A DNA stretch of 64,000 bases, from positions 10,672,345 to 10,736,344 of the forward strand of contig CM073326.1 in NCBI GenBank assembly GCA_037043015.1, written 5' to 3'. The notes beneath the pieces are model-generated. The model saw only the letters and a list, made by a program, of their open reading frames with translations, searched no databases and was not told the DNA's origin. A program made the position numbers and the translations under genes. This document shows, one piece after another, positions 1-64,000 of the stretch (positions are counted from its first letter, which is position 1; every line of letters begins with the position of its first letter). The stretch is from Bryum argenteum. Its lineage: Eukaryota > Streptophyta > Bryopsida > Bryales > Bryaceae.

Positions 1-900
1 TACACTATAGTTGGAAACTTGGAATATGTGAATCAATCGTTTTCAATTATAGATATGAAGAAACAAAACAGTTTCCATATTTTTGTGATATTTTTTCTAA
101 GCACTTAAAAAATTAAATAGAAGTGACATGTACCTCATTACCTAGAACCGTTCTATTTCATAGTGTCTACCTTACAAATTCAAGTAGAGCTCTACAAATG
201 AACGCATTGAGCAAGCCTAAAAAAAACGAAAAAAGAAAAATAAAAAAGAAAAGAAAAGAAAAAGACACAATGTGACATCTTAAGACCAAGTGACCAACCC
301 CCGTTATTCATCATATGTGACGGCCTATTAACTTTAAATCCCATCAAATGCCCCGTGTAGTAATTTTAGATAAGAACATTGTAGATGAGAACAACACATA
401 TGTAACAACACTTGTATTATATGGGATGTAGCACACAAGTAGGAACTTTGTGTGGAATCATTACACTAAATAGGTAGATTAGTGTTAGATACACTAATTG
501 GTATACACATGTTATAAGTTTTAACAGTTAATCAAAATTTTACCCGCTACACTAGCCAAGATGGGGTCCTTACATAGTATTAGAATCAATACTCTTAGGA
601 GTTTTTTTTCCCTAAACCCTAAACTTATAACATTTTCAAATCTTATAATAATTTAACACTAATCTACCTATTTAGTGTACTGGTTTTTTCATTTACCGTT
701 CTTATCATCCATTCCTAAACTTTAACCAACGCTAGGTGTGCAGATAGCTTAAGTAGGGCACATGGGTAATGTCCTATGGGCATATCATTAAGGGTAGGTC
801 GAACAGACACTATATTCATGCCAACCCATCGGGGTCTGGTATTGTTGTTCTTCTTCTAGGGCACATGAATATCAAAATACCACAGACCCAAGAATCTACT
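1..900. other. AT-rich intergenic DNA, no gene seen
   Basis: No open frame with protein character and no RNA gene is visible. The stretch is AT-rich with short A-tracts. Positions 781-833 match, in inverted orientation, a segment near 51481-51541 (shared core around AACAGACACTA and CCAACCCAT), so this is probably the 3' part of a dispersed SINE-like repeat. Confidence 0.5.
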
Positions 901-925
901 TCTACTATGTAATAAAATATTGTAC

Positions 926-1925
926 GGCGATCCTTCCTACCCACCAGCGTACCAACCTACCAATATACAAAGCTACCAACATACAAACCTATCAACCTAT
1001 GAACTTACCAACCTACCTACCTTCTTCTATGTTTTTTGGACTATGTATAAAAATAATCTTTAAAAATTCAAAAAATAAACACAGACATATATAAAAATAA
1101 TAAACATAGTATTGTTTGAGCAAATAGTAGACATGGGATACTTTTCTAAAAGTACCATATGAAGAGCTTCCTCGTCGAGACGACGGGGACCTTACTAGTC
1201 TATAATAAAATACTGTTCGACAATCCTTCCTACCCACCAATGTACCAACCTACGAACGTACCAACCTAGAAGATTACCAACCTACCTACCAACCTTTTTC
1301 ATGCCTATATATATAACAGAATTGGGTCCGTCGTCTGGCGATCCTTCCTACCCACCAATGTACCAACCTACTAACATATCAATCTACCAATGTAAAAACT
1401 TACCAACCTACCTACCTTCTTTTGTGTTTTTTGGATTATGTGTACATAAAAAAAGAAATACAAAAAAAAGGCATATATAAAAATAATAGGAAATGGTAGA
1501 CACATGATACTTTCTTGAAAGAACCATATAAAGAGCTCTCCATGGAGACAATGGGCACCTTCTGAGGAAGCATTGCTTTGACCTATATAAGAACGACGTG
1601 TATCACGCTAGTCTACTTCTATAATAAAATACTGTATGGCGATCCTTCCTACCCACCAATGTACCAACCTACCAACCTACAAAGTTACCAACCCACCTAC
1701 CTTCTTTTATGTTCTTTGGCTTATGTATTAAATATGTGTATAAAAAAATAAAAAAATAAAAAAATAAAAGTAATAATAATAATAATAATAATAATTTTTT
1801 TAAAAAAAGAAGAAGAAGAAGAAGAAAGAGGTTTGAGGAAATGGTAGACACGGGATACCTTTTTAAAAGTAATATGAAAAACATTGCCCGTCGAGACGAC
1901 GGGAACCTTGTCAGTATACAATGAA
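926..1925. repeat. Cluster of a dispersed repeat family (four partial units)
   Basis: Four related units begin near 927, 1221, 1343 and 1639. Each opens with a GATCCTTCCTACCCACCA-like core followed by a run of CCAACCTACC-type motifs. Each then has a segment around TTTTATGTTTTTTGGATTATG and an A/purine-rich tract. Three end with an AAAGTACCATATGAAGAGC-like segment and a GAGACGACGGG-type motif. A fifth copy lies at 52340-52525. No coding capacity is visible. The structure suits a non-autonomous element amplified in place, but I cannot assign it to a superfamily. Confidence 0.6.
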
Positions 1926-2266
1926 ATTCTTTCCATAAAAATGCCAAACAAAAGGCAACCGTGTTGATTCACAACCCCACGATTCTGACGATAATGGGGT
2001 CCGGTTGCAGCAGATGAATCATTCGAACGAGAAAGCGGGGACGGACGGATGGGGTTCATTATCCGGCTTCGAGGGGTAGTCCAGGGACCAGCCAGGGTTG
2101 AGAGGCCCAGAAGGACCAAGCGACCTTCTTCCACTGACGATTCCAGCAAAGTCCGACAGGTGGGGCGCGATCAGAGTGGGTGAGGTTCGCAATGGTGCGC
2201 TTGTAAGCGAAGGAAGCAAGCAAGGAAGAATTGAGATCGAGCCAGCTCTGATCGAGAGCAGCAGCA

Positions 2267-4397
2267 ATGCGAGGTTTGCAACAGACGCCGGGCGGCATGT
2301 TGCACTCTGGTGCTGCTGCTGCCGCTCGCCAGCCGTGGCTGTGTGCCCCGGGTGGAGCTTTCGCCCGCGTCGCCCCTAAGGCTGACCACGCCTCTGTCAT
2401 CGTCAAGGTATGGAATTCAGATTTTGGTCATACCCTCCATTGATCGCGACCACTCAATTGGCGCCAAATGGGTCAGATTCTTGAATCAATCCCCGCCAAA
2501 TGTTAGTGGTATAGGGGGTTTTTATTGCAGTGGAGCTGCATTGATGGTTTTTGTGTCATTCCTGTAGAATGTGGTACGTTTGATGGACGGAATTGGCGAG
2601 GGAATCCGCGTTGCTCAAGCTACGTCGTTGGGAATGTTGGTCGATTTGCCGAAACCGCCTGTTATTGACTTCGACAACCACCGCGGCCATCAGGTTTGAC
2701 ATTCTATCGAAATTCGGTACAATTCTTAGTCTTCTATCAGAGCAATGCACTGCAATCAGTAGATCCATACCCTAGCTGACATTATTTGGCGTTGCCGGCA
2801 GAATGTTAGAGAAAAGGAGGCTGTGACAACAAAGATCGAGGAGGAGGACGAGCCGCGGCAAGCCGAGAGTAGTAGTAGCAGCAGTAGTAGCAGCGCCAGC
2901 AGCAGCAAACCTAGAAAGACGAAGAAGCCATGGAATGGGCCAATATGGTCAAAGAAATCACCCTCGCGGCCGTCTCACACAGAAGAAGAATGCGCACAGA
3001 GAGTTTCCAGCATGTTAGACGAGCTTGAGGAAGATGGAGTGACGGGACCATGGGCAGTGGGCAATGTGCTAGATTTGTGGGTAGGCAAGGTAACACGAGT
3101 AGATCTATCAAAGGTGATCCGAGAACTTGGTGCAAGAAAAAACGCACCCCTCGCTCTCGAGGTTTTTCAGTGGATGCAAGCACAAAAAGGCCGTCTGAAA
3201 CCAAACAAGCACACGTACACTCTAGTCCTCGGAGTGCTGGGGCGAGCGGGCATGATAACCGAAGCTCGAGAGCTTTTTGACGCAATGGTGCTGTCTTCCA
3301 ACGTCGAGGTATGTGTTTACTCTTACAATGCCATGATTGGAGCGTACGCCAGGATTGGCAACTTCAAAAAGGCATGGAGGTTATACGAGAGCATGATAGA
3401 GCACGGTGTGCAAGCGGACGAAATCACACTGAGCATTCTTTTGAACGGGGTTGGCAAAGCGGACCTCCCTGTGGAGAAAGCGGAGATGATATTCTCCAGG
3501 ATAAAAGAGAACGGCATTCTACCGAGTGTGCAAACATACAACACGCTCATGTCGGTGCTGAGAAAACGAGGTCACGCAGCTCGGTGCAGCGAGCTTCATA
3601 AGGAGATGCAAACGCTGGAGGTCGTACCGGATATCTACACATTCAACACGTTGTTGATGATGCATGTAGACAGTGGGAACGTTAACGAGGCGATGGAGGT
3701 CTATGAAAGGATGAGAATCTCAGGGCTGAAACCCACGGTGGTGACCTACACAGGACTGATTCAGATGTACAGCCGTGGCTCAAAGCATAAGGAAGCGATC
3801 GAGCTCTTCCTTGAGATGCAACGAGTGGGCTGCAAGCCTGATTTGACGACGTATAGTCTGATGATCACGGTGTATGGCAAAGCGGGCTCTGCTGAAGAAG
3901 CTGCACTCGTGTTCAAGCAATTGCAACAAGCAGGGCTGAGACCGAGCGTGGTCACTTGGAGCTCTCTCATTCAGGTATTCGGGCGGCACGGGAGGTTGCA
4001 CGAGGTCGGTGCTTATTTCAATGAGATGCTGGCGTCCGGGTGTCAGCCGGACTTGACGCTTTACAACGTCATGATGGGGGCGTATGGCCGCCACGGCCAT
4101 TCCGTGCAGGCGGCCATTCTGTTTCGGAGAATGCAAGCCCAAGGGCTGAACCCCAGTGCAGTCTCCTATGATACCATGATCCAGGCCTATTGCCATGCTA
4201 AGCAACCTGCCGATGCACACGCTGTCCTGGACCAGATGACGAAGGCTGGCTTCACTCCTGATCGAATCTCTCGTGCCATGCTCCAGCAACAACTAGGTGT
4301 ACAATATGCAGGTGGTAGTCACGTATCCTTATCTCGCAAGGAGAGACGCAGGATTGCTCCCAGACAGGTTTCCTCTATCCGCTGTCATGTAAAGTAA
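2267..4397 (+). CDS. P-class pentatricopeptide repeat (PPR) protein, probably organellar
   Basis: Three exons were resolved by splice phase: 2267-2407, 2568-2693 and 2802-4397, all joined in phase 0, giving 620 aa. The ATG at 2267 opens an Ala/Arg-rich, acid-poor leader that looks like a plastid or mitochondrial transit peptide. A Ser-rich and then basic linker follows (about residues 97-130). From about residue 221 to 575 there are around ten 35-residue P-type PPR motifs (pattern P-x-x-x-T-Y-x-x-L/M-I ... A-x-x-x-F-x-x-M). No E or DYW domain is present, and the tail is basic. Such proteins bind organellar RNA to stabilise, splice or help translate it. The open frame also contains a GTG at 2823, but the frame continues upstream to the acceptor at 2801, so the true start is the transit-peptide exon. 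The exact orthologue and RNA target cannot be told from sequence. Confidence 0.88.
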
Positions 4398-5387
4398 CTT
4401 TTATTGTAGAACAAGAAGATTCTTTCGCTTGCCAAGTCCGAAGGACTCAGCAGTTACCACAGGCCATACACCGTGATCATCAGCTGCAACCTGTAAGTCA
4501 TATGCTTCTCTCACTCATTCTTCCAACATACAGACCCTTGCTAGCTTTGTGTTTCAGCTCGGCCATTGTGCATGATGATGCACTCCATCAATTAGTCGAA
4601 GTCTTTCACTCGCCTTGAGCCAGTGTAGCGCCATCTTGAATTGGCCCAGTAGGATACATAGACCAGTGTCACCAGTGTCCCTTCCATTACACAAAGACAT
4701 GTCGTGTACGTGTTGTTACATGTTCAATTGAAAGCAGAACCAGTTACATCATGCACTGCATGTCCTCATCAAGTCTGAAGATTTTTTGCCGCATGGTATC
4801 TAACCATTCCAATTGTGCTCTGATTTATTCTTTCTGATGAGTTTGCTCACAACGAAGAGTATGAATATCTTTGTTGTTGTATTAAGTACTCACATTGTGA
4901 CTTCATTGATTTCTTGTGTAGTTCATCGTTATAAGGAAGCGTCTTTCGTTTGTTTTTCATTTGAAGCTGAATTTGCACTGTTCCCAACATACTCTAAATC
5001 TTCTTCTAATTACCGTGGTGGGGGTACAGGGACCTTATATACGTGTATATGGGTACCAAGGTCTCGTCTAGAGGCCTTTGTTAGAGACGGTATTTCGTAG
5101 TGACTTTCGCACCAATAACAAATACGAACTTAGAGAGGAAATGGCATATCCTTCATTCAGAGTGAAATATCTCATATTATTTCTTACGGTTGTTTATGAT
5201 AGTGCATAGGAATAAACGCAAATTTGGTGCTTTAGTACCTACTACTGTACCTTGAGAAGTGTACTGAGCACTTGTTCTAAATTTGGAGGGATTTTAAATT
5301 TAGGATTTCACATATTTGCACCATGTGTAAGAATCAAATTTGAAAATGATGCACATTGGAATAAGTAAGGCCACATTTTTCACTTGG
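4398..5387. other. 3' UTR of the PPR gene, then intergenic DNA
   Basis: The first few hundred bases after the stop are probably the 3' UTR. No poly(A) signal can be assigned with confidence. The rest is AT-rich with no gene. Confidence 0.4.
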
Positions 5388-5723
5388 TGTAAGGATAAGT
5401 TCCTGTGTATGTGATAATATTGGTATGACGAATGAGTGAACAAGAGCGCCTCAGTTTTAGGGATTAAGCAGCTTGTATCACGGAGTGTTTATCACAATAT
5501 AAACCAACGCTTGAGTTCGAGCAAGGCAGATGTTGGGCAGGAATCATTCTCTGTACACTCACGTTGTCGTCGCTACAATAACGTCGTGCATTCTTGTACT
5601 CCTTTCATCTTCCGCCGTCATGTCACGTTTCTGTGCACCTGCCTCGGGCAGGATCTCGAAGCTCGTTAGGCTGTTCACCCACGTCTTAGCGAGTTATCGT
5701 GACCAAGATTAGAGTGGACAACA
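5388..5723 (+). repeat. 5' LTR of the gypsy element
   Basis: Direct repeat of 14024-14359 with TG...CA ends. It aligns without gaps over 336 bp. Mismatches are concentrated in the first 70 bp. Confidence 0.9.
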
Positions 5724-5727
5724 TATT

Positions 5728-5743
5728 TGGTGGAGACGCCGGG
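5728..5743 (+). other. Primer-binding site
   Basis: TGGTGGAGACGCCGGG lies 4 nt after the 5' LTR. Its complement, CCCGGCGTCTCCACCA, has the form of a mature tRNA 3' end: a T-stem half, an acceptor-stem half and CCA. The tRNA species was not identified. Confidence 0.7.
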
Positions 5744-5768
5744 TACTTGCTTCAGAAACACAATTGCA

Positions 5769-7736
5769 ATGGCGAGTTTTGGAGCACAATGCATGTCTAA
5801 CCACGAGGAACAATTGAGTAAGGCAGTGTGGGCAATGCTTCAACGCACAAGAACACCTGAAGAAGAGCTCGAGTGGGAGATCCAACAACTTGAACAGCTT
5901 GGTGAAGAAAGCTACTACACCCCTTCTCAGAGTCCTGATCGAAGCCTCCTGGTCACCTTGGAGCAACGACACAACCGGATACTGCAACAAGTTGGTGGTC
6001 AGCACGTTAGTGGAGAAGGAACCGCATCTACGTCTCGTCAACCCACGCCGGTGTCAAGGAATTGGAGGCACACCTCGAACATTAACTTGGAGGAATTACG
6101 AAACATGGACCCCATCATTCGTCCAGCGGCTCCATTGTCCGCACCACCAGCGTTGGCTGCAGCTCCAAGGAAGCTCCTCCCCGACGACCAAGCGATCATT
6201 TCGGAAATTCTAGCTGAAGTTCCAGTGAGTTAATACATTGCCGTGACGCAAAGTTCACGAGCACGACTCCTTGGACAACGAGGCGTTGCGTTATCCCGAA
6301 GCACGATTGTCTACTTGCTCAGTGAGCCGTTGTGCCACTTGTTTCACCAAATTTGCAAGCTGCCATCATCTTCTGGTAACCGACCTGCCACTTATCCACG
6401 CCTACGGGGGTAAGTGCAGTCCATTGCTTTCCGGGTGTGGGGACAGGTTTTGCGAGTGATCCTGGCCAATGCTTACCCGATCCACTCCCCACCATGGGAC
6501 AGTCACCATCAAAGTCCTGAAGCATTTGGCCTCTTTGATATTCTGATAGCCTTCTGAGAAGAGCGACATACATATCACATCTCGGCTTGGCAGCGAACGC
6601 GAGACGGTTTCACAGAGCGAGGAGCGGCCATCTACTAAAAAGACTTCGAGCAGCTTCAAATCGAAGTGGTGGCATCTCCGTGGAATCGGTTTGAACGTGA
6701 CCAACTAGCATTGTGGTTGATCATAGACGGGTCCTTCAAAAGCTTGAAGTTTCCTGTATCAAGACCGGCACTGGCCAGCGGCTCCTTCGGCGTGACATCA
6801 GAGTTTAGTACCACGGAAGGATTCTCATTCAATCCGTCCCTAGAAGACATACCAAAAGAGTCAAATCTCCTCCGTACGCAGAGCACATGACGACGTCCGA
6901 CGAGGAAGCACCAGCAACACATCTTGATGATCTTCGCCGAGAGCTGTTGGCGATGAGTCCGGAGGAGGTCATAGCGTTCCTGCTGGAGGATGAGGTTCTT
7001 AACACGGTGCGACCAGTCATGACAGGACTCGACGCCATTGCGAGTCGATATCGACAAACACCCCCCGTTCCAGTATCGATTTCATCGTTTCAGCGTCAAG
7101 TTCCACACACTTCAATCACAACGCCTGGAGTCTCAACACCGTTACCGACATATTCACTAACATCACCATTTTTGGTTCAAGTCCTTCGCGTGCATCGTGC
7201 GAACATGGGGAGATTGCCTGCTCTCACCTTTGGTCGCTACGCTCTACATGATGATTTTGTTACCTTCTTGCGCGATTTTACTACCGTTGCCAATGCATAC
7301 AACGCCCCAGATTTGTATTGCATATCCCAATTCCGCTTCTGTCTGCAAGGTGATGCGAGATATTTGTTTGAATCTCGAGCTGATTCTCACGTACTCACAA
7401 GCTGGCAACGTGTACAGGAACTAGCGCACCAAGTGTTTGTTCCCATTGATCAGCACAACATGGCTTGGAAGTTGGGATTATCTGACCAGCACCAAATTCA
7501 AGTCATGCGACAATTTGGATCTTCACTTCTCCAGATTCGTCAAGCATGCAAAGATCGCTACTTCCACTTATGGCAAATTTATAAGACAGACGGCGCGCGC
7601 TCACTTCATACGATCACTCCCTCCTAATCTCATGGGACACAAAGTCTTTGGATGTCCACTCATGCTCAAGTGTGTGCCCGAATGGAAGACCCAACAGCAA
7701 CAAGTAGAGAAGGAGGCTGCAAAGCCTTTAAACTAG
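5769..7736 (+). pseudogene. gag: gag-like region of the gypsy element, disrupted
   Basis: Open segments at 5769-6233 (Gln/Glu-rich N-terminus) and 6887-7627 (capsid-like, rich in aromatic and Gln residues) are separated by about 650 bp of broken frame. The second segment continues in another frame to about 7736. No CCHC zinc knuckle is recognisable. The role as gag is inferred from position, between primer-binding site and protease, and from general composition. Confidence 0.6.
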
Positions 7737-7989
7737 TAAGTGCATCCATATGTAGTCGGGATGTGACATCAAGCACCAGGCCACGAGACATGACACTCAT
7801 CTCAATTACTTTTTACATGTTGAATTGCGTTGCCCCCTCCAACAAGCATGTTCTTATACTACCATGGGTCGTTCCACGAACCATTCTTGGAATTGAGCGA
7901 CCTTGTATCATTGAAACTAGCTCCAACCTCACAGCCATTCCCTTTTCTCTTACGCAACTTACTCAGGTCAAAATTTGGCCAGCAAACAT

Positions 7990-8690
7990 TTAAGTCACCA
8001 TCGCCAATGGCACGTCATACACGCCACTTTGTATGATCACTATTCCTATTACAGTTGCAGGAATCACCGCCACCGTTGACGCGTTGGTGAGCACCGGTGA
8101 CAAAGTCATGTTAGGGCTGGATTGGCTGTCTAAGACCGGGAGTGTGCTTGACATCGCCCACCGACAGATGAGGTTATGCCCTGAGCCGCATGTATCACAA
8201 TTGGTAACTCTGTCGTCAGTAGCCATGAGGCCTCGAACGACCCTATTGCACATTCAGGAGCTGCCGGCAACCGAAGTGGCGGGCAATCGATACGACTAGC
8301 GAAGATTCTTGAACTTCAAGGCTAGAGACAATCATCTCTATCGATGGCGCGTACCGCCAGCAGGGGAGAAAGGCGATCCACCATCAACAGTGCATCAAAA
8401 ATCCTTCTTGTTAAGTACGACCGGCGATATCACGATTCCACCATTTAGTCAACACCTGTTTTGCTCCAGCCAAGCAGTCGCATGCCCACGGGATCACTAC
8501 ATACAAGTTGACCCATGGAGACGACTCACGGAGCAGACTCACAGGATGACAGCGCATGGATTATATGATTCACGCTATCGTGGTGAGCTCAAGGTACTTA
8601 TCGCCAATCCCACCATTTCTCCTCTCACAATTCGTAGCGATCAAGTTGTCGCTCGAGTATCAGCGGTCCGCGCGATCCGACTTGGTTAAT
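7990..8690 (+). pseudogene. Retropepsin-like protease and linker remnant
   Basis: The frame at 8033-8299 contains the late retropepsin-like motif L-G-L-D-W-L and downstream hydrophobic strands typical of gypsy proteases. The catalytic D-S/T-G triplet is not intact: a VSTGD string sits where DSGA/DTGA would be expected. A linker with weak similarity to the protease-RT connector follows in another frame (8309-8689). Confidence 0.6.
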
Positions 8691-8816
8691 TGCGTAACAC
8701 CAGTGTCCGATGCCTGTCCGGGGATCGAGAAGGTGATTCCTGGCTCCAGCTCTCTCTCTCACAAGAGTGAGCCTCTTCAGCCCATTGAGATCCAAACTGA
8801 GGAATAGACAAAGTTC

Positions 8817-9899
8817 ATGATGGTCATGCGGGACATCAAACTCGACGCCAACTTGAAACCAACTCAACGTCATGAAGTGACCCGCGTGATTCACGATAAT
8901 TTGGACATCTTCAGCCATGATGCAACAGACTTAGGGCGATCTTCTCTTCTCACGCACAACATAGTTACTGAAGCATCTCCAATACGTCAAGTCGGGTATC
9001 GTGAGAGTCACAAGGAGAAAGATATCATCAAAACTGAAGTTCAAAAGCTACTTGATGTCGGCGTGGCTAGCCCGTCTACATGACCGTGGGCATTACCAGT
9101 AGTCCTTGTCGAGAAGAAGGATGGGAGCACTCACTTTTGCATCGACTACAGACGACTTAATGCCATTACGAAGGACACATATTCACTTCCGCAAATTGAT
9201 GACACGCTAGATCAATTGCAAGGTGCTACCATCTTTTCATCTAATGATATTGCTTCTGGCTTTTGGTAAGTGCTCCTGACAGAGACAACAAAAGAGAAGA
9301 CAACCTTCATTTGCAGGGAAGGATTGTTCCACTTCAACACTATGCCTATGGGTCTCTGCAATGCCACTCACACATTTCAAAGACTCATGGACATGGTGCT
9401 AGGCAAACTTCGTTGGGAATGTGCACTAGTCTATGTTGATGACGTCAATATTTACTCACGCACTTTTGAGGAGCACATACGATATCTTCGACGAGTTTTC
9501 TCCGAAATTCAAGACGCCTACTTAAAGCTGAAGGCGAAGAAGTGCGTGATTGGTCTTCCAGAGCTCATCTACCTTGGTCATGTTGTTTCTGCAAATGGCA
9601 TTCGCCCAAATCCAACGAAAATACAAGCTGTCGCGCAGTTCCCACAACCGGTCAACTTTGAGTGCACTCAATCCTTCATTGGGCTCGTCAATCACTATCG
9701 ACAGTTTGTGCAAAGTTTTGCTCTATTAGTTGCTCCTCTCTACAGGCTTCTCAAGAAAAATGTCCCCTTTGTGTGGAAACCGAACAACAGCAAGCTTTTG
9801 AAAAGCTCAAGCTTTCATTGTGCTCCGCTCCACTTCTCATCTATCATTATTTCCGGTTACCATTCTTATTACAAACTGATGCAAGTCGTGACGCCATAG
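8817..9899 (+). pseudogene. pol: Reverse transcriptase remnant
   Basis: The polymerase domain is clear. A K-K-D-G-S-x-H-F-C-I-D-Y-R-R-L-N block lies near 9112-9165, followed by the M-P-M-G-L-C-N-A fingers/palm block and the catalytic Y-V-D-D box at about 9432-9443. An in-frame TGA near 9081 and a TAA near 9267 interrupt it, and the frame shifts after about 9790. Order and motifs are those of Ty3/gypsy elements. Confidence 0.85.
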
Positions 9900-9923
9900 G
9901 TGCGATACTCTCACAACAAATAG

Positions 9924-10277
9924 ATGGCGGAACATGTGGTGGCTTATGCAAGTAGGAGGCTCTCGAAGGCAGAGAAGAACTATGACATCTCGGACAAGGA
10001 AGGACTGGCGGTCATATTTGGAGTCAAGCACTTTCGTACATACCTCCATGGATCCAAATTCACGGTGGAAACGGATCATGCACCTCTCAAGGCATTGCTC
10101 AAATCCCGTGATCTCACTGGCCGTCTCGCCCGATCGGCCTTCATCTTGCAAAGTTACGAGTGTGATATCATACACAAACCCAGCCGGCTTCATCGAAACG
10201 TTCATGCTCTCACTCGGTCGGAACTCATGCTGCCCAAGCCGTTCTCGAAATTCTGTGATCTTGATGCTGGACTATAG
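9924..10277 (+). pseudogene. pol: RNase H domain remnant of pol
   Basis: The block V-A-Y-A-S-R-R-L-S-K-A-E-x-N-Y and the following E-x-x-A-V-I-F, F-R-x-Y-L-H-G and T-D-H-x-P-L motifs are diagnostic of the gypsy RNase H. It is in a different frame from the upstream RT segment and ends at a stop at 10275-10277. About 500 bp without protein character follow before integrase, perhaps an insertion. Confidence 0.85.
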
Positions 10278-10811
10278 GCTTTCAACTTCACAGCGCATGG
10301 TGATGGTCGCCCATTAGTGATTATCCACCAGCAATTGTCGTTGCCTCAGATACAATTTGAAATTCTCCCGAGCCCTAGGGGGGTGATCACATGACTCACA
10401 CTTAACATGCATTTGACACAAAATTGCGAAAGTCGTAGCAGATGCCTTCTCATTTGAATTTCATAGAATAGATGTTTTGAAGCATTGATTTGATTTCACT
10501 TTAGTCATTTAGAATGCAAGTTGACATGACATGTCCTTGAAGAATTAGTTTACACTCCATCTACTAGACAGATTACTTTAGCACGTCAATTTCATGGTTA
10601 CTTACAAGAGAAGACATGAATAAATATAGCTTCTTGCATATTAAACTCTATAGGCATCTCCACTCTGAAAACACAAATGTCTAACCATACATGGTGGTGC
10701 TTTGTTGAGACAGTGGACTCTGGACAACAGGAAGGAGATCACCGAGGCAGGCACTCCTTACCCTACCGGCATAACAATCCATTGCTCTGATCACCAACGA
10801 TCACCATCAAG

Positions 10812-11970
10812 ATGGATACCGAGCTTCATCAGACTCTGACACTAGCATGTACCACAATTGCACTTCCAGTTGGCCTTGACCGTACCTTTGTCAAACGAGT
10901 GCGACACCATCTTCCCCAACATCTCGCAAAAGATGGGTCTCTCTTTTACAAGAAGAATGTAATGAGAGGAATATGCATCCTTCGGGTACGAGTTCGGTCG
11001 GAGTTGCCCTCAATCTTAGAGCTCTTTCATGCGTCACGTTTATCAGGCCATTTTGCTGTGAAGCGCACAGTGAATCGCCTGCAAGAGGTGTACCACTGGG
11101 TGGACATGGTAAAAGATGTCCCATCTTTTATTAAAACTTGCTCAGTTTGTCAAGTGAAGCGGACATAGAGCCGCACAAGTGTGCTCAGATTGCTCACCAA
11201 CATACCAATCACGGAACCTTTTGCGAGAGTTGGTATGGATCTGATGGAATCCTTGATTACGACATCTGAAGGACATCGGTATGTAGTCGTTGCATCAGAC
11301 TACCTTACTAAATGGGTGGAGGTTCGAGCACTGCAGTCGAAGGATTGCAACAACGTGGCACAGTTCTTCGACGAAATAATCATGCGGCACTCCTCTCCAA
11401 TCGAAATTCTCACCAACAACTAGACTGAATTCTGTAACGCACTCATGGATGTGTTAGCCATCCACATGAGGGTCAAACATACAACTACATCGCCATATCA
11501 TCTTCAATGCAATGGCTTAACGGAGCGGTTCAATCGCACATTGTGTACGCTTATCAATCGAAATGGCGAATATGACCAGTACTGGCACATAATGCTTCCC
11601 AACATCATATTTGCTTACAACACCTCGGTGCATTCCAATACTAATCTATCGCCCTTTGAGTTGTTATATGGCAGAAAACCGAGGCTTGCCGTGGCGCCCA
11701 CACCTGCTAGAACTCATGTCGATCAAGTGGTCAACCTGGAACGCTATCTCGATGGAATGCTGGCTCACCGGGTTCAACTTCATGAACATCCGCATGACCA
11801 TCTCGCTTGGGCACAACGCATGCAGAAAGAGGGCCATGACAAGCGCATTTGACACACTAGGAAGTTCAAGATTGGGGACCTGGTTGCATATTGTAGGCAG
11901 AAACGCAATGGGAACAAGGGGAAATTCTGTACGAAGTATACAGGACCTGTAAGTGGATTTTTGAACACCA
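10812..11970 (+). pseudogene. pol: Integrase remnant of pol
   Basis: An HHCC zinc-finger region is followed by the catalytic core, with a D near 11240 (V-G-M-D-L-M) and the block G-L-T-E-R-F-N-R-T-L carrying the last acidic residue near 11520. A downstream segment matches a GPY/F module (G-D-L-V ... K-Y-T-G-P-V, about 11870-11955). Stops at 11166-11168 and 11421-11423 and a frame change near 11850 break it. No chromodomain is recognisable. Confidence 0.85.
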
Positions 11971-14010
11971 AGCAAAACCCAGGGTTACACTAATATAGTA
12001 GTTAATCGTTTGGAAAGGTTAAATCAATCTATCGTTTTAGTAACTAAAGTCACTTTTTTCAAGATTAGGTTGGCAATTAGTTTCACACACAACTAGGGAA
12101 CCTTATTGGGTTATTCAATTCACTCTTATTCCCAATTTCATCTTCCGTCCATTGATAATGCTATTGACTGATGAATGCGGTTATAGTCTTGTCTAGTGTT
12201 CTACATGGTTGGCAAATTGTCCGGAACAGGTATGCACTTGTCAATTTGTCATATTAGCACCTAATCAAAATGCCAAGTTATATCAACTATATCATATAAA
12301 TATATAAATATATATGTTTCCAATTAGCCGATAGCTTTTGATTCCTTATTAATTATTTGTCAATTTTAACTTATTCGCCAGTACTAGTCTGTCATTAACT
12401 AAGTAATCAATTTGCAAATGCAGAATGATAATTCCAAATCAGATATGTCAATTTGTCTCTACACTAGTGCATACTAACTAAGAAAATTAGTCTCTACACT
12501 ACGTAGTCGTGTTCTGTGAGAAATATTCACCGTCAATTTGTCTGTCGATTCGATTCGTCAATTGGTCTTCCCGTTTTCCGGTCTAGTATGGTCAACTCGC
12601 TCATTCGCACAGCTTTGCAGCTTCAGCAATTTGTTCGTACACTTCGATTAGCCTTCCCAGTGGTTAAGGAGATTAAGTTAACTCGCCTTTCCGCAATTTC
12701 AATTTGTCTAAGTTTAACTCTCCACCGAATGGCTTTCCAATTTATTCAATTTGTTTCCGTTTTCAATTCTCCTTTCTCAACACTCAATTGACTCAAACAC
12801 AGTCAATTAGTTAATTAAACTTCACTCGAGATGTGTCTGCCTACCCAACAATACTACACTCATACTTCAATTTGCCATTTATGAAGGCTGGATTCTTCAC
12901 TTCCCATATTCTATCCTCAATTTGCTTAGACCAACAGTTATTTAAGAATTCACTGAAAATCAATTTGCTCTCTTCCAATCTCACATCTCAAATTGCCATG
13001 GTTCAATACACATGACACAATTCATTCACAGTCCATTTGTCACAATGGATTTACAATTATTCAACAACCGGTCAACTTGCTGAACGGTATATTTTCTCAC
13101 ATAATTACTATTAAGGACAAATCGCTCATTCCTTGTTTATACATGCATATTCAATAGGCTACCCGCCTTAGCTCACAGTCAAATCGATTCTTTATAATTT
13201 TGCTCTCAGTTTTCACATACTAATAGCCAAATTTTGTACTTCGACAAATGGCGGGAACACAACACTTGATTAACTAGAGTGAATCACATCAATTAGACTT
13301 AACCATTCTCTTGAATCAATAGTCCAATTGCTTCAACTTCACACAACCGAAGTAAAGAGACAAGACAAATTGATGGCACAACTTGATGATACATTCACTG
13401 AGAGTTCAAATAGTTCACAGAGACAATTTGCACAACAGGAGTTCTATCCGAACTCCAAACCACTCAAAACAATCAATACTACAAATTGTAAATTTTATGT
13501 ATACGCTAAGAGCTGAAAGACAATTACATGGAGCAAATCGCTCACAAGTGAGTTCTACCCGAACTGAAGAAAAAGATAAAACCATATGCCTATATCAGCC
13601 TTGTAAAAGTGACGACCATTCGCCTGAACCATCGCGAAGTCTATTTGCCACTCACTCAATCTGCCTCTTTATTCTATTTCGAATCTATTTGTCTTTCTAT
13701 GGCTAATTGCTCTTACATACAAAATTCACATGTCTATTTGCCTCTATTTACATTGAAAATTAAAAATTGACTCAAATGAACCAAAAGGCTCGTTCACAGG
13801 ACCATACATGATTATTCTACAAGATGAGCAATCTGGCAAGTTTGGCTTACATCCAACTCGTGACGGCGTGGAACCCATCTCGTTCTCAGTTCTGAATTTT
13901 GACTTATAACACTGTCTCCTCGATACTGATCTTATACATTTGTCATTGCTGGGACGTGAGGTCTTATGGACGCCTTCGCAAGCAACGGTCCTCATCTTTC
14001 CACCGAGGGA
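11971..14010 (+). repeat. Long 3' spacer with dispersed CAATTTG motif
   Basis: About 2 kb lie between integrase and the 3' LTR. From about 12235 to 13740 a short motif (CAATTTGTC, CAATTTGCC or near variants such as CTATTTGCC) recurs roughly 15-20 times at irregular spacing, mostly in one orientation. The last bases before 14010 read in one frame to a P-P-R-E-stop end, like the C-terminus of many plant gypsy polyproteins. Confidence 0.6.
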
Positions 14011-14023
14011 GTAGTCCTACACA

Positions 14024-14359
14024 TGTAAGGATAAATTCTTCTATATGTCATAATCCTGGTCTGACGAATGAGTGAACATGAGCCCCTCAGTTATAGGAAT
14101 TAAGCAGCTTGTATTACGGAGTGTTTATCACAATATAAACCAACGCCTGAGTTCGAGCAAGGCAGATGTTGGGCAGGAATCATTCTCTGTACACTCACAT
14201 TGTCGTCGCTACAATAACGTCGTGCATTCTCGTACTCCTTTCATCTTCCGCCGTCACGTCACGTTTCTGTGCACCTGCCTCGGGCAGGATCTCGAAACTC
14301 GTTAGGCTATTCACCCACGTCTTAGCGAGTTATCGTGACCAAAATTAGGGTGGACAACA
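14024..14359 (+). repeat. 3' LTR of the gypsy element
   Basis: It is 336 bp with the same TGTAAGG start and ACAACA end as the 5' LTR, about 94% identical by hand count. A 10-bp string AGTCCTACAC flanks it closely on both sides (14013-14022 and 14364-14373). Confidence 0.88.
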
Positions 14360-14373
14360 TATTAGTCCTACAC

Positions 14374-17311
14374 TTCGTCTTACTAAAGGCATCTTTGCTC
14401 TTGCTCCTATTAATGACATCTTTGTTGTTCTTTCCAACCATGCCAAGAACAATATATTGTGGCAAAGTTTGTCTCAGTACTTTGTCTTTGACTCTACTTG
14501 TTACTGCAGGTAAAGGGTGTTTTAAGATTACTTATTTGAGACAACCAACTTGTAAACATATAGATGACTAATTAGGCCAAAAACTTCAAGGACACAATCG
14601 AATGTCTTGATTATATGCATTGAACATGCATTAAACGCTAAATAATTGCCTAATTGTATTGCAGGGTCTTTTAGAGGACAAAATAAATAACAAGAGTGTT
14701 ATTTTAGAAATCATCGCAGACCAAAGATTATGGATTTGACACATTACTTGTTTAATTTTCTTTAAAAGAAATTATGTTAAGAGAGTTAAAGAGGAACTTA
14801 CCTTTTAAAACCAATAGCCATTTTTTCCACAATGTTGCTTTCATGTTAATTATCTTTACCATATTGGTATTGCTTAGAACAGCCTATTTATGAAGCAATT
14901 GGAGAGATAAATGAAGATTACAAAAATTTCTAGGAGATGGCATGCAAGAAAATTACGAGTTCTTTTGGGTTCTCTTGGCACAATGAGACATAATCAAGAA
15001 TCTTGTAAGGCAATAAGGTATAGGCCTTGTCAACTATCAACACTTGCGCCTCCCCGCAAGAATTACTCCTCATTGTGCTTGTTGCTTGATCTTAATTAGG
15101 GCATTTTAACCAATTTCTTCAATTTACAATAGCATGGTGTTAAGATTCGGATTCCAACTGGCTATCCCGGTTGTCTAAGATTCTCAAAGGTTTGAGAAAC
15201 TTCAACTAGTTTCTACAAGTTTCCACTAGATATTGGAGCCTTTCCAAACCTTTCATATAATTTCTCTAGTTTCGGGAGCTTTTACATCTTTTTCTTATGT
15301 CCGGTTCACACTTGAAGATAGTAGAAAAGAATACTGCAATTTTCGAGCACTTGCAAAAAAGGCCGTTTACATCTGATTCTTGCTTTTGTCTAACTTTCCG
15401 ACGTCGCAACGAGCGTAGCTGCAGCAGGTAGCATAATGATAGAGTGAACAAGCGGTTGGACATGTAGTGTCGCCTTCCAAAAATAGATAAAACCCTTGAA
15501 ACTAAAGCTTGGTGCTGCACTTACGTAGCTCAATCTTGTGAAGACTGTTATCTGACCAACCTGCAACCTGTTGTGTGCACTTTGCGGTGCAAGCTATCAC
15601 TTTGTTGTATGCACTTTACGGTGCAACCTTTCACTTTGCGGCAGAGGTTTCGGTAATCTCGTTCAGTGTATCGGTAATGTGTTTTCGTGTTTGTGTCTTG
15701 GCGCCTCAATCGTATGCCTCAACCGTAATGCGATTTCAAAGCAGATGTAAAACTCAAGAAATCAACGCCTTCCAAAGAATATTGCATCGATTTAGTAGCG
15801 TCGTTGTAAGTTGATGCCTACATGTCTTTCGTGAGTTGTTATCGAAAATTGTTGTTTCTGATTGTGTGTAGTTAAATGGATTCGAGTGTTTTTTTTTACG
15901 AAAAATGTTTTTTCACCTCTTCCTTTCAATCTCTATGAGACTATTGTTCTTGTTGTTTCAACTTTCGATATGTAAGGACTTTTTTCCCTGCACAGGATCT
16001 CCATTTAATACTTCTTGGTTCCTTCATTGCTATGAATTTGATAAAGTGAGACGATAAATTTTGCCGTTGATCCTAGTATCACTTCCCCAATGTCCGCCAC
16101 CAAATATCACGAGGAATTCACGACTAGGTAGAGGTAAGTGGAAATCAATAAGTGAACAAGATGCAAGAGGAGGAAGAAAAGACACAGATCCGAATTGGAA
16201 TCGATTTGAAATGTTAACGTTGGTTTCGAAAAACGCATGAGAATTCTCGATAATTTTAAGATACGATTTAAGAAGACATTGATGCCCTTCCGGAGGAACC
16301 CGACGACAAAGTGGCTACTTTAGTAAATCTTGTTGATGGTATCTTTATCATCAGTGGTCAGGATCTTTAGAAATGTCTGAGTGATGCGCTGCTTTCCCGA
16401 AGACAAAAGACGAGAGACGCCACAAACAAACAAGAACTAACTCAGAGTTTTATTTTTCTCTCTTAGTCATTGAAAAAAAAGATCTGTGTTCTCCTCCAAA
16501 TTTTCAACCCGTTTGTTTATCGCTTAATCGTGATAAGTGGATGAAATATGCGCCAATCCAGAAACCCTCCTCATCTTTAAGACCTTCGGCATCCTCAAGA
16601 CCGACCTTGATCAACTAACAATACACGTGACGTGGAGGAGTAATCAATCAACAATGCCAATGGACAACAATTGGTGTCATCAAGAGTTAAATACTTGGAT
16701 CATTTAATGAGTATGAATGGGTTCCACAAATGAATGTCTAAATATATTTGTTGGCGCGAAGTGTAAAACTTTGATGCCTGTTGGTTTCAAACAATTAGAG
16801 GCTTTTCAACTCGTCAGGCACTGCGAGCAGCGCCCATTAGTTTTGGGAAGCTTCCTCTTCACTTACTTGGATAGCGGAAGTCACTCAAGCTTTTAAAAGT
16901 TCTTGTAGTTGCTTCCACGATTTTTTTCTGAAACTTTCTCTAAAGGAGTTTGTTTTAAGAGTTTAGAGTCATCATTCCAATTTTTTTTTAACGCTCATTC
17001 ATGTCTTCTCTTTCATTCATCAATACTAATTAGAGTTTATTTTATTTCAAGTGTCATTTTAGATCCTCTAAAGAATCTTCTCACATTTTGTTCTATATTC
17101 GTCATTCTCAGAGACTTCTCTTTAATTCAGTTACTTGCTTCATTTTTGAGTTGTCTTAGTAACAAGCAACAAGTGCTAACAAAAAGCTTTTATTTCATTC
17201 AAGTCAAATTAGGTATGGACTACTACCCACAAGCTTTTGAAAAATTAGTTTTTGAATGGTTGTTCAAAACTTTTATTGTTAATGGTTTTGGACGGCTATT
17301 CATGAAACATA
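14374..17311. other. Intergenic DNA with short local repeats
   Basis: No gene was found. A two-unit direct repeat of about 33 bp with a GCACTTTRCGGTGCAA core lies at 15571-15640. A segment at 15185-15275 is rich in TTC/GAA pentamers like the array at 17446. A short protein-like frame at about 16272-16370 (acidic, E-D-I-D-A-L-P-E-E-P-D-D) may be a transposon remnant. Confidence 0.4.
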
Positions 17312-17316
17312 CTTAG

Positions 17317-17767
17317 TGTCACGGACATACACAAGAAGTTTCTAGAAGGTTCTTCTAAAATATTCTCTGAAGATTCCCTAAAAGATTCCTAAAAGATTCC
17401 TTGAAGATTCCCTGTGTCACGGCCACGTACTAGGTAGACAACTTAGGAAGGTTCTAGAAGGTTCTAGAAACTTCCGGAAACTTCTGGAAGTTCCTGGAAG
17501 TCTCTGGAAGTTTTTGGAAGGTCGTTGAAGTTTCCGGAAGGCTCTGGAAGCTTCTGGAAGGTCTTGGAAGTTCTTGGAAGGTCCTAGAAGGTCCTAGGTT
17601 GAGATAGGAGTCGAGGCTGAGGGCAACCTCAGTCTCGACAACGCATCTCTTGGAGCTCTAGCTCATCTCTCTTGTTGTTGTTCGTGTACTCTTCTTGTTA
17701 ATTCAAGCTCGTGTCAGTTCTTGTTAGTTTCCACATATTCTTATCATCTGTTTCCGTGTCCCTGACA
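17317..17767 (+). mobile_element. Solo LTR of an unrelated LTR retrotransposon
   Basis: The 451-bp segment starts TGTCACGGACA and ends TGTCCCTGACA, which are inverted repeats of each other with one mismatch. It has the TG...CA termini of an LTR. It is flanked by a perfect 5-bp target duplication, CTTAG (17312-17316 and 17768-17772). No internal domain is adjacent, so it is a solo LTR formed by recombination. Orientation is arbitrary. Superfamily is unknown because no protein remains. Confidence 0.88.
17446..17596. promoter_or_regulatory. Array of about 30 contiguous heat-shock-element pentamers
   Basis: Inside the solo LTR the sequence runs in strict 10-bp register, alternating GGAAG-like and TTCNN-like pentamers, i.e. 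nGAAn followed by nTTCn. This is the heat shock factor binding pattern. The first eight or so pentamers (GGAAGGTTCTAGAAGGTTCT onward) fit almost perfectly; later ones keep GAA but often lose a base of TTC. A shorter, looser run precedes it at 17338-17412. Confidence 0.7.
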
Positions 17768-18224
17768 CTTAGGGAAGTTTGTTTAAACTGCTATTCAAAA
17801 ACATTTGCAAAGAAAATATATATTTAGATCGTAGTTTTATTTTCAATCGTGTGATATTGTTTCTCAAAGTCTTCTCGTGAAGCATGTGTGGGGATTTATT
17901 TCATAAACGGTTGTTGAGGAACATGTAAAGGTAGTCTTTCGGTTCTTCATGCTAATACGGATGATGCTAATTAAGTACACGGACATTGGTGTGTCCCAGA
18001 TACAAAATTAATAAAGAGCTTGGCCTTTACACAATAACGTAGCATTGCTTCAATAAGATAGGAAACAAGCATTCTCATTAATTCTCAATCAAGAACAAAG
18101 GTAATGACTTATAAAAGTGTAGCAAACATAACAAGGTGAGGTGTCTTATGCAACGTTTACGCTTTAGTCAAAGCGATAGGAATGCTTTAATCGGAAGTTC
18201 AAGAAATACCTATTCAAGTAAGAG

Positions 18225-18623
18225 GTGTGTTGGCGGCTTACTACTCTAGTAGAGCCTTATAAAAATATTGACTCTAAAAAAATTCGTCCTTTAGGCAGGA
18301 CAAGAAACCATTCGAAGACAATGTGTCATTCATTTAGACGGTATCATATAGCTACTTCATATACTGCCACAACTAAAGTGACATGTCATCTCTTCAACCC
18401 CTTCTTGTCTCTGCTAGTTGTGGAGCACATTGCAAAGATAGTTGTGTTTTTTTTCATGATGGTTGGTCACTCACACAATGAAATTGATGCATCTTTTAAG
18501 TGTTGGAGTATGAAACTACAAGCGAATGATTATCCAATTTTGTCTTGGTTGATACAATTTTTATATAGTCATGGTAGAAGATGCGATGATTTTGCACCTT
18601 GTGAAGGCGGTACTAAACTTTAA
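18225..18623 (+). pseudogene. Transposon-derived protein fragment, DUF7869-like
   Basis: The 132-codon frame contains a V-G-H-S-H-N-E-I-D block. It resembles the V-G-H-T-H-E-D-I-D motif of plant DUF7869 transposon-derived proteins, followed as in that family by an F-x-x-x-S-x-x-L-x-x-N-D stretch. No upstream partner domain is intact and the flanks are AT-rich, so this is read as a remnant. Family assignment rests on this motif alone. Confidence 0.45.
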
Positions 18624-19869
18624 AAATTTCATATAGTCATTTGTTACAAGCGATTCAAAAAAGCTAATCAGATACGCAAATAAAAGACAATTTAACTTCT
18701 TTGCCAATGATAACAAATTGTCAATCATCTTGACATAGTGCAGAGTTGAATGCTTGAGGGCAAAATCAAACTCTCAAAGTTGAATGCAGAGATCCACCAA
18801 TGTAGCTTGAAAGAAAATCGACGGCTGTGAGACTGCAACATTGAGGGATGAAGTTGACAAACTTCATAGATCAAATGAATATATTAAGTATTGAAATGAC
18901 TTGTTGGAAGAATATGTTGGCGCTCATTTTGACGCAGATCATTGTCTATCATAGACTACCAAATACTAGACACGGGGAAGAGATACTTGAAATGAACGAA
19001 GTACTTAAGTAAATATGATAAATTGAAAGGTGGATTATGGCTCCATGGAAGACAACCTAGACACCTCAAGATGCCCTTGCAAGTATTGCAAGTTGCCTGC
19101 AAGTTTAACATGAGGTTAATATTAGACGCTACGTTTTATATATTAGTATATTGTTAGAACCTTTAAATATTTCAAAGACTTTCTTTGTATGAATTCTTGG
19201 AAAAATGAGTGTAATCTTAATCTTTCCAACACAAGTCCTAAACTTCTCTTTCCAAAGTTACTTTTTTGTTTGATATTTTTTTAGTGCTTATTAGTTTCAT
19301 TGACAATAGGAAGATGAAGGAATATGAATAAATGATAATTAGTGAAGAAGTGACGAAAATAGTGACATTGAAAAGAGTAAATGAGCAAAAGAGGGTGTAT
19401 GATGCGGAATTTACGACAAGAGTAAGCTAAAGAAACAATATAGTTGGTTGATTTGCATGATCTGGTAGATCTATTTAAAATCAGTGGATTTCATGATACA
19501 GAGTTTTCTAAACAATGGTGCTTGGATTTGATAAACGTTTTCGGATAGACAAAAATGTTGACCTTATCCAAGCGTTGACTATAACAAAATAATGCCTCTT
19601 TGCATAATAAAAGGACATGTATAATGTCTTTAACTAGACGTTGATATTAACGAGGTTGATCTTATCCAAGTACCACTGTATCATACTTGGAATCAAAATA
19701 AATGAAAAATTTTGTATTCATTTCCGAGTTAAGAAATGAGTGTAATGTACTACAAAAATAATCATTACTTTTCGTATTTGTTGGAAACTAAATGATTGCA
19801 AATCCCATGTCGCATGAGGAAGCCTCATGTGTTTTTTTTTAGGGGATATTGATTGTATCATTTTGTATA
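18624..19869. other. AT-rich intergenic DNA
   Basis: No convincing gene, RNA or terminal repeat was found. It may continue the decayed element upstream. Confidence 0.35.
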
Positions 19870-19875
19870 GAGGTG

Positions 19876-20035
19876 TGCAGATATCACATAGGCAACGTGA
19901 TATTACATAAACAATGTCATATCACAAGACAATGTGATATTACAAAGGCAATGCAACATCACAAGAGTTATTGTGATATTATCAAATGCATGTGATATTA
20001 CAAAGTTCATTTGATATTACAAAGCATCATTGTAC
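19876..20035. repeat. Degenerate short tandem repeat, GTGATATTACAAA core
   Basis: About seven imperfect units of 20-28 bp share GTGATATTACAAA or close variants (ATATCACA, GTCATATCACAAG). They lie just upstream of the SINE complex. Confidence 0.65.
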
Positions 20036-20254
20036 TATTAGCTAACACTAGTTATGTCATTTTGCAAGCATATGCCACCAGATTGGCACGTTGTTTCAAA
20101 GTGGCAATTGTGTTTTTTGCCAAATGACACATACAATGATGCCATTTTAACAAATTGAGGGTGTTGTTTTACCACGTGTTGGTCGTATTGTAGCTCTTTA
20201 GCCCCCCGTCTTCCCTCATTAGCAATTCTCCTCCAACTATCTAGTCTACAAAAC

Positions 20255-20940
20255 TCAAGCACCACAAGCCTTGGCTTGGTGGTTGGGGCTAATGGCCCCA
20301 ATGAGAAGGTCATGGGTTTCATTCTCCATGCTGGCGTAGTGCTCACCACTGTAGTCCACCCAACTATTGTGGGGGGTTCCTGGACCTTGTTGTATGGGTA
20401 CGTCAAAGCCCTTTGGGGGGATACTATGTCAAGTATCTTCAAGGTAGATAGATAGATAGAAACTCTCGTCCTTTGTAAGGGGCCGGCGTGAATGAAGTGT
20501 CTGTTCGTAGTGCTAATATCCCCATGGCCACCGGACAAGGGGAAATTAGAGCAAATACTACTTCCCCCTCTCGAGGGTGGACACTATAACTACGCTAGTT
20601 TTTAGCCTAGTTACTAGTGCCTTGAAGATATTTGACATAGTATCCCCCCAAAGGGCTTTGAGGTACCCATACAACAAGTTCTAAGGACCTCCCAAAATAG
20701 TTGGGTGGACTATAGTGGTGAGCACCACGCCGGCATGGGGAATAGAACCCACGACCTCCTCCTATCTTCAAGGTACTATTAACTAGGCTAGAAACTAGCG
20801 TAGTTACAGTGTCCATCCTCGAGAGGGGGAAGTAGTATTGTTCCAATTTCCCCTTGTCCGGTGGCCATTGGGATATTAGCATTACGAACGGACACTTCAT
20901 TCATGCCCGGCCCCTTAGAAAGGGCCCGAAGTTTCTCTCT
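20255..20940 (+). mobile_element. SINE (host copy), split by a second SINE
   Basis: The tRNA-like head has an A-box-like TGGCTTGGTGG (20272-20282) and a B-box-like GGGTTTCATTCT (about 20314-20325). A family-specific body and a TTTCTCTCT tail follow. A 9-bp target duplication, CTACAAAAC, bounds it (20246-20254 and 20941-20949). Removing the insert leaves about 357 bp. Other family copies in the window are at 20447-20762, 47542-47821, 42217-42311 and 62103-62191. Confidence 0.85.
20447..20762 (-). mobile_element. SINE inserted into the host SINE, opposite orientation
   Basis: This is the same family as the host copy, but on the minus strand. Its 5' end at 20762 begins at the B-box region (GGTCGTGGGTTCTATTCC on the minus strand), so it lacks the A box. 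Its 3' tail at 20447 is a (GATA)n/(TATC)n run. A 13-bp target duplication, TATCTTCAAGGTA, flanks it at 20434-20446 and 20763-20775, proving it inserted into the older SINE. Confidence 0.88.
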
Positions 20941-20949
20941 CTACAAAAC

Positions 20950-22014
20950 CCTAGTTTGCCCATATTCGCAATAGTTGACCTTTGAATGACTCAGGGGCAC
21001 CATTTCAGGAACACCTATATTTTCAACTTTAAGAACTCATTACTTTTTGTAGAAGAGTCCAAAAATGATCAAACCACTTGCTCTCTCTCTACTAAATTAC
21101 TAAATTTCCCATGGAGAAATAATTCTTGTTATGGTAACTTTCCTATAAATTTCCCCGCTAATAAATTTAGCCATTGTTTTGGAGTCAACTTATGGGTGAG
21201 GACGAATATGATCATCATGATAGAACATACAGCAGTTAGTGTGGCAACAAAAGTATATTTAGCTGTCAGCAAGGAAGGAGAAGGGCTGAAGGGGGGCTAC
21301 TGGCTAAGTTCAACTTCAAAATTCAAGGGCCACAATTAGCTTCTATCACACTGGAGGATAAGACTCTGAGTTCGATCCACATCCATCCAATACAACATTT
21401 TTCATCCATCGGTATATGCAGTTTTTCATCGACGCGCCGCGTACTGGCAGCGCCAATCCTTACGCCCCTCAGCCACCCCCACGTGGCGAGCACCATCCCA
21501 GGTCCCCAAAGGAATACTCCAGGTCCCAAAAGGATCCCGCCGCGGCCGCGCGGTGGCGGCATCGCCGACGACAGCGACCACGACAGCCCGGGACGACGAT
21601 GGCTATGGTGTAAGAACCGAGCGAAGGCGGAGGAATCATAAGTGCGAGTGCATGGTCCGAGGGCCGCGGTTTGCCAACTAGCGTCTCCATTCATGTGTCT
21701 GATCGATCTTATCTCTACACTCACTCGATTTTTTTCAGAAGCAAGCGATCGGTAACTACTAGTACTTGTCCTGGCTCCTCCTTGTCGCCCCAAGCTCCCA
21801 CTTTTCCCTTTATTTAATTGCAGAAAAACCACTTTGATTCTCCCGGCGGCAGGTAGGGAGTAGAGTGTGGTGGTCTGTGATAGCCTACGAGAGAGCGAGA
21901 GAGAGAGAGAGCTTGAGGTCGGACGGACAGACGCCCTTGGGGTTGTGGGGGTGTCAAAAACAAGGGGAAGCAGGGTTGCAGTGTGTGTGATCTCTAGCTC
22001 GCTAGCTAAGCACG
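20950..22014. other. Intergenic DNA and 5' flank/leader of the NodGS gene
   Basis: There is no gene. GC content rises sharply from about 21420. A (GA)n microsatellite at 21890-21911 precedes the start codon and is probably in the 5' UTR or core promoter. Short GC-rich open frames around 21416-21690 have no recognisable content. Confidence 0.5.
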
Positions 22015-25000
22015 ATGGCGGCAGAGCACGACTTGACGAGAGAGCAGGATCACGAGCGTATTCGAGCCGTCTGCGCTCAAGTGCCGCTCATCGATGCGCA
22101 TGCCCACAATGTCGTCACGTTGGATTCCACGTTACCCTTCCTGCAGTGCTTCTCCGAAGCTCGCGGCCACGAAGCCCTCTCGTCCGTCCCCCACAGTCTC
22201 TCATTCCAGGTACAACCAATTTCACTAGTACTCTCCAATTGATCGATCTTACCTCAGATCTAGGGCTCTCTCTTTTATCCTACCTCGCATTGCTGCGATC
22301 TGATCGATTCTCGATTCTACGATCACCGTAAGTTGTAATTGGCGTTCTAATTCTAGTAACCCTCACCTGATAGCATATCGGACTCGGTGTGTGTTAGAAT
22401 CTAGGATCAGTATCGACATGATTCCGAGCGAATTGTGAGTATTCATCGAATTGAGTGTGAATGGCTGGGTCTGCAGAGGAGCTTGAAGGATTTGGCGGAG
22501 CTATACGGGTGCGAGCCGACGTTGGCTGCTATCGAGCAGTACAGGAAAAACGAAGGCTTGGCGGCGATCAGTGAGAAGTGCTTCGACGCTGCTAACATTG
22601 AATTCGTGTTGCTAGATGATGGCTTGACCATGGACAAAATGGTTAGCCTCGGCTGGCACCGCAAGTACATTCCTGGCGTGCACCGCGTGTTGCGTATCGA
22701 GACTGTTGCCGAAGCAATCCTCAACCAGGCAATCATCCATCCATCCATCCATCCATCCATCCCATCAATTTAAACCTCATTCTCATGCAAGCCTGGTTGC
22801 AAACTCTGATCGTCAGAATTTTTGCTTTGAGAACAGGGCATTCAAGCGAATGTTCGATGGACCCTCGAGAGCTTCGATCACCGCTTCTGCTCCACCTTGG
22901 AATCATATCCTTATGCAACTGAATCTACTCTTTGTGGTTGACTATCGAACTTCTATAACCTAATTTTCCCTTTTTTTTCTTCATGAAATTATCGAGTATC
23001 AAAGCAGAATATCATTGCTATTTCATCTTCCTAGAGGTGCCCTAACTGTAGAAAACACGGGATTTCGGGGCTTTTATACCTTTTGACGGAATAATTCTCT
23101 CACTGTAATATCGGCGCTATATCTGGTTCCTGTAGTTTGGGTTACAGTCTAGTCAATTGCAGATTGGATTCTTCAGGGCTTTCAGAATCTAGGATAATTG
23201 AGCTTCCCTCGTTATGACAGGTTCCTTTTAGGGTTATGCAATTTTGTGATTTTAGTCAGGTTAATGTCGTAAGTATCAACAGGAATTTGAGGCCTTAACT
23301 TCAATGAGATTCTCACACTTTCTTCGAAGGTGGTTGCCTTCAAGAGTATAGCAGCTTACCGTAGTGGACTCCGAGTCAACCCGCTCGTGTCGGCGCAAGA
23401 ATCCGAGAATGGCCTTTTCGACAATTTGCGTAAGTGGATTTATTCAATCACTTGCTTTGCATTTTGTTTCATACTCTTTCAGGAGCTGACATTTTGCATC
23501 AACAGGGGCTGGGGCACCTGTTCGAGTTTCCAACAAGGCTCTGATTGATTTCATCTTCACACGAGCTCTTGAAGTCGCCACCAATCGTGATGTCCCTCTT
23601 CAGATCCATACCGGGTATTTTTCTAGTGCTAATATATTTTTGTTTTTGTGAATCTAAACGGGTGCAATCATGTTAACCATTTGTGATGAAACTGGAGCAG
23701 ATTCGGAGACAAGGATCTGCAGCTTGAGCTTGCCAATCCGTTGCATTTGCGCGCCGTGCTGGAGACCCCTGCTTATGCGAATGCCCGTTTAGTGCTCTTG
23801 CATGGATCCTACCCGTTCATGCGAGAAGCCTCTTATCTTGCCAGTGTCTACCCTCAGGTATGGAAACGCATCATCACAGGGTTAATCATTCTCAGACTTT
23901 GTACTTTCACCACGTTTTGACCTAAAAACGAATCTGCAAAGAGTCTCAATGTAAGAACTAGTGTGATGATATCGTTGCTAGAGTACTAGTTGGAGTGAGA
24001 GAGCTCTTGCGATTGTTTAATGGGAGAGCTAATGGAGAGTGATAAAGTTTTCGCTACTTTCTTTTGCCAAAATAGGGGGACTGAGTTGGGTTGGCGATTA
24101 TTGACAGGTTCATCTGGATTTCGGGCTCGTGGTTCCGAAACTGAGTGTGCGAGGAATGCGGTGTGCTGTGAGCGATCTCATGGATTTGGCACCCTTGAAT
24201 AAGGTAATTAATTGTTACTTATATCGAGACTTTCCCACGTCTCATTATAGTTTTTAGTTTTTGCAACCTTGAAGAAAAGGAAGCTTCTTCAATGGAAGGA
24301 ATGACATTCACCTAATTGCAACATTTTATCAGAGTGGACTGCTCGAATACAATTTCTTCGCATGCGATCAATCACAGAGCACGTTTTGTATCTAAAAAGT
24401 ATCCATATAAGTTCCGAGACGTCGTTTTGACCCAACTTAATGAAAATGGCCTTGTACTCACGTATTTTCATGCGTATTACAGATCATGTTCAGCACGGAC
24501 GGCTACGCATTCCCAGAGACATTCTTCCTTGGTACATTGTTGAATCCTATGGTGAATTCTTAGTTTATTTAGCTCTGGACACTCATCTAGCTCCAAGGTA
24601 AAGCATAGTCACTCCTTTGAATGCAGGGATAGCTCTTCCATTGTTACAATTCACAGTCATGACCAAAGCTAAGTTATGGTGTTGCAGGGGCGAAGTGGTC
24701 AAGGGAGATTCTGGCGCGTGTGTTGATCGAAGCCTACGACAACGGAGACATGCCACTCCACGAAGCACTGGCAGCAGCCGACGGAATTCTAGGACGGAAC
24801 GCATTAGAGTTTTACAAGTTGGAGGGGAGAGGTGGATTCTCAGCCTCCACCGACAGTCTAAGCAAGTTGAACGCGGCAGCAGTCAATTACGCACCCAGTG
24901 TGGCGTCCATGGATCGCACGCCTTCCTTCCAACCACGACTGCCGCCTTCTCTTCGCACTCTCCCGCAATCCAGATCCATCAAACTCGACTCCCAGTCTCA

Positions 25001-27991
25001 GCTTGCCAGCCCCAGGGCCGTCAAAGTGGACCCTCTGCTCGATGAGAAAGTCATCGACCCCATTGCTGTTGTTGAAAAGGATGTCCATGAGGGTGTGCCT
25101 GTCAAGCATGTGCGCTTGCTCTTCTCCGATAACTCTGGCCAACGCCGCTGCCGAGTAAGAATCCTCTTTTTCCATTCAATGAGAGTGGTGTTGATCCACT
25201 GGGACCTACACAGCTAAGTCGGATTGAAATTGTGGCTGAGAAATGTGAGGGTTGCGTTTGTTTAGGTTGTGCCGGTGAAGAGGTACGAAGGTGTAGTGAT
25301 GGACCATGGTCTCGGCATTACGAAAGCGTGCATGGCGATGACATCGTTCAGCGATGCTCCAGCAGCAGACAGTGGGTTGACAGCGGTCGGTGAGATTCGG
25401 TTGATGCCCGACCTTTCGACGAGGCGCAGATTGCCATGGTATGTACTCACCCTCTTCCATTCACCGTGCAGTCATTGTAATGACTCATTTGAGCTTTAGA
25501 GCTGCTAATATATGCATTCAGCTTAGCTTTTCTCTTAACCCGTTGAGTGCTCACAATGAACAGAACCATATGAATAAGTTCTGAAGCTTGAGATCGAGCA
25601 TCATCTGCAAGGATGGGGCTTCCGCATTCTAACATGGAACATTTTTGGATCGTGTGTGCAGGTTCCCTGAGCATGATATTGCACTGGTGGATATGCACAG
25701 CAAACCGGGATCACCGTGGCAGTATTGTCCACGTAGCACTCTTCGTAACGTGACACAAACTCTGGAGAAAGAATTCGGTCTGGTGAGTGGTTTTCGTAAA
25801 TTGAAGGTGCCACTACTGTGCTGAATAATTTACCTGCTTGTTTGAAGTTTAAGGACGTCGTGAATATAACTCGGAATGCGCATCATGTTGCAGACACTTC
25901 GAGCTGGGTTCGAGAGCGAGTTCTATCTCCTCAAGCGTGCCGAAGGGTATGTATCTATACCCACCGATTGCTTATCTGCGACTTTTTCATGAGAACTGGT
26001 GAATGTTCAAAGTCGCTTTTTTTTGGTCTAAAATCTCGGTATATCAGATATCGGCATTGATGAAATGCTCTTACTGCCCCCACTTTTTATTCATCAAGAT
26101 TATTGCACGTGCAAATGTCAAAGAGAGTTCGGCTTAAGTAAAGTATGGTCTTACGGTCTTGGCAAGTGCTCAGCATGTTCGGTTTCTCTGATGGATACTT
26201 ACGGTAGATTTAGGATCTGTTGAAAGTGGTTAATCATACTAGACAGTGTGTCTGTTCCTTTGACGACGGTGGTTTTTATCTGTTAAGATTGGAAGTACGC
26301 CCTCACTTACATACATAACGATTAGAGCACGGCAGATGCAAACTCGTATGAATCTTGCTGCGGACTAAACTTTTTCTTTATACGTCGAGCAGCGAGAAGA
26401 AATGGGCGGGAGTAGATGCGACACCGTATTGTTCATCAGCGGGGTTTAACTCAGCCTCCCCCATCCTGTCCGAGATCACGAGCACCTTGTCGGCGCTCGA
26501 CATTCAGATCGAGCAGATGCATTGCGAGTCAGGTGGCGGGCAATTCGAGCTTGCAGTGGGTCATTTCCCATGCTTGGTTGCTGCCGACAATCTCCTCCTG
26601 TTGCGCGAGGCTGTCACTGCCGTTGCTGACAAGCACAACCTTCGCGCTACTTTCTTGCCCAAGTGAGTTCCCGTACCAAATGCGCTCCAGTCTCACTTTT
26701 GTTACTGCAACTTCAGTTACTAAAATGTAGGTACTTTTTGCGTGCAGGTACTTCCCCAATGGCCCTGGAGTGGGCTCACATGTACATCTCAGTATCTGGA
26801 ATGGGGAGAATAATGTGCTCATGGGTAAAGGCTCAGGGTCCAAGCACGGTATGTCGAAGCAAGGACAAGAGTTCATGGCTGGCGTTCTGCTCCATCTCCC
26901 TGCTATCTTTGCCATGACATGTACTACTCCCAACAGGTCTGTGCTCCAGAACACTAGTCTCTCTTGCGTTTAACCCCTAAATCAATGTGAAAGTACTCAA
27001 ATTTTGATATTGTGGGGACTTTTGCAGTTATGAGCGGATTCAGCCAAACACATGGAGCGGCGCGTACAAGTGCTGGGGCCGGGACAATCGGGAGGCGCCT
27101 CTGCGGACGGCAAGCCCACCAGGCTGTGACGCCGACATGGTTAGCAACTTCGAGTTGAAAAGCTTCGATGGTTGTGCCAACCCCCATCTCGGCTTGGCTG
27201 CCATCATCGCTGCAGGAATGGACGGTTTGCGCAACCACTATACACTCCCGGAACCCACTTGTAAGCCTTTCATTTAATCCCCGATTTGCCCTAATCTTCG
27301 CTCTATCGTTGTATGAGTCGGTAAAAACAAGAATGGTCTTCACAAATCTGAAAAATTAGCGTGGAATTGGAGAAACTTTCTGAGATCGAAAATCCTGTTG
27401 GATTTATTACAGTCTCTTAGGGTGTCTCTTTTTGATGCTGCGAGGCATTATCTTTGCTTTATCGTTGTATGTGTCGGTAAAAGCATGAAGGGTCTTTACA
27501 TGCCTGTCAAATCATGAGGATTAGATCAAGGTTTTACGATCGAGAGTTCTGTTTGATTTATCACATTCCTTTAGGGTGTCTCTTTTTGATGCTGCAATCA
27601 ACTTGTTGCGTATTGTGGCAGCGGTGAATCCTCATGAATTGGACGGGAAAAGCGAACTTCTGCCGACTTCGTTGTCAGCAGCAGTGGCAGCGCTTGAAGC
27701 TGACTCTGTTTTGCGCCAAGTGCTTGGGGAGCCGTTGGTGAAGGCTGTCATTGGCGTCCGCAAGGTTTGTTGCTGACCAATTCCATCACTCTTGAACCAT
27801 CAACAAGTAGACAGAACCCGGTTTCTAGCAATTCCAAGGAGAAATAGAGAATCCTTCACTTTACATTGTTCGACGGTGGTTGGGTTATTTTTCTACTGCT
27901 GAGTCCTGGCTACTTGTGTTGTGTACAGGCGGAGGTGCAGTACTACAAGGACAAAAAGGATGCGGAAGAAATGCTTGTCGAGCGTTACTGA
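22015..27991 (+). CDS. NodGS: NodGS/FluG-type amidohydrolase-glutamine synthetase fusion
   Basis: Seventeen exons in consistent phase give 916 aa: 22015-22209, 22477-22728, 22837-22904, 23317-23429, 23506-23614, 23701-23857, 24108-24203, 24483-24531, 24688-25154, 25266-25438, 25662-25782, 25894-25946, 26393-26662, 26748-26936, 27028-27260, 27622-27764, 27929-27991. Residues 1 to about 400 form an amidohydrolase domain with the metal-binding H-A-H (29-31) and the L-Q-I-H-T-G-F-G-D strand. A variable Ser/Pro-rich linker follows. From about 485 to the end is a type I/III glutamine synthetase: beta-grasp, glutamate-binding E-S-G-G-G-Q-F-E, W-G-R-D-N-R-E-A and N-P-H-L-G-L motifs. Plant NodGS proteins have this architecture, and fungal FluG is related. 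The plant substrate is not settled. The family's usual length is near 850 aa; the excess here is mostly linker. Intron 2 is GC-AG and intron 3 looks U12-type AT-AC. Confidence 0.93.
22729..22836 (+). other. GC-AG intron with (CATC)n microsatellite (NodGS intron 2)
   Basis: The donor is CAG|GCAATC and the acceptor is GAACAG|GGCATT, both phase 0. No GT donor preserves the conserved I-E-T-V-A-E-x-I-L stretch. The intron holds a (CATC)n run at 22737-22762. Confidence 0.75.
22905..23316 (+). other. Predicted U12-type AT-AC intron (NodGS intron 3)
   Basis: The intron begins ATATCCTT (22905-22912), the exact minor-spliceosome donor consensus. It ends in AC at 23316, 18 nt after a GCCTTAAC branch-site match (23292-23299; consensus TCCTTAAC). 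Splicing here joins exon 3 (phase 2) to exon 4 in frame and restores the conserved stretch before V-A-F-K-S-I-A-A-Y-R-S-G-L without gap. No GT-AG choice keeps the frame. Confidence 0.88.
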
Positions 27992-28820
27992 GGTCAGTTC
28001 ACTGGATTCGAGGTTTGCCGTAGAGCATGCTTCCCCACCATGGTCTTTTTTTTTGTGTATATTCACGAGATGCTTCGTTTTTTCGCAGAACTTACAAAGA
28101 ATTCAGTGTTCCGAGCTCCTCGACAACGGCCACGAATCGATGCCAGCCGGATTGAGAGAACAAGTAAACGAATAATGCCGGTTGTTGGTGCCGGCAGTTA
28201 ATTTTTGCGCCAAATTCTATCTTGGTAGTAGGCTCGTAGTCGCTGCTGGAAGTCTAAAGTTTGAGGCTTGGCTTATGCAACAGCAAGCTTTTGTGCAAGG
28301 ACTTGGTAGTGTATGCTAAAAAAAAAAGAAAAACAAAAAACTGAAGACTTCTAGTGTGCATCATACATCTGACTGACGGCATCGAGGGTTTTGCGAGTTA
28401 GAAAAGCATTAGTAGGTTATAAAAAGTAGCCTGCAGAACTGTATGAATGTGGCCTTTCCGCCCCCCCTGTTTTTTTTTTTTTTTTTTCCTGGTAAAAAAT
28501 CCACCCCCAAGTGATCGAATCACCTTGTACGTGTTGTTTCATATAAAAAGTGAATGCTTCTTCAAATCTTCTCCCACTGGAAGTGTTAAGTGATGTCAAG
28601 GATCACAGTTGTGATTTGATTTCTTGCGTCGGTTGCCACTAGCAACTGTTTTGAGCAGCCGTATCAATCTGTCATGGACCATTGCCGACTTTTGAAAGCC
28701 TTCTCTGTGAATGTCACATCCCAAAACTGGTCAAGCTCGAGAGCATCTTCATGAAGTGAAGCTTTCACGTATTTTCGTAAAGAAAATAGCCTCGCTCACT
28801 CTCTTTGTGAGCCCTTCGCA
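27992..28820. other. NodGS 3' UTR and short intergenic spacer
   Basis: No other gene is present. A-rich tract at 28318-28340 and a C7 followed by a T-run near 28463-28488. The next gene starts 829 bp after the NodGS stop in the same direction. Confidence 0.5.
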
Positions 28821-31800
28821 ATGGAGGCGATGGTGGAGTTGCCGGCGGTGGCGGTGGCCACGAAGAGCACGGTAGTGAAGGATCAGATTGCTTGCTGGTT
28901 GAGCGAGACTGCAGGTTCTGACGAGGTGGCGGTGAGGTCCGCCTCGTTGCACTTGGAGGGTGCACAGACAGCTCCCAAGTTCCTCCTGTGCTTGCTGGAG
29001 CTCGCCGCTGGTACCTCACATCAACCTTTAATCAACCTCAACCTTCGAACCTTACTTCGTATTAATTCATGGCGAGCTGGGGTTTGAAACTTTTTCAAGG
29101 ATAACTCTGATGTCAAGTGATGTATTTGTCATACCATACTAGATTTGGTGAAACTGACATTGTAATGTTGCACATTCTACTTCTTTAACTCATGTGTCAG
29201 AAAGTGAGCTGAGGTTCACAACTTCTTGAACCGTAAATTTGATGATAGTGATCATATCACGTTCGGTTTGGAATTTTCGAACGTACTCCGCATTGGTCGA
29301 AGCATACAAAACGAGCTGGGCTGGTGTTTCGGTTTGGGCAGCGAAACGAATATTTGTTGGTTTTTTTGCTCATTATTGAGTTTTCTTGATTTTTGTATCG
29401 TGATGGTTATGGATGTTCAGGAGGGAGGGAGAAAGGGGTTCGAGTGACGGCAGCAACGTACCTGAAAAACTTGGTGAAAATGCACTGGAGCTCCGAGGGC
29501 GCCCTCATAGGGTTGGAGGAGAAGCGTGAGTTTCGCAACCAGCTGGTGGATGTGCTCTTGCGAGTGGACGGTCTCGTCCTCAAGCTCTTGGCCGAAGCTG
29601 TAAGTTGCCCCCAACCCAATTTCTGCACTACAAATTTACAAGCAACAAGCCTTGAGATAACAAAACCCCTTCGTACCTGGGATTGCAAATTTCTTGGAAA
29701 CCCGTGCCTGCGAGGCATGATGAAAATGGTTCGTCGCTTGCGCTGATTTCAAGCCTGATATTCTGACCTAGTACGAGAGTCCTGGTCGGTTGGTTGGTTG
29801 CAGTTCCGAATAATCACATTGCATGATTTCGCAACGCAAAAGACGTGGTCTGAGCTTGTGCCAGCATTGAAAGTGGCAGTGGAGAAAGTTGCAGTCGAGA
29901 AAGCTGTTGATGTTGATGATGATGGTGCTGACATAGATGAGAAGATGAAAGACCTTGGTGGGGAGGAGAAGACAGATGAAGATGAGGGTGTGGACAATAT
30001 GAAGAGCGAAACTCCAGTTTCGGATTTAAAGACCCTGAATTGTCTTCTTGGTCTCCAGACAGTCGTCAAACCTTTCCAGGTTAGTCAGCGCTCCTTCCCA
30101 GTGATAAAAGGATTACGTTAATCTCACAAAAGCATCCTCAGTCCGTCCAACCCTGGAAATACCTCTGAATCGCCATGTCCATGCTTATTTAGCGATTTAG
30201 CGTTGTTTTGCAAGCTTGGATCGAGGATGCTTTACCCTTCAAGGGCAGACAAGAGGCCCCAAAAGTGGTCGATGTTTGATCAATCGTCAACTTCGGTGGA
30301 TTTGCTCATCATCTTTCGATGATCTTAAACATGATATAAGCTAATTGGAAACCGACAATCTTAACGAATGTGCTTGGGATGTACGTCATAGTGAGCATTT
30401 CCACCAAGGGAATGTGCCACATGCGTATATGATTTAGTGATTTGAATGTACCTGCGTGTACCGTATCAAAGGCCTCGTAACAAGCAAGGGTTAAAGAAAA
30501 GAATCTCTTTGGACATGTTGAATGTACATGAAATAGATATGCCGTTGAGAGGAATCCTTTTCAGAGATTGCGAGATACAGATCTTTTCAGAGATTGCGAG
30601 ATACAGATCTCATGACAATCGTTCTTTTGATGTTAAGAGTTGTAGCTTCTTAATAGAATCATAGACTAGACTAGACACAACAACAACTGTATTTGCTAAT
30701 GTCCACTCAATAGCAGTAATATAGGAATAAGTCATGGGAGCTGTAAGTTTAGTTTACGCTTTAAGGAGTTGAAAGCAAGTTGAGATTGTTGGCTGTTGTG
30801 TTAATAAGTGCGGCACCTGAAAGAATGTGGTTGGTTGGTTGGTGAGTAGTATTTCCTGAACCCAACAATGGCACGTGAGCCTGTTCCTGAGCCATTGGAG
30901 ATGATAGCCAAAGAGCTTCTCATTCCCTTACAAGGCCTCTTCCATCAGCTTGTGCTTCAGGTACTCCTTGAACTTCCACGTCAGTCAGATTCTATGCACG
31001 TCCCAATAATAATGCAGAATCTTGATGTTTAGAGCTCCTGTTTTGGCAGGTTGCAACATCGAAAGCAGAAGGAAGCTCTCAAGACGATATTCTCTTGTTG
31101 GCTTTCTGCAAGGTCATGGATCTTGCTGTAAGTTTTCAAGCCCTTTTGGCCCTTTTCATGTTTGGACATTCACTACATTGCAATTGCTCATCAAAGTCAT
31201 TGACATGAAAACTTCATTCTGATCAATTACAGCAAGCAAATGTTAAGTATCAATACATGGTCCGGGAACCTCATTTTGTTCCAATGTGATGAAACTGGCC
31301 TTTAGATTTGATGATTTTTTCGTATGGATGCATATGGTTGGATTTTCCATGTTTTTTTCTGAAAATGTGTGATAATGTCACATAGTTCAGTATTGCGGAA
31401 CCTTTGCAACAACCTTCGATTTTTACTGCAAAAGGCAACAATGCTGTTTTTTGTTCGGAATACTAAGTCGTATCCTTGCATTGTTGCTGAGGGGGGGATG
31501 ATTGTGATGAAGCCAGGGCTTTGGGTTATATAGGAGGTTTGTGATGATGTGCTTACCGTGTTGTATTGCTATTTCCAGCTAAAGTCACACATGCCTCGTG
31601 CATTACTGAAATCCATCGATCAGTGGTTCATGGATCTGTTAAGCTTGGTAACATCGGTGAGTCTTGAAACGAAGATGGATACTTTGGTGCAAGAGCCAAG
31701 ATTGAAGATATGGAAACGAGCTCTTCAGATTTGCTGTAATCTCGTGTCTCGACACAGACTGCATGTGAACAGGTGAAACCCCCGAAACAATGTTGATCAA

Positions 31801-34800
31801 ATCTCTTCTAGTGATTGGTATGAATATGAGCATAGAAACATTCTTATAATTGAGATCAGAAAACTTGATACTAAACCGCAGCAACACCGTTGCTGCTGTA
31901 GGTTTTTACCCTCGCTTACAGATGCTGCACTTGCAGTTGCTGGCCAGAGCGTTAATGCCAAGGTGAAAGAATATGAATTAGTAGCCTAAGTATTAGAAGT
32001 TCGTTTCTACCAAGTTATGTTGTTTTCTTGAGGTTCTTATATGGCAACAATAATGTTGCAGAATCTTAATCAACTGCACCAGCATGTTATATCGCTGGGC
32101 TTTGACTTGGTGTCCAACATTCTCGAGACTGATGTTGTAAGCACATTCATGCTTAAAATCTCCATTGAATTCTGGTACTCTAAGTAGTGATAAATTTTGT
32201 GGCTTGCTTTCTTTATTGAGAGATTTCTCAAACGCCATTGTGTTTTTCTATATCTGAACCTTTCGAAGTCTTGAATTAGCTAATAAAAGTTAAGAAGCGA
32301 AATAAAAATGGCAGGGATGGAAGTTGATCTCTCCTCACTTTCCAAGTTTGTTGGATAAAGCAATATTTCCTGCTCTTGTAATGAATGATAAGGTACGTTC
32401 CTGATCCTTAAATGATCTCCTTCCAGAATCATTAACTTTACATTATTCTGATATTCGAGTTTGTTTATAATGAACATTATTATGATGTTGCAGGATCATG
32501 TGGATTGGCTGGAAGAAGAGGATGAATACGTCCAGAAGAATCTTCCGTCGAGCATGGTATGTAGATTGATCTCGACCCATTGCAGTACTTGCCAAACTCT
32601 TCGTCACTAGATCATCCTTCTCGGATTACTACTAATCCTACTCTTGAACAATAATGATAATTTCAAAGCAACCTGCCGCTTACTGTGATTGAAGTTCTAA
32701 TGTAATGTAAGCTTGTGTGTATACAGGATGAAGCAAATGGATGGAGTGAGGATCTTTTTACACTAAGACAAAGTGCACTGAATCTGCTTGGGATCATGGC
32801 ATTGACTAAGGTTTGGAATTACAATCAACCAGTGCAAAGTCTCAATCAAAGGTTTGAGTTGAGGTAATTTTCTACCCAGTACCGCTTATATTTGGATCTT
32901 TGGGCATTTTGTTGGTGTAGAATTTGCAAGGTGCACCACCTGCCCGGAGGAGAAAAAGAGCTGCTGCTTCTACAACCAAACGAAGGAAGGTAAGCAGCAA
33001 AGCGAAAGAGAAAGAAGTTGCAGATAAAGCTGGCGATCTTTTAGTGATGCCGTATTTGAATCAGTTCCCAGTTCCTGCTGATGGAGCCGACCTTAAATCT
33101 GAAGAAGTGCGCAGGTAATCCTCGCTTATCAAATCCCCAATTCTCTGGTGGGTCCAAATCCAAACCCAAACTCCACAAGAACTCTACGTCAGTTGCTTAG
33201 CTCTAGAAGAAAACAAAACGAGAGAACAAATCCTCGAATAAAACTCAATACTCACTGCTTTCTCTTCCTAATATAAATGCGTGTATCATATGCAGGTATT
33301 ATGGCGTTATGATTGCTTATGGAGGGCTTCAGCCGGTTAGTTCATGTGGTCCAGTTCTGGTTTACGAATGAGTATTTTGTATGTACCAGAAGAATTTCAA
33401 ACAGGACTACGAATACTCCAATGAATCCCTGCTAGTCATTCAAGATCAGTCTCTTTGGCTTATCATAAAACTCTCATAAGTGATTGGCATGTTGAATACT
33501 GTACAGTACTTGAAAACGCAACCTTCGGCGAAAGTTGCATTGTTGCTGGAAAGACGAGTGTTTCCGTTGTACTTGATGGTGGCTCCGAGCCCATACGTGC
33601 TGGCCAATGCGAATTGGATGCTCGGGCAGCTTGCTCACTGCTTGCCTGAGGTTATTATTATTTTCTTTCTCTCTCTCAGCTTCATCCCTTTCTTTTGGTA
33701 TCTCTTGAGAAGAATATATGAGATGGTGTTTTTGACTATGAATGTGATTATATCGTTTGAAACAATAGGTCCAAAATGACTGAGAATATGACTATCAGTA
33801 GTCATTTCCGTGAGTTTTTTAGTCACATGATGACAAATTGTCATATTCTGAGTCAAGATGATTACCAATCCTAGTCATTTGGGACTTGTCGCTTCGGATA
33901 ATATGACTACATCCATTGGCAAAATACCCTGTTTTCCTCGTGGTGTCTTGTGATTTCTGACGAGTAGCAGTAAATTGTTGTATCAGGAGCTTAGTGACAT
34001 CGTCTACACAGCGTTGCTGAAAGCTTTGGTAGCGCCGAATGCTGGCAGTATCTCGTGGTGGCCAGTGAGAGCCTCAGCGGCAGCCGCGCTTGCATCCCTG
34101 CTCCAGGTGCATATTGTTGAGAAATCGAACTTAAAACACCTTTTGGGGAAGTGATGTTTTTTAAAGTGGGGGGGGGGGGGTGTGGTTATTGGTAAATTTT
34201 CAAAGGGTATGTGATGGTGATGGGCATTTGAGTGCAGGATGGGTATAAGCCAGTGCAATGGTTGCCATTACTGCAAGCGACAGTGGCAGGGGTGCGAATG
34301 CACGAGGACAGAGAGGCAAGCATGGCGTTGCAGATGTTGGCCACAGTTGCCGAAACGGGACGAGAATGTGTGGCTCCCCATGTTCCTGCCATCACTAGTG
34401 TTGTGCAGATGGAGACTTGCAAGCATCTTCCTCCTTCTCACTCGGAACCCTGGCCTCAAGTATGGATACTTGACTGCAACTAAATTGTCATACGAACTAA
34501 ATGAGAGTCATAGCCACGAAATTTGATCATCCTTTTCTGGTTTCTGAGTCAAGTGTAACTATTATGCTGATTGAAATTTAACTCAACCCGATTGAGAGTC
34601 TTTTCGCAGAATTGAGCCCCAATGATTGCTGAAAGTACAATAGTAGTTGAACTTGGCTGGCTGCAAGTCCGGAAGTAGATAAATGTGGCTTACGGTCGGG
34701 ACATTTTTGGTGCAAGTGCGGCAGTAGCTTGATGTATGTGTGATTGGATGGCAGGTTGTTGAGCTTGGATTTGCAGCGATCGCTGCACTTGCAAAAGCAT

Positions 34801-37800
34801 GGCAGAGTGCGGAGCCAGATGAGAAGGAGGAGCGAGGCAAGTTATTCCTCAAGTGGAAGCTCGGATGCACTGCTGTGGCCACTTCCTTTGCTGAGCTTCT
34901 GCAGCAAGCGTGGCTGGTGCCTTTGCAGGTCATCCTATCGTGCTTCTTGTTGCTCATGAAATCCATACTATTCTATTCTAATAGACTTCTGGAAAAACTT
35001 CATGAGAACGGAAGATGTCGAGTTCGTATTCATGTTCTTCAGAGAGCATCATGTTTGTCTCCTATCATGCTTAGTTTCACAAATACTTGGGTCTTTTTCT
35101 TGATAGAATGATATTGGTCATAGTTACTACAATGAGACCCATATTCATGCTCAGTCTTCTGAGAGCATCAAACTTAGCACTTCTCCTCTCATGCTTTCAC
35201 AAATGAGACTTCGAATGTTTCCAATCGAGTGAAAATGGTCATACTGCAAGTTGAAAGTAAAATCGTGTCTGTTCGGATCCAGGCAAGGAATCAACTAGAG
35301 TGACTAGATCCAGGCATGGAATCTGGAGATTAGAGTGCCTGCGCCCTGATAAAATGGATAATTTTTACAGGAGGGAGCTCTTCCAGTGCAGCCTGCGCCG
35401 TCGTGTCTGAGTGATGCCTCACTGCTTCTAGCAGCCATTTTGCGATGCGGCCAAACGGTGGGAGAGGTCGAACGGATGCGACTAGAGTCCCTGATTCAAG
35501 TGTGGGCTAATCTGGTACAAGACTGGAGCGCATGGGGCGACGGAGAGCTCGACTCCGTCTTCGACTGCATCGACGAACTCATCAACCTCCAGGTCCGCGC
35601 ACATCCCATTGCCCAGTCCGCTCATGTTTCTTATATTGGTGGCAAGTAAGAGAGTCTGCTCAGAAACCGAACGAATCTCAGTACTCGTTCACAAGCAAGT
35701 TTTGCAATGGAAGAAAACCCTGTGGATGGGCAAAGTCCAGTGATAAAAAAAATGGGATTCCATGTAAACAAGAAATATCTTAGAAATAAAAGTCTTGGAA
35801 TGCATACTACCAATCAATTCGTGTTGTACAGTTGAGGATGAGCTTGAAAGCTAGATTCCTGCTTATGAAAAGAATAGCCTACTGATCAAGCCGTGGTGGT
35901 ACAATCGAGGGTGAGCTTGAGCTTGAAGGGGCTAGAATCTTGCTCATGAGAAGAATAGAATAGCCTACTGATGGATTGTTTTGGTGCTGCTCGGAATATG
36001 AAGAGGTTACCTGAAGTTCTGAAGGGTGGATTCCATTGCTGCAGGAGAGGTGTTCGATTATTCGATTCTCCGTGGCCGAAGGCGGAGGGGGTGGTGGTAC
36101 TCCGGTGGTGCAACAAGTGGATGGCTCCAGCATCCCTGAGAGCAGTGGTGCACGGCCACGGCCGATTCTGGAGTGCGTGGTGAAATTTCTAGCAGGAGCA
36201 GTGGAGTGGGCATTCTCAGGAGCGTGCTGGCGAGCGTGCCGCAACATACACGCGCTGCTGCACGCCGCCCAGTTCGCAGCGGAAGGGGAAGCAGCGATGG
36301 CGTGGTTGGTGCCTCGCTTCTGTGAGGCTGCTTCTCACCGCCTGCAGCGGTGCACCAGCATGAACGTGCCGCTCGCGAAGCCGCTCCTGCTCGTCATCGC
36401 CGTCTGCTTCATCAGCTTCCCTGCCCAAGTGGAGCACATTCTGTGTGTTGACGATGGCGATGATGGCGCCACCCCTGTCCACAGCTTGCTCATCTTCGCT
36501 GAAGCTCTGGCCAGCCTCGCTGAAAGTGAAGCTGATCCTGGCTTGTCCTTGGAATCAGAGCTCAAAATCGCAGGTTCTCCTCTTAACTTTGCTGCCGCCT
36601 CAACTCTCAACGCTGGAAAAAACACGCCATGCATGGCTGATGGCAATATTCCAAGTGCCAAACTGACATACCAAAAGCACCATTTTGTCACAAAGTGCCA
36701 TTTTGCTAGCATATATGGTTATGCTTTTAAAACAGTATCTCCAATGCTACACAACATTCAGAGCTTTTCTATACTACTAGTATAAACCTGTGTCCTCCAG
36801 GCACACAAAAAAAAGTAGTATTTGATTAATTCTTGAACAAGGTCCCTCTCATCTTGATGGGTGAGTTCTTTATTTGGTGCTCTTCAAAAACTACCCCCTA
36901 TCCTCGATTCCCTCGTTGATGGTCACCCTGCTTTTTAAGATTTATAGCATGTCCTCTGTTCTCTTGTTTCTAGTTCCTTGTCTTTTATTCTGGTTTTCCA
37001 TTCTTCATTTTTTTACTAGTTCCCTATCCATCCTTTCTTCCTAGTTCCCCGTCCCACAACTTCCCTTCTTTCTATTAGTTGTTCCCAGTTCCCATCATTT
37101 GTTCGTAGTTCCTATCATTCGTTCTTGATTCTCAGTATTTATTCTTGTTTCCCATTCTTCATTTCTATTTCCTATCCTTTGTTCCCGGTTCCTAGTTCCT
37201 CTCTGATGTTCCCTTAATCTCCCGTTCACTCCTTCTTTGCTTCTAATTTTATGTTCCATATTCCTTGTTCCTTTGACTCCTTGTTATATTATTGAGATAC
37301 AAGTCTTAACCCGTGTCCTCTGGACACGGACATCAAAAAGGTTAGATCAATTTTTTTAAAATTTTTCTAAAAACATTTGAAAAATCCAAACCTAGGTATA
37401 AAAATAGAATCATATGCTATTGAGAATCCTTCAACTTCATATTTTTCTTATACCTAGGTCTGGTTTTTGGAGGACATGAAACAAATAAGAGTATTTGAAT
37501 AATTTGTTAGTAAGGTCCCTCTCGTCCTGATAGGTAGTGCTCTTCAAAAATCTCCCCCTATTTCCGGTTCCCTCATTGATGCTCTCTTTATTTTTTAAAG
37601 ATTCAGAGCATGTCTTGTGTTCCCTTCTTTTTGGTTTTCCGTGCTTTTTAAGATTTATAGCATGTTCTCCATTCACTTCTTCTCGGTTTTCCTGTGCTTT
37701 GTGAAGATTTATAGCATGCTCTTCGTTCCCTCTTTCACTTGGTCCTAGTCCTTCATTTTCTGTTCTCGTGTCCCATTCTCCATTTTCTTCTTATTGGTTC

Positions 37801-40800
37801 TCTACCTCCAAACTAACGTTCCCGGTTCCCATCCTTCGTTCCCAATTCCCTCTCCGACAACTTCTCTTCTTGGTTTCCATCATTTGTTCCTAGTTCTCAT
37901 AATTCATTCCCGGTTCTCATTATTTGTTCCTAGTTCCCATCCTCCGTTCCTAGTTCCTACCCTTCGTTCCCTCGATCTCCCTGTTCACTCCTTAGTTTGC
38001 TCTTATTTTCCATGTTTCACATTCCATGTCCTTTCGACTCCTTGTTATATAATTGATATTTAATAAACTCTTAATAACAATCAAATACCACTTACAAAAA
38101 CTCTCCAAAATCTTCAAAACTCTGCATACCATATATGTACATGACCAAATGATGATGGCCATGACCATGACCATGCATGTATGGTGTATCGCCAAGAACA
38201 GACAAACAAATCGTATTCTTTTATATCTTGTCATGTCACTCCCTCATCTACTGAAATCTAATCCTCTTAAGAGTGTCAATTTTGCAAAATTTTACTTTCT
38301 TAGTAGAATCATGGTTCCCCATAGAATCAATTCTCCTACTAGTATAAGGTAGTCAAACCTATGAGAAAGACAGAAATGTAAAATAAACATGTCAATGAGA
38401 GGATGCACTTCTCATATGAAGTGCAAGATATACTTAAATATCACCTCAATTAACAAACAAACAGATCATAGACTACACTCAAGAATTAGAATGATGGTGC
38501 AAGTAACCACCAGAAATGAAAACAGTTTGCCATGGTTCCAACTGTACGGGAGTTTTGTGCGACTGACTCTTCCCTGAGTGTATCTCGAAGTTGAAAGATT
38601 AGCAGGATGTGAAAGGTTGTTTTGTTTCATTCATTCGGGGTTTGTGCAGTGATCGGGTTGGAGAAAGTAACAGCCCACATTATCAACAAAGATTTGTTAC
38701 AGAACCAAAAAGCATTCACGGCTGCACATCATTGTCTGCGCTCTCTGTTGGAGTCCATGGTGGACCTCAAGGACAGTATGGACTCGTCGGAGTCTGACAG
38801 AAGTGGCTCCTCGGATTCCCAGTGCGATTCCGGGTCTAGTCAGGATGACGACGACGACGGCAGCATGAATGTAAGCAAGCAAGGCTCAGACAGTCCTTTT
38901 TATGTATGTACTGTCAGAATTGAGTGCGGAGAATGACAACTTACAGAGGCAAATGCAACAGGATTCACAGTCGGATGCTTCGAATGCTTCGGATGAGGAG
39001 AATGCAAGTGCAGCTCATGAAGAAACGGAGGAGGAGTTTCTGGAGCGGTATGCTCAGACCGCTCGTGACTTGCAGGATGAAGCTTGTGAGGAAGCAGAGA
39101 ATGGACAACATGAAGATGGCCATGAGCTCGCACTTGGTAATGCATCCATCAATCAATCAACTCTTCTTCTTTCATACTATTTCATACTAAGGTATGAGCA
39201 CCTTTAACCCTCAAACGCCCAAGCAAGCCCGAGGGGCTTGATTCCAACAGAATCTTCCCTGTAGCTCTCACTGTACTCAACTTTTCACTTATATTTTGAT
39301 GTCAAACTGGTCACAGTCTTATGATGCATTCAAAAGTGAAATTTTACAATTCAAATCACAATTTGTATGAATGATTTTGTGCTTTGAAAGGATTGTGGTA
39401 GGTAGGTTGGGGTTGTACATAACCTTGTAGGAGGTTGCAAGCTCATCATTGATTGGTCCATTCATGATGCCCAAGTTCAAAAAGTGCACTATTCATGATG
39501 CCCAAGTCCAAAAGATGTTGTGATCCAATTTTGGGCTGCCCGTTTTAGACCCCATGGGCGTTTAAGGGTTAAGGGAAGCACCCCACATAAGCAATCATGC
39601 ACATTAGAATCTTGCTTTAATGAAGATTTGACCACCTTAACCCTGATACAAAATTGTCTAAATTATCAGAGAGGACCCTCTTCTACTTCAGGTCCAGAAA
39701 AACTCAATCTAAACATTAATTAGAAGATCCAACCGTAGGATCTTGAAGTTAACTTGACCTTGTACTCATATGTCAAATTTGAACCATTAAATTTTCTCCC
39801 ATTCTGAGATTATAATGGTCAAAGTTGGCTGACTTTTTCCCTGCGGAAATCCCATAAAGCCATTTCGGCTTTCTTGGATCTTCAGGGGTTAATGTACCCC
39901 ATATGGACATATAGCAAGGTGTCTGATTATATGTTAACCTATGTTGGTCATTTCTAAAATTTGTAAATGTTATTGTAAGTGCAATTGATAAATATCATAA
40001 AATAAATAGGATAAACTTTATTTTTCTATTTTCTAATCACTGAAAAATAGTAAGCCTCTCATTCCACGACTCCAAGTAGTCAGAGTGAATTTCTTCAATG
40101 ACACAAAAATAGGTGTTCATTCCTCAATGACTAAAATGTACCCGTGGTGTCCTCGAAACACATTCCAACTTTATTTGGGTCAAACCCGAGTTCTATTTTG
40201 GTTACACTCCAACTTTATTCGGGTCACACCCCAACTCTATTCAAGTCACACTCCAACTTTATATGGGACATATCCCAACTTTATAATGTATGTTACACCT
40301 AATTTTTTATGACATCACTCTTTCAACCTCCATGTTCTCACCTCTCCTACCTCCATAATGTCATTCCTCTACAATGTCACCTCTCAACACTTAGGACCTT
40401 GTTGCCATTGTACCCTATAACCATTGGACCCTGTGACCATCGTGCCAATCATGGAAAGGAGAGGTTGACAAATACATGCACTGCGCTTTGTTGTAAATGG
40501 TATTAGATATTTACACCATCAACACTACTCTAAATTAGCCACACTATACAGTCAGGGTTTGCTATAACTTTTTACTTTTGATAAATAAAATTACTGAGAA
40601 AATAACTACATATAGTAGTCAAAGAAAGGCAAACTTGTGAACATAGTTAGTAAATTTTTTGATGAACAACAAAAAGTTATAATGGTTATATATCAATTAG
40701 TGCAGACAACACTAAATATATATTATAGTGTAGTGGAACCAAGAAGATTATTATTATTATCTCCAATTTTTTCACCTTGTGATATTACTTCTTCATTAAT

Positions 40801-41061
40801 GTCAATATCTTCATGTCAACAATTCCAATGTCAAATCATTTCTTAAATGGTTGGTTAAGAGATTAATTTACCTTAATTAGTGTTACTAACATTTAATGTT
40901 ATGGTTTGACAACAGGTGTGATGGGATTGGTGGACATTGAGAAGCAGGTTCTCATCTTTCTGAAGGAGCATGGCAGGAAACTGTCCAGCAAGCAGCCCTT
41001 GTCCCGGGTCCTATTGGCGAGGTTTAGGGATCAGTACCCTAAGGCCAGGGGTTTCCTGTAA
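28821..41061 (+). CDS. Importin-beta family ARM/HEAT-repeat nuclear transport receptor
   Basis: Twenty-two exons keep phase throughout and give 1201 aa: 28821-29010, 29421-29599, 29804-30079, 30850-30960, 31050-31127, 31579-31772, 31902-31962, 32062-32136, 32315-32392, 32494-32556, 32727-32810, 32921-33114, 33296-33335, 33507-33650, 33987-34106, 34238-34459, 34755-34928, 35371-35592, 36045-36573, 38650-38870, 38932-39136, 40916-41061. The protein is nearly all alpha-helical repeat. Landmarks are A-A-T-Y-L-K-N near the N-terminus, L-N-P-T-x-A-R-E-P-V-P (about 218), S-P-H-F-P-S-L-L-D, an insertion rich in R/K (about 470-490) and a long acidic tail region (about 1040-1150). It matches a plant importin-beta-like family I recall from Arabidopsis (At3g17340 type). 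Likely role is cargo import through nuclear pores with Ran. The exon 20/21 junction, in the acidic region, is the least certain (61-bp intron). Confidence 0.88.
36830..38060. repeat. Imperfect tandem duplication inside importin intron 19
   Basis: The 2.1-kb intron (36574-38649) contains two related blocks, about 36838-37310 and 37500-38060. Each opens with AAGGTCCCTCTC, then GTGCTCTTCAAAAA, then a long pyrimidine-rich run of GTTCCC/GTTCCT variants, and ends near GACTCCTTGTTATAT. This is the largest intron of the gene and probably holds a decayed repeat. Confidence 0.65.
39208..39568. mobile_element. TTAA-flanked MITE in importin intron 21
   Basis: The 361-bp element starts CCCTCAAACGCCC and ends GGGCGTTTAAGGG, with TTAA on both sides (39204-39207 and 39569-39572). 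Inside is a two-copy repeat around ATTCATGATGCCCAAGT (39460-39515). No coding capacity. Confidence 0.75.
39641..39888 (-). mobile_element. Second TTAA-flanked MITE in importin intron 21
   Basis: This 248-bp element is flanked by TTAA at 39637-39640 and 39889-39892. It is related in inverted orientation to 47929-48169, sharing the CCAACTTTGACCATTATAAT and GATCCTACGGTTGGATCTTC blocks. Confidence 0.75.
40150..40310. repeat. Short tandem repeat in importin intron 21
   Basis: About five imperfect copies of a 26-27 bp unit around CCAACTTTATTCGGGTCACAC. Confidence 0.7.
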
Positions 41062-42216
41062 ACCTGCTGGAAAGGGTCTTTGACATGCTCTGAAATGTCC
41101 AACGACTGAACATTTCTTGGCCCTGGCAATGGCCTTCCCGACGGTAAAGGGTTAATTGGAGAGAATTGGACAGATTTAAGAACACTTGGTAGGTGAGGTT
41201 TGTCTTTTCTTTGTTTGACAAGCACTTGTATATCATGTCATTTTGTAAGAAAAGTTGAATTCGTATTCAAGAGTGTAGAAGTTGTCAAAACTTAAAACAT
41301 GATGTGAAATCAAAGTCCAATCATTATCAATTATTTGTTCTTTCATGCAAAGAGTGTTTGGTCATTCAATAAGGGTGGTATTGGTGCTAGACTTTAACAA
41401 ATTTAACAATTTTTGGAGTTTGGAACCTCAAAACTGCGATTCTCTTACCTACCGCACCCCCGGGGAGTGTGAACCAAATTTTCTTACTTCTTCCAATTAT
41501 AAGATCTCATGATTAAACCTATTTTTAGTCAATGTTCTGACTAAAAATTGACAGTTGAATGTTTATCATTTGCAAGATCATAACACCCAAAGTTTGATCA
41601 AAGTTTTTACTGAAATTTTGAAGCTTGCCCTTGTAAATTTGGTGAACTTTTTGACTTAGAACCCTTAAGTAGTAATTTGGTTTCCCATTTTACAAAATCA
41701 AAAAAATCTTCAAAATAAAAAGTTCATTTCTTCTCACATAGGGTGTGAAAACTAAATTATGCATTTCAAAGCTCCAAAAATAGAATTTAACTTTGCAATT
41801 TATTGTACACACACCTTGTAGTATACGAAACACGCGGTTTAAATTTTGATCAAACTTATTAATTTAAACCCAAATTACCCGAAATGGCAAAAGATCTTTT
41901 TGGTTTGCAAGGATAGTTAGTTGTTAAGAAACGTATACTCGGGATTTGTTGTATGGCATTGATTGTCAGAGGAGATCTCCTTTTAGGAGTTCAGTGATGT
42001 TGATGTTCGTTACAACATGGATCTGCAATTTGTACCACACAAACTGGACTTGATTTGTGACCCAAAGCAAGTGATCTCATCTAAAACGGATTATGGATGA
42101 AAGAAGTTATGGCTCTTCAAAATCAAACTCTCGATTTCTATTTGTAAATTGTATGAAGTTGAAACTTTTTGCAAGGTTGTAGAGCTTTTCCATGGCTTCC
42201 TAATAAGTAATCTCAT

Positions 42217-42311
42217 ATTGCACCAATGGCCCTCTGACTGGCTCATTGGCAAGACAAACGGACAGTTTATTCACGCCGGCCCTGTAACAAGGACCGGAGT
42301 GTTTATCTATC
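42217..42311 (+). mobile_element. 5'-truncated SINE copy
   Basis: It holds the 3' part of the SINE family (ACGGACAGTTTATTCACGCC ... TATCTATC tail). Imperfect target repeats TAATCTCAT (42208-42216) and TGATCTCAT (42312-42320) flank it. Confidence 0.7.
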
Positions 42312-42499
42312 TGATCTCATGCTCCAAAACTCTTCATACTTTAGAAGATTTGCCTTCACTAAAATGCACGCCATTTCTGTATAATTTATCGTAGGGGTTT
42401 GCAATTACTATCACACACACTAGACTCAATTTATGACCGAATCTAAGTGATTTCCTCCATAACCAAGTCCGGATGAGGAAGTTATGGCTTTTCAAAGTT

Positions 42500-42645
42500 T
42501 CTCCCTTCCATCCAAAATATCGCTTCTCCCTTCCATCCAAGATGTCGTTTCTGCCTTCCACCCAAGATGTCGCTTCTCCCTTCCATCCAAGATGTCGTTT
42601 CTGCCTTCCATCCAAAATGTCCAGGTTTCCGCCTTCCATCCAAAT
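42500..42645. repeat. Minisatellite, unit about 25 bp
   Basis: About six units with a CCTTCCATCCAAGATGTCG core. The unit corresponds to the subterminal sequence of the 52825 MITE family read on the other strand, so it looks like an expansion of a MITE end. Confidence 0.75.
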
Positions 42646-43790
42646 GTTTGGGAACCAAACCTTACTTTACTACTTTAGAGAAAGATCTGCCATGCCATGT
42701 TGAAATAAGCGCCATTATAGAGCACGTTATTCAATTAAACTCCACAACAATCGTATCCCACCACCACCACCTACACCATGATATTCATCATTCAAGTGCC
42801 CATTTTCTCCGATTTTCATTGCAAAAGCCCACTCCCGTCTGAAATGGGGCAGGCGTACTGCTACCTACTTTTTATCAACCAGAGGTATGATAAGTCAGAA
42901 AACTGAGAATAAGATTGACATGACTTCAAGTGCGTAATGGTCTGCAATGTCAGTGAGGCAGGAATGGACACAATTCATTCAATGCAAAATACCACAACAA
43001 CATCATTCACTGTGCATGTCCCTTCGTGTAGAGTAACTACTGCATTCACGTCACTTTCGATGTTTTCTCAGTTTTTGTATTTTGGAAGTACGTACGGTTG
43101 GTGTACTACCACTTTTTGTTGATTTTTTTACCACCCATCATGAAACTACGAGCATTTACTATGTTCCAAAATCTCAGTAAATCTCAGTAAAGCCCCTCGA
43201 ATGCGGGCCGCAAATCATGGCTTAAGGTCGAACAGCCTATTCCCGAGCCCCACCCCATTGCCGAGACCTAAAAAAATCTGTAAATTCGTGACTTCACTGC
43301 CCATAAGCGTCCGAGAGATGAGGGGGCCGGACTTAGTGGCGAATCTGATGGATGAATGAAAACAGTGGACGGTTGCAGGTTATTTTAGTGATGGAATTGT
43401 GGGCGCAGCCTATCGAAATTATGAAGCAGTTGAACAATATCAAGGTGGCAAGTGAAGATTGGGATTACGCATGCAAACAAACAACTGTGGGATAATAGTG
43501 CACATATTATGAACAATGGAGGCTCGGTTTAATGAAGCCGCCTTATGGTTAATGTTGGTTGCAACACTGCAGTAAAAAACAATGCAAAGCTTCAGAATTG
43601 TGTACAATTTTGTCACTTGCATGATTCAAGCTCTCAGTGCTAAGTTCAGTGCATGAAGGTGAGAAAAGTGAGCAATCAGATTTGGCTTCGATTTGCATGA
43701 GTGTCGAGAGAAGAATATAAGGTTTATTCCTGTGGAGTGAACAGCCTGTGAGGTGGTAGCTATTGAATCCGTTAAGTACAGTGAATTGTC

Positions 43791-46676
43791 ATGGCAAATT
43801 CTCATGAGAATTCGGAATCAAACACAATGCGAGCAGCTAGGATTGGTACTGGGGTGCCTGTGAGCGGATCAACCACAATCATGGGAGGGTGGCGTCCCAA
43901 TGCAACACATGCATTCCGACATGGGCAGGCGGCAACCTACGTCGGTGGTGCATTCGATATTCCTGCAGCCGCAGTGCCGTATTAGATCCGTAACACAGCT
44001 ACAGGACGAGGCCCAGCAGTGTGCACTTCACCGCCGGGAGCGTCGCCAGCGCATGGCGGATACGCGACAGTGCCGGGGAGAGTCTCCGTCAGTCGACCGC
44101 AATCTGCAGCGACGCCGCGAAGGAGCTTGGGATCAGCTGCGACGCCACTGCTGCGATCTGGGAGCGGACCTCTTTCGACAGACACATTTGCAGAGGCCGG
44201 ATCTGCCGGCGCTCCCACGGCAGAAGTCGGAGCCGTCGTCAGCGAGCTCGGCCTGCGCCTGGGTACAGGTGAAGGTCTTCGGCAGCGCGGAGATGAATGT
44301 GCGGTACAGACAGAGCCTGTACAAGATCAACATGGCGCAGACAGAGTGGGACTTCGGCAATGCGGCACAGACCCAATACAAGATCAACGAGGTGGTAAAC
44401 GCAGAAGGTGTACCTGGACAAATGAAGCACTCAGATCAGCAATCGCAGCAGTTGAAGCTGGAGGGAGAATCAAGACAGTTGCAAGGTATTTCGATATCCC
44501 TCCAACCTCCTTATCAGATCACCTGTTTGGTAGAACTCGAACTCGGAAAAGAGGCCCACCCACAGTACTAAAGCAGGAAGAAGAGAGTGCACTAAAAACA
44601 TACATGACCAAGATGCAAGACTATGGTCACCCTCTATCCATGCAACAACTTCGTTTGAAAGTCGCGACTATTACTCAAGAGAGGGTTACACCATTCAGAG
44701 AAGGTATTCCAGGGGGTAGTTGGGTACGGTGGTTCAAAAGAAGACACCCTGATTTGACTTTAAGAAGCTCCCAGGGACTAGAGTTTGCAAGGGCAAAGGG
44801 ACTATGTCCTGTCAATGTTGCATCCTTCCACAAGAATTTGGAGGAGCTTTATGACACATTCAACTATCCACCTTCAAACATATGGAATTGTGATGAAAGC
44901 GGGGCACAAGCTGGCCGAAATGGAGGTGCTTTGGTATGGTGCAGGAGAGGATCTAAGACTGTGCACTCTCTAATACCCAATGAGCGTGAGTGGGTCACAG
45001 TATTATCATGCATCAATGCAAGCGGCCAGAGCATTCCAGGGTTCTACATTTTTAGAGGCAAAAGAATGAGGGAGAACTATATAGCACGATGTGAGGACGG
45101 AGCTAGCATGGCTATGCAACCAGAAGGGTGGATGACTGCTATCTTATTTTCACATTGGATATCACATTTCATTAAATCGCTTGAGAGCAGAGGTGGAATC
45201 TCAGCTACCAATCGACACTTACTCATTGTAGATGGCCATAACTCGCACGTCACTTTGGAGGTTGTACACAAAGCCATGCAAGTTGGTTTGGATCTGGTCA
45301 CCTTGCCATCTCACACGAGCCACCGTCTGCAACCACTAGATGTGAGCGTTTTTGGACCATTCAAAAGAGCATTCAAGCGATACAGAGATGCATGGACTTT
45401 GCGAAACGCAGGGAAAGGCGCATCAAAGACGGTGCTCGCACAATGGGTCTCCGCTGCACTACAGAAGGCTTTGACAGAGAACAACATAAAGGCAGGGTTT
45501 AGATGTACCGGAATATGGCCGTTGAACCCACACGCCGTTGATAAGTATATGGCGCCATCTGAGCAGTTTGTACAAGCATCTGCAGCACAAGAAAATCATG
45601 ACTCAGAATCCGACGAGGATCTCTACGAAATGGACGAAGATGATCAACAACAGGACCCTCCAATGCAAGAAATTTTGGGAGACAGGATACCCTCCACTCA
45701 GCCAGATCGGCAGCATTACTTCGTGGGTGAGTACGAGCCCGAGCCTGGCAACGACAACGGTATCGTAGGGCTTACCAACGTCCTGGGCAGCGCGACACAG
45801 TCGAACTTCGGCAGTGCGGCAAAGTGGGACTTCGGCAACGCGGCACAGCAGGAGTTCGGCAGCGCGGCACAGCACGACTTCGGCAGCGGAGCACAGCACG
45901 ACTTCGGCAGCGGAGGGGCCGGGGGACTCTGCAGTCAATCTCGCCAGCAGGGTAACGGATCGGCAGCGCCCTCCATCGACCACTTCCTCCAGCTCCCCGA
46001 GGTGGTTGTGCAGCCACGACAAAGGCAAACTCGAGAGGAGCCTCTTATCGATTACAGCAAGAGTATCATGTTAACTAGCGAAGAGTATCTGCAGAGCATG
46101 GAGCAAAAAGCTGAGCGGAAGGAGAAGGCGAGAAGAGAAGCAGAACAACGTAAACTGGAGGCTCAGCGAAAAAAAGAGGCTCGGGCAGTTGAAAAGCTCA
46201 GAAAAGAAGCAGAGAAGGCCCAAAGGGAAGTTGACTCACGAGCGAGGGAGGTCTTCAAGCGACAGTGGACCGCGGATGCGATTCGTGAGGCTGGCGAATG
46301 CTTGCAATGGCTGCTGAAAAATGGGCCTCCTCCTACCGCAGGTGCATACATCGCACCATACTGTGGTGTCTTGCCTGCAATTTGTAAGGAAAACATGGCG
46401 TGGAGGCTCGCGAAGCGCAGGGCTGTGAAGAATGGCGACGGCAACGCTGCCGAGATCCCACCGGCGAATGCTCCTCCATGGGTCCACCGAGGCGACCCTA
46501 AATACGCAGAAGAGCCTTCTGTCAATGCAGGCCAGCCGCTTACTCCCACATCGACAGGTCAGAGAGTCGCATATCCATCCGCGCGTTTCTCGGCGATGGA
46601 ATTCGTTGAGGCGGGTGAGAGCGCCGAGGCGGGTGATGGCGCTGATGAAGCTGTCGGGCTCAACCAGGCTGCTTGA
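43791..46676 (+). CDS. Pogo/Tigger-like transposase (DDE_1 superfamily)
   Basis: The frame is open from 43986 to 46676. In the same frame an ATG at 43791 opens 64 codons that end at a TAG (43983-43985), so either the copy has one nonsense change or the 5' end is spliced or recoded. Counting from 44019 there are about 885 residues. An HTH_psq/CENP-B-type DNA-binding region lies at about 128-240 and the catalytic domain at about 285-520. The DDD triad is D292 (N-C-D-E-S-G), D405 (V-D-G-H-N-S-H) and D441 (Q-P-L-D-V), with 35 residues between the last two. Then come an acidic stretch, an F-G-S-A-A-Q-type repeat (about 590-635), a Lys/Glu-rich coiled coil (about 680-750) and a C-terminal tail. The enzyme would cut and paste the surrounding element. 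No in-frame ATG lies between 43986 and the catalytic part except one at 44604, so the true N-terminus is unresolved. Confidence 0.85.
45787..45918 (+). repeat. 24-bp coding repeat in the transposase gene
   Basis: About five copies of a 24-bp unit (TTCGGCAGCGCGGCACAGCA-like) encode an 8-residue F-G-S-A-A-Q-x-D repeat. A further copy at about 44345-44376 lies in a different reading frame. Confidence 0.8.
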
Positions 46677-47541
46677 GAGCCGTTGGCGATTGGTGGAGTC
46701 CTGCCTCACGGAGCCACTTCAGTATGACGTCACATCTTTTCACTATTTTAGGTCGGAATTACAGTACTTTCCGGTCATGTGTATGTGCTCATCCCACGAG
46801 GATAAGCTTTGCCAGTTTTGGAGTGACATGGGTGTACGAACGCCTTTGTAGCACTGTCAAGGCAGTTTTAACTTACCATTGCTCTAATTTTGCACCATGT
46901 ACAGCCCGTCAAGTAAAATGAGTAGTGGCCGGTTTTAGGCTATTTTTGCTTCTCTTACAAGGCAAGCTACGTCCACTTGTAGGAGTCTACTGCTCAGAAC
47001 TTTGAAATTCCACTGTAATTACATACTTTATCGGAAATTAAATTTTAATTTTGTATTATACTTCTCATCTATTTCCTATGTTCTCAAAAAACAAATTACA
47101 CCCTGCTTCAAAGTACAAGTTGCTGAGCTCCTTAAAGGGCCGGGAATAGGCTGTTCGACCTTAAAAACCGGAGAAGAGGGGGTATGGGAGGGTCCAGCTG
47201 GAGGGGTCTTGGGGGCGGGGGGTCTTGGGGTTTGCAGATTTATCCCATATTATTTGTAGCTGCTTCCTCCCAAGAGCAAGTACAAGAGGACTACGGCTAG
47301 CCTCAAAGAATAATATTTTATAAAGTAATGTGCACTCATGGGGTCCATGTGGCATGAGAGGAACTAAATTAATTAATTAATGCTGCTACATAGTGAAGTT
47401 CACCTATGAAGCAACATCTCATCGAGCATTTATTATGCACTTACGTAACTTTGGGCGGGAAAATTCGTTACTCCACCAATGAAAATGATATTCTTGATTG
47501 CACTAATCTACATCAAAATGTTTATATTCTTGCCCCAACTA

Positions 47542-47821
47542 GATAGATAGAAACTTTGGTCCCGTTCTAAGGGGCCGGCGTGAATGAAGTGTGTGTTTGT
47601 AATGCTAATATCCCGATGGCCACCGGACAAGGGGAAATTGGAACAATACTACTTCTCCCTCTCGAGGGTGGACACTATAACTATGCTAGTTGATGGTGCC
47701 TTGAAGATACTTGACATAGTAATACTCCAAAGGACTTTGAGGTACCCATACAACAAGGTCCAAGGACCCCCCACAATAGTTGGGTGGACTATGGTGGTGA
47801 GCACCCCGCCAACATGAGGAT
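47542..47821 (-). mobile_element. SINE copy, 5'-truncated, minus strand
   Basis: Same family as 20255-20940. The tail (GATAGATAG) is at the left end, and the tRNA-like head is missing at the right end. It is flanked by an unusually long imperfect duplication, 47498-47541 and 47822-47863, sharing TTGCACT, ACAT, AAAATGTTTAT and CCCC-ACTA blocks. Confidence 0.8.
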
Positions 47822-47928
47822 TTGCACTTATTTACATTAAAATGTTTATTTTTTCCCCGACTACTGTTCATGAAGGTACATTCATAAGATCCTTGTTTTG
47901 CTCTTGCTTAAAAAATCAAACAACTTAA

Positions 47929-48169
47929 CCCCTAAAGGTCCAGGAAAGCGAAAACTACTTTTTGGAGTCCAAAATTCAGCCAACTTTGACCATTATAATT
48001 TCACAAATGAAGAAGAATCAACGGTTCAATTTTGGCAAGTGAGTGGAAGGCTAAGTTAACTTCAAGATCCTACGGTTGGATCTTCCAAATAATTCTTAGA
48101 TTGAAAGTTTTTAGGCCTGAAGTAAGGGAATGTCCATTTTTACAATTTTGCATCAAGAACCTTTAGGGT
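47929..48169 (+). mobile_element. TTAA-flanked MITE
   Basis: It starts CCCCTAAAGGTCC after TTAA (47925-47928) and ends near CCTTTAGGG before TTTAA. It is homologous to 39641-39888 in inverse orientation. Confidence 0.7.
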
Positions 48170-48426
48170 TTAAATAAATCTTTGACCGCATTGTATTGCT
48201 AGTAAGGGAATCTTTAAGTTACATGAGTTTTGGTTGTCCATGTCTTGTGATATTTTCATCGTTGACTTATTTTGAAATTTATTCCCTATAGCTCTTTTAA
48301 CCCTTAAAGTTTCCACATGAGGTGTAGATTAGTGACAGTAGACTAAGAATAGTTTAGCTTCTTTTTTCCCCAAATAAACAAGTTAAGAGAATATGTTCAC
48401 AACCAAATTTATGTGCTTATTGGTTA

Positions 48427-48493
48427 ACCCTTAAACGCCCACCACTGTGGAAAATATACTGAACGAAGCAAACCCCAAGGGCTTGCTTGGGCG
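48427..48493. mobile_element. Very short TTAA MITE or terminal fragment
   Basis: It starts CCCTTAAACGCCC after TTAA (48423-48426) and ends GGGCGTTTAA. The inner GGGCTTGCTTGGGCG resembles the end of the 39208 element. Confidence 0.55.
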
Positions 48494-48499
48494 TTTAAC

Positions 48500-49937
48500 C
48501 TTCATAAGTGATATAGCACCTTTTGTGGCTTTTCAATATGATGTTATTTTCCTATTATTTTAACCAAGTTCTAGAGATTGATCTCTTTTTCCATGCTTGC
48601 TTTTTGATTGTATATTGAAACCTTGTGAGTAACTTCATTCCTTTATGACTCACACAACCATTTAAAGTGTGGAAGGTGAGTGCTATACCTCCTCAAAAGT
48701 TGGTAATTTCAAAAACATGTATTGCGCATTAAAGTACCTTACTATTTTGTTAATGAATATGATTGCAGTGCACAAAAATAAAGAATCAAAAATAGATTAT
48801 TTACGGATACCTATGCCTCTAAAAGCAATAGAGAAATTTGTTAATCTCATTCTCTCTTATCAACCCCTAGAGATCCTTAAAATCCAAAACGGAATTTGAA
48901 GGTTTCCATAGGAAAAAAATCGGGCCAACTTTGATTGTTATAATGTCACAAAGGAAGAAGAATCAACGATTCAAAGATTTATTGTGAGTAACATCAAGGC
49001 AAGGCAACATCAACTCCTAATAAACGGTTCAAGGGGTTTGAAGAAAAACTTAGATGTGTTATAAAATATGGATTTCGTAACCCTTATGATGTAGCGCTTC
49101 AAAGATCGTATAAACCCTAAATTAAATCTATACGAATAAATTTCCTATAAATAGGTTATATTTGTTTATAATTATTTAGAAAGAGTAACACTCATATAAA
49201 ATGTATTTTCTATCATAAAGAAATGTAAAACAATATGATTGGCTAAAATCACATATTATGTAGAGAGGCGACGAGTAACTTATGAGGAACCTTACTAGTT
49301 TCCCAAAATTGTAAGTTTTCTTACACTAAGAAAACCTTGTCTTGTTTGTGTTTGAAGGCTCATTGCAAACAATCTAGGAATCTAAACTAGGATATGTAAA
49401 TTGGGTGTGGTTCCTAACTCACCAAACTCCTGGAATGTTAAAAAAAAAAAAAAAAATCCATTTTTTTTTCTCTTTTGTTTTCAAGTAGAGCTCCTCAAAA
49501 TTCGGGATCGACAATAAACTAGTTGATTGGGCTCTAAGGGGCTAAGATCATACGCTAAAACTTTCTATGTAATGATTAGATTAAGATTTTTGGTCGTGAA
49601 GTAGAAGAAGGCCATTGTTGAGAATTTAGGCAATTTTGCATGAAGAATCTTTGGGGACCAACATTAGCACCTTTTTAGGGTTGATAAGTGGGAGGTGGTG
49701 TGAAAAAGCTTACTAGTGTTGGGTACACCCACACACAAGGTGGTGGGTAGGAGGTGTCATAACTAAAACGTGTAAACGAGTAAATGAGAGAGAGAGAGAC
49801 CCCTATGATATATCGTCACATTTGCATGAGCTTCACTCCCTCAAATTTTCAGCTGCATGCTGTAGACTCTTTACGTCTCTCTCCCCCAAATTGTGTTTCC
49901 GTAGCTCATTGTCACTAAAAGCTCGAACCCGTTGGCT
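48500..49937. other. Intergenic DNA with MITE fragments, DUF538 5' flank
   Basis: Degenerate pieces of the 47929 MITE family lie at about 48860-48990 and 49530-49660. An A17/T9 homopolymer pair is at 49440-49470. The last 100 bp are probably promoter and leader of the next gene, with a short (GA)n at 49787-49799. Confidence 0.5.
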
Positions 49938-50381
49938 ATGGCGGCGACAACAGAGCACCCCGCCAACACGATTGTGATGGCCGGGCCGGAGTCGCTCAAG
50001 GATGCAGCGGCGCTCCTGATAGAGAACAACCTCCCGAACGGGCTACTGCCATTGCAAGACGTGGTGGAGTGCGGCTACAACAAGGACACGGGGTTCGTGT
50101 GGGTGACGCAGAAGAAGGCCATCGTGCACAAGTTCGAGGCGATCGCCAAGCAAGTGAGCTACGGCCAGAAGATCACGGCGTATCTGGAGAAGGGCCGCTT
50201 GAAGAAGCTCACGGGCGTCAAGGCCAAGGAGCTTCTTCTTTGGGTCTCTATTGTCGACATCGCCCTGGAGAACAAAACCGATCAGTCTGCTGAGGAGACT
50301 CTCTTCTTCAAGAGCTTCACTGGCATCGGCAAGAGCTTCCCTGTCAGTGCGTTTCAAACCCCCGCTCCCAAGACCTCTTGA
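49938..50381 (+). CDS. DUF538 family protein
   Basis: Single exon, 147 aa, starting at the ATG at 49938. The core matches the plant DUF538 fold: N-L-P-N-G-L-L-P, then G-F-V-W-V-x-Q-K-K, V-S-Y-x-x-K-I-T-A-Y-L-E-K-G-R-L-K-K-L-T-G, K-E-L-L-L-W-V and a C-terminal F-K-S-F-T-G-I-G-K-S-F-P-V-S-A-F. There is no signal peptide, unlike many family members, so it is probably cytosolic. DUF538 proteins are plant-specific, often stress-induced, and of unclear biochemistry. High GC in the coding part contrasts with the flanks. Confidence 0.93.
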   Translation: MAATTEHPANTIVMAGPESLKDAAALLIENNLPNGLLPLQDVVECGYNKDTGFVWVTQKKAIVHKFEAIAKQVSYGQKITAYLEKGRLKKLTGVKAKELLLWVSIVDIALENKTDQSAEETLFFKSFTGIGKSFPVSAFQTPAPKTS

Positions 50382-52339
50382 GTTTCGATCGTAGTCCATT
50401 TTCCTTCTTCTTTTTGCAGTCTTAGTTTTTTAAAGTTGACCTAAACTTGGACAGCAATCCATTAGTCTTCGGTAGGCACCGCAATGTTATATGTATAGAT
50501 CGACACATATATATGTACTGTTCTCCATCAGAGCTTGGAAACTTCATACTGCCACTTTGAGCATGTCTGCATTATACTTTCGAAGCTCATTTTCTGTACA
50601 AAGAGATGCTGATGCTGTTTCTATGTTTGCAAACACCAGCTTCGTGTCACGTCTACTTCTCTTATTCTGTTTGAGTCGCTTTGCTGCTGATGCAGTTTCC
50701 TAGGTAGCAAATATCAACTTTTCTCTTTGATATTTGACAGTTTGTGCATGTGCAGAAGTTGTTGCTAGTGAGAAGTCCCTCTGTTTTGTTTTTGTCTGTA
50801 GAGCATGGATTCTACTTTTTTAGTTTTCGTATGAAGTGGTGTAAGCAACCATTCGCTGATTGGGACTTGCACGTTGATATGTTCATTAACACGAAGTGCT
50901 TGTAGATATTCTATGTTGGAAGTGTTAAGTTTTAAGCAAGCTTCCTCTCTCCTCATTTTGCTGTCTCCACTCTAAGCCAGCCACTTTGCTGATCCACTCT
51001 AGTTTTGAGAGGATGGTGATTGCAATGGGCAAGGCTACCGAGGAGAATTCATCGAATGTCTCAGAACGTGCGCAACTTCTCCTTTTAATAGCACGTATAA
51101 TTATGTTATGAATCAGTACATTGTGACCCTCTGCTATCACAAAAACGGGCCACTGACATGATGCTCTTTCGAAAATGTCCAACTGGCCCTGGCAAAACTC
51201 TGTCAGGCCCGTCTCGTCTCGACGGTGAAGAGTTAAGTCACTCACGGGATTGAAAGGAAAAGATGTTTGGCGGAACATGGTCTGTTGTGGCGATCTTGTA
51301 GTTGAGATGAATGTAGTGGCACCTGCAATTTGCAGCTCCAGAACAGCAGTCTGCACTCTGCAGCACAGCTTTCCCCTCCTTCTCCTTGAAGGTGAATAGT
51401 ACCTGAAGCTGCTACAAGTTTGACAATGAATGCCACATTTCGTTCTACATTCTTAGCCAGGTGAAGAAGAAGATCATACCCCTATGGGTTGGCTGGCTGG
51501 GGTGGATGTAGTGTCTGTTCAACCTACCCTTGATGATATGCTCACAGTATATAAGAACAGTGGTATAGGACTACTAACCTCTCTTGGGGTGTATTTTATG
51601 CCAAGTGAACACTCATTAATACAAGAAATTGCTTGTGGGTGGTGGTCACAACGCATGAAATAGGGGTAGGGTAAGAGAACTTAAATCCGGACGTCCGTGT
51701 AATGAAGATTCCCTTGGGATGGAATAAGGATCTACTTGGGATGGATTGGGGATCTACTTGGGATGGAATGAAGATTTACTTGGAATGGAATGAAGATTTT
51801 CTTGGATATATGTTTCTCATAGGTACATGCAGGAGAGTGAACGACTATAGGTTTACATGTATTAGTTACTATTAAAACTTGTAATTAAATATGTAAGTGC
51901 TTAAAAATACCACAAAAATGAGGAAAAATAGGTGTACTTACCCTAGTTGTGGTTTTCTTTTGGAGTTGGTTCACGTAGCACCTGTGATCCTTTTTCTTAC
52001 AAAATGGTTAAATAGTCCCAGGTGAATTGTTGAAAGGTGTGGGCTATTCCACACAATTTTGAATGGCTATTGTACACAATTTTGAAGGGCTATTGTACAC
52101 AATTTTCTTTTTCTCCACACAATTCCCCTCACTACCTATAAGTCCAAGTATTCTTGGAGTGATAGGTGGTGGTAAGGCACAAAATGACAAAAGTACCCAT
52201 GAAGCTTGTACTTCATATGCATGCCTCTCAATGAATTATGGTAGTCATGATAAATACCAAATGTCAACATGTGTTCTCTAATTACATTCCAAGAAGCATG
52301 AATGTGCAGGGAGACATATTATATATATAACAGAACTAG
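50382..52339. other. DUF538 3' UTR and intergenic DNA
   Basis: No gene is present. A possible TTAA-element end is at 51221-51236. A SINE-like tail at 51481-51541 is the inverse of 781-833. A degenerate repeat of GGGATGGA-type units lies at 51717-51800. Three direct copies of a TTGTACACAATTTTGAA-like unit lie at 52040-52105. Confidence 0.5.
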
Positions 52340-52525
52340 TGCAATCCTTCTTACCTACCAACCTACATACTTTCTTTTATGTTTTTTGGATTATGTTAAA
52401 AAAAAAAAAAACAAAAGAAAGAAGAAGAAGAAAGAAAGAAAACACATGAATTGGTAGATACGAGATACTCTTTTAAAAGTACCGTATAAAGAGCTTCTTT
52501 GTTGAGACGAGGGGACCTTACTAGT
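52340..52525. repeat. Fifth copy of the 926-1925 repeat family
   Basis: It shares the ATCCTTCTTACCTACCAACC opening, the TTTTATGTTTTTTGGATTATG block, the purine tract and the AAAGAGCTTC ... GGGGACCTTACTAGT end. Confidence 0.75.
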
Positions 52526-52824
52526 AAACTCATAATTGCTTAACATTAAGAGTCTTCATGAAAAAGTTAACAATTCAAAGCTTACATCCTTGCCCATTTC
52601 ATTAGCAATCAAGGGGATTTTGAAGTATATGCATTTCGGATGCCCTTCAAGCTTAACTAAGTCCACATAGAAAGATTTCCAAGGTCCTCCACATTTTGAA
52701 AAAAGGGAAGCACTTTACACTTCGCTCACTCAAATATCAATAATTTAAAGAGGCGCACTATTATTTGAAATGCAAACTATTGATTTAGCATTAAGCATTA
52801 CTATTAATTATTAAAAACTATTAA

Positions 52825-53797
52825 CCCCTAAACGTCCCCAATGTCGTTTTTCAACATTTTGGATGGAGGGCAGAAACTTCGAATAACCATATTTTCTTCA
52901 TCCGAGGTCCGTTTTGGATGAAATCACTTGGGTTAGGTTCCAAATCAAGTCTAGTTTGTGTTGTAAAATTTGCAAGCCCATACAATAAAGTATGAATTAA
53001 TTAAATGCACTTTAGTGAAGACAGTTCTTGTTTTTGGGTTTCCAAGCATGGGGCATGTATTACCATTGCAAGCCAATTATGTGAAACCAAAAATAGTTTT
53101 TAATGATTTTTTTTTTCATGGTCATGATCTTAAGGTGATTCTTAACAACTTTGTAGTGAGAAGTTTTTTGATCCAAATGATTTTGCTATTGGCTTTGCAA
53201 TGATGTTTTGTCAACAGAAAAAGTGAGAAAATGGATGATATTTGAGGAGCTATATCTCCTTCATCTACCGTTGGATTTCAACTTAATTTTTTGGGATAGC
53301 CTCCAATTAGAGTCTAGTCTAAGTGGTAGAAACCTTAACAAGATCAAAGATGTTTTGAAGATAAGGCATGAAATTGAATGCAAAGGGTCCAATTTTGTAC
53401 TATTTTTCCTTTGTAAAATTTTTGGCAGTTTTTACCATTGCATGGCTTTTATTTGAGCCAAGAAATTTTTTTGATGAATTTTTGTTGGGTAAAGGACTTA
53501 TTAAGATGAAGGTGAACATCTTTCTAGCTGGTGATTTTTTCATTGCAATAGGTATATTGGTAGCATTTCAACCTCAAAGTGAAAATGAAGAAATTTTGCA
53601 GTTTGTTTTTAGTATTATTATGTTATGATCTCTCGATCTATAAGGCCTCATGACTCAAATTTTGGCCCACATGATCTTCGATAAGTCTATTACAAGTTTG
53701 TATGGTTGAGATCTTAATAGCTTCTCTTCATTTTTATCTATGACGAATTCTATGGAAATGTGCTTTTCTGCTAAAAATAGGCTGGGACATTTAGGGG
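52825..53797 (+). mobile_element. TTAA-flanked MITE, about 970 bp
   Basis: It starts CCCCTAAACGTCCC and ends GGGACATTTAGGGG, with TTAA on both sides (52821-52824 and 53798-53801). It is highly similar along its length to 62333-63314 in opposite orientation. Short open frames of 77-86 codons inside are shared by both copies but resemble no known protein. Confidence 0.8.
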
Positions 53798-53801
53798 TTA
53801 A

Positions 53802-55026
53802 TTTAGCATTACAAACATGAAATCAAATTTAAAATCTCTAAATTGTACGAGCCATAAATGTGACACAAATTGATGTACAAGTACTTTCCTCATCAAATGC
53901 ATAATTTTTTTTTAAAAATCCATGTATTATACCGTACTACTCATAAACTTTATAACGATCGTACCACACTATTTACACTGACACACTATATTACAGTGTA
54001 GGTGCAGGAGGACTTGTACAATCCTCTGCTTCTTTGCAATAACGCTCGGAGCTCTTAATTCCCCTTCCAGGTCCTCAAAAAGGACGAGCTTATATTCGGT
54101 CCAAACAAAGAAAGCCACCACATTCAGGCTGAAATCTACCAATATACGCCAAATCTACGTTCAACCCACTTGGGATTATCCTCACTTTTCCCAAGTCAGA
54201 CACAATCAAAGATGCTGATCGAGTCATTCACACCGAATCCCACGCTCCATCGTCAAGCTCCATCCGATCTTTCAATCATAGCCAAAAGAGTATCATGTAG
54301 CTAAGTTATTCACTCACTGAGCTTTATTGATTACTCTCGAATTCAGAGATTAGTCTGCTTCCAGTCTTCAGATTCTCAAGTATGAACCTCGTATGCAAGC
54401 AATTCTAGCTAGAGCCCACTTCCATTGAATCCATCCTCAGAAGCCTGTCACTTTTGCTGTTGTAGTAAAGAGTGTTGTGGTGTTCCCATGATTTCTACTA
54501 GTTTCTAGTTGTGGATGCGCGAAGTTCGAGCTTCTCGTTTAGTTTCAGCTCGATGCGTGGATAGAGCTTCATTAGGGTTCCATTCGCCTGTGCAGTATCT
54601 AGAGTCATGGCCAAGTAGATTGATGCTTACTCTAGCACTAAACAATCGGAGGTCAACTATCAATGATTTTTCTATTATCATTGCCCGTTAGCAAGTACGA
54701 TCCACTAAACCCTGTTACGAGGATTGTGGATAGTGATTTCTCTTTATAAGTTCCAGTGTCGGTGACAGTTTTTCCATTCATTTGTGATGCTGCAAGTTTC
54801 AGTGTAGTTTTTCCATTCGTTTTCTGACGTTGCACGTAATTTCAGTGTTGATAGCAGTGTTCCATACGATTTGTTTGTGAGTTGTTGTTGCAGGTGGCTT
54901 GAGTGGGGGGGCATAATTATTGATTGATGAGGATGAAGAAGAGTTGTATGGTAACTTCAAATGGAAACAGAAGAGGACAATGTAGTCTCGTAGTTCTCTT
55001 TCATCCGCGGCACTGGTGGTGACTTT
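53802..55026. other. Intergenic DNA and 5' flank/leader of the B3 gene
   Basis: No gene was resolved. Positions 54750-54850 contain a local repeat (CAGTGT ... TTTTTCCATTC). The segment from about 54300 is less AT-rich and may be a 5' UTR with introns. Confidence 0.45.
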
Positions 55027-58000
55027 ATGGCTACTTCGCAGCAGCAGCAACAGCAGCAGGAGCAGGTGTATGAGGCGAGAGGAGGAGGATATCGCGATGA
55101 TGGACTGTGGAGAAGGCTGCTTACACGAGCTCAGCAAGGGACCAGCAATCACAACTTCTTTCTTGTCAATGTGGTGGAAGGATGTGTGCACACCAACTTG
55201 TTTTGCAAACTTGTAAGCTCCCCTTGAAACACTACTCTCACATGTTACACCACTGTCCGTCGTTACAGCCTTTTTGGGCTGAATTCTGCAATGTGTTCCT
55301 TGTCTCTGGAACTTTTCAATCAATTGGTGGAACCTCATCTTCTAGAAGCGGGTACATTTAGCTGATAAGGTGGGCGAACCTATGAGTGGCTGATTTAGAT
55401 ACTCGTCAATCAATTACTCTACGAAAAGGCATGAAATTCTTCTTCTTTGAGTAGTCGTTTGGAGTTGAGTATCACTCTCAAAAAGAGGTTCAGCCCTAAT
55501 TTTAAGAAGAGACATTGAGTCACTGAGGGCCTTGCCACACAAGAGGGAGAGGAAGTTTCACAACTTCCTCCAACATGGCACTTTGCCTTCTTTTTCCTTG
55601 TTTTTCTCCTTACAATGTGGGCTTCTAAGCACTAATGCCCGGTAGTTTTGGAAATACATTTATTGTGCCATGTCACGTTACTTTATTGCCATGTAGATTC
55701 CAAAGTATTATCCAAAGCAAAATCCAAAGCTAGAATGTTGTTCCATGTCATTGTTGTTTCTCCCATTACTTCCTCTCATGTGGCAACCACTTGCTCATTT
55801 CAACCAATACAATTCCTCCAACTCAGTGCCTTTTCTCTCGTGTGGCAAGGCCCTTAAGGTGTAGAAGAGGAGGCCTCCAATTCTTCTTCTTCCTTGATAT
55901 ATACTGGAAACACTAAAATCCATGATTACATAATTGGGGTATGTTCCAAGAATTAGGGTTCGGGTGGGAATGAAGTGTTCACATGCTACCATTCAAAGGT
56001 AGGTGTGATATTATGAAGGGTGTGATAATAAGGGGATTAGAGTGTACTTGAAGTTCAGTCCAGTGCCAGGGTTTAAGAGAGGCCTAGGTTTCTCTTTGAA
56101 TCACCCGTCGCATGCACTGGTATCCTTTTCATTGTAACTATGACATTTAAGAAATCGAGGTTCAGCGAGCTGTTGATGTTGTTAGTTCCTCAGGCAGCAG
56201 TTTACGAGCCGATTCTATGGCAATGGCTTATCGGAATGTCAAGATATATATTTGTGTCGGTGGAAGATTGAATGTATCGTTGGGTGGACATGAATTGCAG
56301 GGTCTGCCGACGGTGTTTATGCACCATCACTACAAAAGCCTGGGTGAGCATGTAATTCTGGAAGGTCCAGATGGTAAGCGATGGCCAACCATGCTGGGGC
56401 TGCAGTTAGATTCACAGCCGTGCTTGATGCATGGGTGGAAGGAGTTCGCAGCCAGTTACAACCTCGAGCTCAAAGATCAGATTGTGTTCCTTTTACTTGA
56501 AAGCTCCCACTTCTTAGTTCAAGTGTATGATGCCAACGACAGGGTGAAAAGAAGAAGGGCCATTCCACCTCCGCCTCAGAATATCCAGTACGCTCGTACT
56601 GAAGATGTGAGAGCAGCAGCAGTAAACCAAGATTTTAGACTATTTAACCAACCTCAGAAAATGAAGTACGCTCGTAGTGAAGATTGGAGAGCAGGGAACC
56701 AGCCTCCGAATATGAGCTGTGCTCGTAGTGAAGATTGGAGAGCAGGAAACCAGCTTCCGAATATGAGCTGTGCTCGTAGTGAAGATTTGAGAACAGGAAA
56801 GCAGCCTCAGAATATGAGCTGTGCTCGTAGTGAGAATTTGAGAACAGGAAAGCAGCCTCAGAATATGAGCTACGTTCGTAGTGAAGATATGAGAGCACCT
56901 CAGAATATGAGCTATGCTCGTAGTGAAGATTTGAGAGCGGTAAACCAGTCTCAGAAAACGGGCTACGCTCGTAGTGAGGATCGGAATGCAGTAAATCAAG
57001 TCAACACTCCTGCACGACAATCGATTTCACTTTCAGTACACGATTATGATCCAAAAGCAACGAGGCCTACCCAAACTCACGGCGAAGTCTCCCCTCGTCG
57101 ATACATTCAAATCCCTGACAGCAGTGAAGAGGAGAACGAAGATGAGAACCAAGCTCGTCCTCCTTCAGTCTCTTTTCCTGTTCTCTCCCATAAACAGGAT
57201 GCTTCGGATGGTACGAAGGTCGGAGGTAGTGACAACAAGATGACATTGAGAAGCGCCGCCAAGGCAGCAGCTGATCTTGTGGTACCAACAAAAGATGATG
57301 CTGTTCTCAACCCACCTTCGAGTCCAGAGTCGATGGTAGTGTTGAAGAGATCCAGGAGGCTGCAACGGAAGTCTGGCGATTACGAAGGAGATGACTTAGG
57401 GCGTGCAACGACCAACATTTTGCGAAGGAAGTTGTACAAACTTAGTTCAGCAGTATCTCCAACTGGGGAAACAGAATCTGCAGTCATCCCATCAAAGGAA
57501 CCGGCAACTTCACCTCCAAAAGAACCTGCAACCCCACCACCAAAGGAACCTGCAGTCCCACCGAAGGAACCCGCAGTCTCACCAAAGGAACCCGCAGTTT
57601 CACCAGAGGAACCTGTAGCTCCATCACAAAAGGAGCCTGTTACAGCCTGCACTATCAAAGCATCAGTATACAGTGAGTCATCAGCAATAAAGCTTGTAAA
57701 CTCCTGTTGCTCCACACAGCAGTCATCCATGAAACATCGAGAGCTCCATCAGAGGACCACAAGTATCTCGTTGAGCCCGTCAGAGAATGAAAAGAGAAGA
57801 CCTGTGGAAGAGGCCTCCAAGAGAGCCGTAGCAGCTCACAACCTGTTTTACATTTCGAAACGACGACCTGTCACAGCTCAGGAACGACACAAAGCACTCG
57901 AAGCTGCACAAGCGTATGCTCAGAGCTTACCTACGAACAAGCATTACGTTCTGCCACTCTCCGTCGCAATCTACTGTGGTTACCATCTGGTAAGCGAAAG

Positions 58001-58437
58001 CACAAACCCTCCACACCAAAATAAACTTCCAGAAGAAGGAAAAGGGTTGATTTTGAACATACTGTGGAGATGTGATGTACTATCGGGTTTTTATGCAGAG
58101 AGTGCGACCCGAATTTGTGGAAGCCCTGCAGCTCCCGTTGTCAACGATGTGGTTGAAGCTCTGTGACAGCAGTGGCAAAATGTGGGAGATCGAGTGGAAG
58201 GGTGACCATCCTCGGCAGCACGTCAGCAGCCAAGGCTGGACCAAGTTCGTCGTGGAGCATTATCTGGAAGAAGGCGACGTGTGCGTGTTCCAGAAATGTG
58301 CACCTAACTTCCCCAAGATCATCCTCTCCGTGGAGATTTTCCGCATCGTTCCCCTGCTCGAGGCTCCGGAAGATGGGTGGCGCAGTCACTACATCATCCC
58401 TGACAGACAGTTGCTACCAACTGAGTCCCAATGCTGA
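55027..58437 (+). CDS. B3-domain protein with two B3 domains (REM/VRN1-like)
   Basis: Three exons, all phase 0: 55027-55212, 56301-57989, 58099-58437; 737 aa. Exon 1 supplies a poly-Gln N-terminus and the first strands of B3 domain 1 (N-F-F-L-V). Exon 2 continues it with G-L-P-T-V-F, then G-P-D-G-K-R-W-P and H-G-W-K-E-F (domain about 40-145). Residues 155-296 hold eight 17-residue repeats (core N-M-S-C-A-R-S-E-D-L-R). About 459-509 is a Lys-Glu-Pro-Ala repeat. B3 domain 2 spans about 607-720, with L-P-L-S-V, R-P-E-F-V, G-K-M-W-E-I, S-Q-G-W-T-K-F-V and L-E-E-G-D-V-C-V-F. B3 proteins bind DNA in the nucleus. The ATG at 56217 is intronic by this model: joining exon 1 at 56301 completes the B3 fold. 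Intron 1 (1088 bp) carries a TIR element. Confidence 0.85.
55526..55854. mobile_element. TIR MITE in the B3 gene's first intron
   Basis: Inverted ends AGGGCCTTGCCACAC(A)AGAG (from 55526) and CTCTCGTGTGGCAAGGCCCT (to 55854) define a 329-bp element without coding capacity. I could not fix a target duplication. Confidence 0.75.
56575..57000 (+). repeat. 51-bp coding minisatellite in the B3 gene
   Basis: Eight in-frame units; one is 42 bp. Variation is mostly single-base, and the 3-bp frame is kept throughout. Confidence 0.88.
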
Positions 58438-59400
58438 TCTCTTGCTTGCTCGCTCAAACTGTACACCCCTTGCACCAATTGCATGCACAAGAGAAGGCAA
58501 TGACATACAGAACATTTTTTGCTCCTTGCAAATCTCGCAATTCGCTGTGGATCTAGCCAATTCGCTGTAGGAAATTGTCAAATTTAGTCACCTAACCCCA
58601 TCGACATCCACTCGTAAGGCCTTGAAACCCATACGAAGCTTTTGTGAAAGAGGAAATTGCAAAAGTTGAGCATGCCTGCCTACAGAGCGATGTGTGCACG
58701 CACCTGCAAACGTGGTGAGAGTTGTTGTGATGAGTAGCTGCGGGTGCCACTTTTAGGTGATTGCTTGGTGCGGAAGGTTAGCGAGGGTCCACAGCATCGA
58801 AAAAAAATATCCACCTGCCCACTAGCAAAGCAAATCTAGGTTCTGCTGCCGTTGGCCTCCAAGTGGCAATTCCTCAGGTGCTTGCAATGTGAACTCTTAA
58901 CTGGTTCGGGGCTTTTCTCTGAGTGCAGTCAGACACTTGAGTAGAAGAAGTATTATCTACCCCCACAAAAGCTTAACCGATGAAATAAATAATCATACCA
59001 GGCTGCCCAACTGACTCTCCGAAAACTTCCTTGCACATACACATCATGCACAGATATTTTCTGACATCATGAACCAGACAAATTTGCACTTTAGGCAACT
59101 TCCATTTTCGGAAACATATGTTCCCGAAGATACAAATTACTGTATATAGCAATTAGCAACACCGATAAAGAAGCAATACCGATTGGATGATGTATACGCA
59201 ATATTGCATTTGCGACAAATGAAAATTCAGCGAAATTCTGGACTGTCGTATATGGGATGATGTGTGAATGTTTCATTAGAGAATGTTCAGGTGTCGTTAC
59301 CCCAACTGAAAGGAGGCGTTCGAGTAGATTCTATTGAGAGTGGACTAGTCGATTATGCTGGTACGAGCTGACTCGGAGCAAAGCTCGGATTGGGTTCCAG
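58438..59400. other. B3 gene 3' UTR and intergenic spacer
   Basis: No gene, RNA or element was recognised. Confidence 0.45.
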
Positions 59401-59598
59401 ATGGCGAGAGAGGTTCACTGTTCACGAGAGTGGGAGGGTTCTATAGTTTCAAATGGGCAGCTTACAACACATGCAGCTCTGGTCGGCGGGAATCACTTCC
59501 GACACCGAGCTGCCCATCTGCCCGGCAGCTTCTCGTTGCCGCCTCAACTTTCGACTACGGTACCGCCGCCACTTGTACGTGACTTAACTGGGCATTAA
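59401..59598 (+). other. 65-codon leader ORF or alternative first exon of the WRC gene
   Basis: The ATG at 59401 opens a GC-rich frame ending at TAA (59596-59598), 299 bp before the next gene's ATG. A donor at 59577-59578 (GTAC|GTGACT, phase 1) and an acceptor at 59886 (GGCTTAG|CAAGTT) would splice it in frame onto the ATG at 59898. It is therefore either an upstream ORF or the real N-terminal exon. Confidence 0.45.
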
Positions 59599-59897
59599 GC
59601 TTGGTCTGGAACAGATAATTGTTGGCATCGTTCGAGCACTCCAATCCCTCGATCGGGAATCCATTCTGTAATCCTGCAACACTTTGAGAGATAGTAGATT
59701 TTACCATGGAGCAATGGGTCAGTGAGCTGAGAGCTGCTAGAGTGTCCTCGATGGACTTACTGCAGTGCAATGAAAGCTGCAGTAATTGATCCTTTCCCCT
59801 CCAGAGATTAGTGATCAGATCTGGTTCGGAATCAGAATGCTGGAGTGATTAGATCCGCTATCAGAATGCTCGTTATAGCGGCTTAGCAAGTTCAAGT

Positions 59898-61652
59898 ATG
59901 CGTATTCGGAGGGGGCGAGCGGCGAGTGGCAATGCTTCTGCATCGCAGGATATGGATGACGATGAGGGAAGCCAGCCTGAGCTTGAGCTCGAGCTTGTAT
60001 CAAGCTCTAGAGTGCGGAAACTTCATGAGTCAGAGCAATGTCGGAAAGAGGATGAGCCAGCTGCGAATGCTTTGTTGGAGAAGTTGCAGATCAGCGGGGA
60101 GCAGCAGCGTCCTTACATGAACCTGGATGAATTCGTCACCTCCTTGGCCAGAAAGAACTGTTTCGATGATCAAGACCATGATCAGACTGGCACCTCAGGG
60201 CAGCAAATGACTAGTACTACGAGTGATGCCGAAGGATCAGAAGAGTTTCCAAGACTCTTCGGCGGTGCTGAAGGTGCTGATGATGAGCTTCAAGGCGATA
60301 TCGAAGCAGTGGAGACTTCATTACGACTTGCTACTTCCTCGAGTCTACCGTCGAAGAGTATTCATCATCCAAAGCCTGCACAGCGTCGCGCTGCGATATT
60401 GGTAAGTTCCTGCAACTCCGAATGTAATTGCTGTATTTAACCAGAGCACAGGGCAAAGCGAAAGAGTTCTAAATTCGTGTAAACAATGGCATGCCTAAGT
60501 AGTAATCACAATGCGTCTCCTAATACGGTAGTAGTTTAGCAAGCTTGATGTTGTGATACTCAAACCATGATTCCTGATACTCGTAACCAGGGCTTATTTC
60601 TTGGGATCTTGTACTTGGGCTGGTTCTGGACACCCTAGCTAGCATTTGTTGATTCTTAGGATGTGACGATGTTGTACAGACCGAGATGGAGCCGGACAAC
60701 GATGATGCAGCAGCAGATCAATCTTCCACAGAGAGCATGGAACAAAGGTATGGCTGCCATTTCATTTCTATCATCCAATGCTCATTCCATCAATTTCCTC
60801 ATAGATCACTTCGGTCTAATTGCTGCGAACTCCCTATCTTTGTTATTTGCACAGGTCCAGCAGGCCCACGAGAAATTCATCCTCGACCGGTAGGAATACA
60901 ACGTTACTTTCCGCTGAGAGAATCTACAGTGCTGCTTTTATGTTCAATTTCATAAATCTGTGTAGGTAACATCACAGCTCGTTAGGGTTGCAATGTCGTG
61001 AAACCTTCAATCACTATGTGCATCATGTTTCATTGCATCTGTCCCTTTTCACTTCTCATATCTCTCTCAAGAAGTGGAGCAAAGTAAAGAGTCTGTAGGG
61101 GTAGCGATCACTTGTGCTACGCCAATTTTCAGAGGTAGACCATGTATATGTATCTGAGAAAAGGAACCCATCTTCGATCTCTCACTGTGAAGATAGAATT
61201 CTTAGGGTTTAAGGTTGCATGCAAACTCTGAATGTACGAGAGATTTTTTTGTGGGGGCAGGGGGAAAGAGAGAGCGCATCGTATCATCAGAAGAAACGGA
61301 GCAATCGGATGAGGAGGACGATGCAAGCTCAGATGGATACGAATCCTCAAAGAGAAAGCCAGCCAACAAGAAGAAAAGAGCTCCAGCTGCAGTGTCGGAT
61401 CGGCCAAAGAAGAAAGTGAAGAAAGGAGGAGGCGAAGGGGGTTCACGGAGTGGACGGCCGAAGCGATTGAAATACTTGCAGCAGGAGAATGTGGAGGAGC
61501 TCGGCAACCAGTGCAATCGACGAGACGGCAAAGGATGGACATGCCCTTTGCTGGCCAAACCGGGCTACCAACTGTGCGACCATCACCTGGACAAACTGCG
61601 CTGCAAACCGGGCACCCGATCCAAGTACAACAAGTCCAAACGGAAGCAGTAA
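59898..61652 (+). CDS. WRC-domain protein, probably nuclear
   Basis: Four exons with consistent phase: 59898-60401, 60680-60747, 60855-60889, 61261-61652; 332 aa. The N-terminal half is acidic and Ser/Gly-rich without a known domain. Two short exons follow. The last exon has an acidic run, then Lys-rich clusters (K-K-K-R, K-K-K-V-K-K) that look like nuclear localisation signals. It ends with a zinc-binding motif C-x9-C-x10-C-x2-H (G-N-Q-C-N-R-R-D-G-K-G-W-T-C ... L-C-D-H-H), which is the WRC signature. In plants WRC occurs with QLQ in growth-regulating factors and in other nuclear proteins; no QLQ is seen here. DNA or chromatin binding is inferred. The acceptor at 60679 was chosen over 60659 because only it keeps the acidic frame. 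The start may lie upstream at 59401. Confidence 0.8.
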
Positions 61653-62102
61653 CAACTAGCACTTACCCCTAGCAACCCTTGATTTGTTTACACCTTTGGT
61701 TTGTTCACAACAAACATATGTAAAAAAATTAGTTTTTTTTACAACAAGAGAGTGATGTTTATACATAAACCTCAATTTTGTTAAATTGGAGATTTATTTC
61801 AAAAGTAGCAGAAAAGATGGTGAACTTCAGAGTAGGAAATGAGTTGTGGAAGAAAAACCATTTGACAACAATCAAAATGGCATACGGAATACTACCAATT
61901 TAACTAAATTGAGGTTCTACTTGATGCTTTTGATTTTTAGGAGTTTTTACGTAGAAGGATAATGGAGAAATTTTCTGCTTGTTCGTATTGTGCACAAATA
62001 TTGACGTTGATTTGATTTGACTTGTTCTTATTGGAGTTGTTATCTTATTTTATGCAATGAGGTATAGTTAGGAACACTATTCAATTGGTGAGAGGGCTTT
62101 GT
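61653..62102. other. WRC gene 3' UTR and AT-rich spacer
   Basis: AT-rich with no gene. It ends at the target duplication of the next SINE. Confidence 0.45.
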
Positions 62103-62191
62103 AGATAGATAGAAACTCTGGTCCCTTTCTAAGGGGTTGGTGTGAATGAAGTGTTCATTTGTAATGCTAATAACCCGATGTCCATTGGACT
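62103..62191 (-). mobile_element. Strongly truncated SINE copy
   Basis: Only the 3' 90 bp of the SINE family remain (AGATAGATAGAAACTCTGGT onward). It is flanked by GAGAGGGCTTTGT (62090-62102) and GAGAGGCTTTGT (62192-62203). Confidence 0.8.
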
Positions 62192-62332
62192 GAGAGGCTT
62201 TGTTCCATATACGGTAAATAGAAATTTTTTATAGCTATTGTGTTGTCTTCTAATCGTATTTGTTTCTTCTCATCTGAAAGTGGGAGGTCCTTTTGATCCA
62301 GTGGTATGAACCAATTTTATTGGCACATTTAA

Positions 62333-63314
62333 CCCCTAAACGCCCGAGCCTATTTTTAGCAGAAAAGCACATTTCTTTAGAAATTGTCATAGATGAAAAT
62401 CAAGAGAAGCTATTAAGATCTTAACCGTACAAACTTGTAATAGACTTATCGAAGATCATGTGGGCCAAAATTTGAGTCATGAGGCCTTATAGATTGGGAG
62501 ATCATAACATATTAATATCAAAAACAAACTGCAAAATTTCATCATTTTCACTTTGAGGTGGAAATGCTACCAATATACCTATTGCAATGAAAAAGTCACC
62601 AACTAGAAAGATGTTCACCTTCATCTTAATAAGTCCTTTACCCAACAAAAATTCATCAAAAAAATTTCTTGGCTCAAATAAAAGCCATGCAATGGTAAAA
62701 ACTACTGAACATTTTACAAAGGAAAAATAGTCCAAAACTAGACCCTTTGCATTCAATTTCATGCCTTATCTTCAAAACATCTTCGATCTTGTTAAGGTTT
62801 CTACCACTTAGACTAGACTCTAATTGGAGGCCATCCCAAAAAATTAAGTTGAAATCCAACGGTGGATGAGGGAGATATAGCTCCTCAAATATCATCCATT
62901 TTCTCACTATTTCTGTTGACAAAACATTATTGCAGATCCAATAGCAAAATCATTTGGATCAAAAAACTTCTCACTACAAAGTTGTTAAGAATCACCTTAA
63001 GATCATGACCATGAAAAAAAATAAAAAAAAATCATGAAAAACTATTTTTAATTTCACATAATTGGCTTGCAATAGTAATACATGCCCCATGCTTGGAATC
63101 CCAAAAACAAGAGCTGTCTTCACTAAAGTGCATTCCATTAATTCATACTTTATTGTATGGGCTTGCAAATTTTACAACACAAACTAGACTTGATTTGGAA
63201 CCTAACCCAAGTGATTTCATCCAAAACGGACCTCTAATGAAGAAGATATGGCTCTTCAAAGTTTCTGGATGTACATCCACAATGTCGTTTTTCGACATTG
63301 TGGGCGTTTAAGGG
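62333..63314 (-). mobile_element. TTAA-flanked MITE, about 980 bp, minus-oriented copy
   Basis: It starts CCCCTAAACGCCC and ends GGGCGTTTAAGGG, with TTAA at 62329-62332 and 63315-63318. Partner of 52825-53797. Near the right end is a perfect 9-bp hairpin (ACAATGTCG-TTTTT-CGACATTGT, about 63280-63302). Confidence 0.8.
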
Positions 63315-63318
63315 TTAA

Positions 63319-64000
63319 TCATTTAGAAAATAAATAAGGACCAAAAAAAGGGTAACCTTAAAGCCAATGTTTAACACCTAAATGAGAAGCTCTACAATGC
63401 ACCTTTAGACAATCATATTTGAAATCTTTGAACAATTTATTTCTTTACATTTTTTATTTTGATTCTGAGAAATTCAATCCTAAGAACTTGTTTATAATTG
63501 TCTAATTAGTCTACCAACAAATCTTTATCAAATTTCATACCATATGGATTTTGACATAATAAAATTTCATATGCAGATCTTAAGATATATTCAGAAAATA
63601 AAGTTTCAGTTCTGCAAAACAACATTTTTTTTTTAAAGGTGTGGTCAATTTCGAAATTAGGGGTTAAGAGTGTTCATAAGATCTGCCATGGGTAAATAGA
63701 ATATGCTTCTAAAATTTCTAAATATGGAAGAAGTATGTTGCAGAATGAACTCTGAATTTCTACCAGTCCACAACATATGCTAACTGAGGACATCCTTCGA
63801 CAATCTAATTTACATCTTCATGTTCTAGCAAACAACATCTGCATTGTTTGATCTCACAATGTTCAAGCACATTGTATCGCATATGAATACATCCACATAA
63901 TGTCACAAAACCTTTATGACTTCCATAAAACATGCGACTCCGTCTCTGAAAACTCATTCTGTATCACGCTTACTCGGAGCGTGCAGAAGACAATCCTTCA
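63319..64000. other. AT-rich intergenic DNA
   Basis: No gene or recognisable repeat end was found up to the window edge. Confidence 0.4.

Follow-up and report, generated by a model that had tools for sequence, protein, structure and literature searches.

The window, which is the whole 64,000-nucleotide stretch of DNA analysed, very probably contains a recently transposed, full-length cut-and-paste DNA transposon of the pogo superfamily in a plant-like genome. The element spans positions 43225-47161 and its features are collected in Table 1. It is of an ordinary, known kind, and both its youth and its TA target site are well supported; a point against the overall reading is the low copy number, as there are two close copies, that of the window and a sister on C6, and one old copy on C11. 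By analogy with the family, the N-terminal helix-turn-helix domains of the transposase are expected to recognise the terminal repeats. Strand cleavage and the joining of the excised element to a TA dinucleotide would be carried out by the three aspartates, and the TA would be duplicated on insertion.

Table 1. Features of the pogo-type element and its insertion site (window positions)
Feature	Position	Strand	Basis or remark
Left part of interrupted dispersed host repeat	43179..43224	.	matches to joined flanks
Left TA target-site duplication	43223..43224	.	sequence and empty sites; TA, not TTAA, from sister and C11 copies
Left terminal inverted repeat, 21 bp	43225..43245	+	within 24-bp perfect inverted repeat; recurs in sister copy, C6:15866059
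Putative start codon	43791..43793	+	in transposase frame, context GTCATGGCA; start use presumed
Hypothetical 126-nt in-frame intron (GTGAGC ... TAG)	43860..43985	+	suggested by alignments; C11 donor GTGAGT
In-frame TAG, nonsense codon or 3' splice site	43983..43985	+	TAG in sister, CAG in older C11 copy
Transposase frame, stop to stop, 896 codons	43986..46676	+	open reading frame
First helix-turn-helix, psq-like	44400..44520	+	weak psq matches in relatives; window copy below detection
HTH_Tnp_Tc5 DNA-binding domain	44577..44765	+	domain match
First catalytic Asp codon (WNCDESG)	44892..44894	+	motif and alignment
DDE_1 catalytic domain	44985..45500	+	Pfam match; contains second and third Asp
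Second catalytic Asp codon	45231..45233	+	Asn codon in sister copy
Third catalytic Asp codon	45339..45341	+	motif and alignment
24-bp tandem repeat coding 8-residue repeat	45786..45912	+	shorter in sister copy
Right terminal inverted repeat, 21 bp	47141..47161	-	counterpart in sister copy, C6:16045080
Right TA target-site duplication	47162..47163	.	sequence and empty sites
Right part of interrupted dispersed host repeat	47164..47353	.	matches to joined flanks

Ends, target site and empty sites

The first-pass annotation had described perfect 21-bp terminal inverted repeats (TIRs) flanked by TA, and these were confirmed at 43225-43245 and 47141-47161. They lie within an inverted repeat that is perfect over 24/24 bp (43222-43245 and 47141-47164), with arms 3895 nt apart. 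Among the 24 inverted-repeat pairs of at least 20 nt reported in the window only two were 100% complementary, and the other, 21 bp at 3858/4463, is unrelated to the pogo-type element. Chance origin of the TIRs is further excluded because TA-flanked ends recur in the sister copy and, diverged, in the C11 copy, which lies between TA dinucleotides of its own.

When the sequences flanking the element were joined, 41 of 44 non-self matches ran uninterrupted across the junction (40 of 302 candidates were scored), and the one empty host-repeat site checked base by base had a single TA. The sister copy is flanked by GGTAGT-TA on the left and TA-GGCCTC on the right, and the host tandem repeat adjoining it reads GGTAGT-TA-GGCCTC, with one TA, as an empty site. 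Empty sites with a single TA, which had been proposed as a check, were found in this way for both copies. That the element has moved follows from these junction-crossing empty repeats together with the sister and C11 copies, each with its own TA. A piggyBac-type origin, with TTAA as the target site, might also be considered, as TTAA is present at both ends (43222-43225 and 47161-47164) and the empty site of the window locus fits TA and TTAA equally. However, the four bases at the borders are TTAA and TTAG in the sister copy and CTAA and ATAA in the C11 copy, the empty repeat of the sister is compatible with TA alone, and the domain is DDE_1, the window protein having no match to any further transposase domain. 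With two other copies flanked by TA only, the TTAA target site was rejected and a piggyBac-type origin has next to no probability.

The transposase and its place in the superfamily

The match of the window protein to DDE_1 (1.5e-22) and that to HTH_Tnp_Tc5 (4.3e-7, 30.2 bits against a cut-off of 22.2) both exceeded the curated cut-offs. Matches to psq were found in four of the five relatives scanned, every one of them below cut-off (E 0.037-0.15). The first catalytic aspartate sits upstream of the DDE_1 match and was assigned by its motif and by its invariance in a nine-row alignment of the transposase of the window with eight others of this genome, two of which (L005 and L007) are near-identical. 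The DD35D triad was invariant across all nine, and all three aspartates could be read in 24 of 32 aligned loci (38 were given, including overlapping and partial loci and the window's own). The annotated triad of three aspartates with a 35-residue spacing is present in the 896-codon frame. An AlphaFold model of the transposase was poor (pLDDT 54.5, pTM 0.28), leaving the catalytic fold without structural confirmation; this low-confidence model has predicted helices at residues 8-43, in the first helix-turn-helix region. A sequence search of the PDB gave two chance-level matches only (E 0.56 and 0.88), to a charged C-terminal stretch. The plasmid collection contained no match to the element, and in the viral_contigs collection neither of two stretches that fitted a pattern was confirmed.

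The comparisons that follow draw on extracts of PMC7386202, in which members of the pogo superfamily have TIRs, a total length of 1.2-5.2 kb and transposases of 300-977 aa. The element falls within these ranges, with 3937 bp, 21-bp TIRs and an 896-codon frame (the true protein start may differ), and it combines DDE_1 carrying a DDxD triad with an N-terminal HTH_Tnp_Tc5 and a TA target-site duplication. It had been annotated as Tigger/pogo-like. The domains, triad, TIRs and TA uphold pogo, but Tigger was not established, since the 35-residue spacing is shared and CENP-B_N is unmatched: according to the same extracts this spacing lies within the range of each of Tigger, Fot/Fot-like, Passer and Lemi. 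The element resembles Tigger in its spacing (DD29-36D covers 35), HTH_Tnp_Tc5, TA target and short TIRs, whereas it differs in its plant-like host and in the absence of a CENP-B_N match. Tigger is described as having CENP-B_N plus HTH_Tnp_Tc5, with a single HTH_Tnp_Tc5 reported too. The window protein had no CENP-B_N match with E up to 5, and one relative, L022, gave a match of 0.046, below cut-off.

Likeness to Fot/Fot-like elements, which are characterised by DD35D with HTH_psq and/or HTH_Tnp_Tc5, extends to DD35D, HTH_Tnp_Tc5, the psq-type first helix-turn-helix weakly seen in relatives here, and the TA target known from some members (PMC7386202). In contrast, the TIR here is 21 bp (24 with the flank) and not the 40-60 bp of most members, the host is plant-like and psq is below detection in the window copy. 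Lemi elements share a plant host, a spacing range that covers 35 (DD29-42D) and HTH_Tnp_Tc5, which in Lemi may occur alone or with HTH_ABP1_N (PMC7386202); the element agrees with Lemi in spacing and domains, which alone are not diagnostic, but the land-plant reports of Lemi in these extracts are from 23 eudicot species, compared here by description. A pogo-like pair from Selaginella (clade 38 in extracts of PMC7325037), likewise compared by description, also comes from a seedless land plant. The Tc1-like elements PpTc1 and PpTc2 of Physcomitrella, as described in part of PMC4054914, are also recently amplified, with a TA target and empty sites in repeats, and in a moss, but they encode a DD34E transposase of 338 aa, are 1.6-1.7 kb long and end in CAGT. 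In a non-exhaustive search of the literature on pogo in bryophytes and mosses no description of a moss pogo element was recognised among the papers listed.

The in-frame TAG

The first-pass annotation had suggested that the copy may be autonomous. Plain autonomy was not borne out because an in-frame TAG (43983-43985) separates the likely start, an ATG in good context at 43791 that alignments show to be kept in the sister and C11 copies, from the 896-codon frame; the next in-frame ATG is at 44604, within the HTH_Tnp_Tc5 match. Judged from sequence, the TAG would either be a nonsense codon, in which case the lineage was mobilised in trans, or end a 126-nt intron as its 3' splice site. It might thus be removed as the end of a short intron, or else the copy would need transposase from elsewhere.

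That the TAG arose from CAG by nonsense mutation, making the window copy non-autonomous and its lineage mobilised in trans, has a little less than an even chance. The C11 copy reads CAG at the position of the TAG shared by the window and sister copies, six of the seven indels relative to C11 in 43791-44396 are multiples of three, as in coding sequence, and related transposases with long open frames are present that could work in trans. However, the two TAG-bearing copies occupy separate TA-flanked sites, so by parsimony the TAG is older than the last transposition of the lineage, and the present-day sister is excluded as the source of transposase, because it has Asn at the second Asp codon and a stop in place of the Trp codon at 44883. 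There is also no third-position excess in 43791-44396 and the codon-usage score there is equivocal, so this stretch may not be one exon.

Continued mobility of the TAG lineage would be accounted for if the TAG were instead the 3' splice site of an in-frame intron (43860-43985), leaving the window copy autonomous with a 919-residue transposase, a possibility of which we are doubtful. The donor at 43860 is GTGAGC in the window and sister copies and GTGAGT in C11, the acceptor is TAG in two copies and CAG in C11, and by hand count phase 0 applies at both exon ends. Against this, the intron was proposed post hoc from a single alignment, a chance GTGAG donor within ~200 nt is not rare, positions 43791-43985 have 53% G+C and no obvious intron character, and splice-site strength was judged against a general consensus.

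Copies, age and relatives

With C11 as the outgroup and 1410 sites compared, the window copy has 6 private changes (5+1+0) and the sister 42 (37+3+2). The window copy is young on account of this difference, and the earlier suggestion of youth also agrees with the single-TA empty sites. In the sister 37 of the 42 changes fall in the left half, where single-base indels cluster, and some of these may be sequencing errors; the right pieces (600 sites) contained 1 private change in the window copy against 5 in the sister. Counted by codon position, substitutions relative to C11 were in excess at third positions of the coding core (11/9/20, 11/12/26 and 1/3/9) but not in the flank 3' of the gene (25/16/16); two pieces of the core had pN/pS values against C11 of 0.44 and 0.17. 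Between the window and sister copies there were 12 synonymous and 23 non-synonymous changes in 44400-46676, a pN/pS of 0.56, which indicates no strong constraint after the two copies split. A domesticated host gene of pogo origin might keep a long open frame with the triad as seen here, but the perfect TIRs, TA duplication and empty sites in repeats, the close copies elsewhere with their own TA and the pN/pS of 0.56 make this very improbable. The copy is not unique, and it is read as a mobile element, as first annotated, and not a single domesticated gene.

A search of the genome with the TIR, proposed for finding near-identical copies, yielded the close copy on C6 but not numerous copies: the exact 18-mer end occurs four times, two per close copy. 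Ends with up to three mismatches gave 146 matches against 116 for a reversed control pattern, and a recent burst of copies was rejected on these counts. Seven end pairs were taken from the TIR loci, and five of them form one MITE-like family: L043, L045, L050 and L056 are 89-95% identical over about 405 bp, while L048 (512 bp) matches the family in three pieces at 87-96%; L052 and L055 fall outside it. The family resembles the element only at its ends (~26 bp), with no interior match better than E 0.05, and derivation of these MITEs from this very element was rejected; it probably belongs to a relative of the element. These 405-bp elements, with similar, non-identical ends, bear on the earlier suggestion that the window element is usable in trans, which appears plausible.

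Most other elements of the window had been thought decayed. For DDE_1 matches across the genome this fails at the domain level, as 103 of 150 scored matches had no stop within the match. At least 25 other fetched loci matched the window transposase (tblastn, 1e-5), whereas the four best-scoring DDE_1 loci (L001-L004) had no such match at this threshold, so not every DDE_1 match is shown to be pogo. Inverted ends of at least 15 nt around 14 relatives, in fetched stretches that were short, amounted to one 16-nt pair, at L020.

The sister copy is split by an insert of 175,127 bp (C6:15867169-16042295) with hAT-like ends. It is flanked by an 8-bp duplication, TCAACATG, its terminal sequence is CAGGGTTGTCTTNNTAGACA, and its ends match at 20 of 22 bases, start with CAGGG and have subterminal repeats common to both. 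These features raise the idea that the insert moved as a single unit, which would make it a plant hAT-like element of giant or macro size; this is tentative and rather unlikely. If the insert did move as one unit, the two pogo copies would bound the age of that move, as the insertion has to postdate their split. In the extracts of the two surveys land-plant pogo elements are not much amplified, comprising one small eudicot clade, Lemi (PMC7386202), and two Selaginella sequences (PMC7325037), and this genome would be well suited to the study of a diverse pogo-type population beyond the surveyed groups.

Element ends, transposase and classification

The first-pass annotation described a Tigger/pogo-like transposon with perfect 21-bp inverted ends flanked by TA and a catalytic triad with a 35-residue D-D spacing. 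The ends were found as described (table), the inverted repeat growing to 24 bp once the flanking T-TA is included; among the 24 inverted-repeat pairs of at least 20 nt in a scan of the window, the only perfect ones were the element's and one unrelated 21-bp pair. The transposase frame exceeded the Pfam cut-off for both DDE_1 (1.5e-22) and HTH_Tnp_Tc5 (4.3e-7). The triad was confirmed, with 35 residues between the second and third aspartates and all three invariant when the window transposase was aligned with eight others encoded in this genome. In the predicted structure (mean pLDDT 54.5) the N-terminal helices are compatible with two helix-turn-helix domains; the catalytic part is poor.

A psq-type first helix-turn-helix was weak and below cut-off in 4 of the 5 relatives scanned (E 0.037 to 0.15). 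The features fit the description of the pogo superfamily in PMC7386202. Fot-like, Tigger, Passer and Lemi elements are indistinguishable here by D-D spacing and domains, and Tigger is neither supported nor excluded.

Coordinates of the element, its copies and associated features (window positions unless a contig or locus is named; L, loci fetched from the same genome)
Feature	Position	Strand	Remarks
Element	43225-47161		3937 bp; perfect 21-bp inverted ends, TA each side
Best ATG	43791	+	in frame with transposase
In-frame TAG	43983	+	downstream of ATG 43791
Transposase frame	43986-46676	+	single long plus-strand frame; 896 codons, stop to stop
Next in-frame ATG	44604	+	within HTH_Tnp_Tc5 match
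Catalytic aspartate codons	44892, 45231, 45339	+
Dispersed host repeat	43179-43224 + 47164-47353		~240 bp; interrupted by element
B3 DNA-binding domain frame	56151-58166		B3 3.7e-8; tandem repeat with a 51-bp, 17-residue unit
Sister copy, left half	C6:15866055-15867168		query 1-1113; 94%
Insert	L069:4170 to L070:4296 = G000:C6:15867169-16042295		175,127 bp; splits sister copy
Sister copy, right half	C6:16042296-16045100		query 1106-3942; 97%
Older copy, in pieces	C11:6347452-6358293		76-94%
MITE-like members	L043:1501-1905, L045:1501-1905, L048:1501-2012, L050:1114-1518, L056:1115-1518		L048 member 512 bp

Target site and movement

The assembly searched comprises 258,844,377 bases in 25 contigs, the window being G000:C6:10672345-10736344. 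When the flanks, joined over one TA into a 401-nt query, were searched against it, at least 46 matches were obtained. Two were self-matches, and 41 of the 44 non-self matches crossed the junction (40 of 302 candidates scored, so that counts are lower bounds). Since these matches run uninterrupted over the junction, the element sits within a dispersed host repeat. It has moved. Empty sites with a single TA, which the first-pass annotation had proposed looking for, are provided by L075, the sole match checked base by base and continuous over the junction, and by the host tandem repeat next to the sister copy. At the window locus TA and TTAA are indistinguishable as targets. A TTAA target is contradicted by the sister copy, which is bounded by TTAA at its left end but by TTAG at its right, and by the empty tandem repeat with its one TA; the C11 copy is likewise TA-flanked, and the target site is TA.

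The neighbourhood also holds a PPR gene with nine PPR_2 stretches and the B3 frame, gene content that points to a land-plant host. Probable retroelement remnants lie at 6809-9899 (reverse transcriptase match at 9270-9896, 2.7e-15; the frame at 6809 had no Pfam match). A long inverted repeat (52871-53801 / 62329-63267) has arms of ~940 nt, in two pieces, 94-95% complementary and 8.5 kb apart, and inverted-repeat segments of ~79-80% (39213-39837 / 47971-48496) lie either side of the element-bearing region.

Copies, age and relatives

A whole-element search gave 45 matches, and those other than the window, C6 and C11 copies were partial, at 64-84%. An exact 18-mer end is present at four places genome-wide, two for each close copy. 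The two C6 matches, in the same orientation and 175,127 bp apart, are read as halves of one sister copy. The 8 bp TCAACATG is found at each break point. The insert's ends match at 20 of 22 bases and have subterminal repeats in common (outer 4-5 kb of each examined); its eight-base duplication and CAGGG end are hAT-like. Three frames scanned near its ends gave no convincing Pfam match. For maize, PMC4270019 and PMC9910405 describe alternative transposition, in which the ends used come from two elements lying close together.

The window, sister and C11 copies were compared over 1410 sites (810+395+205, nine window positions falling in two pieces), leaving out columns with gaps and the 5 sites at which no two copies agree. 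The window copy is young, as first proposed, or very near the source, because it has 6 private changes against the sister's 42. The sister's left half holds 37 of these 42 and, relative to the window, 16 gap openings (1125 aligned columns) against 2 in the right half (2837). Its small indels, concentrated at L069:3400-3900, reflect decay or sequencing error, either of which would raise the sister's count while leaving that of the window unaffected. At the protein level the sister copy is dead, since its second aspartate codon is Asn and a Trp has become a stop.

In a genome search for DDE_1, 150 of 222 candidates were scored and all matched. An intact domain is unexceptional in this genome, as 103 of the 150, the dead sister included, had no stop within the match (hand count, domain only); 13, the window included, had a stop-free match in an open frame of at least 700 codons (hand count). 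With the window transposase as query, tblastn found no match in the four loci that scored best, L001-L004, so pogo identity is not established for all 150. A triad scan of 38 loci, including overlapping and partial ones and the window itself, aligned 32 over at least one triad position, with all three aspartates in 24. Five members of a MITE-like family (~405 bp) have ends related to the element's, with TA one base outside.

The in-frame TAG

At the TAG position the C11 copy has CAG and the sister TAG. Over 43791-44396, 6 of 7 indels relative to C11 are multiples of three, and substitutions are without the third-position excess of the coding core. As the window and sister TAG copies occupy different TA sites, parsimony places the TAG before their last common source, so that a lineage bearing it must have transposed. 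This happened either in trans or with the TAG left unread. A putative 126-nt intron, with GTGAGC at 43860 (GTGAGT in C11) as candidate donor and the TAG as candidate 3' splice acceptor, would be spliced out in phase.
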